Positions 1 through 58,508 of a DNA stretch of 58,508 nucleotides are shown here, one piece after another. Below the pieces are notes generated by a model. That model was not told the origin of the DNA. It saw only the letters and a list, made by a program, of their open reading frames with translations, and ran no database searches. Within the stretch, counting starts at the first letter, position 1. Each line of letters opens with the position of its first letter. The DNA lies in assembly GCA_021785355.1 (NCBI GenBank), contig JAJYFR010000006.1:1-58508 (forward strand). Reading direction: 5' to 3'. The position numbers and the translations under genes were made by a program. The stretch comes from a bacterium (GTDB taxonomy: Bacteria > Patescibacteriota > Dojkabacteria > JAKAPS01 > JAJZLI01).

Positions 1-688
1 ATGTTATATTGTTATTACAGCTAAAAAAACATATATCTCCACTACCTCCTCCTCCATTCAATGTTAATACATTAGAACCTGTTGCATTTATCTGAGGATT
101 CGTCCCTGATAACGTTATATCTCCACTACCATTCGTTACTACTACCTGACTTGCTCCCGTACTCTGTGATGGCGCAAATCCTTGCAATAACGCTGAATTC
201 ATCGCATACGCTACCTGATCTATACTCTGCAGTGGGGTCATCTGGCCATCCCATGCACTTCCGTTATATACATTCACTCCTAAATAGTAATTAGATGATC
301 CTTCAAATAAACTCCCAGTTAATGAAGAATACTCCCCTAACTGCGCATTAAATACTCCATTACTTATCTCATTAGAGGGACTATTCGTATTCGAAAAATA
401 TTGTACCTCTCCCCACACCGCTCCATTCAATGTTCCACTACTCGTCCCTGCACTACTCATCCCTCCTACCGTAGGTGTTGCTCCTGGTGTACACGATGTG
501 GCTGTACTACTCGTATATATACAAAATGCTACATAGTAATTCCCCGTTAATAAATTACCCGCTGAATTCTCTAGTCTCCCTTGATAATTTAATAACGATT
601 GCGGTGATGCTAATACACTTCCTGCACTCAGAAGTATACTCACCAATATTCCTACTAACATTATAAGGATTGTCGCGATTCTTCTCAT
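1..688 (-). CDS. secreted surface/fibre-like protein, N-terminal part (runs off the window)
   Basis: The minus strand is open from an ATG at 688 to the window edge (about 229 codons, no stop). The protein begins MRRIATILIMLVGILVSILL and then LSAGSVLA, a clear Sec signal peptide, followed by the motif LLNYQGRLENSAGNLLTGNY. That NYQGRL entry domain is common at the start of large secreted, often repeat-rich or tail-fibre-like proteins of Patescibacteria and Bacteroidetes. The rest is rich in Gly, Ser, Thr and Asn. Composition is odd: 30 of 60 bases in 121-180 are G or C, against 10 of 60 in 30181-30240, and GCG/ACG codons are frequent. It is probably a cell-surface adhesin or sheath protein; its function beyond secretion is not visible. 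Confidence 0.75.
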   Translation of the reverse strand, partial: MRRIATILIMLVGILVSILLSAGSVLASPQSLLNYQGRLENSAGNLLTGNYYVAFCIYTSSTATSCTPGATPTVGGMSSAGTSSGTLNGAVWGEVQYFSNTNSPSNEISNGVFNAQLGEYSSLTGSLFEGSSNYYLGVNVYNGSAWDGQMTPLQSIDQVAYAMNSALLQGFAPSQSTGASQVVVTNGSGDITLSGTNPQINATGSNVLTLNGGGGSGDICFFSCNNNIT

Positions 689-780
689 CTTTTATTTAAA
701 TATTATACATTATATATTATGAGATTTTACGGACCTTGTCAATTATCCGTTGACCTTTATTTACAAGATTTTTCTGTAGT

Positions 781-1692
781 TTAATAATGGTATGCTAGAC
801 CTGCTACAGTTATAGCATTATCACCACATAAAGATATAGCAGGAAAATAAAATTTAAAATTTTCATGTTTATAAAATTCTTCTCTAATTCTTAAATTTGC
901 AGCAGCACCTCCGGATAAAGTTATAGTATTTAATTTATATTCTTTAGCTGCTTTTATTGTTTTTTTTACTAATACTTCTGCTACAGCTGCCTCAAAACTA
1001 GCTAAAATATCTTCTTTAGATACATCTTTATTTGAATCTATAAATCTTTTTACAGCTGTTTTTATTCCAGAGAAGGAAAAATTATAATCATTTGAATGAA
1101 TCATTGGTCTAGGAAAATTCACAGCTTTCTCATTTCCTTCTAGTGCTAATTTAGAAACTATTGGACCACCTGGGTATCCTAAGCCAAACATACGAGCAAC
1201 TTTATCAAAAGCTTCTCCACACGCATCATCTAGAGTTGTTCCTATTACTTCCATTTCTATAGGAGACATCACTTTTATAATTTGAGTATGACCACCAGAT
1301 ATCAGTAAAGAAAGATGAGGAAATTCTATATCTGGATGCTCAAGTATATTCGCATATACATGAGAATAAAGATGATTTATATCTATAACCTCTAAACCTT
1401 TAGCTCTAGCAAAACCATATGTAAAACTTACACCTACTAATAAAGAAGGAATTAGACCAGGATTAGTGGTAACTGCTAATTTATCAATTTTTACATCAGG
1501 AAATCTTTTTAAAAGATCGTCTACTAATAAAGGAAGAATTTCTATATGCATACGAGAAGCTTTTTCAGGTATAACTCCTCCCGCAGAAGAATGCATTTGA
1601 GAAGAAATAGATGAGCCTATAACTTCTGTACCATTCTTTACCAAAGCAACAGCACTATCATCACAAGATGTTTCAATTCCTAAAATTATCAT
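781..1692 (-). CDS. tsaD: tRNA N6-adenosine threonylcarbamoyltransferase TsaD
   Basis: TsaD transfers threonylcarbamoyl from TC-AMP to A37 of ANN-decoding tRNAs, in complex with TsaB and TsaE in bacteria. The N-terminus MIILGIETSCDDSAVALV is the family signature. The metal-binding HLYSH motif (His about 107 and 111) and the nucleotide-binding SGGHTQ and LSGGAAAN loops are present. At 303 residues it is slightly shorter than the usual 330-340. Its start overlaps the tsaB stop by 4 bp (ATGA-type coupling), so tsaE-tsaB-tsaD is one operon in order of transcription. Confidence 0.95.
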   Translation of the reverse strand: MIILGIETSCDDSAVALVKNGTEVIGSSISSQMHSSAGGVIPEKASRMHIEILPLLVDDLLKRFPDVKIDKLAVTTNPGLIPSLLVGVSFTYGFARAKGLEVIDINHLYSHVYANILEHPDIEFPHLSLLISGGHTQIIKVMSPIEMEVIGTTLDDACGEAFDKVARMFGLGYPGGPIVSKLALEGNEKAVNFPRPMIHSNDYNFSFSGIKTAVKRFIDSNKDVSKEDILASFEAAVAEVLVKKTIKAAKEYKLNTITLSGGAAANLRIREEFYKHENFKFYFPAISLCGDNAITVAGLAYHY

Positions 1693-2159
1693 ATTTCTGA
1701 TACATATAAAGGTAAAACTTTCAAAGGATCATCAAAAATTTTTCTCTCTATTCTATCTAAAACTAAATCTAAAAATTTATCATAATTAATAGAATCTCTT
1801 GCCTCTCCTTTTTCAATTTTATAACCTTTCTCATCTTTTAAATAAACTTTACCTCTACCTGCATTAATAATTAATTTTTTTCCTTCTTTTTCTAAAACTT
1901 CAAATCCACTTATAGCAATTAATGGGATCTTTGAAGCATAGCAAAAACCTTTAATATATGAGAGTCCCACCTTTGTTCTTGTAAAAGAACCTGGGCCTTT
2001 ATTTATAGCTATATATTGAATATCTTTATGAGAAGAAAAGATATTATCTAATAAAGAAAAAAGATTTTTATCTTCAAATTCAAAACTCTCAATTTTTTTA
2101 TTTTCAGCTATAAAAACTTTTAAAACTTCAGTTGTACTATCTATAATTAGTATCTTCAT
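1689..2159 (-). CDS. tsaB: TsaB, t6A synthesis partner of TsaD
   Basis: TsaB is a catalytically inactive TsaD paralogue that dimerises with TsaD. The protein opens MKILIIDSTTEVLKVFIA and carries the family stretch GPGSFTRTKVGLSYIKGF near residue 55. At 156 residues it lacks most of the second ASKHA lobe, a common shortening in reduced genomes. It overlaps tsaE upstream and tsaD downstream by 4 bp each, which indicates translational coupling within the t6A operon. Confidence 0.9.
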   Translation of the reverse strand: MKILIIDSTTEVLKVFIAENKKIESFEFEDKNLFSLLDNIFSSHKDIQYIAINKGPGSFTRTKVGLSYIKGFCYASKIPLIAISGFEVLEKEGKKLIINAGRGKVYLKDEKGYKIEKGEARDSINYDKFLDLVLDRIERKIFDDPLKVLPLYVSEI

Positions 2160-2578
2160 CTTTCTATATTAATATATCTTACTCCATTTTTTATCATAAA
2201 ATTGATTTTTATAATATTAAAACCATTTAGTATATCCAAAAATTTATCTGCCCATTCTATTATAACAAGACCTTCCCCCAGTACATCAAAAAAATCTATA
2301 TTTACAAGATCTTCCTTACTATCCATTCTATACCAATCAAAATGATAAACTGGACCTTTTAAAGATTCATAATCTGATCTGAGTACAAATGTAGGAGAAG
2401 TAACATTATCTAAAACCCCTAATTCTTCCAATAAAAATTTAGTGAAGGTTGTTTTTCCAGCACCCAGATCTCCTATCAGACAAATTATTTCATTACCTTT
2501 TAAAGTTTTTGAAAATTCACTGGCGATTTTCTTTGTATCTTTAAGATTATCTATCTTTATCATTCTAATAAAATTCAA
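2156..2578 (-). CDS. tsaE: TsaE, ATPase of the t6A synthesis complex
   Basis: A small P-loop ATPase that resets the TsaB-TsaD complex between catalytic cycles. The Walker A motif GDLGAGKTTF lies near residue 36, TSPTF follows near residue 60, and HFDWYR and IEWADK are the usual later motifs. Length (140) is normal. It is the first gene of tsaE-tsaB-tsaD. The second Met (residue 6, MIKIDNL) is an alternative start. A TATAAT box on the minus strand at about 2596-2601 is a plausible operon promoter. Confidence 0.92.
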   Translation of the reverse strand: MNFIRMIKIDNLKDTKKIASEFSKTLKGNEIICLIGDLGAGKTTFTKFLLEELGVLDNVTSPTFVLRSDYESLKGPVYHFDWYRMDSKEDLVNIDFFDVLGEGLVIIEWADKFLDILNGFNIIKINFMIKNGVRYINIER

Positions 2579-2777
2579 TTGACTACATTATAGAATATAT
2601 CCTTAATTTTTTATAATTTTGTTTTTTGATAATATTTAAAACTGTAAAAAATAGATAAGATAACAATTAATACCAGAGATATTATATCCCTCTAACTGAT
2701 CACCATGTTCTGACATCCGAATATTACAATATTAACAAAAATATTTTATTAATTATATAACGATACTCCTATATAAA

Positions 2778-3956
2778 TTATCTTTGTTCTAAAAAATTTT
2801 CTAACTCAAAAATATTTTTTATAACGACCTTTTCTTTTATATTATAATTATCAAACAATTCTTTTTGTTTTCCTTCTATATCTCTTCCATATTTTACTTC
2901 TATTAGAATTTTATTTCGTATAATAAAATCTATTTCATTCCTATTTATATACAGATATTTAGGATCTTCCATTTTGAGTTTTAGATAGACATAATTTTCA
3001 AATAAACTACCAATATCTCTAACTCCAGTGGAAAAAGTTCTTATTCCTATATCTGATGCATATATTTTTTTTGCAGCCTTTATAGTTTCATTTGTTTTTC
3101 CAAACCTAGAAACAGTATATATTAAATATGAGTCTTCAAACATTTTTAAATATCTATTTGATGTATCTGGAGATATACCCAAAATACGTGCAATTTTATT
3201 TATACTTACAACTTTTCCAGATCTTTCCATTAAAAGTGTAAAATAATTTTGTACTGTACTTATATCTTTTATATCATATTGAGCCACAATATCTTTACGA
3301 AGAATATCATCAACAACTTCTTTTAAATAAGCCACATCATTATGCAGAACATATTCAGGAATTCCTCCAATATTTAAATAGTCTTCAAAATATTTTTGTT
3401 TTAATAAATTATCTTCGGGAAGAATTGTAATATTCTTAAATTGCAAATATTCTTCAAAATCAAGAGGTAGTATCTCTACTAACTTATACCTTCCTGTTAA
3501 ATATGGTTTTTTACTTCTCAGTAATGATGCACTAGAACTAGATGCTACAATCTTTACATATCCAGTATCATATAAATTTTTTAGTTGTATTTCAAAATCA
3601 TCTTTAAAGGTTACTTCATCTAAAAAAACATATATTTGATTTCTGAAAGGTAATTTTTGTATTTTTCTATATTCTTCTATAATTTCTAAAATATTTAAAC
3701 TATTTAGATGATAATCATCTAAACTTATATAAAATATATTTTTACAATTTACCTTTTTTTCATCAATAAGATATTGTATTAATATCTTCATTAATGTTGT
3801 TTTACCTATTCTTCGTAGTCCTGTTAAAAAAAGAATATCATGAATTTCAATATCAATTTTTAATGAATTTAAAATATGATCTCTTAAAATGATTTCACTT
3901 GAAATTGAATATGTTTCACTCCACCAAGGGTTATATCTATAAAATATATTTTCCAT
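2778..3956 (-). CDS. DUF4143/AAA_14 family ATPase
   Basis: The 392-residue protein has an AAA_14-type N-terminal ATPase domain (Walker A GLRRIGKTTLMKIL near residue 46, Walker B VFLDEV), a winged-helix stretch near residues 250-280 (SINKIARILGISPDTSNRYL) and a DUF4143-like C-terminal nuclease-fold region ending with IEVKYGRD. The family is abundant in accessory regions of bacteria and archaea and its cellular role is not established. This is the only full-length copy in the window; three others (6733, 11248, 13544) are truncated. A strong promoter with nested palindromes lies upstream (3978-4040). Confidence 0.85.
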   Translation of the reverse strand: MENIFYRYNPWWSETYSISSEIILRDHILNSLKIDIEIHDILFLTGLRRIGKTTLMKILIQYLIDEKKVNCKNIFYISLDDYHLNSLNILEIIEEYRKIQKLPFRNQIYVFLDEVTFKDDFEIQLKNLYDTGYVKIVASSSSASLLRSKKPYLTGRYKLVEILPLDFEEYLQFKNITILPEDNLLKQKYFEDYLNIGGIPEYVLHNDVAYLKEVVDDILRKDIVAQYDIKDISTVQNYFTLLMERSGKVVSINKIARILGISPDTSNRYLKMFEDSYLIYTVSRFGKTNETIKAAKKIYASDIGIRTFSTGVRDIGSLFENYVYLKLKMEDPKYLYINRNEIDFIIRNKILIEVKYGRDIEGKQKELFDNYNIKEKVVIKNIFELENFLEQR

Positions 3957-3977
3957 TATTTTTATATATTATATGAC

Positions 3978-4040
3978 ATTATACTACTATATCGTATAGT
4001 ATGTCAATATTCTATACGATGGCATCGTATAGAATATTGA
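3978..4040 (-). promoter_or_regulatory. promoter with two palindromic operator-like sites
   Basis: Reading the minus strand, a consensus -35 TTGACA (4007-4002) is followed after 18 nt by a -10 TATAAT (3983-3978), about 22 nt before the ATG of the DUF4143 ATPase. A 15-bp palindrome ACTATA-n3-TATAGT (3985-3999) sits inside the spacer. A perfect 17-bp inverted repeat with a 3-nt loop (4004-4020 and 4024-4040) covers the -35 box and sequence upstream. The arrangement is that of a repressible promoter. The regulator is unknown; the winged helix in the ATPase makes autoregulation possible. Confidence 0.6.
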
Positions 4041-4045
4041 ATGGA

Positions 4046-4222
4046 TCAGGAATTTCAAATACTACACTTTACTCAACAATAAAACGTCTTTAGCCATTCC
4101 ATTACTTTCTCAATACTTCCTCTCATCCGTTTATGCTCTCTAGTAAACACAAATCTGGGACCTCTTTTTCTGCTTTTATCTAATTTCTTCATCTCTATTC
4201 TCAATCTTGATGGTTTGACAAC
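4046..4222 (-). mobile_element. IS transposase C-terminal fragment joined to an antitoxin-like fragment
   Basis: Bases 4091-4222, read on the minus strand, encode RLRIEMKKLDKSRKRG and then HKRMRGSIEKVMEWLKT. This is nearly the same as the DDE transposase C-terminus at 4960-5100 on the plus strand. Bases 4046-4090 resemble codons of the antitoxin gene at about 4632-4675. A 19-base stretch at 4204-4222 matches, with one mismatch, the terminal repeat of the small element at 53055-53131. So the TA pair 4242-4786 is bracketed by two transposase fragments in opposite orientation. Confidence 0.6.
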
Positions 4223-4241
4223 AATAGCTATATTTAATTTC

Positions 4242-4508
4242 TTAACCATAAAGTTGGCTATGCGTACCTATTATATCAAAGATTACTTCATTTTCTCTTT
4301 GTAGATAAAGTACTCGTATATCGCCTGTTATATCAATACTACGATAATCCTTATATTTACCTTTTAATGCATGATTGCGAAATACAGGACCAAGAGGATT
4401 TTTACTAAATATATTTATTCTTTCTTGTATTTTTTTACGTAATTCTGGATTTAATCTCTTTGCATACTTAATAAAATGTTTAGAGTATGATATCTGCATA
4501 ATAATCAA
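4242..4508 (-). CDS. RelE/YafQ-type mRNA interferase toxin
   Basis: A basic protein of 88 residues (85 if started at Met4, MQISYSKHF). The RelE/ParE-fold pattern is visible: FIKYAKRLNPELRKKI helix, NPLGP turn, HALKGKYKDYRSIDI strand, GDIRVLYLQ strand, and the C-terminal GTHSQLY, typical of YafQ-like ribosome-dependent endoribonucleases. It overlaps the antitoxin upstream by 4 bp (4505-4508), as in type II TA operons. It should cleave mRNA on the ribosome unless bound by the antitoxin. Confidence 0.8.
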   Translation of the reverse strand: MIIMQISYSKHFIKYAKRLNPELRKKIQERINIFSKNPLGPVFRNHALKGKYKDYRSIDITGDIRVLYLQRENEVIFDIIGTHSQLYG

Positions 4509-4786
4509 TTTAGTTCATCAGAGAGAAAATCTAAAGATTTTTTTATATCATCAAATTTATAATAGTCCTCTGATTCTATTTGTTTTTTTGAAATAGATAT
4601 TTGTCTTGCTGTTTTAGCATTAGGAACTTCTGGAATTTCAAATACCACGCTTTGTTCTGCAATAAAACGTTTTAATTCATTATTTAAAACTGAACTAACA
4701 CTAATACCCAGTCTCTTAGCAGTTATTGATGCTAACTTCTTAATTTCAGGATTTGTTTTAAGATTTATAACTGCATACTCACTCAT
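4505..4786 (-). CDS. RelB/DinJ-type antitoxin
   Basis: A 93-residue acidic protein. The N-terminal part (INLKTNPEIKKLASITAKRL and GISVSSVLNNELKRFI) fits a ribbon-helix-helix DinJ/RelB DNA-binding domain, and the C-terminal half is a flexible toxin-neutralising tail. The start codon lies inside a perfect 26-bp palindrome (4785-4810). On the minus strand a TATACT box sits six bases before the ATG, predicting a leaderless transcript autorepressed by the TA complex. Confidence 0.8.
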   Translation of the reverse strand: MSEYAVINLKTNPEIKKLASITAKRLGISVSSVLNNELKRFIAEQSVVFEIPEVPNAKTARQISISKKQIESEDYYKFDDIKKSLDFLSDELN

Positions 4787-4810
4787 ACCAAAAGTATATA
4801 CTTTTGGTAT
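4785..4810. promoter_or_regulatory. 26-bp perfect palindrome over the antitoxin start codon (operator)
   Basis: The site reads ATACCAAAAGTAT followed by its exact reverse complement. It contains the -10 hexamer TATACT (minus strand) and the first two bases of the antitoxin start codon. Position and symmetry fit an RHH-antitoxin operator that would block RNA polymerase directly. Confidence 0.7.
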
Positions 4811-4828
4811 GTATTTGTCAAATATATA

Positions 4829-5213
4829 GAAGATGTTCAGAGTTTTGCTTGATATTGCAAAAGAGTTTTAAAATGGGGCAGAATATAAACATTATCATAA
4901 ACTGCCCTATGAGCTTATATGCAGATAAAGGGTATAAGAAGTATGAAAGGAGGAGAGAGTTAAAGAAAAGGAAAAGGCATGCAAGAATAGAGATGAAGAA
5001 ATTAGATAAAAACAGGAAAAGAGGCCCTAAATTTATCTTTACTAGTGAGCATAAACGAATGAGAGGAAGTATTGAGAAAGTAATGGCATGGCTAAAGACG
5101 TTTATGATTGTCAGACTAAGTAGAACACGTATAAAGGCATTGCTAAGTGGGATGTTCTTCTTTTGCCTTAGCTACACTACTTTTACTAGATTAAAAAAAC
5201 TTTGAACATCTTC
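4829..5213 (+). mobile_element. internally deleted IS5-like element with intact terminal repeats
   Basis: The ends are an 18-bp inverted repeat with one mismatch: GAAGATGTTCAGAGTTTT at 4829-4846 and the complement of GAAGATGTTCAAAGTTTT at 5196-5213. The 385-bp interior keeps only the C-terminal quarter of a DDE transposase. It is therefore a non-autonomous deletion derivative that could still be mobilised in trans. It lies directly beyond the operator of the TA pair. Confidence 0.65.
4915..5205 (+). pseudogene. DDE transposase C-terminal remnant (IS5-like)
   Basis: The reading frame encodes LYADKGYKKYERRRELKKRK, the conserved D-x-G-Y block. It then has HKRMRGSIEKVMAWLKTF, where the Glu of IEKVMAWLK fits the last catalytic acid, and it ends RIKALLSGMFFFCLSYTTF. 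About 100 residues remain of a roughly 300-residue protein; the first two catalytic Asp regions are missing. An ATG at 4804 opens the frame, but the residues before LYADKGY show no resemblance to transposase. Confidence 0.7.
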
Positions 5214-5402
5214 ATAACATGATTTCTAAAAGTAAGAATTCAGACCTCTATGAGTAGTATTAAATAGAAAAATTAAAAACTGAAATAAATATATTCTTAA
5301 TGATAACTAAATATTTTAAATTTTAATTTCATGGTTATTATTGAATCGGAATAAACTGACTCAAATGACTATATTTCATCTAAGTTAACCAAAGAATATA
5401 TA

Positions 5403-5596
5403 TTAATCATAGGGGTGTACATTCTTCATAGCTCTTATAACATCTTTTGATTTAGATTCTTCACAAACTATTTTTCTATTTTTTCTTCTTCTACTTGCTC
5501 ATATTCACCAACTTTATCAATACATGAGGTTGCATCACTCACAATATCAAAATGGGATTCTGGAACAAAAACTAATATCTTATATATCTGTTCCAT
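5403..5596 (-). pseudogene. frameshifted remnant of a COG3323/NIF3 C-terminal-like protein
   Basis: From an ATG at 5596 the minus strand reads MEQIYKILVFVPESHFDIV, then CIDKVGEYEQVEEEKIEK and a stop. The shifted frame continues KIVCEESKSKDVIRAMKNVHPYD. This order (YKI..FVPE, VG..E.VEE..IE, VI.A....HPY) matches the COG3323/NIF3 C-terminal family of about 100 residues. The central glycine-rich stretch, the tail after HPY and the frame are lost. Bases 5214-5402 hold nothing I recognise. Confidence 0.5.
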
Positions 5597-5685
5597 TTTT
5601 CCTCATTATAAAACAATTCTTTTTGCTTAAAAATACCGACCATATGAGTTTTAGATGTTTAACAAATTCTCATACTACAAAACAA

Positions 5686-5770
5686 ATGTGGGTGTCTCAT
5701 TACTTGACCTTAAGTTGCCTAAGATCGAACCACTTTTGGTTTGGATTACAAAAATCATAAATAGCACTAT
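5686..5770. repeat. island repeat, copy 1 (degenerate)
   Basis: Contains GGGTGTCTCATTACTTGACC, then TTAAGTTGCC and CGAACCACTTTTGGTTTGGA. It lies between the NIF3-like remnant and the first VapBC pair. It is the most diverged copy of a family whose best preserved members are at 7289, 8209 and 9110. On the minus strand it contains GGTTCGATC, which looks like a tRNA T-arm. Confidence 0.5.
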
Positions 5771-5813
5771 ATAATTTTACATATATAATCAATGGGTTCA
5801 ATTTAACTATTTA

Positions 5814-6254
5814 CTATTCCATTTTAAAATCTAAAATATATTTAACAGACGTTATTTTATTTTTTACATTATTAAACAATTTTTTATCTGCTGTAATGAA
5901 ATCATATTTCAAAAATTGTGAAAGGGTGACATAGGAGGCATCATAAAAAGATAAATCGTATTTTATTGATATGTCTAATATATCTAAATAGATTTCTTTT
6001 AAATCATAAAAAATTATTCCATAGTTATTAAAGAGATCTAAAGACTCTTTAGCTAAATTGATATCCAGTTTCTTTAATCTCACTGCTTTGGAAAATACAT
6101 TTCCAATCTCATAATTGAGTATTGCAGGGGAATGTAAATTGATTTGTCCTATATCATATAAATGTTTTAATTTTAGTGCAATATCAATATGTTCTTCTTT
6201 GGGGAATTGTAAATACCATTTAACAATAATTGAATTATCTAAAATTAAATTCAT
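5814..6254 (-). CDS. PIN-domain ribonuclease toxin (VapC-like)
   Basis: A 146-residue PIN-fold protein. The acidic residues expected to bind Mg2+ are in LDNSIIVKWY (Asp6), LNYEIGNVF, YDASYVTLS and ITADKKL. VapC toxins are site-specific RNases that cut tRNA or rRNA. It follows its RHH antitoxin with a 4-bp overlap (6251-6254) and is transcribed toward the repeat copy at 5686-5770. Confidence 0.85.
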   Translation of the reverse strand: MNLILDNSIIVKWYLQFPKEEHIDIALKLKHLYDIGQINLHSPAILNYEIGNVFSKAVRLKKLDINLAKESLDLFNNYGIIFYDLKEIYLDILDISIKYDLSFYDASYVTLSQFLKYDFITADKKLFNNVKNKITSVKYILDFKME

Positions 6255-6499
6255 CTCAAATCCTTTTTACTTTCTACAACAATATCAGAGAAATCTTTGA
6301 TTTTTAAGTTTTCTCTAATTTTATCTACTTTTGTGCCTATTATTAATCTTTTGCTATTATCATTTATATCTTGCATTCCTCTAAGAATCAACATATTTAT
6401 TACTTTTTGTAAAGATATTTTTTGGTTATACGCAATATCCCGTGCTTGTTTTATTAATACAGTATTTATTCTAATTGTTGTTCTTTCTGTTTTATCCAT
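6251..6499 (-). CDS. RHH antitoxin (VapB-like)
   Basis: An 82-residue protein. ERTTIRINTVLIKQARDIA and then ISLQKVINMLILRGM fit a ribbon-helix-helix domain. A perfect 13-bp palindrome TGACATGATGTCA sits 21-33 bp upstream of the ATG and is the likely operator. The first 14 codons and this operator region are duplicated perfectly at 8082-8156. Confidence 0.75.
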   Translation of the reverse strand: MDKTERTTIRINTVLIKQARDIAYNQKISLQKVINMLILRGMQDINDNSKRLIIGTKVDKIRENLKIKDFSDIVVESKKDLR

Positions 6500-6531
6500 A
6501 TTATTATATTAGCATCAGAGTGACATGATGT
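6457..6531 (-). repeat. 75-bp perfect duplicate, copy a (vapB 5' end and upstream region)
   Basis: Identical base for base to 8082-8156. It covers the first 14 codons of the vapB gene at 6251-6499, its upstream region and most of its operator. Confidence 0.85.
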
Positions 6532-6533
6532 CA
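6521..6533. promoter_or_regulatory. 13-bp palindromic operator of the vapBC pair
   Basis: TGACATGATGTCA is symmetric around the central G and lies just upstream of the VapB-like start codon at 6499. The copy at 8145-8157 has lost symmetry (ends TTA), which fits loss of selection there. Confidence 0.5.
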
Positions 6534-6578
6534 AGATGTATGTTTCAGACATTTCAAACAGCACTTATATCCAAGAGT

Positions 6579-6685
6579 ATCAATACATTCGGGATGTTTC
6601 AAGTGGGGATGCCTTGTTAATTGGGCTTAAGTTGCCTCAGAATAGAACCTACTTTTGATTTGGGTTAATAAAAGTATAGGAGCTA
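6579..6685. repeat. island repeat, copy 2
   Basis: Begins ATCAATACATTCGGGATGTT, continues with GGGGATGCCTTGTTAATTGG and CTTAAGTTGCCTCAGAATAG, and ends around AAAAGTATAGG. It lies between the first vapBC pair and the truncated ATPase, in the same orientation as the other copies. Confidence 0.6.
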
Positions 6686-6732
6686 TTTGCACCTAATTAT
6701 TAGGTTAAATATCTTATAATGGCTCTAGTACG

Positions 6733-7158
6733 TCAGCTATTTTCTTTTATTTCTGTAATAGAGAGAGGTAAACAATAATGATCTGTAAACCTTCCAGCTT
6801 GTGTATCAAATTCCTTACCTTTTTGTTTAAGTTCACTACTTCCTGTAGCAATCACTTTAATTTTAAATTCATCATATAGAATTTTAAGTACAACAGTAGC
6901 CTGAGGATGATTCTGTACTTCATCAATAAGAATAATCTTGTGTGTAGCAACAATTTTCTCTAATAAGGATCTATCTGGAACAAATTTTTCATAATCTGAT
7001 GAAAAATCAAAATTAAAAATAGGAACACCAAGTTTTTCAGAAATTTGTTTTAACAACGTTGTTTTCCCAGAACGTCTTGGCCCCCAAATATAGAATGTTT
7101 TATAATCTTTTCCTTGTAAATAGATTTCTATTTCATTCTCAATCAATCTTTTTAACAT
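6733..7158 (-). pseudogene. truncated DUF4143/AAA_14 ATPase
   Basis: The 141-residue frame holds the ATPase half only: Walker A GPRRSGKTTLLKQI near residue 26, Walker B KIILIDEVQNHP, sensor IATGSSELK, and FDTQAGRF with PLSITEI, the usual sequence after the sensor. It stops at KENS, whereas full-length relatives (see 2778-3956) continue for about 250 more residues. A free-standing ATPase domain cannot be excluded, but a decayed gene is more likely. Confidence 0.7.
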
Positions 7159-7232
7159 AATATTATTAGATCATATTACTATTAAAATGTAAGCTATCAC
7201 TTTGCAAATTAATATTAATATGTAAAGTACAA

Positions 7233-7248
7233 TTAAGATATATCTTAA
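7233..7248. promoter_or_regulatory. 16-bp palindrome upstream of the truncated ATPase
   Basis: TTAAGATATATCTTAA is a perfect palindrome about 75 bp upstream of the ATPase start at 7158. A longer imperfect pair TAAGCTAT (about 7191) and ATAGCTTA (about 7253) surrounds it. It could be an operator. AT-rich palindromes arise easily by chance, so confidence is low. Confidence 0.3.
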
Positions 7249-7288
7249 ACTAATAGCTTAACAGTCTAATTTAGTAAAAAATATCCTA

Positions 7289-7354
7289 TGGTGACCTTGG
7301 CATGCCTCAGGCAGAACCGCTTTTAGTCTGGATTGTGAAATTAGTGAAAGTATA
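7289..7354. repeat. island repeat, copy 3
   Basis: TGACCTTGGCATGCCTCAGG, then CAGAACCGCTTTTAGTCTGG and ATTGTGAAATTAGTGAAAG. It is almost identical to copy 4 over 66 bp (one difference in the first part, GGCATG versus GGCGTG). The TGACCTTGGC start equals the last bases of the tRNA-Glu gene read on the plus strand (9157-9166). Confidence 0.7.
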
Positions 7355-7390
7355 CTGAAAAGTCTATTAACAATAATAGAATAATAATTA

Positions 7391-7666
7391 TTAATAAACT
7401 TGATTATGAGTACCTATATCAATAAAAATGAAAATTATATTCTTTTCCTCTTCAAAATATATAACCCTACAATCACCAGCTATAGAGAATACTCTATATT
7501 TCTTCATTTTACCTTCAAGCTGATGATCTCTCAAAACTGGATTAGATTTATCTTCTATAAATAATTCTAATCTTTCTTTATATCTTTTTCTTAAAATATT
7601 ATTATTTTCAATCCTTTTCTTATAATGTTTAACAAATTTCCTATCTAACCTTATTTCTTTATCCAT
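7391..7666 (-). CDS. YafQ/RelE-type mRNA interferase toxin
   Basis: A 91-residue basic protein. FVKHYKKRIENNNILRKRYK forms the first helix, NPVLRDHQLEGKMKKYRVFS the central block, AGDCRVIYF a strand, and IGTHNQVY the C-terminus. The layout is the same as in the toxin at 4242-4508 (RNHALKGKYKDYRS, GTHSQLY), so the two are related but diverged. It lies 9 bp downstream of its antitoxin gene. Confidence 0.8.
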   Translation of the reverse strand: MDKEIRLDRKFVKHYKKRIENNNILRKRYKERLELFIEDKSNPVLRDHQLEGKMKKYRVFSIAGDCRVIYFEEEKNIIFIFIDIGTHNQVY

Positions 7667-7675
7667 TTTGAAATC

Positions 7676-7993
7676 TTAATCATCTTTAACTTGATCTACA
7701 AGTTTATCTAGTTCCTCTGCAGAATGAATTGTATATGCATTACCTCTCTTTATAGCCTCTTTAGTTTCTTTTAGCCTTTTGTCTAAAAATTGTTCATATT
7801 CTTCACTAATATGCTCAACTGTATCCTCAACCATAAAAGAAGTTTTAATCCTACCTTCAGAAAAACTCATTAAAAAAACTCTAACAACTTCTTGTATAGA
7901 ACTATATCCGTAATCTTCAGCAACTTTCTCTGCCTTCTTTTTTAAAGACATTTTCATAGGAATTTGTATTTTTGTATAATCTGTAGTACTCAT
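7676..7993 (-). CDS. antitoxin of the YafQ-like pair
   Basis: A 105-residue acidic protein beginning MSTTDYTKIQIPMKMSLKKK. KIQIPMKMSLKKKAEKVAED fits a RelB/RHH-type N-terminal domain, and the C-terminal half is rich in Glu, Asp and Lys. It precedes the toxin as in type II TA operons. A TATAAT box (minus strand, about 8025-8020) lies some 26 nt upstream, so unlike its neighbours this pair may have a short leader. No Shine-Dalgarno is evident. Confidence 0.7.
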   Translation of the reverse strand: MSTTDYTKIQIPMKMSLKKKAEKVAEDYGYSSIQEVVRVFLMSFSEGRIKTSFMVEDTVEHISEEYEQFLDKRLKETKEAIKRGNAYTIHSAEELDKLVDQVKDD

Positions 7994-8081
7994 GACTTTT
8001 TTATTATTAATGATATTATTATACTCTTTTAATACGAAGCATACAAGGCTGTCTATAGTACCTATACATTACCAATCTCAT

Positions 8082-8156
8082 ATACAGTATTTATTCTAAT
8101 TGTTGTTCTTTCTGTTTTATCCATATTATTATATTAGCATCAGAGTGACATGATGT
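8082..8156 (-). repeat. 75-bp perfect duplicate, copy b (vapB gene fragment)
   Basis: Identical to 6457-6531. It encodes only the first 14 residues of the VapB-like antitoxin, MDKTERTTIRINTV, before homology breaks off. Homology continues less perfectly into repeat copy 4. The stretch 7994-8414 thus holds this fragment and repeat copy 4, but no intact gene. Confidence 0.85.
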
Positions 8157-8208
8157 TAGATGTATGTTACTAAATCAAGCATTTCAATCCGCATTTTTAG
8201 CCTATTAT

Positions 8209-8315
8209 ATCAATACATTCGGGATATTTCTGTAGTGGGGTGTCGCATCACTTGACCTTGGCGTGCCTCAGGCAGAACCGCTTTTAGTCTGGATTGTGAA
8301 ATTAGTGAAAGTATA
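8209..8315. repeat. island repeat, copy 4 (most complete)
   Basis: Begins ATCAATACATTCGGGATATT, then GTGGGGTGTCGCATCACTTG, ACCTTGGCGTGCCTCAGGCA and GAACCGCTTTTAGTCTGGAT, and ends GTGAAAGTATA. The left half matches copies 2 and 5 and the right half matches copy 3, so it defines the full unit. TGACCTTGGCG inside it equals 11 bases at the tRNA-Glu 3' end. Confidence 0.75.
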
Positions 8316-8414
8316 TAAGCTTTAAATAACTATTAATGTAGCAATAAAAATCTACTTTATGGTACTTGCCGTCAAACAGTTGTAATATTGACAGCAAAGT
8401 GTTAGTATGTTTGT

Positions 8415-8666
8415 ATGGATGAAGAAGTAAAAACAACAATTAGATTACCTAGATATTTGATTAAAGAGTATAAAAACTTTGCAAAGAATACACATACTAG
8501 TATGAATAGTTCTATTGAGACAGCCTTGAAGTATTTCTTATCTAAAGAGATAACTGTACAAATAAGTGTACTCAATAACAATATTAAAAAAATTAAAATT
8601 CCAACTTTTAGTATGGGTAATATAAAAAGAATAGACAGAAAGAGTATTTATGAAGATATTGTTTGA
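8415..8666 (+). CDS. RHH antitoxin (VapB-like)
   Basis: An 83-residue protein. VKTTIRLPRYLIKEYKNFAK with MNSSIETALKYFL is a ribbon-helix-helix domain. It overlaps the PIN toxin downstream by 17 bp, which suggests tight translational coupling. A TAGTAT hexamer (8403-8408) lies exactly six bases before the ATG, in line with a leaderless transcript. Unlike the other pairs of this island it is on the plus strand. Confidence 0.75.
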   Translation: MDEEVKTTIRLPRYLIKEYKNFAKNTHTSMNSSIETALKYFLSKEITVQISVLNNNIKKIKIPTFSMGNIKRIDRKSIYEDIV

Positions 8667-9075
8667 TACAAATATATTAGTTTATGCACATAACGCAGAT
8701 TCCCCATTTAATCAAAAAGCATTAGAGTTATATAACACAACGGAAAATATATGCACCACCCAGCAAAATCTTTTAGAGTTCTACTCTGTGATTACCAATG
8801 ATAAAAGAGTAGAGAAACCTGTGACTGATATGAAAGCACAGTCTTTATTAAAATTTTACTCTGATTCGCAAAAATTTAATATCATATCTCCTAATATAAA
8901 TACTATAAAAATATTAAATGAATTAGCCACTCAGTATAGATTTAAGGGTGTTGAAATTTTTGACATATATATTGTTGCTACTATGATTTCTAATGATATT
9001 TCAATAATATATACTGCAGATACAAAAATCTTTAAGAAATTTCAATCAATAACAGTACTAAACCCATTTATCTGA
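8650..9075 (+). CDS. PIN-domain ribonuclease toxin (VapC-like)
   Basis: A 141-residue PIN protein. Acidic positions are in LFDTNILVYAH (Asp6), LLEFYSVI, EIFDIYIVATMI and YTADTKIF. The family cleaves structured RNA in a Mg2+-dependent way. It is paired with the RHH antitoxin at 8415-8666 and lies between repeat copies 4 and 5, next to the tRNA gene. Confidence 0.85.
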   Translation: MKILFDTNILVYAHNADSPFNQKALELYNTTENICTTQQNLLEFYSVITNDKRVEKPVTDMKAQSLLKFYSDSQKFNIISPNINTIKILNELATQYRFKGVEIFDIYIVATMISNDISIIYTADTKIFKKFQSITVLNPFI

Positions 9076-9109
9076 ATATAAAGTATCTGTCATATGTAAT
9101 CTACATAGG

Positions 9110-9170
9110 CATTTCAATACATTCGGGATGTTTCTGTGGTGGGGTGTCGCGTTAATTGACCTTGGCGGGA
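9110..9170. repeat. island repeat, copy 5, fused to the tRNA-Glu 3' end
   Basis: ATTTCAATACATTCGGGATG, then GTGGTGGGGTGTCGCGTTAA and TTGACCTTGGCGGG. The left half matches copies 2 and 4 closely. The right half is replaced by the tRNA T-arm. This is the junction expected if the repeats derive from recombination at the tRNA 3' end. Confidence 0.7.
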
Positions 9171-9230
9171 TTTGAACCCGCGATTTTCAGGATGAGAACC
9201 TGGTGTCCTAGACCACTAGACGACAAGGCC
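9157..9230 (-). tRNA. tRNA-Glu (CUC)
   Basis: The minus strand folds as a complete tRNA. The acceptor stem is GGCCTTG with CAAGGTC (one G-U pair). The D-arm region TCGTCTAGTGGTCTAGGACA is typical of tRNA-Glu. The anticodon loop TTCTCAT gives CUC, with one mismatch at the base of the anticodon stem. The T-arm is GCGGGTTCAAATCCCGC and the discriminator is A. CCA is not encoded (ATT follows). Its 3' end faces the TA island. Confidence 0.93.
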
Positions 9231-9296
9231 ATAACAATAAAGAATTATATCATAAAATAAATTTACTTTTGTTATTTTTTTTAGTAACATAAACTC

Positions 9297-10064
9297 ATGA
9301 ATAATTCTTTGAAAGATTGGATTTTTCCAACCAAGAAAAATAACTTTAAATCACCTTTACTTAAAAATAAATCACTTACTGTTTACCTTATTTTCTTAAT
9401 TTTTATAAATATAATGTTACCATATTTCATATCATCAGGTAATATATCTTCTCTATCTTTATATAATACTATTAATAAGGACAGAAATTCTGCATCTTTA
9501 GCAAATCTTTCATTTAGTAGATCTCTTTCCTATTCAGCTTCAGAAATCATAGGAGATATATCAAAATATCAATATTTATCTTCAATAAATCCTTTAACAA
9601 ATTATTCTTATTACCATTTTATTAATACTAATAAATTTAGTAATGTGAATGAGATAATTTTAAAAAATTATATATCTCTAAATTCAGCTAATTCAAATAT
9701 ATTGAATCTTTATAAAAATGAAATTCTTAACTCAAGAATAAATGATATAGGTATAGCTGTTAAAAATATCAACTTTTATGGAAATACACAACAGATAATA
9801 ATAGTACTTACTGCAAAAGGAAATAATACTTCATCTCAACCAGCCTTAAATATATCTTCTAACCTAGGACTTATAGATTACACTATAATAACCTATACAG
9901 ATATGTTTATATTGATATTTTTAATATTCTTGATACTCTCTGACGTATTATTTTCTTATTATTACAATAATTTTAAAAATAAAAGTATTCCATATATGAA
10001 TTTAATACTTTCTTTTATAACCATGATAGTCGTATTAATATTAATATTGGGGGTAATATTATGA
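9297..10064 (+). CDS. membrane-anchored protein of unknown function
   Basis: 255 residues. A hydrophobic segment near residues 28-46 (LTVYLIFLIFINIMLPYF) is followed by a Ser/Asn-rich, probably extracytoplasmic region of about 150 residues (ISSGNISSLSLYNTINKDRN onward). Two C-terminal hydrophobic segments follow, near 203-220 and 235-254. I do not recognise the family. It overlaps the next gene by 4 bp, and the three genes 9297-11171 form one operon starting about 65 bp beyond the divergent tRNA-Glu. Confidence 0.6.
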   Translation: MNNSLKDWIFPTKKNNFKSPLLKNKSLTVYLIFLIFINIMLPYFISSGNISSLSLYNTINKDRNSASLANLSFSRSLSYSASEIIGDISKYQYLSSINPLTNYSYYHFINTNKFSNVNEIILKNYISLNSANSNILNLYKNEILNSRINDIGIAVKNINFYGNTQQIIIVLTAKGNNTSSQPALNISSNLGLIDYTIITYTDMFILIFLIFLILSDVLFSYYYNNFKNKSIPYMNLILSFITMIVVLILILGVIL

Positions 10065-10876
10065 AAAATTTAATAAAATATAATATTGAAATTTTAAGCT
10101 TCTTATTCTTTATAATTATCCAAATACTTATAATATCACTCTATCTAAGCTCACTAACATTTATCCTTATATATATATTTCTAGCTAATTTAGTAATTCT
10201 TTTATCTTTAATAGATGGAACAAAAAAATTTAAAATTTATGTAAAAGATATAGATATAAAAAAAACAGATAAAACTATATATTTTTATAATCAAATAATT
10301 ATACCTCTATCTTTATTTATATCTACAGAGATATTCTTAATAATAAATAGATTCAACATCACTATATCTGAAATTATTATGCTTATATCTTTAGTATTGT
10401 TTTATACTTCTCTAAGATATATTGAATCTTATTTTGAAGTATTCGAATTTAGTGAGAAAGCTCACTATACTATAAATACTGTAAAATTATTTATATTTTT
10501 CCTTTCTATATATACTCTATTTGAAATTTCTACAATAATAAATATGTCTCTTATAATAGAAATTATTTTTGTTTTTTTAATATCTTTTTCATTAATTCTC
10601 ATGATGATGCAGAGAAATAAGAAATATAATATAAAATATATTGCTTATTCATTTTTATTTTCTCTTATAATTATATTTATATCTACACTGAGTTTATTAT
10701 ATCTTAAGAATGCACTTTTAACTGCATTCTTACTATCTTTGATATTCTATATTTTTGAAAATATTGTTCATCATAAAATACATAAAAACCTTAGCAATGA
10801 GATAATAATAGAGTATATACTTATAGCACTTATTATGTTTTTAATTGCAAGAGGTATATTTCTAATTTATGTATAA
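10061..10876 (+). CDS. multi-spanning membrane protein of unknown function
   Basis: 271 residues, mostly hydrophobic, with about eight predicted membrane segments (for example ILSFLFFIIIQILIISLYL near residue 12 and LIIIFISTLSLLYL near 205). A short hydrophilic loop KKFKIYVKDIDIKKTDK lies near residue 55. No catalytic motif is visible. It overlaps both neighbours by 4-8 bp, so it is co-translated with them and may act with the preceding membrane protein. Confidence 0.6.
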   Translation: MKNLIKYNIEILSFLFFIIIQILIISLYLSSLTFILIYIFLANLVILLSLIDGTKKFKIYVKDIDIKKTDKTIYFYNQIIIPLSLFISTEIFLIINRFNITISEIIMLISLVLFYTSLRYIESYFEVFEFSEKAHYTINTVKLFIFFLSIYTLFEISTIINMSLIIEIIFVFLISFSLILMMMQRNKKYNIKYIAYSFLFSLIIIFISTLSLLYLKNALLTAFLLSLIFYIFENIVHHKIHKNLSNEIIIEYILIALIMFLIARGIFLIYV

Positions 10877-11171
10877 AATAAAAGCATTAAAACTAACTAA
10901 TTCTAGAGATAAAGCTTTAGGAAAAATAAAATACAGAAAAGAGAATATTTTTTTTCAAACTAGATTTGGAATTCATACATTTGGAATAAAAGAGCCAATA
11001 GATATTTTTGTATTGGACAATAAGTTAAATGTTGTAAAAATAAAAAAAGAATTGAAGCCTCAAAGGTTCTTTTTTTGGAATATAAAATATAATAATATAT
11101 TGGAGATAAATAGTGATATAAAAGAGAATTTAAAAATTGGAGATACTATACACTTAATCCCTACTGACTGA
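10869..11171 (+). CDS. DUF192-like small protein
   Basis: A 100-residue protein without membrane segments. TRFGIHTFGIKEPIDIFVLD followed by LEINSDIKENLKIGDTIHLI resembles the DUF192 pattern (a hydrophobic strand with PLDIIFLD, then an ILELPAG-like segment and L..GD.V). Function of that family is unknown. It is the last gene of the 9297 operon. Its stop codon lies inside the first of two tandem 26-bp repeats at 11165-11222. Confidence 0.5.
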   Translation: MYKIKALKLTNSRDKALGKIKYRKENIFFQTRFGIHTFGIKEPIDIFVLDNKLNVVKIKKELKPQRFFFWNIKYNNILEINSDIKENLKIGDTIHLIPTD

Positions 11172-11222
11172 ATTAGTGTTAATTAGGTCAATCCATTGAC
11201 TGAATTCGTGCGAATTCGGCTA
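11165..11222. promoter_or_regulatory. two tandem imperfect palindromes upstream of a decayed ATPase
   Basis: Two related 26-bp units start TGACTGAATT at 11165 and 11197 (32-bp spacing). The second contains a perfect 16-bp palindrome GAATTCG-TG-CGAATTC (11202-11217); the first has a degraded version with TTAATT. They lie just upstream of the -10 box (TATAAT, 11236-11241) of the ATPase gene at 11248, a typical operator position. Confidence 0.5.
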
Positions 11223-11235
11223 GACAAAATATGTA

Positions 11236-11250
11236 TATAATGACGGTATG
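11236..11250 (+). promoter_or_regulatory. -10 box six bases before ATG (leaderless promoter)
   Basis: TATAATGACGGTATG: the hexamer ends six bases before the start codon. The identical string, including the following codons ATAAAC, is found on the minus strand at the second decayed ATPase (start 13993), so the two genes share their initiation region. Confidence 0.55.
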
Positions 11251-11478
11251 ATAAACAGAAAATTACAAAAAATAATAATTGAAAAACTTCGTAATTATGA
11301 TAAAAGTATATTGCTATATGGAACAAGACAAGTAGGTAAAACCACCTTAGTAAAAAATATTATCAGTGAATTAGGATATAAAACTCTTTCTATAAACTTC
11401 CCACGACCTCACGGTCGGAGTTTTAAGTTCGGAGTCTATAAAGATATTTTTCCTGACTTCCCCAATCAATCAAGGTAG
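11248..11478 (+). pseudogene. DUF4143/AAA_14 ATPase 5' remnant, split by an IS
   Basis: The frame begins MINRKLQKIIIEKLRNYDKS and has Walker A LLYGTRQVGKTTLVKNIISE, then GYKTLSINF. It passes into unfamiliar residues containing a small hairpin (CGACC-TCA-CGGTCG, near 11405) and runs into the IS at 11452. Beyond the IS the frame would resume KDIFDISEIKIHYK and stop at 13216. So even with the IS removed only about 80 residues would remain. Confidence 0.75.
11328..11451. repeat. 124-bp direct repeat, left copy (target duplication)
   Basis: Bases 11328-11451 are repeated exactly at 13060-13183, immediately outside the two IS ends. IS1634-family elements are known to create unusually long and variable target duplications, and this fits that behaviour. 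The duplicated part includes the ATPase Walker A region. Confidence 0.85.
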
Positions 11479-13059
11479 AGATTTGTGATATTGTATTAGA
11501 GCCACAAAATGATAGAAAAATGTTAAAATGGCATACTAATGTATCATCATGTGGAAGATTAGAACTACAAGAACAAATTCTGGGAATATTGCTGTACAAG
11601 TTGTTGAGAATTCTTCTCATAAGGTTAATGTGATAAAGCATATTGGTACAGGTAGAAATGAACAAGAAGTTGAAGATCTTAAGATGCTTGGATATGAATA
11701 TATACAAAAACACAATGTTGATTCAGGACAGATTTCTTTTCTTGATGAGAAAAAGAGTAGTTTAGTATCAATTGATAATTTAAATCTCATTCATACTAAT
11801 CATGCTTTTGCACATGAATATCTATCTCATATATATGAGATTTACGGATTTAATTCTCTAGAAAAGAAACTGCTGCAAGATTTAGTGATTGTAAGAATAC
11901 TTGAACCTGTATCTAAAACAGAGTCAATAGACCTCATAGAAGAGTACTTTAACATTCAATATTCTAAAGGATCTCTTTATCGTAATTTACTCGCGATCTC
12001 TTCAATAAAAGATCAGATTGAAGAGATTGCCGTAGATTATGCAAAGAGAAACCTTAATTTTGATTTCTCTTTGGTATTCTACGATGTCACAAATCTATAC
12101 TTTGAATCTTTTAAATCTGATGAATTTAGAAAGCCTGGTTTCAACAAGGATGGGAAATCTCAACAACCTCAAGTTGCAATAGGATTGGTTGTAAACTCTG
12201 ATGGGTATCCGATATCAATAGAGATCTTTGAAGGTAACAAGTTTGAAGGACATACTTTCATACCTGTAATATTAGCTTTAAAGGAGAAATACAATATTAA
12301 TACTCTCACAGTAGTAGCTGATGCTGCTATGCTATCTTACGATAATATGAAAGCTTTAGAAGAGAATGGACTATCCTTCATAGTAGGTGCAAGGCTTTCT
12401 AAGGTTGACAGTAAGGTATTAGAATCAATAGCAGCAGAACTTAACAGGGAAGAAGGTAAATATATATCAACAGATACAAAGTATGGAACACTAGTTACTG
12501 ATTACTCACGCAAAAGAGCACAGAAAGATAAATCAGATAGGAATAAGCAGATTAGAAAAGCTCAAGCACACATACAGTATCCATCAAAAAATAGAAGACC
12601 TAGATTTGTTAAACAAACAAGTAAAACTGCGCTAGAGATAAATACTGAATTAATAGAAGCAGATGAGCTTAAAGAGGGTATCAAAGGATATTACACGAAT
12701 CTTGTAGATATTTCTCCTCAATTAATAGTTGCAAGATATCATGATTTATGGCATGTAGAGAAATCATTTAGGATTGCAAAAGGTGATCTTAAGGCAAGGC
12801 CAATATACCATAGGAAAAAAGATATGATACTCTCTCATATATTAATTGTTTTCATAGGATTATGTTTATCAAAGTATCTAGAAGTTAATACAGGATTATC
12901 CATAAAGGTCATAAGGAAAAGTATTATGAGGATAGTTGATGTAACAATGCAAGACTCTTTAACTCAACAGTCTTTTACTAAAAGAATGACTATTCCCAAC
13001 TCAGATATATACGCTACTTTATTAAAACTTCTCTAGGCATACTAATTGGGGAAGTCAGG
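11452..13059 (+). mobile_element. intact IS1634-type (IS4 superfamily) insertion sequence, 1608 bp
   Basis: The ends are the 15-bp perfect inverted repeat CCTGACTTCCCCAAT (11452-11466) and ATTGGGGAAGTCAGG (13045-13059). Inside is one complete transposase gene (11549-13036). Exact 124-bp direct repeats flank the element. Perfect ends, an intact gene and an unmutated target duplication point to a recent insertion. Confidence 0.88.
11549..13036 (+). CDS. IS1634-family DDE transposase
   Basis: 495 residues, full length for the family. The N-terminus MWKIRTTRTNSGNIAVQVVE and then VIKHIGTGRNEQEVEDLKML is the typical IS1634 entry (basic N-terminus, GNIAVQVV, HIGTG). Catalytic residues are apparent as FYDVTNLYFES (first Asp), TVVADAAMLSYDN (second Asp) and LWHVEKSFRIAKGDLKARPI (Glu in the YREK-like block). 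It is presumably active. GC content is somewhat higher than in the neighbouring genes. Confidence 0.9.
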   Translation: MWKIRTTRTNSGNIAVQVVENSSHKVNVIKHIGTGRNEQEVEDLKMLGYEYIQKHNVDSGQISFLDEKKSSLVSIDNLNLIHTNHAFAHEYLSHIYEIYGFNSLEKKLLQDLVIVRILEPVSKTESIDLIEEYFNIQYSKGSLYRNLLAISSIKDQIEEIAVDYAKRNLNFDFSLVFYDVTNLYFESFKSDEFRKPGFNKDGKSQQPQVAIGLVVNSDGYPISIEIFEGNKFEGHTFIPVILALKEKYNINTLTVVADAAMLSYDNMKALEENGLSFIVGARLSKVDSKVLESIAAELNREEGKYISTDTKYGTLVTDYSRKRAQKDKSDRNKQIRKAQAHIQYPSKNRRPRFVKQTSKTALEINTELIEADELKEGIKGYYTNLVDISPQLIVARYHDLWHVEKSFRIAKGDLKARPIYHRKKDMILSHILIVFIGLCLSKYLEVNTGLSIKVIRKSIMRIVDVTMQDSLTQQSFTKRMTIPNSDIYATLLKLL

Positions 13060-13183
13060 ACAAGTAGGTAAAACCACCTTAGTAAAAAATATTATCAGTG
13101 AATTAGGATATAAAACTCTTTCTATAAACTTCCCACGACCTCACGGTCGGAGTTTTAAGTTCGGAGTCTATAAAGATATTTTT
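13060..13183. repeat. 124-bp direct repeat, right copy (target duplication)
   Basis: Exact copy of 11328-11451, starting at the base after the IS right end. After 13183 the ATPase frame continues a few codons (DISEIKIHYK) to a stop. Bases 13217-13380 show nothing I recognise. Confidence 0.85.
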
Positions 13184-13543
13184 GATATATCAGAAATAAA
13201 AATACATTACAAATAAGAAATCTTTTAATATATTCTAGATGTTTTCGTTTTTATTACCTCGTTGTTTTATCATTATATTACAGGTTTATTTGGTACTTCC
13301 AAAAAACAAGTAAATTCAATTAAAAGAATATTCAATAAAATAAGAAATCAATAGATTTAATTTCAGGGTTATTATTCAATTAGAAAAGACTGTGTTTTTA
13401 ATATCACTTTTGAGCTTTTCTCTTCTTCAATAAGGAAATCTCTTAAAGCTTCAGTTTCCTCTAGTTTCATCTCACTATTCAAATCACAGTCCTCATAGTT
13501 TAACTTATGAGAATCTAATACATAAAATTTTCTCTTTAAATTG

Positions 13544-13993
13544 TTAAGAGAAAGTATATATTTTATGCCACATTGTTTTGTCTGATGATAAAGGTTCGTA
13601 GGTGATTTTTCCTGTAAATGTCAAAGTAATATCTCCTACAGTATCTGTAGAAAGCAATTTTTTAAAAAAAACCCCAATTGCGATAACTTTAATATTTTTT
13701 ATTTGATCCACTATAATTTTTAAGGCATCCCCAATATGATTTATTTTTTGAGCTTCATCAATCACTATAAGATCATAACCTGATGCATAAGGAATAATCA
13801 AATTGAAGTTTCTTGAACTTAAAATGTTTTGTATTTCAATATTATCACCAGAATCTAATTTATATCTAAGTTTTGTAGAGCTAAGAAAATTTTCTACAAG
13901 AGTAGTTTTTCCAACTTGCCTAGGTCCATAAAGTATTAATGCTTTTTCATTTTCTAGCAAAGAGTCTATATTAGAATATATTCTGTTTATCAT
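13544..13993 (-). pseudogene. truncated and probably frameshifted DUF4143/AAA_14 ATPase
   Basis: It starts MINRIYSNIDSLLENEKALI, with Walker A LYGPRQVGKTTLVENFL and Walker B YDLIVIDEAQKINHIGDALK. The sensor region, normally ATGSSSF, reads IAIGVFFKKLLSTDTVGDIT. After FTGKITYEPLS the sequence no longer resembles the family and stops. In the next frame, bases 13543-13370 encode KRKFYVLDSHKLNYEDC and later EALRDFLIEEEKSSKVILK to a stop at about 13370, probably a remnant of another gene tail. The TATAAT-N6-ATG start is identical to that at 11236-11250. Confidence 0.65.
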
Positions 13994-14015
13994 ACCGTCA
14001 TTATATTAACATTAC

Positions 14016-14074
14016 CCTCTGTATTTTGATAAATACGGTGATTACTATCTACTGTATTTATCAAAATACAGAGG
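14016..14074. promoter_or_regulatory. 21-bp perfect inverted repeat upstream of the decayed ATPase
   Basis: CCTCTGTATTTTGATAAATA-C (14016-14036) is the exact complement of 14054-14074, with a 17-nt spacer. It lies 23-81 bp upstream of the ATPase start at 13993, like the palindromes before the other members of this family. No T-run follows in the sense of either strand, so a terminator is less likely than an operator or an element end. Bases 14075-14257 hold no gene I can support. Confidence 0.5.
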
Positions 14075-14257
14075 CTTTTATTGTAAAAGTATTTATAAGA
14101 TTAATTTAGTTATTTTACTATAAAATCTATATAATTTTCCTTGTTAATTAAAGAAAATTCTGAATCAGGATAAGTATCCATCTAATATTGAGAAGAAGTT
14201 TTTATTATTTCATCAACCTATTTTATTTTATATACATTTAATTTATTTTTGAAATCT

Positions 14258-15517
14258 TTAAAATACAGCTGCAAAAAAGATATTTTGAGAGTTATAACTC
14301 AAACCTCCTCCCATATTTTGACCAAATGTTAGATTTGGACCAAACCAAGGATCTTGCATTGTTCCACTAGCACCTACTGCACCCGTCATTGTAACAAAAT
14401 GTGTACCAAAAGAATTATCTGGAACATAAAAACCTATGACTACAGGAGAGGAAGGAGATGCATATGCATCAATTTGAGAAATTGAAGGATTCCAAATTAC
14501 ATCTTGTACTCCAGGAAGACTATAAAACTGAGCTCCATTATTCCAATATTGTAGAGCTGTTTGAGAAAGAGGTGTAAAATTACTATTTCCTATTAAATTT
14601 TCAGCCATTATTATAGCAATTAAAGAACAGCCTGCACTCGCATATGTATCACCAGAAGAATCTAGTACATAATTACCCCATTGAGAACATTCTTGAGAAA
14701 AATATGCACCTTGTTGACAAGGAACATTCAAAGGGATAGTACCTGGGACTCCTTCTGAAAGCTCTAATCTTGATAATTTTTGCAATATAGACTGTTGTTG
14801 TTGATAGAGAGAATTATTTGAACTCTGAATACTATTACTCTGGTTAATAAGATTTGCTTGTTCATTTTTTAAAGTATTTTGATCTGCTATCAAAGAATTT
14901 TGAGTAGACACTTCTTGTGTTAATAAGCTTTGTGCATTCTGTTGTTTTAGTGCAACAGACGCTTTATTTTTATTTAAAGCATTTACAGTGACATTTAATT
15001 TTTGAACTAGTGTATTTTCATGCGTCATTGTAGATTTAAAATAGACTACTGATACCATTGCATTAGTTATATTTGAATTTCCCATAAACAAAGTTACTGG
15101 AGGTATATATGTTTGTTCATATCCAGATCTAGCATTAGAATCTATTTGCACTTTTATAGCATCTATTTTGACTTGTTCTTGTGCTATTTGAATATTTAAT
15201 TGATTAATTTGGGAATTTAGTGCAGCTACTTGAGCTCTTTCATTATTAACTAAAACTTCTTTCTGAAAAATTAATTGTTGATAAGCATTAATTTGAGGTT
15301 GAAGGTTCGAACTTTCTGTATTAAATGTATTTATTTTCTGTTGATTTTGATTTATCAAATTCTGAATATCATTATATTGTTGTTGTAATGAACTTATAGA
15401 TGAAGTTGCGTTAACTACACCCGGCTTATAAAGCATGAAAGGATATACAGCTATAAGAAACGAAAGTACAGAAAATATTGAGATCCTTATCTTTTTATTA
15501 GAAAATATCTTTTTCAT
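14258..15517 (-). CDS. secreted coiled-coil protein with C39-like peptidase domain (FtsEX partner)
   Basis: 419 residues. An N-terminal signal or anchor (ISIFSVLSFLIAVYPFML near 12-30) is followed by a long Gln/Asn-rich coiled coil (about 40-255) of the PcsB/EnvC/CwlO type. The C-terminal domain has SQWGNYVLD, then the putative nucleophile in AGCSLIAI, HFVTMTGA (His) and DPWFGP (Asp), the order seen in Peptidase_C39-like cysteine peptidases. It is encoded directly after ftsE-ftsX, whose complex activates such peptidoglycan hydrolases at division sites. I infer that it cleaves peptide cross-links during cell separation. Confidence 0.75.
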   Translation of the reverse strand: MKKIFSNKKIRISIFSVLSFLIAVYPFMLYKPGVVNATSSISSLQQQYNDIQNLINQNQQKINTFNTESSNLQPQINAYQQLIFQKEVLVNNERAQVAALNSQINQLNIQIAQEQVKIDAIKVQIDSNARSGYEQTYIPPVTLFMGNSNITNAMVSVVYFKSTMTHENTLVQKLNVTVNALNKNKASVALKQQNAQSLLTQEVSTQNSLIADQNTLKNEQANLINQSNSIQSSNNSLYQQQQSILQKLSRLELSEGVPGTIPLNVPCQQGAYFSQECSQWGNYVLDSSGDTYASAGCSLIAIIMAENLIGNSNFTPLSQTALQYWNNGAQFYSLPGVQDVIWNPSISQIDAYASPSSPVVIGFYVPDNSFGTHFVTMTGAVGASGTMQDPWFGPNLTFGQNMGGGLSYNSQNIFFAAVF

Positions 15518-15557
15518 TGTATTTTCTAATATACCAAAAAAATAGATCTATATCAAT

Positions 15558-16484
15558 TTATTTTTTTAAATATCTTGAGATAGCAATTAATGATGACAAT
15601 CCTCCTATAATTATACCTAAGAGTACTTCACCCAATATTATCTCTATCATTAATAGAGGAGTGTATTGATTAAGAGGAATTCCTTGGAAGAAACTTAGTA
15701 TCGGAAGTAGAATACTTGTCTTATAATAAGTACTTATTGTAAAAAATATAAGATATAAAATTGTTGAAGAGAAAAATACTCCTAATATACCATAGAAAGC
15801 ACCTTCTAATATAAAAGGTCCTGATACATATGAATTAGTAGCTCCTACTAATTTCATTATTTCTATCTCTTCTGAGTGTGAATTTATAGTTATAGCAATT
15901 GTTATTATAATAATAACAAAAGATATTATACCTAAAAAGATTATAAGACCTAAACCTATTTCTGTTATTATTGATACAGCTTTTTTCAAAAATTGAACAA
16001 CACTTTTTATATATAAAATATTGTTAATCTGACCGTGACTTTTAGATTTCAGTTTATATAGCATAGCAGCTATATCTGATAAATTAGTCAGATTAGAAGT
16101 ACTAATTTCAAATGAAGGAGGAAGTGCATTTACATCAACTGCATTTGCTAATTGAGGATTTTGAGTTTTCAAAACACTTTCAAAATTGTTATAAGCTTGT
16201 TTTTTTGATACAAAGACTATTTTAGATGCTTTATTTGAGTTTAATATATCAGTTTTAATAGAAGAGATATATGAAGATGATGCATTTGGATCAAAAAATA
16301 CAATCACTTGAGATTTAGATTCATAATAATGTAATATTACATTTATTGAATATACTGTTAGAGAAAACATAGATATAACAAAAAAAGTTAGAGTCATTAT
16401 TGCTATAGATGCAAAAGAAAGCCACCCATTTCTAATTATGTGTTGAATAGTATATTTAAAAATTCTTTCTATTTTTAAAATCAT
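15558..16484 (-). CDS. ftsX: cell division protein FtsX
   Basis: 308 residues with FtsX topology: one membrane segment near 20-46, an extracytoplasmic domain (about 50-165, YYESKSQVIVFFDPNASSSY) and three C-terminal membrane segments near 175-300. The extracytoplasmic loop would contact the coiled coil of the peptidase encoded downstream. Its start overlaps ftsE by 4 bp. Confidence 0.88.
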   Translation of the reverse strand: MILKIERIFKYTIQHIIRNGWLSFASIAIMTLTFFVISMFSLTVYSINVILHYYESKSQVIVFFDPNASSSYISSIKTDILNSNKASKIVFVSKKQAYNNFESVLKTQNPQLANAVDVNALPPSFEISTSNLTNLSDIAAMLYKLKSKSHGQINNILYIKSVVQFLKKAVSIITEIGLGLIIFLGIISFVIIIITIAITINSHSEEIEIMKLVGATNSYVSGPFILEGAFYGILGVFFSSTILYLIFFTISTYYKTSILLPILSFFQGIPLNQYTPLLMIEIILGEVLLGIIIGGLSSLIAISRYLKK

Positions 16485-17155
16485 TCGTTATATCCTCCTT
16501 TAGAATCTCTAATGATTTTTCCGTCTTCTAGAGCAATAACTCTTTTTTGCATTGAATTAACAACATCTGAAGCATGAGTAGCCATAAGTATAGTAGTACC
16601 CCAACCATTAATCTTAGAAAGAAGTTGTATAATATCCCAGCTTACAGATGGATCCAAATTTCCAGTTGGCTCATCTGCTATTAATATATGAGGATTATTT
16701 ACCAATGCTCTTGCTATTGCAACTCTTTGTTTTTCACCTCCTGAAAGTTGATGAGGAAACAATTTTGCTTTAGATGCTAGGCCTACCATATCTAGTATAT
16801 AGTCAACACTTTTTTTTATCTCTCTATTATTATGATCAGATAGTTCTAGCGCAAAAGCAACGTTTTCAAATGTTGTTTTTTTAGGAAGAAGTTTAAAATC
16901 TTGAAAAACCACCCCTATTTCTCTTCTTAAAAAAGGAAGCATCCTTTTGTTCATATTTTCAATACTATATCCAGCAAAATGAATAGTACCTTCTGAAAGA
17001 TTTTCTTCTTTGATTATAAGTCTCATAATAGTACTCTTTCCTGCCCCTGAATGTCCTACTAAAAATACAAATTCTCCTTCATCTATATCAAAATTAATAT
17101 TAGATAAAACATCCTTTCCATTATATTTTTTATAAACGTTTTTGAAAGTTAACAT
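16481..17155 (-). CDS. ftsE: cell division ATP-binding protein FtsE
   Basis: A 224-residue ABC ATPase. Walker A GHSGAGKSTIMRLI lies near residue 34, the Q-loop is VFQDFKLLPKKTTFENVAFA, the signature is LSGGEKQRVAIARALV and Walker B is ILIADEPTGNLDP. The LLPKKTT/ENVAFALE region is characteristic of FtsE. It forms the membrane complex with FtsX and gates the extracellular hydrolase. It lies 34 bp after prfB in the operon response regulator-prfB-ftsE-ftsX-peptidase. Confidence 0.93.
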   Translation of the reverse strand: MLTFKNVYKKYNGKDVLSNINFDIDEGEFVFLVGHSGAGKSTIMRLIIKEENLSEGTIHFAGYSIENMNKRMLPFLRREIGVVFQDFKLLPKKTTFENVAFALELSDHNNREIKKSVDYILDMVGLASKAKLFPHQLSGGEKQRVAIARALVNNPHILIADEPTGNLDPSVSWDIIQLLSKINGWGTTILMATHASDVVNSMQKRVIALEDGKIIRDSKGGYNE

Positions 17156-17189
17156 ACATATTAAAGAGTATTACAAATACAAAGTTTTT

Positions 17190-18275
17190 TCAATCTAATT
17201 TAATCTCTGCATATATAAATTGATCCAATTCTCCATTTAGAACAGATTCAGTATCAGTTGTTTCAACATTTGTCCTTAAATCTTTTACCAGTTTATATGG
17301 ATGTAGCACATAATTTCTTATTTGATTTCCCCACATAGGAATTTTATGTTCACCTTTAAGATTTGATAATTCCAAAGACATCTTTTCCTCTTCTAATTTA
17401 TATAACTGTGCTCTTATCCTCCTTAGAGCAGATTCTCTATTTTGTACTTGAGATCTCTCAGCCCCTACAGTGACTGTAATACCTGTAGGTACATGTTTTA
17501 ACGTTACTTTAGTAGATACTTTATTTACATTTTGTCCTCCAGGTCCACCTCCTCTAGTTGCTGAAAATTCTATATCTTCATCTCTTATTTCTATTTCATT
17601 ATTATCTTTAATAAGAGGTGTAACCTCAACTAAAGCAAAAGAAGTTTGTCTTAAAGATTGAGCATTGAAAGGAGATATTCTAACCAATCTATGAGTACCA
17701 CTTTCTCTTTTTAAATATCCGAAAATATAATCGCCTTCAATCTCTATACTTACACTACTCAATCCTGCTTCCGTACCTTGTACCATGTCAGTAACTTCAT
17801 ATTTCCATCCTTTTGTCTGAAAATATCTGGTATACATCCTATATAGCATATCTGTCCAATCCATAGCTTCTGTACCACCTTGTCCTGCATGTATTGAAAG
17901 AATTGCTCCATTTCTATCAAATTTTGAAGAGAGATATGTCTTTAATTCTATTTTTTCAAATTCAGATTCTATTTTTTCAAAATCTTTATCTACTTCATCT
18001 TTTAAATTTTCAAAATCTTCACTACCTAAAGATACTAATTCTCTAAGATATGAAACTCTTTCTTCTAGATCATCCAACAGCTCCACTTCTGTTTTTCTAT
18101 CATTTAGTTCTCTCATTATATCCGTAGCATTATTTGAATCATCCCAGAAACCTTCTTTGACAGTTTCTAATTCCAATCTATCTATATCCATTCTTAATTC
18201 TGGATATTTTAGATTTACTTTTAAATCAATAAGCCTTCTTTCTAAAACAGAAATTTTATCTTTAATGATTTCCAT
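17190..18275 (-). CDS. prfB: peptide chain release factor 2
   Basis: 361 residues, recognising UGA and UAA. The tripeptide anticodon SPF is in RISPFNAQSLRQ and the catalytic GGQ is in RGGGPGGQNVNKVSTK. The gene is one continuous frame from an ATG at 18275, so the autoregulatory +1 frameshift found in many bacterial prfB genes is absent. Its presence argues against a genome that has reassigned UGA. It lies 4 bp after the response regulator gene. Confidence 0.95.
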   Translation of the reverse strand: MEIIKDKISVLERRLIDLKVNLKYPELRMDIDRLELETVKEGFWDDSNNATDIMRELNDRKTEVELLDDLEERVSYLRELVSLGSEDFENLKDEVDKDFEKIESEFEKIELKTYLSSKFDRNGAILSIHAGQGGTEAMDWTDMLYRMYTRYFQTKGWKYEVTDMVQGTEAGLSSVSIEIEGDYIFGYLKRESGTHRLVRISPFNAQSLRQTSFALVEVTPLIKDNNEIEIRDEDIEFSATRGGGPGGQNVNKVSTKVTLKHVPTGITVTVGAERSQVQNRESALRRIRAQLYKLEEEKMSLELSNLKGEHKIPMWGNQIRNYVLHPYKLVKDLRTNVETTDTESVLNGELDQFIYAEIKLD

Positions 18276-18279
18276 AGAA

Positions 18280-18666
18280 TTATATTTTAAGAATACTTTT
18301 TACTTCTTCTATAATTTGTTTAGTGGTATGAAAAGATTTTATTATATATCCAGATGCTTCTCTAGCAAAACCTTCTTTAATAGTAGTATCATCAGAAAGA
18401 TTAGTAAGTAATATGACTGGAATATTCATAACAGAAGGAGATGATTTTAATTCTTTTAATACATCCAATCCATTCATTTGAGGCAACATTATATCTAGAA
18501 GAATAAAATCGGGTTTTTCATTTTTTGCCATAATCAAACCTTCTTCTCCTGTATATGCATTTATGACAGAAAAATTGTTTTGTTCAAAAGACCTTGCATA
18601 TATAAAAGCGATATTCACTTCATCTTCTATTAAAAGTACTTTCAGTTTTTTATTATCTTTCTGCAT
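18280..18666 (-). CDS. single-domain response regulator
   Basis: A 128-residue CheY-like receiver domain with no output domain. The acidic pocket is IEDEVNIAF, the phosphoacceptor Asp is in FILLDIMLPQMNGLDVL, the conserved Thr is in VILLTNLSDD, and the usual Lys (K in YIIKSF) is present. No histidine kinase is in the window. It heads the prfB-ftsEX operon, so a link to cell division is possible but unproven. Confidence 0.88.
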   Translation of the reverse strand: MQKDNKKLKVLLIEDEVNIAFIYARSFEQNNFSVINAYTGEEGLIMAKNEKPDFILLDIMLPQMNGLDVLKELKSSPSVMNIPVILLTNLSDDTTIKEGFAREASGYIIKSFHTTKQIIEEVKSILKI

Positions 18667-18712
18667 ATTAAAAATTATATTCGCATATACTCTAAAAGTA
18701 AATAGAAAAATA

Positions 18713-18721
18713 TGTTATAAT
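18713..18721 (+). promoter_or_regulatory. extended -10 box seven bases before the slipin ATG
   Basis: TGTTATAAT at 18713-18721 (TGn extension plus consensus TATAAT) ends seven bases before the ATG at 18729, so transcription should start at or one base before the start codon. No Shine-Dalgarno can fit. Confidence 0.6.
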
Positions 18722-18728
18722 TTAGTAT

Positions 18729-19625
18729 ATGAATAATAACTCTAACTCTCCTACATTAAACCCAATATCTACACTTCTATTTTTCATAGTATTTATATTT
18801 GGAATACTACTATCAACACCTGTAATTCTCACTAATATATATGTAGGTTTAGTTTTAATTCTAATAATTTTAATAATAGCTAGGATAATTTCACTTGCTG
18901 TTAGAACTGCAAGTGAATGGGAAAGAGTTGTAATTTTAAAATTAGGAAAATTTAATAGAATTAAAGGACCTGGTTTATTCTTTATAATTCCAATAATAGA
19001 AAATATTGCTTATTGGATAGATTTAAGAACTGTATCAATACCTATAAGAGCTGAGCAAACTTTAACAAAAGATAATGTACCTGTTTCAGTTGAAGCAATA
19101 TTATTTTGGAAAGTTATAGATCCTAAGAAAGCAGCATTAGAGGTTGCTAATTATAAAAATTCAGCTGAACTAGCAGCACAAACAGCACTAAGAGATATAA
19201 TAGGAAGATCAGAATTATCTACAATACTTTCTGATAGAGAATCTATTGATGTAGAACTTCAAAAGACAATAACCGGAAGAGTTTCTCCTTGGGGTATAAA
19301 TATTATCTCTGTTGAAATTAGAGATGTTATAATTCCTGAAAATCTTCAAAATGCTATGAGTCAAAAAGCTCAAGCAGAGAGAGAAAGAGATGCAAGAGTT
19401 ATTTTAGGAGATTCAGAAAGAATTATAGCTCAAAGTTTCATGGAAGCTGCTGAAAAATATAAAGATGATCCTATCGCACTACATCTAAGAGCTATGAATA
19501 TGCTTTTTGAAGGATTAAAAGAAAAAGGTGCTTTAATAATAGTACCCTCTTCTGCTGTAGATACAATGAATCTTGGAGGAATTGTAGGATTAGCAGATTA
19601 TCAGAAACAACATCCAAAAAAATGA
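18729..19625 (+). CDS. SPFH/Band 7 (slipin/stomatin-like) membrane protein
   Basis: 298 residues. Two adjacent hydrophobic segments near 12-55 anchor it. The SPFH domain follows (WERVVILKLGKFNRIKGPGL, RTVSIPIRAEQTLTKDNVPV, SVEAILFWKV) and then a helical C-terminal region with AMSQKAQAERERDARVILGD, the usual slipin oligomerisation helix. These proteins form large ring assemblies in the membrane and often regulate partner proteases; no NfeD-like partner is adjacent. It overlaps miaA by 4 bp. Confidence 0.9.
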   Translation: MNNNSNSPTLNPISTLLFFIVFIFGILLSTPVILTNIYVGLVLILIILIIARIISLAVRTASEWERVVILKLGKFNRIKGPGLFFIIPIIENIAYWIDLRTVSIPIRAEQTLTKDNVPVSVEAILFWKVIDPKKAALEVANYKNSAELAAQTALRDIIGRSELSTILSDRESIDVELQKTITGRVSPWGINIISVEIRDVIIPENLQNAMSQKAQAERERDARVILGDSERIIAQSFMEAAEKYKDDPIALHLRAMNMLFEGLKEKGALIIVPSSAVDTMNLGGIVGLADYQKQHPKK

Positions 19626-20488
19626 GGTTAGTGATTCTTGGACCAACGGGGGCAGGAAAAACAGAGGTCAGTTATGATATAGCAACTTTATTCTCAGGAG
19701 AAATTATTAGTGCAGATTCTTCGCAAGTATATAAATACTTAAATATAGGAACAAATAAAGAAATTTTTCCAGATATAAAGACTCACCTTGTTGATATTAT
19801 TAATCCTAATGAAATATATAATACACATAGATTTATCAAGGATTCAACAAAAATAATAACATCCGCAGAAAAAGAACAAAAAAATATAATTCTCACTGGA
19901 GGAACAAATTTTTATATTAAATCCTTAATATATTCTATGAATTTTGGAAAAATAGATAAAAAGAAAGAATCAGAATACAGTACTCTAAATAAAGATGAGT
20001 TACAAAAAATTCTTAAAGATAAAGATAAAGAGTTTTACCTTTCTTTGAATAATAGTGACAAAAATAACAGAAGAAGACTTCTGCGTTATATATCATTAGA
20101 TACTTTAAACAAAGATAGAAAAGAAATATTTGATAACAGATATACTCTTTTAGAAATAAAAACCAATACTTATGATCTAATAAAAAAAATTGAAGATAGG
20201 ACTCATAAAATGATAGATTTAGGTATTTTAGACGAAATTGAATATGTATTTAGCCTAGGATATTCAATAAATGATCCTGGATTACAAATAATAGGATACA
20301 GAGAATGCATAGATTATATTCAAGGAAAAATTAAGAATAAAAAAGAATTAGAAGAAGAAATTAATCATTCAACTAGAAAACTTATAAAAAAACAATATAC
20401 TTTTTTGTATAAAATAAAAAACAAGGTTTCTTTGAATAAAGAAGATATTATTCCTTTTATACAAAAGAAAAATCTCACTTCTAAGTGA
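19622..20488 (+). CDS. miaA: tRNA dimethylallyltransferase MiaA
   Basis: 288 residues, adding dimethylallyl to A37 of UNN-decoding tRNAs. The P-loop LGPTGAGKTEVSYDIA is at the N-terminus, and ISADSSQVYKYLNIGTNK, then HLVDIINPNEIY and LTGGTNFYIKSLIY are all canonical. QIIGYRECIDYI lies near the end. The stop codon lies inside a hairpin that ends transcription (20473-20500). Co-transcribed with the SPFH gene. Confidence 0.94.
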   Translation: MRLVILGPTGAGKTEVSYDIATLFSGEIISADSSQVYKYLNIGTNKEIFPDIKTHLVDIINPNEIYNTHRFIKDSTKIITSAEKEQKNIILTGGTNFYIKSLIYSMNFGKIDKKKESEYSTLNKDELQKILKDKDKEFYLSLNNSDKNNRRRLLRYISLDTLNKDRKEIFDNRYTLLEIKTNTYDLIKKIEDRTHKMIDLGILDEIEYVFSLGYSINDPGLQIIGYRECIDYIQGKIKNKKELEEEINHSTRKLIKKQYTFLYKIKNKVSLNKEDIIPFIQKKNLTSK

Positions 20489-20500
20489 GACTTTTCTTTT
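20473..20500. terminator. bidirectional rho-independent terminator between miaA and hup
   Basis: TCTCACTT-CT-AAGTGAGA (20473-20490) is a perfect 8-bp stem followed by CTTTTCTTTT on the plus strand. On the minus strand the preceding AAAAGAAAAA (20464-20473) gives the matching T-run. It serves both convergent genes and overlaps the last codons of miaA. Confidence 0.75.
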
Positions 20501-20516
20501 ATGATTAAAATCAAGC

Positions 20517-20789
20517 TTATTTAACAGCTGCTTTTAATGCTTTACCAGCTCTAAATGCAGGAGTTTTTGTTGCAGGAATATTAATTTTTGCTCCAGTTTG
20601 AGGGTTTCTACCTTCTCTTTGAGATCTTACTCTTACTTCAAATTTACCGAATCCTGTAATTAATACATCATCTCCTTTTTTCAAAGATGCAGTAACTACT
20701 TCTACAAAAGAATCTACAGCATCATTTGCTGCTTTCTTTGTAAGACCAGTCATTGAAGCTATTTGGTTTACTAAATCTACTTTTAACAT
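20517..20789 (-). CDS. hup: DNA-binding protein HU
   Basis: 90 residues from the ATG at 20789 (MLKVDLVNQIASMTGLTKKA). A longer frame to 20831 exists, but the strong ribosome site just upstream of 20789 decides the start. The HU/IHF arm GFGKFEVRVRSQREGRNPQT and the GAKINIPATKTPAFRAGKAL tail are standard. HU bends and compacts DNA without strict sequence preference. Confidence 0.95.
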   Translation of the reverse strand: MLKVDLVNQIASMTGLTKKAANDAVDSFVEVVTASLKKGDDVLITGFGKFEVRVRSQREGRNPQTGAKINIPATKTPAFRAGKALKAAVK

Positions 20790-20792
20790 ATT

Positions 20793-20804
20793 GATCACCT
20801 CCTT
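20793..20804 (-). promoter_or_regulatory. full-length Shine-Dalgarno of hup
   Basis: AAGGAGGTGATC on the minus strand is complementary to the whole conserved 16S 3' tail and lies 3 nt before the ATG at 20789. Few genes in the window have such a site, the graspetide precursor at 54952 being the other clear case. Confidence 0.8.
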
Positions 20805-20964
20805 ATTGAATCTATATGTTTTAAAATACAAATATTTCCTATGTCGACTATAGAAAAAGACTGTATCTAAAACATTAATTTAGAGTATATAGCTTTAGTA
20901 CTGTAAATGCAATATATTTACATATCAACACCTTAAAAATACTGTTAATAAAGGAAAAATAAGG

Positions 20965-21465
20965 TCATTCTTCTTTATATATTTTTTCTAATTCTTCATT
21001 ACTTAATAATTTGTATGGCTTTTTAAGGTGATCTAGAAACATTAAACCATTCATATGATCTATTTCATGCAGGATTAAATGAGAATAGAAACCCTCATAT
21101 TGATAAGATCTTCTTTTGTTAAACTCATTGACATATTCTACTACAATCTTTTTAGGTCTTTTAACTTTACCAAATAAATTTCCATCCTCAAGACTCATAC
21201 AACCTTCCCAATCAAAAGATATTTTTGTATCCTCAAATATTATTTTAGGATTAACCATAACTTCCCATTGATCATCAACATAAATAACACTCATTCTAAG
21301 CAAAACTCCTATCTGTACAGCTGCAAGTCCTACACAATTATCAACTGATTCTCCATATTCAATCATTTCTTTTGCCATTAAACGTAATTTTTTATCAAAA
21401 ACTTTTACTGGAGCAGATTTTTTTGATAGTATTAAATTTCCTTCTTTTATTATATTTATTGACAT
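20965..21465 (-). CDS. def: peptide deformylase
   Basis: 166 residues, removing formyl from N-terminal Met. The three family motifs are present: VGLAAVQIG, EGCMSLEDG (metal-binding Cys) and HEIDHMNG (two metal-binding His and the catalytic Glu). It pairs functionally with fmt (44082). It lies 3 bp after the (p)ppGpp synthetase gene, at the end of a recA-recJ-rel-def run. Confidence 0.94.
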   Translation of the reverse strand: MSINIIKEGNLILSKKSAPVKVFDKKLRLMAKEMIEYGESVDNCVGLAAVQIGVLLRMSVIYVDDQWEVMVNPKIIFEDTKISFDWEGCMSLEDGNLFGKVKRPKKIVVEYVNEFNKRRSYQYEGFYSHLILHEIDHMNGLMFLDHLKKPYKLLSNEELEKIYKEE

Positions 21466-21468
21466 ATA

Positions 21469-23127
21469 TTAAGTTTCCCAACTAAAATCAAATACTCCTT
21501 GTTTCAAATTATCAATATTTTTACAAGATTTTTTGTGAATTTTAATAACCCCCTCTAAACTTACCTTACCTATAATTTCATCTTTTAGAGTAGGATTACA
21601 ACATTTAGCTATTTTTACTGCAATGTTATCAAAATTAAAATTATTTTCAAGTATATTGTCTGTATCTATTTTTAATACTTCCTTTTTTTTATGTATACTC
21701 TCAGCTGAAATCTTATTATCTTCCGAAAGTTTATTTTCTTTTATGAATTTACGTATTACTCTTTTTGTTGATATTTGAGAAGCTATATTTTCCCAATCTT
21801 TCTTTGGAATATTAATACCTTTTTCTTTGAGTATATCTACAGTATCACCTGATGATAATTTATGATCTAAAGATACTAATTTTCCATTTACTTTTGCACC
21901 TCTCATTGAATTACCTATTTGAGTATGTATAGAATATGCAAAATCAACAGGATTGGCACCTTTTTCCAATTCTTTCACCATGCCTTTTGGAGTAAAAACA
22001 AAAATTTTATCTTCAAATAACTTAATTTCATTTATATTTTTATGTTTTGCAAATGAAACATCTTTTATCCAAAAAAAATTATTCTTCTTCCCTTTTAGTC
22101 CCAATTTATATGCTACATGAGATGCAGGTCCAAATTCATTATATTCATGCATATCATGTGTTTTTATTTGTATTTCTATTACTCTGTCCATATCGATCTC
22201 TACAGTAGTCTGTAGGGCTCTATAACCTGTTGATTTTGGCCTTGCGATATAGTCGTCAAATTCTGAAGACTTATATGGATACATAGTGTGAATAATACCT
22301 AAACTTTTATAACATTGTTCTATATTATTAACTAGAATAGTTAATGCCCATAGATCATTTAAAAGATATATACAATCTTCATCAAAATATCCTTTTATTT
22401 TTATGATTTTCTTATAAATACTGTAGATATTTTTCTGTCTACTAAATATTTTTGATTTTATATAGTTTAATGATAATTCTTTATGAATATCTGTTTCTAT
22501 TTTTTTTATATATTCCAGATTAATTTTATTATATTTTTTTAAAGTATCCTCTATTATTGAATATTCTTTAAAATTTAATATTCTGAAAGAAATATCATCC
22601 ATTGAAGATTTTAAAGAGTTAAGACCTATATATTCACACATAGGAGAATATATCTCTAAAACTTCTCTTGCATATTCAAATTTATATTCTTCTGTATAAT
22701 TATAATTATCTATATTTCTCAAAAAATATAATTTTTCAGCAGACTTAATAATTATTACTCTCAAATTATTACAAGAAGTTAAGATATACTTTCTAAGAGC
22801 ATCAAAATCTTGTTTATCAGCTTTATCTACTCTTCTAAGAATATTTTCTATATTTTCAAATCCTATAAATATATTCTGATATATTTCTCCAAATTCATTT
22901 TTTATAATATCCAAAGAAAGATTTGGATCTATCAGGGAAGCTATAATTGTTTCAGTATCAGAATAAAATTCTACCAAGATGAAAGCTCTTGATATATAGA
23001 AATTTAATTCTTCTGCTGTTTTATTCTTAGAAAGAAATCCATATGCTTTTCTAAGTAGAGATAAATCTATTTTTATTTTTTTCTCTCTTATAAAGTTTAT
23101 TAAATTTGAAAAAGTGTTAGTTTCCAT
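21469..23127 (-). CDS. RelA/SpoT-type (p)ppGpp synthetase, hydrolase domain degenerate
   Basis: 552 residues. In the N-terminal region the expected HD metal site (LLHD..ED) is replaced by IASLIDPNLSLDI, so hydrolysis is probably lost. The synthetase domain is intact: LNDLWALTILVNN, CYKSLGIIHTMYPY, DDYIARPKSTGYRALQT and EIQIKTHDMHEY. A TGS domain follows (IFVFTPKGMVKELEKGANPV) and then the conserved Cys region IAKCCNPTLKDEIIG near the end. No C-terminal ACT domain is evident. It would make the stringent-response alarmone; the hydrolase must be elsewhere or absent. Confidence 0.88.
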   Translation of the reverse strand: METNTFSNLINFIREKKIKIDLSLLRKAYGFLSKNKTAEELNFYISRAFILVEFYSDTETIIASLIDPNLSLDIIKNEFGEIYQNIFIGFENIENILRRVDKADKQDFDALRKYILTSCNNLRVIIIKSAEKLYFLRNIDNYNYTEEYKFEYAREVLEIYSPMCEYIGLNSLKSSMDDISFRILNFKEYSIIEDTLKKYNKINLEYIKKIETDIHKELSLNYIKSKIFSRQKNIYSIYKKIIKIKGYFDEDCIYLLNDLWALTILVNNIEQCYKSLGIIHTMYPYKSSEFDDYIARPKSTGYRALQTTVEIDMDRVIEIQIKTHDMHEYNEFGPASHVAYKLGLKGKKNNFFWIKDVSFAKHKNINEIKLFEDKIFVFTPKGMVKELEKGANPVDFAYSIHTQIGNSMRGAKVNGKLVSLDHKLSSGDTVDILKEKGINIPKKDWENIASQISTKRVIRKFIKENKLSEDNKISAESIHKKKEVLKIDTDNILENNFNFDNIAVKIAKCCNPTLKDEIIGKVSLEGVIKIHKKSCKNIDNLKQGVFDFSWET

Positions 23128-23129
23128 TA

Positions 23130-24788
23130 TTAAAATACATGAGGTTTTAAATCTATTATTTTCATTTGTATCTCTCTTTTATTATTCCACAAATTTTCAC
23201 TAAGATTAAAAACTATATCTATACAAGAAAATTTGATTATTTGATCTGTTGTAAAAGGTGAAGAAAACCATATAGCGGTAATAAATTTTTCTTTAGATCT
23301 ATCTGTAACTTTCATTTTGACAAAACTATCTTTATTTCCTATATTAACTACATACATAACATAAACTCCATAAATTACAAAAACAGGTTGAGGATTACCT
23401 ACTCCAAATGGTTTTAACAAATCTATTTTATGGAATAAAGATAGAGTTATATCTGAAAATTGTAATTCTAAATCTATTTTTATAATCTTTTCTTGAATTT
23501 TTCCTAAAAAAAGTTCTTTTGCTGTTTTTTTAAGATTATTTTTTAATTCTAATATATTTTCCTCTCTGACTTGCAAACCTGCAGCAGCTTCATGCCCTCC
23601 ATATTTTAACAATAAATCTTTATTTCTATCTAATAGATCAACTATATTAAAACCCTCAATGCTTCTAGCTGAACCTATATATATACCATTCTCTGAAAGA
23701 GTCATAGCAATACTAGGCTTTCCACTTTCTTCAGTAAGCCTCCCTGCAATAAGACCAACAATTCCTTCGCTCCATTTATCAGAAAAAACAAAATTAAGAA
23801 AGCTTTCATTCTTCAATTTAGATCTAGCATCTAAAACCCCTTCTTTTGTTAATTTTTGTCTCTCTTTATTAAAATCATTTAATTTATGAGCCAAAGACAA
23901 TGCTACTTCTCTGTTCTCTGTAGAAATTAATCTTAAAGAATATATGGGATCAAATAGTCTTCCAGGTGCATTAATTTGAGGTCCTAAAACAAATCCTATG
24001 TGATATACATCTATATTATCTAATTCTGATACTTCCATCAAAGATGCAATACCTACTCTTTTCTTTGAATTTATAACTTCTAAACCTTTTTTTACAAAAG
24101 CTCTATTCTCACCTCTCATCTTAGAAACATCACATATTGTTGCTAATGCTACTAAATCGAGATATTCTTCTGTATTATATTTTAATTTTTTATTTAAAGC
24201 GCATACAACTTTAAAAGCTACAGCTGCTCCACAAATTTCTGGATTACCATAACCTAATGCAGGATGAATATTTACAAAACTCTTAGGTAAATTGTCTGCT
24301 ATTAAATGGTGATCTGTAACTATAAGATCTAACCCTATTTCTTTAGCTAATTTTGCATTTTCAATGTCTCTTATACCACAATCCACTGAAATCATCAGAG
24401 ATACTCCGTCTTTTCTAAATTCTCTTATTTTATTTTCATTAAGACCATATCCTTCTGTATATCTAGAAGGGATAAATGGCATTACATTTGCATGTAAATT
24501 TTTATAAAGATAACTCCATAGTATAGAAGTAGCACACACTCCATCAACATCATAATCTCCATATATTACAATTTTCTCTTTACTCTCAACAGCTTTATTT
24601 ATTCTTTTAACTGCTTTATCCATACCTTCAAAAGAAAAAGGATCAAAGAAATGATCAGGATTAAGAAAATATCCAACATCATTAGGTTCTATATTTCGAT
24701 GAGAAAGAATTTTTACAAGAATATTATCCAAATTCAAAGCATCATACGAAGAGGTATTCTTATTTTTATAAATACTCCAATAAGCCAT
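23130..24788 (-). CDS. recJ: single-stranded-DNA exonuclease RecJ
   Basis: 552 residues. DHH-family motifs in order: VIYGDYDVDGVCAT, MISVDCGI, LIVTDHHL and, in DHHA1, KYGGHEAAAGLQV. A C-terminal OB-like region follows. It degrades single-stranded DNA 5' to 3' in recombination and repair. It lies 2 bp from recA upstream and 2 bp from rel downstream, so the genes are co-transcribed. Confidence 0.93.
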   Translation of the reverse strand: MAYWSIYKNKNTSSYDALNLDNILVKILSHRNIEPNDVGYFLNPDHFFDPFSFEGMDKAVKRINKAVESKEKIVIYGDYDVDGVCATSILWSYLYKNLHANVMPFIPSRYTEGYGLNENKIREFRKDGVSLMISVDCGIRDIENAKLAKEIGLDLIVTDHHLIADNLPKSFVNIHPALGYGNPEICGAAVAFKVVCALNKKLKYNTEEYLDLVALATICDVSKMRGENRAFVKKGLEVINSKKRVGIASLMEVSELDNIDVYHIGFVLGPQINAPGRLFDPIYSLRLISTENREVALSLAHKLNDFNKERQKLTKEGVLDARSKLKNESFLNFVFSDKWSEGIVGLIAGRLTEESGKPSIAMTLSENGIYIGSARSIEGFNIVDLLDRNKDLLLKYGGHEAAAGLQVREENILELKNNLKKTAKELFLGKIQEKIIKIDLELQFSDITLSLFHKIDLLKPFGVGNPQPVFVIYGVYVMYVVNIGNKDSFVKMKVTDRSKEKFITAIWFSSPFTTDQIIKFSCIDIVFNLSENLWNNKREIQMKIIDLKPHVF

Positions 24789-24789
24789 G

Positions 24790-25803
24790 TTAAAAGTTTT
24801 CTCTAATTTTTCCTTCTAACTCTTTGTATAATTCAGGATCTTCCTTCAAAAGTATTTTAAGTGCATCTTTTCCCTGAGATAGTTGTCTATCTCCCAATCT
24901 AAACCATGCACCAGATCTTTCTAAAATACCTAATGTTAGAGCTGTATCAATTAAAGCACTTTCTTTTGATATTCCATTTGGAAATATGATATCGAAACTA
25001 GCTTCTTTAAAAGGAGGTGCAACCTTATTTTTAACAACCTTAACCAAAACATTATGTCCAATAATATTATCTCCTTTCATAATTTTTTCTTTTCTCCTTA
25101 TATCTATTCTTATTGAAGAATAGAATTTCAAAGCATTTCCACCTGTAGTAACTTCAGGGGAACCAAACATAACTCCAATTTTTGTTCTCAATTGATTAAT
25201 AAAGATAACAGTACATTTCGATCTTGCAGCAATAGATGTTAATTTTCTCATGGCCTTAGACATTAATCTTGCTTGAAGCCCAATAGAGCTATCTCCCATT
25301 TCTCCTTCAATTTCAGCTTTTGGTGTTAAAGCAGCAACAGAATCTACTACTACTACATCAATAGAACCTGATCTTATAAGTGTTTCTACTATTTCTAATG
25401 CTTGTTCTCCATAATCAGGTTGAGATAAATATACATTATCTATATCAACGCCAATTCTTCTTGCATATTCAGGATCAAGGGCATGTTCTGCATCTATATA
25501 TACAACTTTCCCGCCTTGTTTCTGAGCTTCAGCTATAATATGAAGAGCTAGAGTTGTTTTACCTGAACTTTCTGGACCAAAAATTTCAATAATTCTACCC
25601 CTAGGAATCCCTCCTACTCCCAAAGCATAATCTAGAGAAATTGCCCCTGTTGGATAAACATCCATCTTTTCAGTAGGACTATCACCTAATCTCATAACAG
25701 TACCCGTTCCGAATTGCTTTTCTATTTGAGAGAGAGCTATTTTTAAAGTTTCACCTTTATCAAAACCACCTTCTCTTACTTTTTCTTTTTCTTGTTTAGC
25801 CAT
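24790..25803 (-). CDS. recA: recombinase RecA
   Basis: 337 residues. Walker [28 protein letters not shown] (Walker B), [20 protein letters not shown] and [16 protein letters not shown] (loop L1 and Gln switch) are canonical. An extended -10 TGTTATAAT lies on the minus strand at 25838-25830, about 26 nt before the start. No Shine-Dalgarno is evident. No LexA-box-like palindrome is visible upstream. Confidence 0.97.
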
Positions 25804-25911
25804 AAAAATATCAACTAATATTATTTCTTATTATAACAGATCCAACAATAGTTTAATATAAATTAGGATAATTATATTTTATATGATTTACATTTGAATA
25901 AATTTTACTAT

Positions 25912-27228
25912 CTATCTTTTTGAAAGATTCGCAAATCTAGCTTGCTCTTTGATAAATTTCACTTCTACATCTCCAATCGGACCATTTCTATGTTTTGCAA
26001 CAATTACATCTGCTATACCTTTTTTGTCTACAGTATCAGGATCATAAATTTCTTCTCTATGCAAGAATACTACTACATCTGCATCTTGTTCTATAGCACC
26101 TGATTCTCTTAAATCTGAAAGTTGAGGTCTTCTAGAAGTTCTTGTCTCTACAGCACGAGAAAGCTGAGATGCTGCTATTACAGGAACTTTTAATTCCCTT
26201 GCTATATTTTTTAAGAATCTTGAAATTTCTGATACTTCTTGTACTCTATTCTCTCTGTTAGTACCAGCTATTAACTGCAGATAATCTACTATTATTAAAT
26301 CTATTTTATTCTCAATATCAAGACGTCTTGCCTTAGTACTCATTTCCATGATAGTTTGACCTGGAGTGTCATCAATATATAAATTAGCCTCTGACAGTTT
26401 ACCCATAACATCTGCTAAGTTTTCTAATTTTGATGAATCTAAATGTCCCATTCTATAATCCCATAAATTCATTCCCACTTGAGATGATATCAATCTATCT
26501 GTAAGTTCAGAATTAGACATTTCTAGAGAAAACATAGCCACATTTTTTTTATTTTTCAAAGAAGCATTTCTTGCTATATCAAGTAAAAAAGAAGTTTTTC
26601 CCACAGATGGTCTTGCTGCAACTATTATAAGATTTGATTCTTGAAAACCTCCTAATATATTATCTAAATCTTTAAATCCGCTAACAATTCCTCTTAGCTT
26701 ATCTTTACTTTTCTCAATCTCTTCTGCTCTTTTATAACTTTCAGATAATAATTCTTTTAAATGAACAAAGTCACTTTTAATATTAGATGAAGACACATTA
26801 AATAATTTTTTTTCAGACTCATTAATAACTTCTGCAATTTTAATATTTTCGTTAAAACTAAGATCAACTATATCTCCACCTGTCTTGATTAACTCTCTTC
26901 TTATATATAAATCTTTTATTATATTTGCATAATATAATGCTGAAAGAGCCCCTGTATTATTTTCCACTAGATCTGCAAGATAAATCTCTCCACCTATTTT
27001 ATCTAACATTTTTCTTTGAGAAAGATGAGTTTTTAAACTCATTATATCTACAGGAGAACCTTCTTGAAATAAACTTATTATAGAATTATAAATCTCTCTG
27101 TTAGAATTGAAATAGAAATACTCAGGTTTTAATATTTCTATTAAATCTAATAGAGCATCTCTACTCATCAGTATTGCATTTATACAGAGTTTTTCTGCAT
27201 CATTATTCTGCGGTAAAACTTTATCCAT
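25912..27228 (-). CDS. dnaB: replicative DNA helicase DnaB
   Basis: 438 residues. The N-terminal DnaG-binding domain (AEKLCINAILMSRDALLDLI) is followed by a RecA-like helicase domain: Walker A AARPSVGKTSFLLDIA, Walker B LIIVDYLQLI, and SRAVETRTSRRPQLSDLRES with the arginine finger region. No intein. Its start overlaps the metallo-hydrolase gene by 8 bp. Confidence 0.96.
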   Translation of the reverse strand: MDKVLPQNNDAEKLCINAILMSRDALLDLIEILKPEYFYFNSNREIYNSIISLFQEGSPVDIMSLKTHLSQRKMLDKIGGEIYLADLVENNTGALSALYYANIIKDLYIRRELIKTGGDIVDLSFNENIKIAEVINESEKKLFNVSSSNIKSDFVHLKELLSESYKRAEEIEKSKDKLRGIVSGFKDLDNILGGFQESNLIIVAARPSVGKTSFLLDIARNASLKNKKNVAMFSLEMSNSELTDRLISSQVGMNLWDYRMGHLDSSKLENLADVMGKLSEANLYIDDTPGQTIMEMSTKARRLDIENKIDLIIVDYLQLIAGTNRENRVQEVSEISRFLKNIARELKVPVIAASQLSRAVETRTSRRPQLSDLRESGAIEQDADVVVFLHREEIYDPDTVDKKGIADVIVAKHRNGPIGDVEVKFIKEQARFANLSKR

Positions 27229-27889
27229 TTGAAGGGTTGAATATTATTACTTTTTGTTCAAAATCTTCTGTATCAAAATCAGAACTATTAAGATCTAAAG
27301 ATACAACTTCCTCTTTTATTCCTTCATACTCTTCTAAAAATTTATCAATTCTTTCTAGAGGTAATGAGTCTGTTTTATCAGTTTTATAGTGCATAGGAAC
27401 TATAATATTAGGATTAATACTATTTACTATCTCTATTGCATCTTTATAATCTATTGTGTAATGACCTCCAACTGGTATAAACAAAACATCTACCACACCT
27501 AAGGCTTCTATTTGGGATTTGTTTAAAGTTGTTCCTAAATCACCTAAATGAACAAAATTGATTCCATTAAAATTAATAGAATATATTGTATTAAATCCTC
27601 TTTCTGTACCATTAAATTTATCATGAAATGTATTAAATCCTTGTATAATTACTTCTTTTACATCATATTCTCCTGGGTGAGAAATCTCAAAAGTATTGTC
27701 TTTCGCATATTCTCTATTACTATGATCTGGGTGTTCATGTGTTATTACTAATATATCAGGAGAGAAGGAAAATTTAGGAGGAATAAGGTCCCCTATTTGA
27801 GAATAAGGATCTATAAAAATTTTTGTATTTTTATCTTGTAAAATAAAAAAAGCTTGTGAATAATATTTTATTGTAACCTTATTTGTCAT
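27221..27889 (-). CDS. metallo-beta-lactamase-fold hydrolase (UPF0173/UlaG-like)
   Basis: 222 residues. The metal-binding motif THEHPDHSN (HxHxDH) near residue 50 is followed by HPGEYDV, VHLGDLG and PVGGHYTID, as in the UPF0173/UlaG-like MBL family. Substrate unknown. A TGATATACT box (minus strand) lies ten bases before the ATG, so the leader is a few nucleotides at most. It is co-transcribed with dnaB. Bases 27890-28060 hold nothing I can support. Confidence 0.85.
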   Translation of the reverse strand: MTNKVTIKYYSQAFFILQDKNTKIFIDPYSQIGDLIPPKFSFSPDILVITHEHPDHSNREYAKDNTFEISHPGEYDVKEVIIQGFNTFHDKFNGTERGFNTIYSINFNGINFVHLGDLGTTLNKSQIEALGVVDVLFIPVGGHYTIDYKDAIEIVNSINPNIIVPMHYKTDKTDSLPLERIDKFLEEYEGIKEEVVSLDLNSSDFDTEDFEQKVIIFNPSNG

Positions 27890-28060
27890 ATTAACATAGA
27901 GTATATCAAATTTTCAGATGTTAAACAATTCATTGTACGAGTTACATATATTGCATTAATTAATTTCATTTAGGCTGTAATTAATAAAAAACTTTATATA
28001 TTCATGAATTTAATTTCAATATTATTACTTTGAAAAAATCTAGATATTATAATATAGATT

Positions 28061-28237
28061 CTATATAAACTCGTTCTCTTCTAGTAATTCTATCAATGAT
28101 CCCTTCAAATGGGAAATAATATCTCTATGTTTTAAAGAAAGAAATTTATTTAAATCATCTTTCAATTTTTTATCAGGAAACTCTAGTACTTTTCTTTTTA
28201 TTTCGTCCAAAGTTACATCTTTTGCATATAAATTCAT
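28061..28237 (-). CDS. small acidic/basic helical protein, unknown
   Basis: 58 codons from ATG at 28237: MNLYAKDVTLDEIKRKVLEF, then KHRDIISHLKGSLIELLEEN to a TAG at 28061. It is rich in Lys, Asp, Glu and Leu and is predicted helical. It follows the AbiEi-like fragment by 19 bp in the same direction. I do not recognise it. It may be the tail of a broken gene. Confidence 0.4.
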   Translation of the reverse strand: MNLYAKDVTLDEIKRKVLEFPDKKLKDDLNKFLSLKHRDIISHLKGSLIELLEENEFI

Positions 28238-28256
28238 TTTCTTCTTTAATAATTTA

Positions 28257-28502
28257 TTAAAAGGTTTTGAATCTATTGTTAATGTAATTTTTTTTTAGTT
28301 CATCTATATCTACTTCTGAAAGGTCCCATTCATCATAATTTAAATTATTTCCTCTCAATGAAGCAAAATATATACTATCAATAATAGCCTTTTCTTTAGA
28401 TGCAATATTAAATTTCACATTTTCATTCCCAGTATAAAAAAGAGCTCTTTTTATTTTATTAAATTTGTATTCTATATTATTAACATTCAAATAAAAAACC
28501 AT
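28257..28502 (-). CDS. AbiEi-like antitoxin C-terminal fragment
   Basis: 81 residues. FNIASKEKAIIDSIYFASLR followed by WDLSEVDIDELKKNYINN matches the C-terminal part of AbiEi-type antitoxins (typically ..I A s p E K A l l D l l Y.. W e e l d l s..l d.e.l..). The N-terminal winged helix is missing. No AbiEii nucleotidyltransferase toxin is adjacent. It overlaps the preceding gene by 23 bp and is therefore probably a degraded or repurposed piece. Confidence 0.5.
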   Translation of the reverse strand: MVFYLNVNNIEYKFNKIKRALFYTGNENVKFNIASKEKAIIDSIYFASLRGNNLNYDEWDLSEVDIDELKKNYINNRFKTF

Positions 28503-29598
28503 ATTTTCTCTCTAAAGAGCCTATGTATTCAGGATTATATTCCTGTATGTTTTTTTTAATATCTTTTGTATTTGATTTTGCCATAAAATATATTTTTCTT
28601 GCTCTTTTAAAATCTCTCCTATCTAAATAGTATTCTATTAAAGGTATATAGTATTCTGTTTCAAAAGGTTCTATTTCAATCATTTTCTTACTCAAATTAA
28701 GAAGATCTTCTGTTTTTCCTTCAATATTAATAAAATTAGATAACAAAATATATATCGATAAAAAATCAGATTTTTTATATAAATTCTCTATGTATATAAA
28801 GAATCTATCATATCTTTTTATATCCAAAGCTATTTGAGCAAAAAATATTAATTCCTCTTTTGTCTCTGGCATGAGTAAATATTTATTTTTGAATGAATTA
28901 TACATATAAATATATGACTCTAATTGAGTTGTTATTTCTTCATTGTCAATGTCACGGTTATCATAAATATCGTTATAACAAGAAATAATAGCATCATATA
29001 TATTAATATCATTTCTAATAATTATATTCTCATTATTCAAAAGAGCTGTTTCATATAAAATTAATGCAATCGGCTTAGAGATATCTGCTATTAAATCTGC
29101 TGCGTAAGTTAAATATTCATAATTATGAGGTTCATTTTTTAAAGCCATAAATACTGGTAATAATCCAGCAATTGCTATTTCTAAAGCTTTCTCCGTATTA
29201 CCCTTTTCTACAGATTTATGGATTTTATCAATATTTTCCTCAAAAAATCTATTAGATAATATTAATGGCATATATTTAAAGCTAACTTCTTTGTCAAAAT
29301 AAGTATTTAAATGTTCATCCAAATTTGAAAGGTCCACTGTTTCATCTTTTACGACAGGCTCACTTTCTTTAAAAACAAATCCTTTCTCTAATAATTCTAG
29401 ATATTTAAATACTGAGAAGTCTAAAACCATACCATTTTTCCCCTCTGAAAAATTTAATCCATCAAGAAAAATAGTTAATTCTCTCGCTCTATCAAGATAA
29501 CTATGAGGTTCATCCTCCTCAACCTCATATTTTCTTGATTTCAGATCTTCAATAATATTATAGAGATTATCATTTCCAATTCTTTCTGATCTTTCCAT
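28480..29598 (-). CDS. alpha-helical (TPR-like) protein of unknown function
   Basis: 372 residues, no signal peptide or membrane segment. The second half consists of repeated amphipathic helices of tetratricopeptide style (KALEIAIAGLLPVFMALKNE, ISKPIALILYETALL, FKRARKIYFMAKSNTKDIKK). It probably mediates protein contacts. I do not recognise the family. It is divergent from rpmE, with a 126-bp shared upstream region. Confidence 0.55.
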   Translation of the reverse strand: MERSERIGNDNLYNIIEDLKSRKYEVEEDEPHSYLDRARELTIFLDGLNFSEGKNGMVLDFSVFKYLELLEKGFVFKESEPVVKDETVDLSNLDEHLNTYFDKEVSFKYMPLILSNRFFEENIDKIHKSVEKGNTEKALEIAIAGLLPVFMALKNEPHNYEYLTYAADLIADISKPIALILYETALLNNENIIIRNDINIYDAIISCYNDIYDNRDIDNEEITTQLESYIYMYNSFKNKYLLMPETKEELIFFAQIALDIKRYDRFFIYIENLYKKSDFLSIYILLSNFINIEGKTEDLLNLSKKMIEIEPFETEYYIPLIEYYLDRRDFKRARKIYFMAKSNTKDIKKNIQEYNPEYIGSLERKYGFLFEC

Positions 29599-29724
29599 AT
29601 GATATAAAAATATAATATTCGAGATTTTACCACAACCTATAGTTATAGTAAATATGTTGACTTTAAAATATTTTATTTACAAGCAATTTACAGTTAACAA
29701 AAATTTCTGTATAATACATAAGTT

Positions 29725-30051
29725 ATGAAAAAAAATATACATCCAGAGTATGTAGATGCAGAAGTTATATGTCTTTGTGGAAATAAAACTACTGTAAAAT
29801 CTTCTTCATCAAATACTATAAAAGTTGAGCTGTGTTACAATTGTCATCCTTTTTATACAGGAGAACAGAAAATAGTAGATACAGCAAATAGAGTTAAAAA
29901 GTTTAATGAACAATCAAAAGTTGCTCAAAAAATGCAGACTCATATTCAAGCAAAGAAAGAAAAGATTAATAGTAAAAATAAAAAAGATAATCTTATCAAA
30001 GAAAAACCTATCCTAACACTTAGGGATATGATGGATGCTTTGAAAAAATAA
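29725..30051 (+). CDS. rpmE: ribosomal protein bL31 with C-terminal extension
   Basis: The first about 65 residues are L31: [20 protein letters not shown], then [20 protein letters not shown] and RVKKFNEQ, with zinc-binding-type Cys in CLCG and CYNC. A Lys-rich tail of about 40 residues follows ([17 protein letters not shown]), making it longer (108) than usual. An extended -10 (TGTATAAT, 29708-29715) lies nine bases before the ATG, so the leader is very short. It heads rpmE-prfA-prmC. Confidence 0.93.
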
Positions 30052-30054
30052 ATT

Positions 30055-31068
30055 ATGCAAGAAGATAAATATAGGGAGTATAAATCTCAACTTATTTCTT
30101 TTAATCAGAAAATCAAAGATAATCCCCTCTACATTGAAGAGATAAAAGATCAATACAATGAAGCATTAATGTATATTGATGATTATGAAGAATATTTAAA
30201 CATTCAAAATCAAATTGAAGAAAATAAAAAAATTACAGATAAAGATCTTCTTATAATAGTAGAAGAAGATAATAAAATCCTTAAAGAAAAAATAGATTCC
30301 ATTGAAAATAAATATAAAAATTTTGATAAAGATGATTTTAAAAATGTGATAATGGAGATTAGATCTGGAACTGGAGGGAATGAAGCATCTTTATTTACAG
30401 AAGAAATGTATGAAGTTTATAAAAAATATATATCTAATAAAGGTTGGAGGTTAGAAATATTAGATTCCTCTGTTAATGAAAGTGGAGGATTGAAACAAAT
30501 AATATTATCTATTAAAGGTGATATGGTTTATGGTAACCTTAAAACAGAGAGTGGTGTACATAGAGTACAAAGAGTACCTAAAACAGAGAGTTCTGGAAGA
30601 ATACACACTTCGACTATAAGTGTTGTTGTTCTTCCTAATATTAATAAGAAAGATTTTGAAATAAAAGAATCAGATCTAAGATTTGATTATTTTAGAGCTT
30701 CAGGTCCAGGAGGACAGAGTGTAAATAAAACTGAATCAGCAGTAAGGGTAACATATCTCCCAACAGGAATGATTGTAACTTCACAAAATACAAAATCTCA
30801 AATACAAAATAAAGAGAATGCACTTCAAATATTAAGATCCAGATTATATGAAATTCAAAAAGAAGAAGATTTAAAAAAGAATTCTGATCTAAGAAAATCT
30901 CAAATAGCAGGAGCAAAGAGGTCAGAAAAAATTAGAACTTATAATTTTATGCAAGATAGAATTACTGACCACAGGATTAGTAAGAATAGGAATTTTCATA
31001 TAAATGACATTTTCGAAAAAAATCAATTACAAGAATTAATAGATATTATAAAGAATGAAAATTCGTGA
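30055..31068 (+). CDS. prfA: peptide chain release factor 1
   Basis: 337 residues, recognising UAG and UAA. The anticodon tripeptide is in VQRVPKTESSGRIHTS (PKT instead of the more usual PAT/PVT), and the catalytic GGQ in ASGPGGQSVNKTESAV. It overlaps prmC by 14 bp. PrmC methylates the Gln of this GGQ, so substrate and enzyme are encoded together. Confidence 0.95.
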   Translation: MQEDKYREYKSQLISFNQKIKDNPLYIEEIKDQYNEALMYIDDYEEYLNIQNQIEENKKITDKDLLIIVEEDNKILKEKIDSIENKYKNFDKDDFKNVIMEIRSGTGGNEASLFTEEMYEVYKKYISNKGWRLEILDSSVNESGGLKQIILSIKGDMVYGNLKTESGVHRVQRVPKTESSGRIHTSTISVVVLPNINKKDFEIKESDLRFDYFRASGPGGQSVNKTESAVRVTYLPTGMIVTSQNTKSQIQNKENALQILRSRLYEIQKEEDLKKNSDLRKSQIAGAKRSEKIRTYNFMQDRITDHRISKNRNFHINDIFEKNQLQELIDIIKNENS

Positions 31069-31789
31069 TATCCTCAAGTACAATGACTCAGATCTAAATG
31101 AAATATTAAAATTTATTCTAAATTTAGATTTATTAAAAAACTTAGATTATGCACTTTCTATAAAAGAAGAAAGGAAATATAAATTATTAAAAAAAAGATT
31201 AGATAAAAAAGAACCTGTTGAGTATATTACAAAAAAAGTATATTTCCATAAATATGAATTCTTTGTAAATAAGAATGTTTTAATTCCAAGACAAGATACT
31301 CAAAGTATATTACCTTATCTTTTAAAATATAATAGTGTTTTAGATATAGGAACAGGATCAGGGGCAGTTGGTATATCTACAAAAAAAGAGAATCCTAATA
31401 TTTCTGTAACTCTATCAGATATATCTGAGAGAGCTTTATATGTTGCAAAGAAAAATGCTAAAGGATTAGATATAAAAATAGTCAAATCTGACTTAACAAA
31501 AAATATAAATATTAAGAATTTTGAATGTATTTTTGCTAACCTACCTTATATTAAAGATATTGATAAGTTACCTGATTCTGTAAAATTATATGAACCCTTT
31601 ATAGCTTTATATGGAGGATCTAATGGTATTGTTTTAATAAAAAAACTTATAAAAGAACTAAAGGATAAAAAATGGATAGGAGATCTTTATTTAGAACTAG
31701 ACCCATTTCAAATAAAATATATTTCATGTAATAAAGAGATTATTAAAGATCAATATAAAATAGATAGATTTATAAAAATAAAATTTTAA
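31055..31789 (+). CDS. prmC: release factor glutamine methyltransferase PrmC
   Basis: 244 residues. PRQDTQSILPYL, the SAM-binding VLDIGTGSGAVGIS, and the substrate Gln-binding (N)xPY motif as FANLPYIKD (Leu in place of the first Pro of NPPY) are present. It methylates the GGQ glutamine of RF1 and RF2. It ends 4 bp into the convergent S41 protease gene. Confidence 0.9.
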   Translation: MKIRDILKYNDSDLNEILKFILNLDLLKNLDYALSIKEERKYKLLKKRLDKKEPVEYITKKVYFHKYEFFVNKNVLIPRQDTQSILPYLLKYNSVLDIGTGSGAVGISTKKENPNISVTLSDISERALYVAKKNAKGLDIKIVKSDLTKNINIKNFECIFANLPYIKDIDKLPDSVKLYEPFIALYGGSNGIVLIKKLIKELKDKKWIGDLYLELDPFQIKYISCNKEIIKDQYKIDRFIKIKF

Positions 31790-32976
31790 TTATATTTTTC
31801 TGCTGCTTGTAACTGATTATCTATACCTTTTAGAAAATCTTTAGAAGAAAATACTACTTTCACATTAGGAATTATAGGATGTTTAGGAGTAATCCATCTT
31901 CCAGAAGGTAATAACCAATGTTTAGTAGTTAATATAAGTAATGATCCATTTGAAAAAGTAGTGACATTCTGAGCTGTTCCTTTTCCATATGTATTTTGCC
32001 CTATAATTGTTGCTCTATGATAATATTGTAGAGCTCCTGAAAAAATTTCTGCAGCAGAAGCTGTTCCTCCATTTACTAATATAATGATTGGTATTTTTTG
32101 AAAATTCCCTTGATAAGAGGTTGTAAAATTTGTAATATTACCATTTCTATCCTCTTGTTTTGCAACTACAGTATTTTGGGGTAAAAAATCTCCAGCAGCA
32201 TAAATAGCAGCATCAAAATATCCTCCTGGATTACCTCTTAGATCAATTATAAGCTTAGTAGGATTCAGAGCTGCAACTTTTTGCATTGCATTATTAAAAC
32301 TATTTTCCCAATCAGTTAAAGATGTATCAGAAAATCTTGTAATTTGTAAATCTACAACACCATTACTTAATTTAGTAATATTTTCACTAGCTATATGAAT
32401 ATTCTTTCTTTGTATTTTTAAAGATTCAATCTTATTCTGTATATTTTTTATTTTTAAATTAACATAAGTTCCAACAACACCTCTAACCTCATTAACAATC
32501 TTATCTATATTAGTTGTTGTATTTCCATTAACTGATAAAATTATGTCCCCTACTGATAGTCCTGCTGATTTTGCTGGAGTATTTGGCAATACTTGTTCAA
32601 CCTCTACTTTCCCTTGAGAATTATAACCTAAAGATACTCCAATACCTGCAAATGTATTTCCTGAAATTGCAGAATAATAAGATTTAGCTTCTTTAGGTGT
32701 AAAAAAAAGTGTATGAATATCTCCTAAAGAATTCACCATTCCTGAAATTGCAGAATAATATAAATTATTATTATTTGTATTTTTGTAATAATATTGTGAT
32801 TTTATTAAAGAAAAAACTTCATTAAATAAATTAGAATTTACGTAACTAGAACTCAGAGCATTACTACTATTATTCCCAGAAGAACCATATTGAGACCCTA
32901 TAAAATACCCTAAAGCTATACATACAGCTATAAGAATAAATAAATTTAAATATTTATTAAAGATGATATTTTTCAT
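31786..32976 (-). CDS. S41 family carboxy-terminal processing protease
   Basis: 396 residues. An N-terminal membrane anchor (LNLFILIAVCIALGYFIGS) is followed by a PDZ domain (GIGVSLGYNSQGKVEVEQVL) and the protease domain with LVNGGTASAAEIFSGAL (catalytic Ser) and TYGKGTAQNV (catalytic Lys). It acts outside the membrane on C-terminal degrons or cell-wall proteins. It starts 1 bp into the preceding gene. Confidence 0.92.
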   Translation of the reverse strand: MKNIIFNKYLNLFILIAVCIALGYFIGSQYGSSGNNSSNALSSSYVNSNLFNEVFSLIKSQYYYKNTNNNNLYYSAISGMVNSLGDIHTLFFTPKEAKSYYSAISGNTFAGIGVSLGYNSQGKVEVEQVLPNTPAKSAGLSVGDIILSVNGNTTTNIDKIVNEVRGVVGTYVNLKIKNIQNKIESLKIQRKNIHIASENITKLSNGVVDLQITRFSDTSLTDWENSFNNAMQKVAALNPTKLIIDLRGNPGGYFDAAIYAAGDFLPQNTVVAKQEDRNGNITNFTTSYQGNFQKIPIIILVNGGTASAAEIFSGALQYYHRATIIGQNTYGKGTAQNVTTFSNGSLLILTTKHWLLPSGRWITPKHPIIPNVKVVFSSKDFLKGIDNQLQAAEKYN

Positions 32977-33980
32977 TAAGTTTCTATTATACCAACAATT
33001 TCATCTGGATGCACACTCACAGTTTCTCGAGAATCTAAAATAATATTTACCTTAAAATTTTTAGAATCAAAAGAATTCACAATACCCGTTGCACCCCAAT
33101 AAGGATAATTGAAAATCTGTACTTTATCATCTTTTTCAACTTCTTTTATATAGAAATCATTCTCAAAATCTTTTTTTTCATCAACAAAAATTATTAAAGA
33201 TTGATTATATTGATCTATCAGGGAAGGTTTATTATTATATTTTACTAAAGAATAAAAATATGTATTTAGTATCAATCCGAATCCATCAATAATACCTACT
33301 GTTATTGGGATAGAATTTATTAAATCTTCTATATTTTCGTTATTTTTTAATTCAATTCCATTCCCTATAATACCACTAACTCCTATAACTAGAGATTTTT
33401 TAATAATTTCTGATGTAATTAAATTTCCAACATATATTATATTTCCTATACAAGAAGAATTTATATCTTCTAGTTTCAAAAAGCCTTTATCATCACACAA
33501 ATATTTTAAATTAGCATTTATATTTTCTCCAAATATATATTTCAAATCTATTTTTAAAACATTTGTATCTATAACTATCTTAGTTTTATCATGAGATATA
33601 TAAGAAACTTTACCTTTTATATTAGATTTATTAACTACATCTTCAGGAAAAGATCTTACTAATATTACACCAGTATCTACAGAAGATAGATCTATTATTC
33701 CATCTACAGGAGAATATAAATATTTTGATCTTTTCTTCATAACTATATCTCCTTTAGAAACAACCTCTCCTTGGGATACAATGATATATTTTTTGAAATT
33801 TGAAGCAAAATCAGATATATTAATTCTATAAAGCATCTTACTTACATTTCCTTTAGAAATAATGCTATCTTTTTCAACAAAATCATCTACAGATACCATT
33901 AAACGAGTATCTGCGTCTATGAAACGACTATATTTGTAATCTTCTAAATAATTAATTTTTCTTATAAAGTTTATATCCAT
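32976..33980 (-). CDS. unknown protein with hairpin and KOW-like segments
   Basis: 334 residues, no signal peptide. Residues about 65-115 (SQGEVVSKGDIVMKKR, YLYSPVDGIIDL) look like a lipoyl/HlyD-type beta-hairpin domain. The C-terminal 60 (KDDKVQIFNYPYWGATGIVN, ETVSVHPDEIVGII) look like a KOW-type barrel. I do not know a function. Together with the next gene it sits between rpsR and the S41 protease in one minus-strand run. Confidence 0.55.
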   Translation of the reverse strand: MDINFIRKINYLEDYKYSRFIDADTRLMVSVDDFVEKDSIISKGNVSKMLYRINISDFASNFKKYIIVSQGEVVSKGDIVMKKRSKYLYSPVDGIIDLSSVDTGVILVRSFPEDVVNKSNIKGKVSYISHDKTKIVIDTNVLKIDLKYIFGENINANLKYLCDDKGFLKLEDINSSCIGNIIYVGNLITSEIIKKSLVIGVSGIIGNGIELKNNENIEDLINSIPITVGIIDGFGLILNTYFYSLVKYNNKPSLIDQYNQSLIIFVDEKKDFENDFYIKEVEKDDKVQIFNYPYWGATGIVNSFDSKNFKVNIILDSRETVSVHPDEIVGIIET

Positions 33981-33983
33981 ATA

Positions 33984-35108
33984 TTAAAAAATCAAATTTT
34001 GAGAATTCTCTATCCATTCAGCAACACTAAAAGGAGTTATACTAGACCTATCTCTTGTATCTATCATAATATTACTTTTTGATATCATTTCAATCATATC
34101 TTTCTTCTCTCCTATAAAAGACCTCTCCGGAAGATTAATTGTTATATGAGCTTTATCTTTAACAGGAATTGTAATTATATTATTTCTATTAACTTTTATA
34201 TTTTTAATACTTTCATCATCAACAATTTTTACATCAATATCAAGATTCATAGGAGCATTAGTACTGAATCCTACATTAAAGACATCTGATACATGTTTTA
34301 TATTAGAAAATATATATTCATCAGGTAAATGATTTAAAAGAGACATTACATTATTATTATCAATATATACACTTATTATTCCTTCTAAATGTAACCCATA
34401 TAATAGAGAGAATACAGCATAATTAGAATTAGATAGAAATTGATATAGGTCTCCCGTAAGTATAAATATAGGAATACTATCTACCCTATCATAATTAAAA
34501 TTAGACAATAAATTTTTATTTAATAAAGATAGTATTGGCAATGTCATTTCTTCTTTAAAATTAAGAGAGAATCTTGATATAAAGTTATATAAGTTATATT
34601 TTCTTATTTTGCCATTAAGAATAGAAAGATCTGAAAAATCTTTAATTTTAAATAATTGATCATAAAGATAATCAAAACTTGTTATCTGAGAAGAAAAATT
34701 ACTATTACCTGATATAAATATACTATCTCTGGATATATTCAATATAAAAGTAGGTATATTATCAAATTTTTTTGAAAATTCAGAAGATATATTATTAAAA
34801 TAATCTTGATTTAAAACGAAAATAGTACTTGTAATTTCTAAAAAATCTTTTCTAAAAAAATCTAAAGATGTATATAAATCTATTTCTATAGAATTAATAT
34901 CTGTAAATTCATTATATTTATGAATAAAAAAAGATACTATTTTATTCAGATACGAAACTCTATTGAATAAAGGGTTAAAAAATTCTTGTAAAATTGGAAT
35001 CTTTTTTTCTAAAAGTATATCTTGATCAAAAAAAAGAAATCCTTTTATATAAAAATTATCAATTAATAATATAAATTTATATTTATTGGCAGTATCTAAG
35101 TTTTCCAT
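33984..35108 (-). CDS. unknown protein, paired with 32976-33980
   Basis: 374 residues, mainly alternating beta strands and helices, with FILLIDNFYIKGFLFFD at the start and the regular end SITPFSVAEWIENSQN. It contains an IFILTGDLYQFLSN stretch and looks like an actin-like or MurJ-adjacent fold only superficially; I cannot assign it. It lies 3 bp from the following unknown gene, so the two probably work together. Confidence 0.5.
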   Translation of the reverse strand: MENLDTANKYKFILLIDNFYIKGFLFFDQDILLEKKIPILQEFFNPLFNRVSYLNKIVSFFIHKYNEFTDINSIEIDLYTSLDFFRKDFLEITSTIFVLNQDYFNNISSEFSKKFDNIPTFILNISRDSIFISGNSNFSSQITSFDYLYDQLFKIKDFSDLSILNGKIRKYNLYNFISRFSLNFKEEMTLPILSLLNKNLLSNFNYDRVDSIPIFILTGDLYQFLSNSNYAVFSLLYGLHLEGIISVYIDNNNVMSLLNHLPDEYIFSNIKHVSDVFNVGFSTNAPMNLDIDVKIVDDESIKNIKVNRNNIITIPVKDKAHITINLPERSFIGEKKDMIEMISKSNIMIDTRDRSSITPFSVAEWIENSQNLIF

Positions 35109-35134
35109 TTTTTAGGGCAGAGAAAGTATATATT

Positions 35135-35386
35135 CTAGTCATTAACAGAAAACGGAAGTAATGACATAATTCTAGCTATTTTTATTGATTTCGTCACCTT
35201 TCGTTGATGTTTACTACAATTTCCACTTCTAAATCTGGATAATATTTTACCTTTTTTAGATATAAATTTTTTTAATCTATATACATCTAAATAAGAAACA
35301 TCATCTACTCCATTAACACATAAAGAACATATCAATCCCTTTCTATTAGTCTTCTTTTTATTCTTCTTTTTTACTACTTGTGCCAT
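35135..35386 (-). CDS. rpsR: ribosomal protein bS18
   Basis: 83 residues. CSLCVNGVDDVSYLDVYRLK, then GKILSRFRSGNCSKHQRKVT and SIKIARIMSLLPF match S18. A Cys pair near the N-terminus and one before SKHQ could bind zinc. It follows ssb by 13 bp in the conserved order rpsF-ssb-rpsR. Confidence 0.93.
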   Translation of the reverse strand: MAQVVKKKNKKKTNRKGLICSLCVNGVDDVSYLDVYRLKKFISKKGKILSRFRSGNCSKHQRKVTKSIKIARIMSLLPFSVND

Positions 35387-35399
35387 AATTCTTTATTTT

Positions 35400-35861
35400 T
35401 TAAAAAGGTAAATCGTCAATAGAATCTATTTCATCAATAACATCTTCATTTTTATCAACTTTAGTTTTTTTATTTTTATTCAAGTCCTTATCTTCATCCA
35501 AAGAAGGTATATCTGATTCTGATTTTGCAAGAGGTGATAGTATAACCATATTATCTGCCCTTATTTCTGTTTTATTATAATTAACTCCTTCTTTTTCCCA
35601 CTTTCTATTTCTAATCTCCCCTTCTATATAAACTTTCATTCCTGTTTTTAAAAGCTGAGAACATATTTCTGCAAGTTTATTCCAAGCAACAATATTATGA
35701 AATTCTGCAATTTCTTGACTATTTCCTTCTGAATCTTTCCAACTACTATTAGTAGCAATTGAAAAACTACAGACTGCATTTCCTTTAGGAGTATATCTTA
35801 GTTCAGGATCTCTAGTTAGATTTCCGATTAAAAGAGCTTTATTTAATGATCTAGATGACAT
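35400..35861 (-). CDS. ssb: single-stranded DNA-binding protein
   Basis: 153 residues. The OB-fold is standard (LNKALLIGNLTRDPELRYTP, then FHNIVAWNKLAEICSQLLKT and MKVYIEGEIRNRKWE). An acidic linker leads to the C-terminal tip DEIDSIDDLPF, the binding site for replication and repair partners. It lies between rpsF and rpsR as in most bacteria. Confidence 0.95.
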   Translation of the reverse strand: MSSRSLNKALLIGNLTRDPELRYTPKGNAVCSFSIATNSSWKDSEGNSQEIAEFHNIVAWNKLAEICSQLLKTGMKVYIEGEIRNRKWEKEGVNYNKTEIRADNMVILSPLAKSESDIPSLDEDKDLNKNKKTKVDKNEDVIDEIDSIDDLPF

Positions 35862-35881
35862 AATATATAAAATTAACTAAA

Positions 35882-36217
35882 TTAAACATTTTTTTGTATT
35901 TTTACTGTACTAAATTTTTTAACAGAAAATATTCCAAATCTTATTATTTCAGATACTACTCTTGCTGATTTTATTAATTTATCAACATTATCTGCCACAA
36001 AATTCTCACCAGCTTCAAGATTATATAAAATATAATAACCTTCTTTATGTTTTTTTATAACATAAGATAGATATCTTTTTCCCCAAACATCTTGGTTAAC
36101 AACTTTTAGATCTAAATCTTTCATTAGCCCTTCAATTTTATCTAACACAGCAACACGAACATTCTCTGGTAAAGAAGGTTTAAGTGTCAACATAAATTCG
36201 TATTTTTTACTCTTCAT
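35882..36217 (-). CDS. rpsF: ribosomal protein bS6
   Basis: 111 residues. KYEFMLTLKPSLPENVRVAV, WGKRYLSYVIKKHKEGYYIL and ARVVSEIIRFGIFSVKKF fit S6. It is the first gene of rpsF-ssb-rpsR and lies 55 bp after the small membrane protein gene of the cytochrome operon. Confidence 0.92.
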   Translation of the reverse strand: MKSKKYEFMLTLKPSLPENVRVAVLDKIEGLMKDLDLKVVNQDVWGKRYLSYVIKKHKEGYYILYNLEAGENFVADNVDKLIKSARVVSEIIRFGIFSVKKFSTVKIQKNV

Positions 36218-36272
36218 ATAGTTACAATATTACAACAAGAATATAACATAATGATGAACATTTATCAATATA

Positions 36273-36632
36273 TTAATAAATAATGGATTTTAGCACATCT
36301 TTATATTTAGAAGAAATATGAAGAGTTTCTATATTTATTTTCTTTAAAACCAAATCATTAGAAATTTCCATTAGCATATCTTCTCTAACATTCGCTTTCT
36401 TTAAAATATTAACTACCTGATCCCTTAGAGTGATATATTTTTTAATATTCCTGAATCTATATAAAATAGACGTGAAATAAACTGAAAGAATACTAAGAGG
36501 TATAAAAAAAAGTGAAAAAAAATAAAAATTTCCCACAGTTATATTACTATAAGAAAAATACATTAAAGGTATTGCTATTAAAAAAATAAGAACACCTATA
36601 ATAAAGTCTACTTTATAGTTATTCTCTCTCAT
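36273..36632 (-). CDS. small two-TM protein of the cytochrome b operon
   Basis: 119 residues. Two membrane segments (DFIIGVLIFLIAIPLMYFSY near 9-28 and FYFFSLFFIPLSILSVYF near 36-54) are followed by a helical soluble tail of about 60 residues. No cofactor-binding motif (no Cys, few His). It overlaps the preceding gene by 14 bp, so it is co-translated with the cytochrome b parts and may be an accessory subunit. Confidence 0.6.
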   Translation of the reverse strand: MRENNYKVDFIIGVLIFLIAIPLMYFSYSNITVGNFYFFSLFFIPLSILSVYFTSILYRFRNIKKYITLRDQVVNILKKANVREDMLMEISNDLVLKKINIETLHISSKYKDVLKSIIY

Positions 36633-37557
36633 AATATCTTTTCCAAATTACTTTATACAAAGGTATGTAATAAGGTATTTTATTAATTATAGGTATAAAT
36701 GGAGCAAAAATAAGAAGAGTCATAACCAAACCAAATGTAGCAAAAGCCATCAAATCACCTGAAGCTGTAGTTGAATATGGAGGAATCTGGTATAAAAATG
36801 TATATATGCCTAACCACCAAGGACCAGGATAATTCCCTTCTTCTTTTAATATACCCCACTGATTTCCTAGCATAGAATATTTATTTGCTACATTACGAAG
36901 AGGTGTTCCTTGTAAAAACAATAAAGAATTTTGATAATTGTATGTGTAAGTACTATTATTTCCAGGTAAATTATTATTTAAAACATTTTCTAAAATACCA
37001 CTTTTCCCCATTCTAAGAAGATAAGTAATCATTTGAGGTATAGGACCATACACTCCTTTCTTAACAACAATTTTACCTCTTCTATATTTAGCATTATTTA
37101 ATGCATTATAATAATTGTTTTCCATTTTTGTTAATAAAGATGAGTTATTCTTCTTTAAATAAAAATACTGATTCATAATTTTAGACAAAGAAGGATCTAC
37201 TTTGGATTCTATTTTCAGAGGATTTTCAACAAATGTTTTGATAGAATTTACAGGGACATCTACCCCCTCTATTCCCTCAGGAGAAATAAAACCAATACTT
37301 TGTACTTGTCCTTGAGAACTATTATTATAAGGAGGTCCATATGTTGCTATTGCACTTAAACCCAGTATATTTCTCATTTCAACTTGAGCAAATTCTACTG
37401 GATTCTGATTTGCAAATTGCTTTATTGAATAAGGTTTCATTTGAGGAGATTTAAAAAATATAGCAAACAAAATTATAACTATAATTACGCCCAAAAAAGC
37501 ATAAATAAATTCCTTTACTAAATCAGATTCTTTTTGTTTGTATTTAGATTCATCCAT
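36619..37557 (-). CDS. cytochrome b C-terminal/subunit IV-like protein
   Basis: 312 residues. An N-terminal membrane segment (EFIYAFLGVIIVIILFAIFF) is followed by a large soluble region containing VEMRNILGLSAIATYGPPYN, a motif seen in menaquinol-cytochrome c reductase-type proteins. PGPWWLGIYTFLYQIPPYST, like the PDWYF..Y segment of subunit IV, and two C-terminal membrane segments follow. There is no Cys and hence no CxxCH heme c site. With the diheme cytochrome b upstream it should form a quinone-reactive b6/IV-like core. Confidence 0.6.
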   Translation of the reverse strand: MDESKYKQKESDLVKEFIYAFLGVIIVIILFAIFFKSPQMKPYSIKQFANQNPVEFAQVEMRNILGLSAIATYGPPYNNSSQGQVQSIGFISPEGIEGVDVPVNSIKTFVENPLKIESKVDPSLSKIMNQYFYLKKNNSSLLTKMENNYYNALNNAKYRRGKIVVKKGVYGPIPQMITYLLRMGKSGILENVLNNNLPGNNSTYTYNYQNSLLFLQGTPLRNVANKYSMLGNQWGILKEEGNYPGPWWLGIYTFLYQIPPYSTTASGDLMAFATFGLVMTLLIFAPFIPIINKIPYYIPLYKVIWKRYYERE

Positions 37558-38152
37558 TTGTTTTTTCTATTTCAATAGGAGGAACAACTCCCTTTTTTCT
37601 AACTATATAAAGATGTAGTGATAATATTAAAATTATAACAATAGGCAATATTATTGTATGAAAACCATATAATTGAGAATTATCTAATATATTAATAAAT
37701 CTAGACAGTCCTATTGCATTCATGGCATCTTTTGCTTGAACTTGATTCCATTGAGCAAAAAATCCACCTCCGATTAAAAATCCAAAGAAAGCTTCAAACA
37801 TAGATATAGCAAATAATAATGAGCCTAGAATCCAAGTAATTATTCTACCTTCTCTCCATCCTGCCATGAAGAATACAGACAATATATGTATAAATAAGAA
37901 AAAAAAGAAAAACTGAGCCCCCCAAAAATGTACTGACCTAAAGAACAAACCTAACGATGAATATTGATACCACAAAGGACCTTCTATAACCATAACTATT
38001 CCTGAAAGAATAATTATAGCCAAACTTGCCATTGTAAGAACCCCAAACATATATAAAAAAGAAGATACATATACAGGCAATGTATCTGGAAGCAATATAT
38101 CTGGATCTAAATCTTTTTTTATTATATTTTTTAATATTTTAGTTATGTTCAT
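37550..38152 (-). CDS. diheme cytochrome b N-terminal half (b6-like)
   Basis: 200 residues with four membrane segments. Two pairs of His lie 13-14 residues apart in the second and fourth segments: SVHFWGAQFFFFFLFIHILS, and FHTIILPIVIILILSLHLY. This is the heme bH/bL ligand pattern of cytochrome b/b6. FMAGWREGRIITWILGSLL after the first pair and FEAFFGFLIGG correspond to the usual ...R.ITW..G..L and G..L regions. It would accept electrons from a quinol. No Rieske or cytochrome c gene is in the window. It overlaps both neighbours. Confidence 0.8.
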   Translation of the reverse strand: MNITKILKNIIKKDLDPDILLPDTLPVYVSSFLYMFGVLTMASLAIIILSGIVMVIEGPLWYQYSSLGLFFRSVHFWGAQFFFFFLFIHILSVFFMAGWREGRIITWILGSLLFAISMFEAFFGFLIGGGFFAQWNQVQAKDAMNAIGLSRFINILDNSQLYGFHTIILPIVIILILSLHLYIVRKKGVVPPIEIEKTNG

Positions 38153-38288
38153 CTTTTTTATTTCTTTTTTTACTTGAAAAATTTGGATAAGGAAAAAATA
38201 AAGCTACACAAAAAACAAGAGGTATTAGCAAATATATAAGAATATCTATATAAAAAGAATTTGTCATCATATATCTAAGGTTTAACAT
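38139..38288 (-). CDS. 49-residue single-TM protein, first gene of the cytochrome b operon
   Basis: From ATG at 38288: MLNLRYMMTNSFYIDILIYL, then LIPLVFCVALFFPYPNFSSK and a basic tail (KKRNKKDEHN), TAA at 38139. Met7 or Met8 are alternative starts. One membrane segment with a positive inside tail resembles the small accessory subunits of b6f/bc-type complexes. It overlaps the cytochrome b start by 14 bp. Confidence 0.5.
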   Translation of the reverse strand: MLNLRYMMTNSFYIDILIYLLIPLVFCVALFFPYPNFSSKKRNKKDEHN

Positions 38289-38300
38289 ATTTTAAAAAAA

Positions 38301-38906
38301 ATGTTAATATCTATAATTATAATGTTTACAAATATGGAAAATATAAATATTTATTTATTTAGAATTATTAATAATTTAGCAACAAATCAATATATAAATT
38401 TATTCTTCTCTTTATCAGCTCAATATTTAATATTTTTATATCTATTATTTATTATATTTATTTGGTTCTATAAAAAACAAATAAACAAGAAATTAGACAA
38501 TAAAAGAATTTTTATCCTGTCTGTACTTTCATCTATACTATCTCTTATAATAAATAAAGTTTTAGGATATATATATTATGAAAAAAGACCTTTTGTATCA
38601 CTAAAGCATGTTAATCTTTTATTTAAATATACACCTAACAATTCTTTTCCATCTGACCATATGGCTGTAGTTTCATCCATTGCAGTAATGATATATATAT
38701 ATAATAAAAAATTAGGAATATTCTTACTTGTAATATCTTTACTCATAGGTTTTTCTAGAGTCTTTTCTGGGGTACATTTTCCTATAGATATAATTGTAGG
38801 ATTTTTATCTGCATTAATATCCGCATTAATTGTATATGGATATAGAGAAAAATTAAACTTCTTAACAGAATTTCTTATGAAAATTAGTATAAAATTACAT
38901 TTATAA
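38301..38906 (+). CDS. PAP2-family membrane phosphatase (undecaprenyl-PP phosphatase-like)
   Basis: Six membrane segments and the three-part PAP2 site: YYEKRPFVSL (K..RP), NSFPSDHMAV (PSGH-like with Asp) and SRVFSGVHFPIDIIVG (SRxxxxxHxxxD). These enzymes dephosphorylate undecaprenyl diphosphate or phosphatidate. The frame opens at 38301, but a TATAAT at 38312-38317 suggests that translation starts at 38322 or 38334 (MENINIYLFRII). It is divergent from the cytochrome operon. Confidence 0.85.
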   Translation: MLISIIIMFTNMENINIYLFRIINNLATNQYINLFFSLSAQYLIFLYLLFIIFIWFYKKQINKKLDNKRIFILSVLSSILSLIINKVLGYIYYEKRPFVSLKHVNLLFKYTPNNSFPSDHMAVVSSIAVMIYIYNKKLGIFLLVISLLIGFSRVFSGVHFPIDIIVGFLSALISALIVYGYREKLNFLTEFLMKISIKLHL

Positions 38907-39231
38907 GATCTTTTAGTCATGCGTAAGCCGAATTCTGTTTTATGTGTCCATCTATCTTGAATAAATATTTCTATTTATTTCTTTGCGTTTTTAACTTGCT
39001 GGAGGTGGAGGTTACAATGCCATAGTAAATCACTTTCTATGCGGTAGTCTCTTACACTACCTTTTCACCCTTACTCTAAAAAAGAGCGGTATACTTTCTG
39101 TTGCCCTAATCTAAAGATTACTCCTTACTATCAGTTAAATAGCACCCACTTCATTAAAATAATGCCAGTTCGGACTTTCCTCACATCTATATAAATATAG
39201 AAAGCGTAGACACATACATAACTAAAAGATC
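38907..39231 (-). ncRNA. rnpB: RNase P RNA
   Basis: On the minus strand: GAGGAAAGTCCGAAC (CR I), GGGCAACAGAAAGTATACCG (CR II), AAGGGTGAAAAGGTAGTGTA (CR III) and ACAGAATTCGGCTTACGCAT (CR V), all in the correct order within 325 nt. The ends pair as GATCTTTTAGT with ACTAAAAGATC, extending helix P1. It cleaves the 5' leader of tRNA precursors. Its 3' end overlaps the tail of no gene; PAP2 ends 1 bp before it. Confidence 0.95.
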
Positions 39232-39238
39232 ATTCTTA

Positions 39239-39472
39239 TTATAACAAAATTCTGTTTATATGAAAGAATGCTCTTAATGAGTAATCAAATGGGAAATTAG
39301 ATACATATATAGATACTATAATAATAAATATTATAGCAATTAAAATATAAGAAAAACTCCAAATTAAAGATTTTTTTACATATAAATAATCTTTTTCTTC
39401 ATTACTACTTTTGCCTTTACTTTGAGATTTTAGAACTTCTATCTCTTGTCGAAGATTTCTTTTTTTAGCCAT
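39239..39472 (-). CDS. small membrane protein with N-terminal coiled coil
   Basis: 77 residues. A charged N-terminal helix (RNLRQEIEVLKSQSKGKSSN) is followed by one strong membrane segment (LIWSFSYILIAIIFIIIVSI). No family assigned. It ends just before the rnpB 5' end, so rnpB may be transcribed from within or upstream of this gene. Confidence 0.5.
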   Translation of the reverse strand: MAKKRNLRQEIEVLKSQSKGKSSNEEKDYLYVKKSLIWSFSYILIAIIFIIIVSIYVSNFPFDYSLRAFFHINRILL

Positions 39473-39547
39473 AATATTGTTAAGTTAAAACAAATATATT
39501 ATACTAAAAAATATCAGTTTATTACAAGAAATATTTATTAAATAGAT

Positions 39548-40804
39548 ATGCAAGAAGTTAATTTTGATTCTAAAGAACTTATAGAATCAGAGATAAATAA
39601 CAAAAAGAAATTTAAAAAATTAAGAAATTGGTATTCATCTCTGTCTCAAAACCAAAAATATACATTATGGTTTAGTTCTATAATTATATTAATAATACTT
39701 ATAGGAATTATTTCATTCTTAGTGATAATACTAAGGCCTAATTCTGCTATTAATGCTAGTAATACAAGTATTAAAACCACACCCCTTTATACTAAAGTAA
39801 AACTTCCTCCACAAAAAAAATATACTGATCCTTTAGATGGAGTACAATTAAATAGTCAAACAAATTTAAATAGGCCCGCTTTAGCTGTTATGATAGAAAA
39901 TTCTATTACAGCAAGACCTCAAAGTGGACTTAATAGTGCAGATTTAGTATATGAAGCTCAAGTTGAGGGTTCTATTACAAGATTTATGGCAGTATTTTTA
40001 GCTAATACACCAAGTATGATAGGTCCAATAAGAAGTGCAAGGTTATATTATATTTCTTGGGCACAAGGATTAGGTGCTTTATATACTCATTGGGGTGGAA
40101 ATATATATGCATTAGAGAAGTTAAAAACTGATAATATTCCAAATATTGATGCAATATTCACTCCAGGATCTGACCAGACATGCTCTAATTCTGTATCTAT
40201 AGTATTTTGTAGACTAGATACTCGTTATGCTCCTCATAATGGATATGGAAATACTCAAAATATTTGGAATTTGGGTCAACAACAAGGATTATTTTCAAAC
40301 CTAACACTAGGTAAAAATATTACACCTTATCAATTTTCTAATACACCTAAAACAAAAGATTTGGGGAAAAGTGGATCTAGTATAAATATATTCTTTGATC
40401 AGGGAGTTATTCCTTATGATGTATCTTGGATATATAACCAGAGTACAAATTCATATACAAGATACAATGGTGGATCTAAACAGTATGATGCATTAACAAA
40501 CCAACCTTTGACAGCTAAAAATGTAGTAGTTCTATATGTAAATGGACATACTACAAGTTACCCAGGTGAAGGAACTACAGAAGCTGCTGCTCCTATATGG
40601 ATATTAAATACTGTTGGGTCAGGAAATGCTTATATATTTGAAAATGGGCAAGAAATACAAGCTACTTGGAATAAATCATCAGATAATTCAAGAATGATGT
40701 TTACAACTCAATCAGGATCTCCTGTGACATTTCAAAGAGGAGAAATTTGGTTCGAAGTTATAGAACCTCAAACAGGATCATTTACTTATACACCAGCAAC
40801 ATAA
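39548..40804 (+). CDS. DUF3048 (YerB-like) extracytoplasmic protein
   Basis: 418 residues. A membrane anchor (YTLWFSSIIILIILIGIISF near 38-60) is followed by the DUF3048 domain with RPALAVMIENSITARPQSGL, ADLVYEAQVEGSITRFMAVF, IGPIRSARLYYISWAQGLGA and the late APIWILN and RGEIWFEVIEP segments. Function is unknown; Bacillus YerB is a lipoprotein of this family. It lies 4 bp before the HTH/NTase gene. Confidence 0.85.
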   Translation: MQEVNFDSKELIESEINNKKKFKKLRNWYSSLSQNQKYTLWFSSIIILIILIGIISFLVIILRPNSAINASNTSIKTTPLYTKVKLPPQKKYTDPLDGVQLNSQTNLNRPALAVMIENSITARPQSGLNSADLVYEAQVEGSITRFMAVFLANTPSMIGPIRSARLYYISWAQGLGALYTHWGGNIYALEKLKTDNIPNIDAIFTPGSDQTCSNSVSIVFCRLDTRYAPHNGYGNTQNIWNLGQQQGLFSNLTLGKNITPYQFSNTPKTKDLGKSGSSINIFFDQGVIPYDVSWIYNQSTNSYTRYNGGSKQYDALTNQPLTAKNVVVLYVNGHTTSYPGEGTTEAAAPIWILNTVGSGNAYIFENGQEIQATWNKSSDNSRMMFTTQSGSPVTFQRGEIWFEVIEPQTGSFTYTPAT

Positions 40805-40808
40805 AATC

Positions 40809-41387
40809 ATGATAGATAAATTTTTGATATCAAAAGTAAGAGTAAAAATATTAAAATTATTCTTGCTTAATTCTCAAAATACATATCATGTAAGAGAGAT
40901 TGTTAGAAGAACAAATGAAGAAATTAATGCAGTAAGAAGAATATTAAAAGAGTTAGAAGATATAAAATTTTTAACAAATGAAAGAAATGGAAATAGACTC
41001 TATTATAAAATAAATATAGATTTCATATATTTTTTTGAATTAAATGCTATGTTTAATAAAGAATTTGGATTAGGACAGAAAATTATAAAACACAAAAACA
41101 AATTAGGTAATATAAAAACAGCATTTTTAACAAAGACATATATTCAAAATAAAAGGAAAAATGACAATGATATAGATCTAGTATTGGTCGGCAATAGTAT
41201 TAATTATATATATTTAGATAAACTCATCAAAGAATTTGAAGACGCAAATGAGAGAAGCATAAACTATACATATCTTACTCAAACAGAATTTGAAGAATAC
41301 AAAAGAAGTAATAACTATTTCCTATCTAATGTTATATTTAAAGAAAAAATAGTACTAATAGGAGAAGAAAGTTTAATATACACATAA
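40809..41387 (+). CDS. winged-helix protein with a nucleotidyltransferase-like domain
   Basis: 192 residues. The N-terminal part (ISKVRVKILKLFLLNSQNTY, HVREIVRRTNEEINAVRRIL) is an ArsR/MarR-like winged helix. The C-terminal part (FLTKTYIQNKRKNDNDIDLV) resembles a minimal nucleotidyltransferase with DxD-like DNDIDLVLVG, but the usual GSxxxG is not clear. Such proteins are frequent in Patescibacteria and are often called transcriptional regulators. It is probably co-transcribed with DUF3048. Confidence 0.65.
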   Translation: MIDKFLISKVRVKILKLFLLNSQNTYHVREIVRRTNEEINAVRRILKELEDIKFLTNERNGNRLYYKINIDFIYFFELNAMFNKEFGLGQKIIKHKNKLGNIKTAFLTKTYIQNKRKNDNDIDLVLVGNSINYIYLDKLIKEFEDANERSINYTYLTQTEFEEYKRSNNYFLSNVIFKEKIVLIGEESLIYT

Positions 41388-41447
41388 CATATTCTATCTG
41401 TGATCCTTGCATAAAAGTGAAAGTTATTTTAAAATAGTTCACTAATA

Positions 41448-42791
41448 ATGCGTAGAACCACAAAATTTTTAATATTTATAATTTTTTTATACATAATATC
41501 TATAATTGTAGATATACCTAAGGTAAATATAAATTTAAAACCTATAGGTATAAATTTCAATAGAACAATAGATCATATATCCATTAATCTAAATACTATT
41601 GGAATTAATTATATAAATAAACTTAACCCTTCTTTAGGTTTAGATCTAAGTGGAGGTTCTGAATTAGTTCTACTTGCAAATACATCAAAAATACCTGCAA
41701 GTCAAGTAACTAATGCTTTAGATGCTGCAAGAAATATAATTAATCAAAGAGTAAATCTGTATGGAGTTGCAAATGCTCAAGTATATACAGAAAAATATGG
41801 CAATCAAAATAGAATAGTAGTTGATCTTGCAGGAGTAAAAAATTTAAATGAAGCAAAAAAATTAGTTGGACAAACAGCTAAATTAGAATTTTTGACTATA
41901 AAGCCTAATATTAATTTATCTTCTATAGTTTCTTCTACTATACCCTTAAATGATTTTAACCCAAAAACAAATCTAACAGGAGCAGATCTTGCTTCAGCAT
42001 CAGTTACATATCCTCAAGGAAGTACTACTCCTAATATTCAATTAAACTTCAAACCAGAAGGATTAACTAAATTTTCTAATATAGCAAAAGCTAATGTAGG
42101 AAAACCTATTGGAATAGTACTTGATAATAAGGTTGTTGAGAATCCTGTAATAAATTCTAATTTGGCAAATGGAGTCACATCTTCACCTGTAATAACAGGA
42201 AACTTTACACTTAATCAAGCTCAAACATTAGTAGACCAATTAGATGCAGGAGCATTACCTATACCTGTAAAATTAATTGAAGAGAATACAATTGGAGCAA
42301 CATTAGGATCTCAATCAATTAATGCAAGTTTGATAGCAGGTATCATAGGAATAATAATAATACTTATATTTATGATATGGAATTATAGAACATTAGGAAT
42401 AATTGCAGATATTGCATTAATTTTATATGCTTTAATTACATTTGCTTTATTCAAAATAATTCCAATTACTCTGACTTTAGAGGGTATTGCTGGTTTTATC
42501 CTATCCATAGGAATGGCTGTTGATGCAAATATATTAATATTTGAAAGAATGAAAGAAGAAAATATAGAAGGTAGATCTAGAAAGTCAGTCCTTTCATTAG
42601 GTTTTGCTAGAGCATGGAATTCTATAAGAGATTCTAATATATCTACACTTATAACTACATTTGTTTTATATATGTTAGGATCTTCACAAATAAGAGGATT
42701 TGCTATAACTTTAGCTTTAGGAGTTTTAGTAAGTTTATTTACAGCTGTTACCGTTACGAGGACATTACTTGAAATATTTTATGTAAAATAG
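41448..42791 (+). CDS. secD: protein translocase subunit SecD
   Basis: 447 residues. The first membrane segment is at the N-terminus; P1-type periplasmic regions contain LGLDLSGGSELVLLA and ARNIINQRVNLYGVANAQVY; five C-terminal membrane segments include GFILSIGMAVDANILIFERM, the proton-channel region. With SecF it pulls proteins through SecYEG. It is followed by secF after 2 bp. Confidence 0.95.
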   Translation: MRRTTKFLIFIIFLYIISIIVDIPKVNINLKPIGINFNRTIDHISINLNTIGINYINKLNPSLGLDLSGGSELVLLANTSKIPASQVTNALDAARNIINQRVNLYGVANAQVYTEKYGNQNRIVVDLAGVKNLNEAKKLVGQTAKLEFLTIKPNINLSSIVSSTIPLNDFNPKTNLTGADLASASVTYPQGSTTPNIQLNFKPEGLTKFSNIAKANVGKPIGIVLDNKVVENPVINSNLANGVTSSPVITGNFTLNQAQTLVDQLDAGALPIPVKLIEENTIGATLGSQSINASLIAGIIGIIIILIFMIWNYRTLGIIADIALILYALITFALFKIIPITLTLEGIAGFILSIGMAVDANILIFERMKEENIEGRSRKSVLSLGFARAWNSIRDSNISTLITTFVLYMLGSSQIRGFAITLALGVLVSLFTAVTVTRTLLEIFYVK

Positions 42792-42793
42792 AT

Positions 42794-43687
42794 ATGAATT
42801 TAAATATTGTAAAATACAAATATATATACTTAGGGTTTTCTTTATCTTTAATGATCCTAGCTATAATATTTATTTCAGTATGGGGTTTAAATTTTGGAAT
42901 AGATTTTACAGGAGGAACTCAATTAATATATAAGGTTCAAAAAAATGAAGTATCTCCTTTAAAAAAATATATTGAAAATAATATTTCTCAGGGAAGTATA
43001 GTACAACTAACTAATACAGATTATCAAATACAAACTCCACCTCTAGATCAACAAAAATTAAAAAATTTAGAAACTTATCTTCAAAAAACATTTATACTTT
43101 CCAAACCTCAAAGTATAAAAACTATTGGCCCTACTATTGGAGCACAGTTAGCCCAAGACGCAATTTACTCAATTATAATAGTGATGTTAGGTATAATTCT
43201 ATACATAGGTTTTGCATTCAGAAAAGTACCTAGACCTGCTAATTCTTGGACATTTGGTATATCTGCTATTCTTGCAATGGTACATGATGTCATTATTGTA
43301 TTTGGAGCTTTTGCAATACTAGGTCATTTCTTTAAAGCACCTATAGATTCATTATTTGTCACAGCAATACTTACTGTTATAGGATTCTCAGTACATGACA
43401 CAATAGTAGTATTCGATAGAATTAGAGAGAATTTAATAAAAAAGAGACTTGCTAATTTTTCTGACATGATAAATAATTCACTAATGCAAACATTAAACAG
43501 ATCTTTAAATACATCTTTTACTGTACTTTTAGTTTTATCAGCACTTTTCTTATTGGGAGGTATTACTATTAGGTGGTTTGCTGTAGCTCTTCTAATTGGT
43601 ATTTTTTCAGGAACTTATTCAAGCATATTTGTAGCTTCACAACTTTTAATTATTTATGAACAATATAAAGAAAGAAAATCTAAATAA
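42794..43687 (+). CDS. secF: protein translocase subunit SecF
   Basis: 297 residues, six membrane segments. GLNFGIDFTGGTQLIYKV near residue 30, ISAILAMVHDVIIVFGAFAI and VIGFSVHDTIVVFDRIRENL are diagnostic. It partners SecD. Its last 32 bp overlap the Nudix gene. Confidence 0.95.
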   Translation: MNLNIVKYKYIYLGFSLSLMILAIIFISVWGLNFGIDFTGGTQLIYKVQKNEVSPLKKYIENNISQGSIVQLTNTDYQIQTPPLDQQKLKNLETYLQKTFILSKPQSIKTIGPTIGAQLAQDAIYSIIIVMLGIILYIGFAFRKVPRPANSWTFGISAILAMVHDVIIVFGAFAILGHFFKAPIDSLFVTAILTVIGFSVHDTIVVFDRIRENLIKKRLANFSDMINNSLMQTLNRSLNTSFTVLLVLSALFLLGGITIRWFAVALLIGIFSGTYSSIFVASQLLIIYEQYKERKSK

Positions 43688-44111
43688 ATCTATTCACTAT
43701 ACAGCTGGTGGTATATTAAAAAATAAAGATAATCAAATTTTTTTAATTTTTAATAAAAATAGAAGAACATTTCAATTACCAAAAGGTCATTTGGAGAAAG
43801 GAGAAACTTCTAAAATGGCAGCTATAAGAGAAGTAAGAGAAGAAACAGGATATAGAAATATAAAAATAATATCTCAAAAATCTTTCAAGATATTTTTTAC
43901 ATTTAAAGATAGATTTGATAATAATTTAATAAATCAAAAACATACAATATACTATATAATGAAACTTGTTGATGAAGAAAGAATTCACACAAAAGAACAG
44001 GATGATGAAAAGTTAGGAGGAGATTGGTTTTATATAGATGATGCAATAAAAAAAGCTTCTTTCAAAAATATAAAAAATATATTAATTGAAATGAAGAATT
44101 TGTCTATTTGA
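43656..44111 (+). CDS. Nudix hydrolase
   Basis: 151 residues. The Nudix box is complete: GHLEKGETSKMAAIREVREE and then TGY, with REV.EETG supplying the metal-binding Glu. The preceding TAGGILKNKDNQIFLIFNK strand is typical. Substrate unknown (nucleotide diphosphate derivative). The ATG at 43656 lies inside secF; no other ATG precedes the domain. The 3' end overlaps convergent fmt by 30 bp. Confidence 0.88.
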   Translation: MNNIKKENLNKSIHYTAGGILKNKDNQIFLIFNKNRRTFQLPKGHLEKGETSKMAAIREVREETGYRNIKIISQKSFKIFFTFKDRFDNNLINQKHTIYYIMKLVDEERIHTKEQDDEKLGGDWFYIDDAIKKASFKNIKNILIEMKNLSI

Positions 44112-44948
44112 AATTCCATTTTTAAATTCTCTACCATTCATATATACTCCACCTTCTTTCTGAATATCATTTATCTTTATATAAAAATCTGCTCCTGCAA
44201 TTAATAAATCTTTTGATTGTAAAAAAATCTCTCCAGACTTTTGAGATTTGATATCAGTAAGTTCAGCATCCTTAATATTTATTATCTTATTATTAAAATA
44301 ACACCAAGCAGGAGATGCTGCTTTTATTAATCTTATAATATTTAATGAATTTTCATCCCAATTAATTTTAACATTTTCTCTTAAAAAATTTTTCTTATTA
44401 CAATAAGTAGATTTACTACTGTCTTGCTTAATAGGTATTATAGATTCATAATTTGAAATAACATCAAATATCATAGAAACAGATTTTTGAGCTAATGTTT
44501 TTTCTAAATAATTATAAGTTTCATTTCCTTTGAGTTCAATTTTTTTCTGAAGATACACATCTCCTTCATCCATATTCTCATTCATTTTAATGATACTCAC
44601 TCCCGTATATTTATCTCCATTTAAAATAACAGACTGTATAGGTGTAGCTCCTCTATATAAAGGAAGTAGTGATGGATGTATATTTAAAAATATAGATTTA
44701 TCTAATAAATTTTTAGGTATGATATTTCCAAATGAAGCAACAACACAAAAATCAGATTCACTTATAACTTTATCCACATTTTCATAAAGAATTGTAGGAA
44801 TTTTTAATTTTTTAGATTCTTTATATAATAAAACTTTTTCACTTTTTATAACAGAATATAGAATATCAACATAATCATTAAGACCCTCTTCTATTATTGA
44901 AGAAAAAAGAGAAGATCCAAAGAATAACACTTTATATTTAGATTTCAT
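44082..44948 (-). CDS. fmt: methionyl-tRNA formyltransferase
   Basis: 288 residues. The catalytic region FLNIHPSLLPLYRGATPIQS and GDKYTGVSIIKMNENMDEGD is canonical, and the C-terminal OB-like tRNA-binding domain has AASPAWCYFNNKIINI. It formylates initiator Met-tRNA, complementary to def at 20965. It overlaps the Nudix gene by 30 bp at the 3' end. Confidence 0.93.
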   Translation of the reverse strand: MKSKYKVLFFGSSLFSSIIEEGLNDYVDILYSVIKSEKVLLYKESKKLKIPTILYENVDKVISESDFCVVASFGNIIPKNLLDKSIFLNIHPSLLPLYRGATPIQSVILNGDKYTGVSIIKMNENMDEGDVYLQKKIELKGNETYNYLEKTLAQKSVSMIFDVISNYESIIPIKQDSSKSTYCNKKNFLRENVKINWDENSLNIIRLIKAASPAWCYFNNKIINIKDAELTDIKSQKSGEIFLQSKDLLIAGADFYIKINDIQKEGGVYMNGREFKNGISNRQILHFN

Positions 44949-45009
44949 ATAAAATATATGATATCATATTAAGAGTATATATTGTTTATTTTGTAGTTAA
45001 TGGAAAAAT

Positions 45010-46530
45010 ATGATAGAAGAAATAATTATAGCGGTATTAATAATACTTTTAGCAGGTATTGTTATATACTTTCAACAAAAAATTAAAAAAGATGGAATTT
45101 TATTTAAAGAAAAAATAGAAGAAGCAAAGAAAATTTCAGAGAAAAAGGAAATGGAATTAGCTTCTCAAAAGGCTCAAGAGATAATATCTCAAGCAAAAAA
45201 TAGATCTATAGACATTACAAGAGAAGCTCAGAGAAAAGAAATGGAATCTTTAAAATTAGTATCTCAAAATGAGAATACTATATCTCAAAAACAATCTATT
45301 ATTAATGATAGATTAGAGTCTATTACTCAAAAAGAGCAAAAAATTGATGAAATTAAAGCTAATATTTCTAAAATTAAAGAAGATTTATCAGAAAAATTAG
45401 AAAAATTATCTTCTCTGAGTAAAGAAGATGCAAAAAATTTATTACTAGAAGAACTTGATACAGAATTAGTTAATGAAAAAGCTAAAAAAATTAAAGAGTA
45501 TAGTGATGAAGTAAGGTCTAAAAGTGAAGAAATCTCTAAAGAAATACTGATAGATACAATGGAGAAAACAGTCAGTGAATATATAGGTTCAGCAACAACT
45601 TCTATATTGGATATACCAAATGATGATCTAAAAGGAAAAATTATAGGAAAAGAAGGTAGAAATATAAGAGCATTCGAGAAAGCAACAGGAGTTGATGTAA
45701 TTATAGATGATGTACCAGGCTCTATTACAATATCTTGTTTTGATCCTTTAAGAAGAGAAGTTGCTATACTTGCTATGAAAAAATTAATAGAAGATAAAAG
45801 AATACATCCTGGAAAAATTGAAGAGATGGTAAAAAAAGCTAGAGAAGATATTTCTAAAGAAATAAGAAGATTCGGTGAAAAAATGGCATATGATAGTGGA
45901 ATTAATGGTCTTAGACCTGAATTAATATCTCTTCTAGGAAGAATGAAGTATAGATATAGTTATGGACAAAATGTAGCAACACATTCTTTAGAGATGGTAA
46001 AGATAGCTGCAAATTTAGCAGAAAGTATGAATGCTAATATATATTTAGCAAAAAAATGTGCACTATTCCACGATATAGGTAAAGTTATGACTGCAGAACA
46101 AGAAGGTTCTCATGTTGAAATTGGTGCTGAAATTGCAAGAAAATATGGACTAGAAGATGAAGTTATAAATGCTATATTTTCTCATCATGATATGGCAGAA
46201 CCATCTTGTATCGAGAGTGCAATAACCAAAATTGCAGATAAAATTTCAGCAAGTAGACCTGGAGCTAGAAATAATTCATCAGAAATGTATTCTACAAGAA
46301 TTAAAAAATTAGAAGATACAGTAAGAGAGTTTGAAGGTGTTGAAGAAGCATATGCTATATTTGCAGGGAGAGAAATAAGAGTAATAGTAAAGCCTGATAT
46401 GATAGATGATGCAAAAATGAAGCTTTTATCTTATGAAATAGCTAAGAAAGTTGAAAAAGAAAATACTTACCCAGGAACTGTTCAGATAACTCTAATAAGA
46501 GAAACTAGATCTGTAACTAAAGCAAAATAA
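45010..46530 (+). CDS. rny: ribonuclease Y
   Basis: 506 residues. An N-terminal membrane anchor (IIIAVLIILLAGIVIYF) is followed by a long coiled coil (about 25-180), a KH domain (GKIIGKEGRNIRAFEKATGV) and an HD domain (ALFHDIGKVMTAEQEGSHVE, then AIFSHHDM). This membrane endoribonuclease initiates mRNA decay. It lies 6 bp before aspS. Confidence 0.95.
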   Translation: MIEEIIIAVLIILLAGIVIYFQQKIKKDGILFKEKIEEAKKISEKKEMELASQKAQEIISQAKNRSIDITREAQRKEMESLKLVSQNENTISQKQSIINDRLESITQKEQKIDEIKANISKIKEDLSEKLEKLSSLSKEDAKNLLLEELDTELVNEKAKKIKEYSDEVRSKSEEISKEILIDTMEKTVSEYIGSATTSILDIPNDDLKGKIIGKEGRNIRAFEKATGVDVIIDDVPGSITISCFDPLRREVAILAMKKLIEDKRIHPGKIEEMVKKAREDISKEIRRFGEKMAYDSGINGLRPELISLLGRMKYRYSYGQNVATHSLEMVKIAANLAESMNANIYLAKKCALFHDIGKVMTAEQEGSHVEIGAEIARKYGLEDEVINAIFSHHDMAEPSCIESAITKIADKISASRPGARNNSSEMYSTRIKKLEDTVREFEGVEEAYAIFAGREIRVIVKPDMIDDAKMKLLSYEIAKKVEKENTYPGTVQITLIRETRSVTKAK

Positions 46531-46536
46531 TTAATT

Positions 46537-47838
46537 ATGAAAAGATTATATTCAAACGAACTTAAAGAACATATAGGAGAAGAAGTTTTGATCCAAGGTT
46601 TTCTTTTTCAAAAAAGGATAATGGGAAATATAAATTTTCTTTTAATAAGAGATAAATTTGGTATAGTTCAATGCGTAGTTAAAGATAAAGATCAAATTGA
46701 AATATTAAAAGATGTAATGGATGAAAGTGTTTTAGAAATCACAGGTAATTGTGTAGAAGAAAAAAGATCTAGTATTGGAGTAGAAATTCATAACCCAAAA
46801 GTCAATATAATATCAAAAGTTAAATATCCTTTAAATATAGAAATTAATAAACCTATTATAAATGCTAATATTGATACTATTCTTGATAATAGAGCAATCT
46901 CACTGCGTTCCCCTTTAATAAGATCTGTATTTAATATACAAGCTCAAATGGCAAAAGCTTTTAGAGAATTTGCAGACAAAAATGGTTCGAAAGAAATATT
47001 TATACCAACCATAGTAGGTTCAGCAACAGAGGGAGGTTCTGAGCTATTTGAAATAAAATATTATGATAAAAAAGCATATTTAGGTCAAAGTGGTCAATTA
47101 TATAAACAAATGATGGTAGGAGTTTTTGAAAGAGTATATGCTATATCTCATTCATATAGGGCTGAAAAGTTTGGAACTTCAAGACATACTTCTGAATTTA
47201 TTCAATATGAATTTGAAATGGGTTTTATAAAAGATTATATGGATGTCATTAATTTTGGTATAGATATAATAAGATATATAAAAGATTCGGTAGAAAAAGA
47301 AAATATTGAAGATTTGAAAATTATAAATAAAGAATTACCTCTAATTCCTAAAAATATTCCTATTATGAAATTAAAAGAAGCTCAAGATTTAATTTTTGAG
47401 AAAGAAAATATTGATCATAGAGGAGAAAAAGATCTCTCACCAGAAGATGAGAAATTAATATCTAAAATAATAAAAGATTTATATAAATCAGACCTCGTAG
47501 TAATAACACACTACCCTACTTCAAAAAGACCTTTTTATACTATGCCAGATCCTCAAAACCCTGAAGAAACACTCAGTTTTGATTTTATATTGAGAGGATT
47601 AGAGATCTTAACGGGAAGTCAAAGAATTCATGAATATGAACAATTAATTTTAGCTATAGAAAAAAAGGGCTTAGATCCAAAAAACTATGAAGATTATTTA
47701 GAAATATTTAAATATGGAATGCCTCATGAAGGTGGATTTGGAATGGGTTTTGAAAGATTAACTCAACAATTTTTGTCTTTATCGAATATAAGAGAAGCTA
47801 CTCTATTTCCTAGAGATGTAAAAAGAATTACTCCTTAA
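46537..47838 (+). CDS. aspS: aspartyl-tRNA synthetase, archaeal type (probably also charges tRNA-Asn)
   Basis: 433 residues, much shorter than the bacterial AspRS of about 590. The bacterial-type insertion is missing. TEGGSELFEIKYYDKKAYLG, YKQMMVGVFERVYAISHSYR and GMGFERLTQQFLSLSNIREA followed by FPRDVKRITP are the class II motifs in their archaeal form. Such enzymes are often non-discriminating and make Asp-tRNA-Asn for GatCAB. No asnS or gat genes are in the window. It ends 4 bp into the convergent gene. Confidence 0.88.
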   Translation: MKRLYSNELKEHIGEEVLIQGFLFQKRIMGNINFLLIRDKFGIVQCVVKDKDQIEILKDVMDESVLEITGNCVEEKRSSIGVEIHNPKVNIISKVKYPLNIEINKPIINANIDTILDNRAISLRSPLIRSVFNIQAQMAKAFREFADKNGSKEIFIPTIVGSATEGGSELFEIKYYDKKAYLGQSGQLYKQMMVGVFERVYAISHSYRAEKFGTSRHTSEFIQYEFEMGFIKDYMDVINFGIDIIRYIKDSVEKENIEDLKIINKELPLIPKNIPIMKLKEAQDLIFEKENIDHRGEKDLSPEDEKLISKIIKDLYKSDLVVITHYPTSKRPFYTMPDPQNPEETLSFDFILRGLEILTGSQRIHEYEQLILAIEKKGLDPKNYEDYLEIFKYGMPHEGGFGMGFERLTQQFLSLSNIREATLFPRDVKRITP

Positions 47839-48980
47839 TTTTTCAACGCATCTACATAATAATAAAACTGAGCACTTTGATTATTTGAAAGATATGCTGT
47901 TCCTGAAAGTATATATATAGGAATTAAATATTGAGAATAATTTTTAGATTCAAAATATCCTAATTCAATATTATTAACATAAAATTTAGAAACCTGATAA
48001 TTCGAATTATAATTTACATTATATGCATCTCCTGACAAAGTTGGATATATAGAGACTAAACTACCTTTCCCTGAAGATATAAGATTAAAAGCTTCTTGAG
48101 GTGTAATTATGTTGTATGTACTACTTGAAGTGATAGTATAATTGTAGTAATTAGCATTTAGTATTCCATCTAATCCTGAAAGATTAGAATTATCAATTAA
48201 AAAATTTATTAATGGTTTATTAGGATTATTAGTATATATTTTATACTGTCCAATATGTTGCCTATAAAAAACATAGTATGCATTAGGAATTGTACCTGTA
48301 GAATTAGAAAATTCTATATTATTATTATTAATAGTAACTGGTACAGCAGAAAAATAATTCATATTCATTTGTATTAAAGGAATATTTATACCGGTAGCAT
48401 TTTGATAAGTCAAATTACTTAAAAAATTATATACAGACATCTCTGCATTATTTAAAGATGAAAAATTAAAATTATTACCTATATTACTGTTTTGATAATT
48501 AATATAATCTGATATATTTAAATTTAAAAATATATTAAAAGATAGATTTGAAAGATTAATACTTATAGTATGATGAGGTGTTGTCCAATTATATACGTAA
48601 GCATTATTAGTTGAACTATTAGTTGAAGATATTCCCATATTAGATATTAGAGCACTTGCTATATTATATGAATTAAGCGTAATTATAGGTTTTTTTAATT
48701 TATATACAGGAGATATTAAAGGAAAGGAATTTAGATTTTGAGTTGTATCTAGAATATAACTAGAATGATTATTCACAAAAGATACATTTTTAAATGATAA
48801 TGCAGGAATATTACCAAAACCATTTTGTGCTGTTATACTCCTTTGATATGCATAATAATTAGAAATAGAACTTGATATAAAATAAATAATAAAAGATATA
48901 AGAAGTAAAGAGATAAAAAATATCACAAAATATATTAAAGTTCTTTTTGTTGTTCCTATAACTCTTGTAAGTGCAGACAT
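47835..48980 (-). CDS. membrane-anchored Asn/Ser/Tyr-rich extracytoplasmic protein
   Basis: 381 residues. One N-terminal membrane segment (TLIYFVIFFISLLLISFIIY near 13-33) is followed by a long extracytoplasmic region very rich in Asn, Ser, Ile and Tyr, without Cys. No family assigned. Amino-acid bias fits the low GC content and extracellular location. Convergent with aspS (4-bp overlap), divergent from gltX. Confidence 0.6.
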   Translation of the reverse strand: MSALTRVIGTTKRTLIYFVIFFISLLLISFIIYFISSSISNYYAYQRSITAQNGFGNIPALSFKNVSFVNNHSSYILDTTQNLNSFPLISPVYKLKKPIITLNSYNIASALISNMGISSTNSSTNNAYVYNWTTPHHTISINLSNLSFNIFLNLNISDYINYQNSNIGNNFNFSSLNNAEMSVYNFLSNLTYQNATGINIPLIQMNMNYFSAVPVTINNNNIEFSNSTGTIPNAYYVFYRQHIGQYKIYTNNPNKPLINFLIDNSNLSGLDGILNANYYNYTITSSSTYNIITPQEAFNLISSGKGSLVSIYPTLSGDAYNVNYNSNYQVSKFYVNNIELGYFESKNYSQYLIPIYILSGTAYLSNNQSAQFYYYVDALKN

Positions 48981-49024
48981 ATCTAATATATAATAGTAAA
49001 TTAGCTTAGTAATTTCAATTTATT

Positions 49025-50434
49025 ATGAGAGTAAGAACACGAATTGCTCCATCACCTACCGGAGATCCTCATATAGGAACGATATATCAGGCACTATTTG
49101 ATTATGCATATGCAAAACAAAATAAAGGAAATTTTATTTTAAGAGTTGAAGATACTGACAGAGAAAGATTTGTAGAAGGAGCAACTCAAAAAATCTTATC
49201 TTCTCTTAAGTGGTTTTCTATTGAACCTGATGAAAGTCCTGTGCATGGAGGAGATTTTGGACCATATGTTCAATCAGAGAGATTAGATATATATAAAAAA
49301 TATATTAACGATTTAATATTAAAAAAAGAGGCATATTTGTGTTTTTGTACAAAAGAAAGACTTGATCATATAAGAGAAGAACAAATAAAAAATAAACAAC
49401 AGCCTAAATATGATAAACATTGCTTAAATCTTACAAAAAAAGAGATTGATGATCTAATAAATAAAGGTACACCTTCTGTTGTTAGATTAAATGTCAAACC
49501 AGGAATTGATATTATTTTTAATGACCTTATCAGAGGAGAAATCAAAATTAAGACTGATTCATTTGATGATCAAGTATTATTAAAATCTGATGGATATCCA
49601 ACTTATCATGCAGCAGTAGTAATAGATGATCATTTAATGAAAATAACTCATATTATAAGAGGGGAAGAATGGATATCTTCTACTCCAAAACATATACTTT
49701 TATATAAAGCTTTTGAATGGGATATTCCTATGTTTGCTCATTTATCTTTACTTAGAAATAGAGATAAATCAAAAATATCTAAAAGACATAATAATACATC
49801 CATAGATTGGTACAAAAAAGAAGGATATCTTCCTGAAGCATTAACTAATTATCTTTTATTATTAGGGTGGTCTCATCCAGAAGGAAAAGAAGTATATTCT
49901 TTAGATGAATTTATTAAAAAATTTTCATTTGATAGGGTAAGTAAAGGTGGTCCTATCTTTGATATAGATAAACTTAATTGGATAAATGGTGTATATATAA
50001 GATCTAAAAGTGTTATTGAAATAAAAAAACTTATAAAGCCTTATTTAATATATGATATTGAAAATAAGAAATTAGAAGAGATTATAAAACTTATACAAGA
50101 TAGATTAAAAAAATTATCAGAAATAAATGATTTAATATCATTTTTTGTAGAAACACCTCAAATAGATCAAGAAATTTTGGAAAACATAATATCTAAAGAT
50201 AAAATAGATGAAATATGTGATATATCATATAAAACTATTGAGGATAAAGGTATTAATCGTGACACAGAAGAAACTCTTAGAAATTATGCTATAGAAAAAG
50301 GATATAATATTGGAGATTTCTTTATGATTATAAGAATAGTTACAACTGGTAAAAAAGCTACACCACCTTTATTTGATACATTATCTATAATAGGGAAAAA
50401 AGAAACATTAAAAAGGCTAAAGAATGGGAGATAG
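49025..50434 (+). CDS. gltX: glutamyl-tRNA synthetase
   Basis: 469 residues. The HIGH motif is in APSPTGDPHIGTIYQALFDY, and KMSKS in RDKSKISKRHNNTS. The catalytic domain ends YLLLLGWSHPEGKEVYSLDE and the C-terminal anticodon-binding domain follows. The gene's TAG stop lies inside the 5' acceptor strand of tRNA-Gln. A non-discriminating GluRS charging tRNA-Gln is plausible, but cannot be proven here. Confidence 0.95.
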   Translation: MRVRTRIAPSPTGDPHIGTIYQALFDYAYAKQNKGNFILRVEDTDRERFVEGATQKILSSLKWFSIEPDESPVHGGDFGPYVQSERLDIYKKYINDLILKKEAYLCFCTKERLDHIREEQIKNKQQPKYDKHCLNLTKKEIDDLINKGTPSVVRLNVKPGIDIIFNDLIRGEIKIKTDSFDDQVLLKSDGYPTYHAAVVIDDHLMKITHIIRGEEWISSTPKHILLYKAFEWDIPMFAHLSLLRNRDKSKISKRHNNTSIDWYKKEGYLPEALTNYLLLLGWSHPEGKEVYSLDEFIKKFSFDRVSKGGPIFDIDKLNWINGVYIRSKSVIEIKKLIKPYLIYDIENKKLEEIIKLIQDRLKKLSEINDLISFFVETPQIDQEILENIISKDKIDEICDISYKTIEDKGINRDTEETLRNYAIEKGYNIGDFFMIIRIVTTGKKATPPLFDTLSIIGKKETLKRLKNGR

Positions 50435-50496
50435 TTTAACGGTAAAACGCTACGCTCTGAACGTAGTAAGTCTAGGTTCGATTCCTAGTCTCCCAG
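50425..50496 (+). tRNA. tRNA-Gln (CUG), overlapping the gltX 3' end
   Basis: The acceptor stem is TGGGAGA with TCTCCCA, the D-arm TAGTTTAACGGTAAAACG, and the anticodon arm CTACG-CTCTGAA-CGTAG gives anticodon CUG. The T-arm is CTAGGTTCGATTCCTAG and the discriminator G. CCA is not encoded. The first ten bases are also the last codons and stop of gltX, so processing of the tRNA must cut within the gltX message. Confidence 0.93.
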
Positions 50497-50564
50497 AAAT
50501 TATCTATAGACTAAAATTCTATGTATGGACATATAAATATGTTTTATTTTCTGTAATTGTTTGA

Positions 50565-50570
50565 TATACT
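50565..50570 (+). promoter_or_regulatory. extended -10 (TGATATACT) six bases before ATG
   Basis: TATACT at 50565-50570, preceded by TGA, ends exactly six bases before the ATG at 50577. This predicts a leaderless mRNA for the Fic module. Confidence 0.55.
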
Positions 50571-50576
50571 TTAATT

Positions 50577-50756
50577 ATGAGTAAAGAAGAGAATAAGAAA
50601 CTTATAAAATTATACCAAGAGTATAGACAAAGAAAAATATTGAAAGAGGATGTCTTACAATTTTCACGTGATTTTATGCCTGAAATGATTTATCGTACAA
50701 CTAAATTAGAAGGTGAGCCTGTTACAAGACAAATGGTATCTTTACTATTTAAATAA
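50577..50756 (+). CDS. Fic antitoxin-like peptide carrying the inhibitory helix
   Basis: 59 residues: MSKEENKKLIKLYQEYRQRK, then PEMIYRTTKLEGEPVTRQMV and SLLFK, stop TAA at 50754-50756. TTKLEGEP fits the inhibitory motif (S/T)xxxE(G/N), whose Glu blocks ATP orientation in Fic enzymes. It overlaps the Fic gene by one base (TAATG). Either this is a genuine two-gene class I antitoxin/toxin pair, or a single class II Fic gene recently split by a frameshift. The sequence alone does not decide. Confidence 0.6.
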   Translation: MSKEENKKLIKLYQEYRQRKILKEDVLQFSRDFMPEMIYRTTKLEGEPVTRQMVSLLFK

Positions 50757-51388
50757 TGGTCAAAAGTGGTACGAAACCTAAAGGCGCAACATCATATAAA
50801 GATACAGCTTTTGGAATTATTTCTCGAGAAGAACTTATTAAGCTTGAGATTGAAGGGATAAAGAGAGGACTAGAATATTTATATGATCTAGTGCAAAAAC
50901 AAGAACAGGTTGCAATTACTTCAGAATTAATAACGAAACTTCATGAAATTTCTTTTGGTTGGATTTTTCCTAAATGGGCAGGAAAATATAGAACAATTCA
51001 AGTAACATTTTCTGATAAAGAAGCTCCACCATATTATCAAGTATCAGAATTAATGTTCAATTTCTCTAAAGATATAGAATCACGGTTACAAAATCTCCCT
51101 ACTCCAGATAAAGAAAACTTTATTTTTGAAATAATATCCTTATCAGCTTGGTTTCAACATAGATTTGTTTTTATTCATCCATTCCAAGATTACAATGGGA
51201 GGACAGCACGAATGCTAACGACTTTCATATTACTACAATTCAAACTACCCTCTATTGAATTAAAAGCAGATACAGGAGATGACAGGAAACAATATCTTAA
51301 AGCAATGAGGAAAGCAGATGATGGTGATTATAAACTTCTTGAAAGACTTATTAGCCGAGCACTAACAGACAGTCTTAATCATATTTAA
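50756..51388 (+). CDS. Fic-domain AMP transferase toxin
   Basis: 210 residues. The catalytic motif is FIHPFQDYNGRTARM (His141; HxFx(D/N)xNxRxxR satisfied), with the preceding flap region GKYRTIQVTF (compare G.yR...v.v). Fic enzymes transfer AMP from ATP to target proteins. The inhibitory helix is encoded separately just upstream. Bases 51389-51619 hold only the short element at 51544-51568. Confidence 0.85.
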   Translation: MVKSGTKPKGATSYKDTAFGIISREELIKLEIEGIKRGLEYLYDLVQKQEQVAITSELITKLHEISFGWIFPKWAGKYRTIQVTFSDKEAPPYYQVSELMFNFSKDIESRLQNLPTPDKENFIFEIISLSAWFQHRFVFIHPFQDYNGRTARMLTTFILLQFKLPSIELKADTGDDRKQYLKAMRKADDGDYKLLERLISRALTDSLNHI

Positions 51389-51543
51389 TTCTATTATTTT
51401 TCATCATATCTAATTTATCTAGTTTTTCAACGGTTGAAATGAGATTTTTAAAAATGGGGTTCCACATACGGGACAGCTTTCCAGAAAATAATATCTATTA
51501 ATTTATATATTCAATTTATTCTTTTAAATCCGTATGAAATAGC

Positions 51544-51568
51544 AATTTGCTATGTATGGCAAAGACAA
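51544..51568. repeat. 25-bp near-palindromic element, copy 1
   Basis: AATTTGCTATGTATGGCAAA and GACAA; the core TTTGC...GCAAA is symmetric. A copy with one mismatch is at 54872-54896. Both stand 50-55 bp before the first ATG of a cassette (51620 and 54952), so a shared operator or promoter element is likely. Confidence 0.55.
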
Positions 51569-51619
51569 TATTAATAATTAATGTTAGAATTCAATCAATT
51601 ATTTTATTGATTAAATAGT

Positions 51620-52357
51620 ATGTATAATATAACTTTATCTGGAAGCTTTAGGAAACATTTAAAAGAGATTGGGGAGGTTAAAAATATTTTTGAGAAAGAG
51701 CAAAACATAATATTATCTCCAAAATTTCTTGATACAAAAAATTCTCAAGAAGAATTTGTTTTGTTTGAAGAAGAAAAAAGTACATCCCCAAAGACTCTCG
51801 AAAATTTACATTTAAATGCAATTTCTAAATCGGATTTTCTTTATTTAGTTAATCCAAAAGGATATATTGGTAATTCTGCTACTATGGAAATTGGTTATGC
51901 AATATCAAGAGGAATTCCTATATATTCATATGAAAAATCTGAAGAATTTATATTAAACTTATATATTGAAAAATATGGAGATCCTAAAGAAATACTCTCT
52001 TATCATAAAAAACATTATGAAAAGAGAAGACAAGATAATTTTTCCAAATCTTTAGGATTAAAAGAATTACAAGAGTATATATCTGTAAAAGTAAAAGAGA
52101 GAGGATTTGAAGATGAAAGTGCAAAAGATTTATTAGTTCTTTTAATGGAAGAGGTAGGAGAGTTTGCAAAAGCAATAAGAAAATATTCAGGAATAAAAAT
52201 AGATAGTGAGAAAAAGGAAAAATATCCAGCTTTGCAAGAAGAAATTGCAGATGTATTAATTTATATAATTGATCTTGCAAATATATTAAATATTGATTTA
52301 GATGAAAGCTATAGAATAAAAGAAGATATCAATGATTCTAGATTTTGGAATAAATAA
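51620..52357 (+). CDS. deoxyribosyltransferase-like/MazG fusion protein
   Basis: 245 residues. The N-terminal about 115 (ITLSGSFRKHLKEIGEVKNI, SDFLYLVNPKGYIGNSATME, IGYAISRGIPIYS) resemble the nucleoside 2-deoxyribosyltransferase fold (GSF.., D.. NP.GYIG.. E.GYA.). The C-terminal part is a MazG NTP pyrophosphatase with LVLLMEEVGEFAKAIRK and LQEEIADVLIYIIDLANIL (EExxE and ExxD). The two activities on one chain suggest nucleotide salvage or surveillance. A guanylate-kinase-like gene follows after 8 bp. Confidence 0.75.
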   Translation: MYNITLSGSFRKHLKEIGEVKNIFEKEQNIILSPKFLDTKNSQEEFVLFEEEKSTSPKTLENLHLNAISKSDFLYLVNPKGYIGNSATMEIGYAISRGIPIYSYEKSEEFILNLYIEKYGDPKEILSYHKKHYEKRRQDNFSKSLGLKELQEYISVKVKERGFEDESAKDLLVLLMEEVGEFAKAIRKYSGIKIDSEKKEKYPALQEEIADVLIYIIDLANILNIDLDESYRIKEDINDSRFWNK

Positions 52358-52365
52358 TTATTGAT

Positions 52366-52953
52366 ATGAACAAAATTTTATTAATATCAGGTCCTTCTGG
52401 TATAGGTAAAAGTTATATATTAAAAAAATTGATTTCTAGCTCATCTCAGTATGAAGCTATATTATCAACTACAACTAGAGAAATGAGAGAAGGTGAGTCT
52501 GATGGAATAGACTATGAATTCTTAACTAGAAATGAATATGTTAACTCTAAACAAAAGTTTTTTATGGATAATTATTTTTTTAATAATTTTTATGGCATTA
52601 AGAAAAAAGTGGTAGATGATATTTTGGAAAAGAGAAAAATTCCAGTAGGAATAATTTATACTCCTGTGATTCATCAATTTTTAAAAGCTTATCCAGATGC
52701 TTTAACTATATTTCTATATCCGCAAAACATAGATTTATGGAAAGAAAATTTATTGAAAAGAGATGGAAGTTTAGACAGATATCAATATGCGTTAGATGAA
52801 TTAAGTAAATGGGAAAATGACTATAGTCGATATTATAATAAAGTATATTATATAAATTCTAATAATGATGATAGAACAATAATTAATGAGATCAATCACT
52901 ATTTTGATATTTACAGGGATAGGGAGGGGAGTATAAAGGAAGAATTTCATTAA
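52366..52953 (+). CDS. guanylate-kinase-like P-loop protein
   Basis: 195 residues. P-loop LISGPSGIGKSYILKKLI and then STTTREMREGESDGIDYEFL match guanylate kinase (GPSG.GK, TTR..R.GE..G.DY.F). The later region differs: the usual YG(T)...V is represented by FYGIKKKVVDDILEKRKIPV, and the sequence IFLYPQNIDLWKENLLKRDG is divergent. It may use another nucleotide. Paired with the MazG fusion gene. Confidence 0.7.
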   Translation: MNKILLISGPSGIGKSYILKKLISSSSQYEAILSTTTREMREGESDGIDYEFLTRNEYVNSKQKFFMDNYFFNNFYGIKKKVVDDILEKRKIPVGIIYTPVIHQFLKAYPDALTIFLYPQNIDLWKENLLKRDGSLDRYQYALDELSKWENDYSRYYNKVYYINSNNDDRTIINEINHYFDIYRDREGSIKEEFH

Positions 52954-52958
52954 TAGTC

Positions 52959-53225
52959 TTGATTGATTTCTTTATATCTATTTCTGAAAATATGTTAGAG
53001 AATAATAAAATACAAGATTTAAAAAAATTTAATAGATACTATAGTAAGTGTTATGTTGTCAAACCATTAAGATTGAGAATGGAAATTGACGAAAACAGGA
53101 GAGTTTTCTATGATCTTAATGGTTTGACAACAAAATACCTATTTATTGTATTCCTATTCACTAGTACTATTTTGCTACTTTGCGTCGCATTTATATCACT
53201 TGCAAAACATCTTATTAGTAACTGA
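52959..53225 (+). CDS. doubtful 88-residue tail-anchored frame over a small repeat element
   Basis: The frame has a C-terminal membrane segment (YLFIVFLFTSTILLLCVAFI), but its middle is encoded by the hairpin element 53055-53131. That makes a conserved protein unlikely. VVKPLRLRMEI is shared with the transposase-like fragment at 4091-4222. I list it because it is close behind the kinase gene and open; I give it low confidence. Confidence 0.25.
   Translation: MIDFFISISENMLENNKIQDLKKFNRYYSKCYVVKPLRLRMEIDENRRVFYDLNGLTTKYLFIVFLFTSTILLLCVAFISLAKHLISN
53055..53131. mobile_element. 77-bp hairpin element (MITE-like)
   Basis: Perfect 19-bp inverted repeats: GTTGTCAAACCATTAAGAT at 53055-53073 and its complement at 53113-53131, with 39 bases between. 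The same 19-mer, with one mismatch, is at 4204-4222, more than 48 kb away in the other island. It could be a miniature inverted-repeat transposable element. Confidence 0.5.
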
Positions 53226-53460
53226 AATTTTCTTCTAGAAATACGTACCCTTTTTTACTTTCATTATCTAGATTTTAAGATATTTTATATCTCTTATCTA
53301 GGCTACACCCTATTTTATTCTCTAACTTACACATATCACATTAAAAGTTCGAATAATGTCAACAGTCCCCAGTTAACTCTTTTCAACCATGTATGAATAA
53401 CTTTTTAGTAAGTAGTTCAAGTTGTTATATAAAAACTGAGATCTATTTTTATTTTGAATA

Positions 53461-53469
53461 TGTTATAAT
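53461..53469 (+). promoter_or_regulatory. extended -10 box six bases before the hicB ATG
   Basis: TGTTATAAT (53461-53469) ends six bases before the ATG at 53476. It is identical to the box before the slipin gene (18713-18721). Bases 53226-53460 hold no gene. Confidence 0.6.
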
Positions 53470-53475
53470 ATTTGT

Positions 53476-53760
53476 ATGAATAAAATTAATTACACACTAC
53501 CAGTTTTAATATTTAAGGAAGACGACCTTTTTGTTGCATATACTCCTGCTTTAGATTTATCTACTGTCGGAGATACTTATGATAAAGCATTAAAAAACTT
53601 TCGTGAAGCTAGTGGCATATTTTTTGAAGAAGTTTTAAAAAAAGGAACTTTAGAAGAAGTTTTAATGGAGTATGGATGGAAGAAAACAGGAAAAACTTTT
53701 GAACCACCAATACAGATATCAAGTGAACCTGTTAATATAACAGTTCCAAGCAGAAGATGA
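53476..53760 (+). CDS. hicB: HicB antitoxin
   Basis: 94 residues with the partial RNase H-fold of HicB: YTLPVLIFKEDDLFVAYTPA, LDLSTVGDTYDKALKNFREA and later GWKKTGKTFEPPIQIS. No separate C-terminal DNA-binding domain is clear. It overlaps hicA by 4 bp. HicB comes first, the reverse of classical hicAB, but this order is frequent in related modules. Confidence 0.85.
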   Translation: MNKINYTLPVLIFKEDDLFVAYTPALDLSTVGDTYDKALKNFREASGIFFEEVLKKGTLEEVLMEYGWKKTGKTFEPPIQISSEPVNITVPSRR

Positions 53761-53978
53761 AACCTATATCATGGAAAGAATTTGATAAATTTCTACTTTA
53801 TGTAGGTTGTATTTATGATAGACAAAAAGGAGATCATAGAATATATTGGAGAAGTGATTTAAAAAGACCTATTGTATTACCCATGTATAAAAATCTCCCA
53901 AAATTTGTTATTAAGAATAATATAAGATTACTTGGGCTTACCAATAAAGAGTATTTAGAAATATTAAAGAAAATTTAA
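53757..53978 (+). CDS. hicA: HicA toxin (mRNA interferase)
   Basis: 73 residues with the dsRBD-like HicA fold: ISWKEFDKFLLYVGCIYDRQ, KGDHRIYWRSDLKRPIVLPM, and the end NIRLLGLTNKEYLEIL. The catalytic His is in GDHRIYW. It cleaves mRNA independently of the ribosome. Coupled to hicB by a 4-bp overlap. Confidence 0.85.
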   Translation: MKPISWKEFDKFLLYVGCIYDRQKGDHRIYWRSDLKRPIVLPMYKNLPKFVIKNNIRLLGLTNKEYLEILKKI

Positions 53979-54011
53979 TATAAATTTATACTTTACTGTT
54001 CCAATATATAA

Positions 54012-54017
54012 TATAAT
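54012..54017 (+). promoter_or_regulatory. -10 box TATAAT exactly six bases before ATG
   Basis: TATAAT at 54012-54017, TAAGTA, ATG at 54024. Same geometry as at 11236, 50565 and 53461, again without room for a ribosome-binding site. Confidence 0.55.
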
Positions 54018-54023
54018 TAAGTA

Positions 54024-54755
54024 ATGTATCAGAACAATAAAAATTATTATAGATTTAAATCAATTATTTCTAATTTACAGTTTATTGATAAATCAATATT
54101 GTTAAATAAAGACTTGATTTTAGAAGAAGATAAAGGAATTAAAATTTATTATGCTCCTTTTGAGTACATAAATAAGGATGCAAAAATTATAATTATAGGA
54201 ATTACTCCTGGATTTACTCAAATGCAAATTTCATATCGAGAATTAGTAAAAGGAATAAATAATAATTTGACTGATTTACAAATATTACAGAATGTTAAAA
54301 AAGAAGCTAGTTTTGCAGGAGTTATGAGAAAGAACTTAGTTGAAATGTTAGATGAGTTAAATATTAATACTTATCTAAAAATATCTACTACAGATAAACT
54401 CTTTAAAGAATATAACCATTTGTTACATAGTACTTCAGTAATAAAGTATCCAGTTTTTGTAAATAACCACAATTATACAGGTCATACTCCAAATATTTTA
54501 AAAACTAAAATTTTGTATGATTATATATTTGATGGATTAGGGAAAGAACTTACTTCAATACCTGACGCAATAATAATACCTCTAGGAAAAATTGTCCAAG
54601 ATTCTTTAAATTTATTGATATATGACAATAAAATTGATAGCAATAGGATATTGTTAAATTTTTCACATCCATCAGGAGCTAATGTAAATAGAAAAAATTT
54701 CTTTAATAAAAATAAAAAGCATTATGTTTCTCAGATAGAGAAATTATTTAAATAG
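54024..54755 (+). CDS. uracil-DNA-glycosylase-like family protein
   Basis: 243 residues. KIIIIGITPGFTQMQISYRE corresponds to motif A of the UDG superfamily (GI.PG), FAGVMRKNLVEMLDEL follows, YPVFVNNHNYTGH is in the middle, and LLNFSHPSGANVNR near the C-terminus corresponds to the HPS motif. It fits an uncharacterised UDG-like family. The activity is not proven; the motif A catalytic residue of classical UDGs is not conserved. Confidence 0.7.
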   Translation: MYQNNKNYYRFKSIISNLQFIDKSILLNKDLILEEDKGIKIYYAPFEYINKDAKIIIIGITPGFTQMQISYRELVKGINNNLTDLQILQNVKKEASFAGVMRKNLVEMLDELNINTYLKISTTDKLFKEYNHLLHSTSVIKYPVFVNNHNYTGHTPNILKTKILYDYIFDGLGKELTSIPDAIIIPLGKIVQDSLNLLIYDNKIDSNRILLNFSHPSGANVNRKNFFNKNKKHYVSQIEKLFK

Positions 54756-54771
54756 TGAGTATCATTTCTTA

Positions 54772-54811
54772 CTATTAGGGTTCTGACATTGTCCACAATA
54801 CCCTGTTGACA
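54772..54811. repeat. cassette-boundary repeat A
   Basis: GGGTTCTGACATTGTCCACA and ATACCC (54778-54803) plus TGTTGACAAT. Copies B (57083-57126) and C (58292-58325) follow in the same orientation. A and B bracket the graspetide cassette; B and C bracket the Fic gene. Confidence 0.6.
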
Positions 54812-54871
54812 ATAGTATAAAATTGTCAATGTGTACTACTCAATTATCTTGCTAAATCAATATAAACTTGA

Positions 54872-54896
54872 AATTTGCTATGCATGGCAAAGACAA
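54872..54896. repeat. 25-bp near-palindromic element, copy 2
   Basis: AATTTGCTATGCATGGCAAA and GACAA, one mismatch from 51544-51568. It stands 55 bp before the graspetide precursor ATG and is probably part of its promoter or operator region. Confidence 0.55.
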
Positions 54897-54934
54897 AATT
54901 ATAAATAAGTACTACTATAGAGATAATAAAAAAT

Positions 54935-54945
54935 AAGGAGGTGAT
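54935..54945 (+). promoter_or_regulatory. near-perfect Shine-Dalgarno of the graspetide precursor
   Basis: AAGGAGGTGAT lies six bases before the ATG at 54952. It matches 11 bases of the anti-Shine-Dalgarno complement and decides that this short frame is translated. Confidence 0.8.
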
Positions 54946-54951
54946 TATATT

Positions 54952-55080
54952 ATGGAAACATTAGAGAAAGATATAATAACACCATTAGAGTGGTTAACAG
55001 ATGATAATGTTCAAAAAATAACCATGTGGCAAACATATTCTACCCATAAGGATGATGCAGATGATACTAATGATGATTAG
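54952..55080 (+). CDS. graspetide (omega-ester/amide RiPP) precursor peptide
   Basis: 42 residues: METLEKDIITPLEWLTDDNV as leader, then QKITMWQTYSTHKDDADDTN and DD. The C-terminal part has clustered hydroxyl/amine donors (Thr24, Thr28, Ser30, Thr31, Lys33) followed by acidic acceptors (Asp34, 35, 37, 38, 41, 42), the layout of graspetide cores, where an ATP-grasp ligase makes side-chain ester or amide links. The strong Shine-Dalgarno and the ligase gene 77 bp downstream support it. The exact core motif matches none that I know (microviridin TxKYPSD, plesiocin TTxxxxEE). Confidence 0.75.
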   Translation: METLEKDIITPLEWLTDDNVQKITMWQTYSTHKDDADDTNDD

Positions 55081-55157
55081 AATAAATGGTAAAAGAGAAT
55101 AATTAAATATAAAAATAAAATTATTATCTACATTCTTTAATATTATTTTTTGTCTTT

Positions 55158-56984
55158 ATGATACATATAAGAAGAAAATATTATCTTGATATATACAAAG
55201 AGATATTCGTAATTTATTATAATAATGAAAGTGATCAACTTATTGATGAAGTCATTCAATATGTTTATGATAAATGTTTAGATGATATCTTTAAAGAGAT
55301 AGGTAAAATTTTCACATTTAAAGATAATCAATATTATTATGTTATGAAAACCGCAAAAATTGGGGTAAGATATAAACATAGTATTTATGTTTATAAAATT
55401 AATTTTAAACATAAATATAATTTACAATATGAAAAATTATTAAAAGAAATTCCAATGCTCTCTTCTGGTGAACTTATTCCATCCGTCAATGAAATGTACT
55501 TTAATAAAAAGAAAATGTATTTTGATAAAAAAAATCTGAGTTACTTTTCAACATATAAACTTTACAAAGATTTATTAAAGTTAAAATCTAATAAAGATAT
55601 AGAAGAAATATTTAATGGTAGAATAGAAGATTTAATACCTTTTTTAACATATTATAAATTTAGTAAAGTAATTTGTAACCTTTATTATTTAAAGACTCCT
55701 GATGAGAGACTAGATATAATAAAAGAATTTTTAACTTTTCCTTTTAATATTACGTACGATACTTTTTTATCTGAAATAATTGCTGAATTGGCATATTTGT
55801 CATCCATTAAAAAGTACAATGATGTTGCTAATAAATTGTTATCTCAGTTAATTAATAAGATAGAGAATGATGTATATATTCTTGCAGATACACAGATGGT
55901 AACCTTCAAAGGGTCATTTAACGAAAAAAATATTGATAAAATCTACAAATATATTAATAATAAAGTTGATTTATATTCACAAATAGACCCTGGAGGTTTT
56001 ATTGGAATTCTTAATAATCAAGATTTTTTTATATCAGATAAATATAAATATAAAAAAAGAAAGATATTAATTATATCAGAGCAAAATGACCCACATGTTG
56101 AGAGAGTGTTGAGTTTTATTAATCAGAAAAAATATCATGTAGATGTATTTGGTGTTAATGATTTAGAGAATGATGGGTATGTTGATACTCTATCAGAAAT
56201 GACTGGAGAATTTTTTGATACTGACAAAAGACATCATAGAGTATATGATATTTGTTGGTGGAGAAAACCAATATTTATTACTCCTTCTCAAAAATATTTA
56301 AAGAATATAAACCTATCTAATATTGCAAAAAAAGAAAAAATAAATTTTTTAGAAGGAATTATATTAAATATGTCAATAAAAAGTTGGGTGAATCATAAAT
56401 CAGATATGAAAAAAGCTTCAAATAAAATACATCAGTTAAGTCTTATAAGAATGAATATCCCTAGAACAGTAATTACTAATAAAAAGGAAGTCATTAAAAA
56501 AATATTTGAAGATAAGTTTATTATGAAAACGTTGCAATCTCAAAGTTTGGGATTAGAGGATGGTGTATTAAAAACAACTTTAACAAATATTAACGATATA
56601 GATAAAATTGATTTGAATTTTATGCCTGTTATCTGTCAGGAATTTATAGATAAAATTTGTGATATCCGAGTTACTATTGTTGGGAATAAAATATTTGCAG
56701 CTAAAATATTCTCACATTCAGAAAAATCAAAAATAGATTTTAGAACTGATTATAGTAGTTTAACTTATGAAAAATGTAAATTATCAAAAGATATAGAAGA
56801 TGAATTGTTGAGATTAAATAAATATTACAATCTTAATTATTCTGCCATTGATCTTATACAAGATAAAAATGGTGAGATATACTTTTTAGAATTAAATCCG
56901 AATGGTCAATATCTTTGGATTGAAGAGTCATTAACTCTTCCTATTTCAAAGAATATTGCATCTTTTTTAAAAGGAGATAAATAG
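55158..56984 (+). CDS. graspetide ATP-grasp ligase with large N-terminal extension
   Basis: 608 residues; known ligases of this kind (MvdC/MvdD) have about 320. The ATP-grasp part is at about 302-608: DICWWRKPIF (graspetide-type), SWVNHKSDMKKASNKIHQLS with IPRTVITNKKEV, FIMKTLQS (ATP-binding Lys457), CQEFIDKICDIRVTIVGNKI (Glu495, Asp502, Arg504), and YSAIDLIQDKNGEIYFLELN then PNG (Asp565, Glu578, Asn580). Residues 1-130 are unassigned; 160-295 are helical and resemble the ATP synthase delta subunit, ending VDLYSQIDPGGFIGILNNQD. It should ligate Thr/Ser/Lys to Asp in the precursor. No transporter or protease gene is beside it. Confidence 0.85.
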   Translation: MIHIRRKYYLDIYKEIFVIYYNNESDQLIDEVIQYVYDKCLDDIFKEIGKIFTFKDNQYYYVMKTAKIGVRYKHSIYVYKINFKHKYNLQYEKLLKEIPMLSSGELIPSVNEMYFNKKKMYFDKKNLSYFSTYKLYKDLLKLKSNKDIEEIFNGRIEDLIPFLTYYKFSKVICNLYYLKTPDERLDIIKEFLTFPFNITYDTFLSEIIAELAYLSSIKKYNDVANKLLSQLINKIENDVYILADTQMVTFKGSFNEKNIDKIYKYINNKVDLYSQIDPGGFIGILNNQDFFISDKYKYKKRKILIISEQNDPHVERVLSFINQKKYHVDVFGVNDLENDGYVDTLSEMTGEFFDTDKRHHRVYDICWWRKPIFITPSQKYLKNINLSNIAKKEKINFLEGIILNMSIKSWVNHKSDMKKASNKIHQLSLIRMNIPRTVITNKKEVIKKIFEDKFIMKTLQSQSLGLEDGVLKTTLTNINDIDKIDLNFMPVICQEFIDKICDIRVTIVGNKIFAAKIFSHSEKSKIDFRTDYSSLTYEKCKLSKDIEDELLRLNKYYNLNYSAIDLIQDKNGEIYFLELNPNGQYLWIEESLTLPISKNIASFLKGDK

Positions 56985-57082
56985 CGATAATAAAGATTTA
57001 TTAAATATTCTTAATCTTATTTTATAATAATATAATTTATAATTACTTAAATAAATAGTGATAAGGACTGGGATATGAATTT

Positions 57083-57126
57083 ATTATTAGGGTTCTGACA
57101 TCGTCTAAGATACCCAGCCAATGCGA
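57083..57126. repeat. cassette-boundary repeat B
   Basis: GGGTTCTGACATCGTCTAAG and ATACCC (57090-57115), then CAGCCAATGCGACAAT. It resembles repeat A over its full length, also starting with ATTAGGG. Bases 57127-57192 contain the promoter of the Fic gene: GATAAT at 57179-57184, eight bases before the ATG. Confidence 0.6.
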
Positions 57127-57192
57127 CAATTATTAACCTATCCAATATGACAAAAAGTATTATTTATTTAAAATACATGATAATATTGTCGT

Positions 57193-58185
57193 ATGAACTT
57201 AAATAAAAATACTAGTTACGTATTAATACATATTCTTAACGGGAATAATACTTCTAAAAAAATTAGCGAACAATTACGAAACGTCAATATTCGTTCTATT
57301 CAACGTGCTTTAATCAGACTAACAGACTTAGGATTATTGACACGTATCGGGACGAATCATCCTAATTACAGCATTAACTATGAAGTATTGTTAGACTTAA
57401 ACATTTCCGATAAATTACTAGAGAACGAAAATCGACCTAAAAGTATGTTCAATCATGAACTTATAGAATGGTTAACTAAATTATCTACTAAAGAACTAGA
57501 ATTGCTATTAAAAATCGATGATGATAAGTTAGTATTTAAACATCCCAATAAAATGACAGCTAAAGAACTGGAGTATCTTACTATTGAGCTTTCGTGGAAG
57601 TCGTCAGCTCTCGAGGGTAATACATATACATTATTAGATACTCAATTATTACTTCTAGAAGGAATAAAGGCTAAGAACAGAACAGAGTTTGAGACACAGA
57701 TGATTCTAAATCATAAAGATGCCATTGCTTTTATAGTTGAGAATAAAGAATTATTCTCCAATAACATAAAATTTAGAACAGTTGAAGAACTTCATAGGAT
57801 AATTGGTAAAAATCTAGGAATAGAGAGTGGAATTAGAAAACAAATTGTCAGGATCACTGCTAGCAACTATGAACCTCTATCTAACCCTCATCAATTAAGA
57901 GAAAATGGTGACTACATTTTGGAAATAATAAATAGAACGACTAACTCTTATATAAAAGCACTTCTGGCTCTTTCCCTAATTCCATATTTACAAATATTTG
58001 AAGACGGCAATAAAAGGACTGGAAGGATGTTCGCCAATGCCATATTAATAAGTCATATCAATAAAGGTTTTAGTCTACGCCAAACAGATGCTAAAAAACT
58101 GGCCATAGCTTATTTGGCTTTTTATGAATTCAACAGCATTCATGCTCTAAATAAGATTCTTAAAACTGAACTTCAATCAAACTAG
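57193..58185 (+). CDS. Fic-family protein with winged helix and altered catalytic motif
   Basis: 330 residues. The N-terminal winged helix (VLIHILNGNNTSKKISEQLR, then SIQRALIRLTDLGLLTRIGT) is followed by the class II inhibitory motif SSALEGN (Ser137, Glu141) and the Fic domain. The motif reads YLQIFEDGNKRTGRMF, so the catalytic His of HPFxxGNGR is Gln267 and Gly is Lys. AMP transfer is probably lost; a regulatory or different activity is possible. The 5' third uses CGT/CGA Arg codons (for example 57276-57309), unlike the AGA of its neighbours, a sign of transfer. Confidence 0.8.
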   Translation: MNLNKNTSYVLIHILNGNNTSKKISEQLRNVNIRSIQRALIRLTDLGLLTRIGTNHPNYSINYEVLLDLNISDKLLENENRPKSMFNHELIEWLTKLSTKELELLLKIDDDKLVFKHPNKMTAKELEYLTIELSWKSSALEGNTYTLLDTQLLLLEGIKAKNRTEFETQMILNHKDAIAFIVENKELFSNNIKFRTVEELHRIIGKNLGIESGIRKQIVRITASNYEPLSNPHQLRENGDYILEIINRTTNSYIKALLALSLIPYLQIFEDGNKRTGRMFANAILISHINKGFSLRQTDAKKLAIAYLAFYEFNSIHALNKILKTELQSN

Positions 58186-58291
58186 GGTTGAGCTTCATGT
58201 CTTCCTAATGAATATGAGTATTTTTCCAATCTAAATTTATATACTGAAATACTAAGAATCAAGTAATCATAATTTAAACATTTTTTTAAAT

Positions 58292-58325
58292 AATTAGTAT
58301 ATATGACATCTTCCACGATACACAG
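58292..58325. repeat. cassette-boundary repeat C
   Basis: ATTAGTATATATGACATCTT and CCACGATACACAG. It shares TGACAT-n-TCCACrATAC with repeat A but has lost GGGT. Nothing else is visible between 58186 and 58452. Confidence 0.4.
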
Positions 58326-58452
58326 ATTTGATTTTTTCCTATTTTGATTTTAAGAAAACAATTGATTTAGATTATATAAATAGGAGTTTGAATTGACTTA
58401 TATATTTTCATTGAATAATCTAGATAGATTGGATACAATATAAAATAGAGTT

Positions 58453-58508
58453 ATGAATCAAAAACTTATACAAGCAAGTAAAAAGGTTATATTAGATTGT
58501 TGTTTAGA
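58453..58508 (+). CDS. 5' end of an unidentified gene (cut by the window)
   Basis: Open from ATG at 58453: MNQKLIQASKKVILDCCL, 18 codons to the window edge. No Shine-Dalgarno is visible. Too short for assignment. Confidence 0.35.
   Translation, partial: MNQKLIQASKKVILDCCL

Follow-up and report, generated by a model that had tools for sequence, protein, structure and literature searches.

A conserved cytochrome b-type complex of Patescibacteria that may act without a Rieske protein

Main finding and background

A four-gene operon in a reduced genome of Patescibacteria was found to encode a membrane complex that belongs to the cytochrome b/b6 superfamily and is filed here apart from complex III. 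The complex was tentatively interpreted as a Rieske-independent, quinone-reactive transmembrane electron conduit, which would probably re-oxidise quinol made by type II NADH dehydrogenase (NDH-2); its reactivity with quinol, the direction of electron flow and the outer partner are what we infer. It is doubtful whether the complex is also a possibly energy-conserving replacement of complex III, consisting of a cytochrome b alone with an outer cap and exchanged by transfer between Patescibacteria and Actinobacteria.

According to the available excerpts of two papers, Patescibacteriota widely lack complex III, which an unidentified protein must replace in some MAGs (PMC12931201, 2025), and electron transport chains were ancestrally absent in Patescibacteria (PMC7507113). 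The family was not described in the available excerpts of the open-licence literature on CPR electron transport (PMC7507113, PMC7304191, PMC8407418, PMC9166423 and PMC12931201). Further searches of the open-licence literature listed no paper that was seen to describe it. Respiration of Patescibacteria is disputed, and a conserved Rieske-less cytochrome b offers a concrete candidate for it and for the missing link in electron movement of reduced-genome bacteria. If a cytochrome b does operate with no Rieske protein, this would also bear on the evolution of the Q cycle. Because the gene is also present in cultivated Acidithrix, Ferrithrix and Trebonia, its function can be tested without growing tiny bacteria.

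The operon and its genomic context

The window, i.e., the whole analysed stretch, corresponds to contig C8 (58,508 bases) of a genome of 883 kb in 13 contigs (G000; 94.7% complete). Four minus-strand ORFs at positions 36273-38288 run head to tail with overlaps of 14, 8 and 14 bases. Their products are a one-TM protein of 49 aa, a cytochrome b6-like protein of 200 aa, a protein of 312 aa that resembles subunit IV, and a two-TM protein of 119 aa. The first-pass annotation had proposed a cytochrome b-type operon of four overlapping genes next to rpsF-ssb-rpsR, and this was confirmed by the ORFs and by Pfam matches above cut-off, including those of the three downstream genes. The features are as follows.

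38139..38288, minus strand: one-TM subunit of 49 aa that probably corresponds to the first helix of the fused relatives (ORF; helix with PYP ending pattern, position)
37550..38152, minus strand: cytochrome b6-like diheme protein, 200 aa, helices A-D, predicted heme ligands His75/89 and His165/180 (Pfam, profile, alignments)
36619..37557, minus strand: subunit-IV-like protein, 312 aa, with helix E at about 13-34, a predicted outer insert at about 38-243, PGPWW at 244-248, and helices F and G (alignment, models)
36273..36632, minus strand: two-TM protein of 119 aa whose C-terminal tail is polar (ORF, TM-like stretches, locus comparison)
35882..36217, minus strand: rpsF, first gene of the downstream rpsF-ssb-rpsR; context outside the complex (Pfam)
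38301..38906, plus strand: divergent PAP2 / undecaprenyl-diphosphatase-like gene upstream of the operon; context (Pfam and NCBIfam)
38909-39225: RNase P RNA, beyond the PAP2 gene

One TM-like stretch was seen in the 49-aa protein and two such regions in the 119-aa protein. As had been stated in the first annotation, neither a Rieske protein nor a CxxCH motif was found among the four operon proteins; the b and IV proteins of the window contain no Cys at all.

The order of the b, IV and two-TM genes was identical in four other genomes (G141, G182, G337 and G118), in each of which a 49-aa-like ORF also lies upstream of b, and in G141 the flanks of the operon were alike as well. The window b gene differs from that of G141 at 52, 22 and 81 first, second and third codon positions (198 codons), a pattern that reads as purifying. 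The operon is thus no chance arrangement. Locus L020 of G118, a genome from a different family of the phylum, resembles the window in that PAP2, ssb and rpsF genes are again found no more than a few kb away from the b, IV and two-TM genes. Separately, a 374-aa protein with no Pfam match is encoded at 33984-35108 of the window and at the same place in G141 (L017:5892-7013).

The cytochrome b subunit and its heme ligands

The 200-aa protein matched PF13631 with 44.8 bits (cut-off 27) and PF00033 with 41 bits (cut-off 27.2). Its score against PF01292, which covers superoxide oxidase and cytochrome b561, was 18.2 bits and stayed below the gathering score of 30.1. When the family profile was compared with sequences of solved structures, cytochrome b6 chains ranked first (1q90_B, E 3.7e-21). 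The only histidines of the protein are residues 75, 89, 165 and 180, with spacings of 14 and 15; the spacing of 15 also occurs in the aligned b6 and QcrB chains, and that of bc1 is 14. All four align with the columns that contain the heme ligands of cytochrome b6, in agreement with the two His pairs that had been annotated, and the R..G..P end of helix D is common to both. Two heme-ligating His pairs in helices B and D, the mark of the superfamily, were thus found, and the protein is, as far as its sequence tells, a two-heme cytochrome b-type protein.

The four ligands were kept in 88 of 89 aligned rows (two of them copies of other rows), the exception being L052 with Tyr for one His, and in all 14 carriers of the phylum sample. 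It had been considered in the first annotation that homologues might lack the His pairs; the 88 rows show that they do not. In the b6f complex, a Cys attaches heme ci covalently. Since the window protein has no Cys, the heme ci attachment is predicted to be lacking.

The window proteins share with PetB/PetD of b6f the split b and IV genes, the helix D His spacing of 15, the four ligands and the R..G..P end, and chains of that complex were the best-scoring solved ones. They differ from it by the lack of the heme ci Cys and of PEWY and by approximately 190 extra residues in subunit IV; neither a Rieske protein nor cytochrome f was found in the window operon. Against the NCBIfam cytochrome b6 model, the b protein scored 59.1 bits, whereas the cut-off is 325. 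The b-type cytochrome ExtP of selenite/tellurite reduction (NF040969) is likewise b6-like, and the window protein scored 57.4 bits against it; however, this is far below the cut-off of 290, and no Ext-type neighbours were recognised in the window. Actinobacterial QcrB (cytochrome bcc) has the same single-chain cytochrome b fold and was among the top structural matches of a fused relative, but QcrB of Ferrithrix and Acidithrix has QPDWY, an adjoining Rieske gene and a very long branch separating it from the family. PetAB of 'Ca. Parcunitrobacter nitroensis', in the available excerpt of its description (PMC5220378), is also a cytochrome b complex of a CPR organism whose genome encodes NDH-2; it was set apart on the basis of that description, which presents it as a cytochrome b-Rieske complex next to a tetraheme cytochrome.

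Core fold, subunit IV and small subunits

A structure model of the fused relative L022 (pLDDT 86.1, pTM 0.86) was built from an alignment of 73 hand-chosen rows (A5). With VIA-align, its best comparison was with the mycobacterial cytochrome b 9gy6_B (Z 22.9, 3.1 A, 283 residues), and Z was 20.0 or more in all 50 rows shown, which covered approximately model residues 87-583, i.e., both halves. With Foldseek, rmsd was 16.9-23.4 A for full-length rows and 2.8-4.2 A for b6 chains. The modelled L022 protein, rather than the window chains, thus presents the predicted seven-helix core A-G of cytochrome b. The window subunit IV modelled alone reached pLDDT 82.8 and pTM 0.73. It matched nothing in the structure library at E <= 0.001, and VIA gave no row with Z >= 2 among 134 chains; for a modelled chain, such a lack of matches does not show a new fold. 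A profile of 42 hand-chosen subunit IV rows (A6), compared with PDB sequences, gave periplasmic binding proteins as the best rows (E 0.02), which was taken as chance.

The likeness to subunit IV claimed in the first-pass annotation held, since GPPYN and PGPWW both occur in the 312-aa protein. PGPWW precedes helices F and G and therefore occupies the PEWY position. By hand count, however, approximately 205 residues separate helix E from PGPWW, compared with roughly 30 before QPDWY in QcrB of Acidithrix and Ferrithrix. The complex had been called minimal, which does not fit the roughly 190 additional outer-side residues of its subunit IV. Among the 89 rows, the motif reads PGQPWL in 66, PGQAWL in 10, PGPWWL in 5, PGAWWL in 4 and PGSWW(L) in 2; the two rows with no match are L070, an incomplete sequence, and presumably L024, which reads FPVGAWW. 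No PEWY or PDWY variant was found in the 42 subunit IV rows, which have the PG(Q)PW-type motif. In these rows, Ser37-Pro38, Tyr73, Pro76, Tyr77, Pro113, Phe214, Gly235, Gly245, Trp248 and Asp268 are (nearly) invariant. Glu239, five residues before PGPWW, is present in 90% of them, and Asp12 is present in 81%, with a nearby His instead in the short fused rows.

In cytochrome b, the E-F loop faces outwards. The insert would therefore lie outside, at the place where a Rieske head docks. A cofactor in the insert was considered and rejected: the operon has no CxxCH, and no family-wide Cys or His column was found in the 42 rows, although His occurs in two columns, in 28 and 21 of them, respectively (Ser and Tyr in the window). 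Because there is no shared metal ligand, a role as cap or docking surface is more probable for the insert than one as a relay.

The 49-aa protein had been listed in the first annotation as a one-TM protein. Most fused relatives start with a helix that has a PFP motif at its end, and at Acidithrix-type loci this helix is a separate ORF of approximately 60 aa just upstream of b (L107, L091, L092, L093 and L111). The window 49-aa ORF and the ORFs preceding b in L017, L018, L019 and L020 have the same helix with PYP at the same place. Judged by pattern and position, the 49-aa protein is most likely what the fused relatives carry as their N-terminal helix, here encoded separately. In each of the five split loci that were compared, the 119-aa two-TM protein has a counterpart after IV, which shares 19-25% identity with the window protein; the protein was seen in the split-gene group only, and its sequence is little conserved.

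Distribution and phylogeny

The complex was present in 14 of 379 genomes of a phylum sample; two further matches (G229 and G295) of the original 16 were dropped, being short with E near 5e-4, and that of G229 contained stops. The genes are split in G000, G141, G182, G337 and G118 and fused in the other nine carriers. Within the order, 9 of 10 genomes carry the complex: 7 of 8 in the family of the window and 2 of 2 in its sister family, where it is fused. G254 lacks the complex and has a bd oxidase.

Among 575 stretches from public genomes, 548 encode relatives. The best 80 of the 548 came from Saccharibacteria, one 'Levyibacteriota', Actinobacteria and other bacteria, and mostly encode one fused protein; the taxonomic range is thus a lower bound. 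The actinobacterial members of these 80 include Acidithrix ferrooxidans, Ferrithrix thermotolerans, Acidiferrimicrobium and Trebonia kvetii, and Streptosporangiaceae are also among the carriers. L100, L103, L104, L108 and L109 were omitted from the tallies for want of a single usable ORF, and L032 and L110 repeat L022 and L021. Viral contigs carrying the window cytochrome b were also sought; 24 stretches matched by pattern, and none was a relative.

The best 80 of the 548 relatives thus show a widespread family that is shared with Actinobacteria. The phylogeny of the b6-like protein that the first annotation had called for was carried out, and the tree (51 rows, 177 columns) contained groups of split Patescibacteria (88/89), short fused Patescibacteria (93/82), and Saccharibacteria with Actinobacteria (99/99); QcrB fell far outside the family, with branches of 5.2 and 2.7. 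The order of the groups is unsure, given a long-branch warning. In the third group, rows of Saccharibacteria and Actinobacteria interleave, and this mixing suggests gene transfer between them. The two sister families, f1 and f2, differ in the version they carry, pointing to a probable transfer there as well. Actinobacteria are the phylum of the known hosts of Saccharibacteria.

Ferrithrix and Acidithrix also have an ordinary qcrA-qcrB, and Trebonia has a Rieske gene with a QcrB that is incomplete at the end of the stretch. Therefore, the family member is a second cytochrome b in these organisms. At the Ferrithrix locus L105, an NDH-2-like gene adjoins cytochrome b.

NADH dehydrogenase, oxidases and the direction of electron flow

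NDH-2 is encoded in the window genome at C6:46909-48144, and its nearest solved relatives are yeast Ndi1-type enzymes (E 1.6e-34) and other NDH-2. At E <= 1e-50, a threshold that excludes 9 of 102 rows (G346 among them), NDH-2 was found in 10 of 14 carriers of the complex and in 83 of 365 other genomes (Fisher p 2e-4, uncorrected for kinship). A convincing NDH-2 is missing in the remaining four carriers (G118, G256, G339 and G346), which counts against the preferred reading. A statement that NDH-2 is missing where cytochrome b is missing (G254) was withdrawn, as G254 has an NDH-2 fragment at 5.3e-62. The NDH-2 gene (L170:6901-8148, on contig C6) adjoins a GGDEF-like gene and lies near type IV pilus-like genes, an order kept in G141, G182 and G337.

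A search for terminal oxidases, proposed in the first annotation, gave no match to COX1 or cytochrome bd in the window genome. Cytochrome bd was present in two of 15 genomes (G141 and G254), and COX1 in 5 of 14 carriers compared with 24 of 365 others (Fisher p 0.002, with genomes counted as independent and kinship uncorrected). G141 and G337 have the complex together with a quinol-type oxidase; a quinol sink is thus not always missing, which also counts against the preferred reading.

Because NDH-2 is present in the window genome, which has no COX1 or bd match and no membrane Rieske protein, outward flow from quinol is the simplest account there. According to this tentative account, the b6-like diheme four-helix protein and the enlarged subunit IV would form a seven-helix core, joined by the single-helix and two-helix subunits, and the two b hemes would make an electron path across the membrane. 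The inner-side quinone site may persist (its marks being an Asp where helix E begins and R..G behind helix D), and the outer pocket near heme bL may be capped by the insert with no Rieske head, so that quinol oxidation would not be bifurcated. Quinol would come from NDH-2 acting on scavenged quinone; electrons would then cross the hemes and be handed over on the outside to an acceptor that either diffuses or is carried by the host, whereby NADH would be re-oxidised. Direction and acceptor are the weakest steps of this account, and no acceptor gene was found to travel with the operon, which counts against it.

Ferric iron or humic-type compounds in acid habitats could serve as acceptors. Acidithrix, Ferrithrix and Acidiferrimicrobium are tabled as anaerobic ferric-iron reducers in the available part of PMC8790237. 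Iron is only one candidate, iron reduction being a trait of some carrier genera that is not linked to the gene. To our knowledge, the carriers Trebonia and Streptosporangiaceae are not iron reducers, which counts against the link with iron.

A cupredoxin as a general outer partner was rejected, as PF13473 was found in 4 of 15 genomes and not in the window genome. The PF13473 genes of G294 and G097 lie beside copper-transport-like genes, and the proteins of G149 and G118 have, by eye, no obvious Cys ligand.

Electrons might also flow inwards: a donor on the outside, such as Fe(II), superoxide, reduced phenolics or a host carrier, would deliver them to the bL side, from which they would reach an inner quinone, as in superoxide oxidase or a reverse-running bc complex. 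The kept inner-side features and the loss of the PEWY glutamate agree with such a course; the same three actinobacterial genera also oxidise iron, according to the table of PMC8790237 as available, and the normal qcrAB of Acidithrix and Ferrithrix leaves room for a second function. We nevertheless regard inward flow as unlikely: the NDH-2 of the window genome already makes quinol and no oxidase was found there, so that the complex would be a second quinone reductase with no known sink, and the operon contains no donor gene.

Quinone supply

Two UbiA genes were found in the window genome. One is conserved within the taxonomic order of the window and, by its motifs, resembles decaprenyl-phosphate phosphoribosyltransferase. 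The other, the sole quinone-like candidate, is on a 3.7-kb contig of uncertain origin together with a gene of the geranylgeranyl-reductase family, which counts against the preferred reading. That contig (L155; C12, 3,744 bases), with its UbiA-type prenyltransferase and geranylgeranyl-reductase-family genes, looks lipid-related and is perhaps a stray. The UbiA genes show no quinone pathway, and quinone would therefore need to be scavenged. Quinone scavenging has been suggested for CPR by others, in the available excerpts of PMC6031116 and PMC4508563.

The absence of a demonstrated quinone-synthesis set in the window genome would also suit transmembrane quinol:quinone exchange, in which outer and inner sites link own and host pools or a proton gradient drives electrons between them. 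Elements of the outer pocket (the PG.W motif, Glu239 and Asp268) persist under a cap that has no shared metal ligands. However, the idea is speculative and two quinone types lack direct support; we consider it quite unlikely.

Rieske proteins and cytochrome c

The first annotation had called for a search of the genome for a Rieske protein. One was indeed found, but it is a soluble ferredoxin: the sole PF00355 match of the window genome (94.7% complete) is a 103-aa soluble protein at L135:6735-7046 (C13, about 49734-50045) among SUF iron-sulfur assembly genes, so that no membrane-anchored Rieske protein was found in either the operon or the genome. A soluble Rieske ferredoxin among SUF genes also occurs in G141, G337 and G254.

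These observations bear on the possibility that the complex is a true Q-cycle complex III whose Rieske function comes from a protein that is encoded elsewhere or has diverged strongly. In favour of it, all seven helices of the core are retained, small Rieske proteins exist in the window genome and its relatives, and Glu239 might replace the PEWY glutamate. However, 9 of 14 carriers, eight of them 99-100% complete, have no PF00355 match at E <= 0.001, and a TM-like stretch is absent from six Rieske proteins (one each in G000, G141 and G337, two in G182 and one of two matches in G346), of which those of G000, G141 and G337 adjoin SUF genes. Cytochrome c of the PF13442 type was found in none of 15 genomes. 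We therefore consider such a concealed Rieske partner quite unlikely as well.

It is very improbable that the protein is degenerate or has no redox function, or that the contig is a stray: Pfam-level similarity alone is no proof of heme binding, but the ligands are kept almost throughout the family, the codon-position pattern appears purifying, and nine of the ten genomes of the order carry the complex, with the same flanks in G141.

Other genes of the window

Elsewhere in the window, two Fic-domain proteins (50756-51388 and 57193-58185) and two PIN-domain proteins (5814-6254 and 8650-9075) are encoded, which are toxin-antitoxin-like.

Follow-up and report, generated by a model that had tools for sequence, protein, structure and literature searches.

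What does a 42-codon aspartate-rich gene directly upstream of an ATP-grasp gene do in a bacterium with a genome of 883 kb? The pair lies near one end of the 58,508-nucleotide stretch of DNA analyzed here (the window), which is the whole contig C8 of a 13-contig genome (G000), and an earlier note on it had proposed a graspetide locus composed of an Asp-rich precursor and an MvdC/MvdD-type ligase. Both open reading frames are found as described there: the precursor gene (54952..55080, +; coordinates as in that note) follows a Shine-Dalgarno sequence, AAGGAGGTGA (54935..54944, +), at a spacing of 7 nt to the ATG and is translated into the 42-residue product METLEKDIITPLEWLTDDNVQKITMWQTYSTHKDDADDTNDD, and after a gap of 77 bp comes the gene of a 608-aa ligase (55158..56984, +). 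All previously quoted ligase motifs (WWRKP, DIRVTIVG, LELNPNG, and others) are present. The protein combines a pre-ATP-grasp and ATP-grasp region (aa 301-604; 56058..56969, +; WWRKP, DIRVTIVG, AIDLI, and FLELNPNGQ), in which the last three, the catalytic motifs, are intact, with an N-terminal domain of about 300 extra residues outside known families (aa 1-300; 55158..56057, +). Based on profile, PDB-sequence, tree, and synteny evidence, we consider it highly probable that precursor and ligase constitute a minimal graspetide cassette, as the earlier note had supposed.

The profile search suggested at the time places aa 303-604 of the ligase close to TIGR04187 (1.4e-48), MvdD (7.7e-40), and MvdC (2.5e-39), that is, about 1e-39 for the latter two. 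Its scores of 165.7, 137, and 135 bits against TIGR04187, TIGR04184, and TIGR04185 lie below the curated cut-offs of 350, 475, and 425 bits, so that the enzyme is best described as a relative of the TIGR04187, MvdC, and MvdD subfamilies and not as a member. A search of PDB sequences retrieves CdnC (7mgv; 5.7e-23), the ATP-grasp ligases 5ig9 and 5ig8, and AMdnB (7m4s), and tblastn against plasmids retrieves proteins annotated as TgmB ATP-grasp ribosomal peptide maturase. With MdnB/MdnC, CdnC, and TgmB (TIGR04187), the window ligase shares the pre-ATP-grasp and ATP-grasp fold as judged by sequence, the catalytic motifs, and a precursor partner, but it differs by scores below the NCBIfam cut-offs, by its extra domain, by an identity of about 25-31% to the plasmid-borne relatives, and by its position in a tree of 24 rows. 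There it joins the plasmid-borne TgmB and other graspetide ligases (100/100), with the ligases of the window and of two related genomes (G005 and G004) forming a branch of their own (94/94).

These data also bear on whether the enzyme could instead be a RimK/LysX-like ligase that adds amino acids to an acidic peptide or other carrier and is no macrocyclase. The RimK Pfam model does score above its cut-off, and the peptide has an acidic C-terminus like the carrier proteins of such ligases, but we find this reading improbable: the rimK_fam match (4e-12, 46 bits) falls far behind the graspetide model (165.7 bits), the RimK-like proteins of the window's genome and of related genomes separate from the ligase in the same tree (100/100), and the precursors end in D, G, and D without a conserved C-terminal Glu. 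Another RiPP ATP-grasp reaction, such as head-to-tail cyclization or peptide ligation as in pheganomycin, deserves mention in that such ligases are indistinguishable without phylogeny according to Makarova et al. (PMC8939145). It seems very improbable here, with microviridin/chryseoviridin-type side-chain ligases as the top models and solved relatives and with T/S/K residues kept beside D clusters in the cores.

Seven genomes (G001-G007) of the eight in the family were compared with G000. Two of them, G005 and G004, carry the same gene pair and the other five are without the ligase; among 97 related genomes, close relatives of the ligase are found only in these two (81% identity to the window in G005 and about 51-53% in G004). 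An equivalent small gene with an identical Shine-Dalgarno sequence and METLE start lies directly 5' of both homologues, encoding orthologous peptides of 49 aa in G005 (locus L005) and 42 aa in G004 (locus L006) with 71% and 46% identity to the window peptide. Homologous ligases without an upstream Asp-rich peptide, named in the earlier note as evidence against a graspetide locus, are therefore not seen among these close homologues, and this synteny shows that the 42-codon gene is not a chance open reading frame.

Aligned with each other, all 3 graspetide precursors share METLE...P-[LI]-[ED]-W-L-x-D, T-Y-[ST], and terminal Asp clusters, and the G004 core is otherwise divergent from those of the window and G005, which corresponds to the RiPP pattern of a conserved leader and a diverged core. 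A look for conserved core T/S/K and D positions, as suggested in the earlier note, thus finds T-Y-[ST] and the Asp clusters but not the remainder of the G004 core. For the window precursor, we predict a leader of aa 1-21 (METLEKDIITPLEWLTDDNVQ) and a core of aa 22-42 (KITMWQTYSTHKDDADDTNDD), with a putative boundary between the two. T28, S30, T31, K33, T39, D35, D37, D38, and D41 are retained between window and G005, and their donor and acceptor roles are predicted only. The earlier note could not match the core to a known group. The core partly fits a published signature, in that the CPR core pattern TxxxTx(6-10)Dx(1-4)D (branch 1) matches the window precursor from T24, but no group is assignable because the signature fits this peptide and not its own orthologue (neither the G005 nor the G004 precursor matches). 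A strict match to the leader motif Phhx(1,2)h, which is present in about half of known graspetide precursors and is not required, was not found in the family leaders, where P-[LI]-[ED]-W-L stands instead.

The locus thus holds an ATP-grasp ligase of the MvdC/MvdD/TgmB type and an adjoining precursor with a leader and a core containing T/S/K and D/E, as in graspetide loci. The gene pair, the ligase family, the conserved leader, the divergent core, and purifying selection are evident from the sequence, with three loci (window, G005, and G004) behind the comparison. In the mechanism that we propose, the ligase would bind the precursor via the conserved leader METLE...PLEWLxD, and its ATP-grasp domain would use ATP to activate core Asp side chains (acceptor candidates D35, D37, D38, and D41). 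Thr, Ser, or Lys side chains (candidates T28, S30, T31, K33, and T39) would attack the activated Asp, presumably forming ester or amide macrocycles with one water lost each. The N-terminal 300-residue domain may be an accessory part for substrate positioning, stability, or partner binding, and leader removal and export are probably accomplished by enzymes coded elsewhere. The earlier note was right that no transporter or protease adjoins precursor and ligase in the window locus. Elsewhere, G000 encodes one C39-like peptidase (167 aa) that is not fused to a transporter, and nothing was found to link it to the window precursor. It lies between a D-Ala-D-Ala-ligase-like protein and another ATP-grasp protein (L147; contig C1, about 46.6-50.0 kb), an arrangement that might represent another small peptide pathway.

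Three features had gone unmentioned in the earlier note, namely the extra N-terminal domain of the ligase, a 5' module common to YcaO operons, and 28-bp sites flanking the cassette. The N-terminal domain (aa 1-300) matches neither Pfam nor NCBIfam families, nor credibly any PDB sequence, and among 86 class genomes it is present only in G000 and G005. Between these two, codon positions 1/2/3 differ 35/18/71 over 293 codons of the domain and 54/23/80 in the other half of the ligase. As these differences fall mainly at third codon positions, both halves are under purifying selection as protein, and the domain is a working part. The G004 ligase has no such domain and starts directly at the pre-ATP-grasp region; because it pairs with nearly the same leader, the domain is not generally needed with the METLE leader or for its recognition. 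An ATP synthase delta/OSCP identity, suspected from "DPGGFIGIL", was rejected because, against a profile of 17 AtpH proteins from Patescibacteria, the domain did no better than its shuffled copies, and no match was found for a LanB/SpaB_C-like identity. AlphaFold2 with 2-3 sequences gave pLDDT values of 38 and 46, a failure due to too few relatives, and Foldseek with the second model returned noise (E 0.07 and worse). A ligase working with an additional protein part is known from rosaritide (MirB/MirC; Carter et al. 2026, PMC13097080), but the partner there is separate and PpiC-like, whereas the window ligase carries a fused domain with a putative accessory role.

The same substitution pattern speaks to whether the locus might be a decaying RiPP remnant, with an inactive cassette or a peptide that is no longer a substrate. 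A frameshift at an A-run in the G004 ligase and the absence of the cassette from 5 of the 8 family genomes would fit such decay, but it is scarcely credible for intact ligases in window and G005 that diverged mainly at third codon positions and for a locus that retains Shine-Dalgarno sequence, leader, and upstream palindrome. The frameshift itself is a one-base event (L006:6640-6660) that splits the gene in a low-coverage assembly and may be error or decay. A contig end of G005 (L005:1-174) retains the final 57 codons of another, nearly identical ligase copy with one residue different, owing either to a tandem duplication or to an assembly effect.

Returning to an intact graspetide cassette, its precursor is preceded by the near-palindrome TTGCTATGCATGGCAAAGACAA (54875..54896, +), a probable operator/promoter. 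When up to 3 mismatches are allowed in the family genomes, it recurs 5' of both METLE precursors of G005, at window positions 51547-51568, and at a few other places. We searched the 86 class genomes for GGAGG followed after 4-14 nt by METLE codons and found six sites, comprising the 3 graspetide precursors, 2 peptides of YcaO operons, and 1 chance match; the reversed pattern gave zero sites in the same genomes. The chance match lies inside a glycyl-tRNA synthetase-like gene of G028 and is not counted as a RiPP precursor. After the second METLE peptide of G005 (METLELKDLSLDDLSDGIDRIEGIGGIDIVCRCSADKECDDGGNGKQGSESAPPPKK; L115, G005:C16:1-6303) come genes for a prolyl-oligopeptidase-family protein, a SagD-family YcaO (5.5e-53), a SagB-type dehydrogenase (2e-34), and an ABC-F protein, so that this Patescibacteria genome apparently has a complete azole-type RiPP cluster. 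In G004, a METLE peptide other than the graspetide precursor (L114, G004:C28:1-3780) lies 5' of a further YcaO gene (7.7e-33), with an ABC-F gene nearby. Because the module of Shine-Dalgarno sequence and METLE precedes YcaO azole-type operons in these two relatives, one leader start seems to serve two RiPP chemistries. AAGGAGGTGA is kept in all 5 METLE precursor loci of the family, and the DNA around the ribosome site and the first five codons is nearly identical among them. The simplest reading is that these 5' ends are of common ancestry and were later coupled to different enzymes, whereas convergence on short leaders is less likely because untranslated DNA also matches, albeit across five loci only. 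The NHLP and Nif11 leader families (Haft et al. 2010, PMC2887384) similarly connect one leader family to different modification enzymes, but METLE is unrelated to them in sequence, forms only a short leader start within a single bacterial family, and pairs graspetide ligases with YcaO operons. If the leader start is common to ATP-grasp and YcaO pathways, leader recognition across two chemistries becomes directly testable, and a truly shared leader would hint at how tiny-genome bacteria exchange peptide weapons or signals. Plasmid pLS_3 of Ligilactobacillus salivarius (L155) encodes a distant ATP-grasp relative and, next after it, a SagB/ThcOx dehydrogenase.

The cassette is part of an accessory island between tRNA-Gln(CTG) (50425..50496, +), directly 3' of gltX, and the contig end, with the gene order gltX, tRNA-Gln, Fic, MazG-domain protein, guanylate kinase-like protein, small membrane protein, HicB/HicA (by inspection), uracil-DNA-glycosylase-like protein, precursor, ligase, and second Fic. 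The two Fic-domain proteins (50756-51388 and 57193-58185) are different, and the latter is the immediate right-hand neighbor of the cassette. Exact copies of TTAGGGTTCTGACATYGTC are present at 54775 and 57087, where chance would give none, and the sequence extends to an imperfectly palindromic 28-bp site, RGGTTCTRACATYGTCCACGATACCCAG, whose direct copies flank precursor and ligase as left (54778..54805, +) and right (57090..57117, +) cassette boundary. Diverged copies lie left of the HicBA/UDG module (53342..53370, +) and to the right of the Fic module (58298..58325, +; 7 mismatches). At up to 3 mismatches, the site is found in G000 (6), G001 (2), G004 (2), and G005 (3) but not in G002, G003, G006, or G007, and in an alignment of 17 copies, some of them more diverged, conservation is sharply limited to one block and the flanks are unrelated. 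Outside the window, copies are located on C1, C3, C4, and C7 of G000, G001:C19, G004:C39, and G005:C22 and C24. Most lie between co-directional accessory genes (toxin-antitoxin, kinase-like, nucleotidyltransferase-like, and CYTH-like; names by inspection), with exceptions in G004 and on C7, and the window's HicBA pair recurs in G001 with different neighbors. Contigs C1, C3, C7, and C8 start or end near site copies, and C3 and C7 have the same sequence left of the site and different sequence right of it, as expected if neighbors vary between strains or the assembler was confused. No copy was found beside the G005 cassette.

Because the gene pair lies between direct copies of a site that also delimits further accessory modules, across four genomes of the family, this arrangement suggests a mobile cassette in a site-specific cassette array, with recombination as the putative process; a regulatory or terminator repeat is also possible. 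Integron cassettes and Xer-site (pdif) modules likewise have short direct repeats around co-oriented accessory genes including toxin-antitoxin pairs, but no integron integrase was recognized, and the two tyrosine recombinases of G000 are a pair present in every family genome, including those without the site. Literature searches for integrons in these phyla gave nothing relevant by title and abstract. More tentatively, and with considerable doubt, the 5' module, at some loci together with the same operator, might be a class-independent RiPP entry tag for graspetide and YcaO pathways, with cassettes shuffled via the 28-bp sites and the ligase N-terminal domain as a new RiPP accessory domain.

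The earlier note's view that descriptions of RiPP pathways are rare for such genomes is outdated for graspetides: loci of this class were predicted by Makarova et al. 2022 (PMC8939145) for two candidate-phyla branches, and groups in which candidate-phyla members are numerous are listed by Carter et al. 2026 (PMC13097080). Given the publication of candidate-phyla graspetides in 2022, host and class are not new; the new parts are the ligase architecture, the shared leader start, and the repeat-bounded setting. The loci of Makarova branches 1 and 2 have small-genome hosts of the same radiation and a short precursor 5' of an MvdC/D-like ligase, and the Tiki-type gene after the ligase in branch 2 has a counterpart in a weakly Tiki/EreA-like gene (below the Pfam cut-off) next after the G004 ligase. 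In contrast to these loci, the leader here, compared by published motifs, is METLE...P[LI][ED]WL and not strictly Phhx(1,2)h, and the window locus is without a cluster-23 protein, TPR, or Tiki gene and has a ligase with a fused 300-aa domain. The cassette provides a small, concrete pathway by which graspetide formation in an episymbiont-type genome can be tested, and its ligase architecture was not found in the families searched. Viral contigs gave no relative. Of 380 genomes of the phylum, about a dozen encode distant graspetide ligases, several of them adjoining short T/S/D-rich peptides (e.g., MKSKRKPVKVVPFGAKYLKKVAMANKRSSSNTNTGTGTSQPDADHD in G222) and genes of DUF6624, which was reported near graspetide groups by Carter et al. 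2026 (PMC13097080). Two graspetide loci of the same class (L010:1295-3017 in G028 and L011:1290-3027 in G055) encode 31-aa peptides, MFAVKYFTQVESTDANATSTVDKSSGQTDFD and alike, followed by the ligase, and the gene 3' of the ligase is DUF6624 in G028 and similar-looking in G055.
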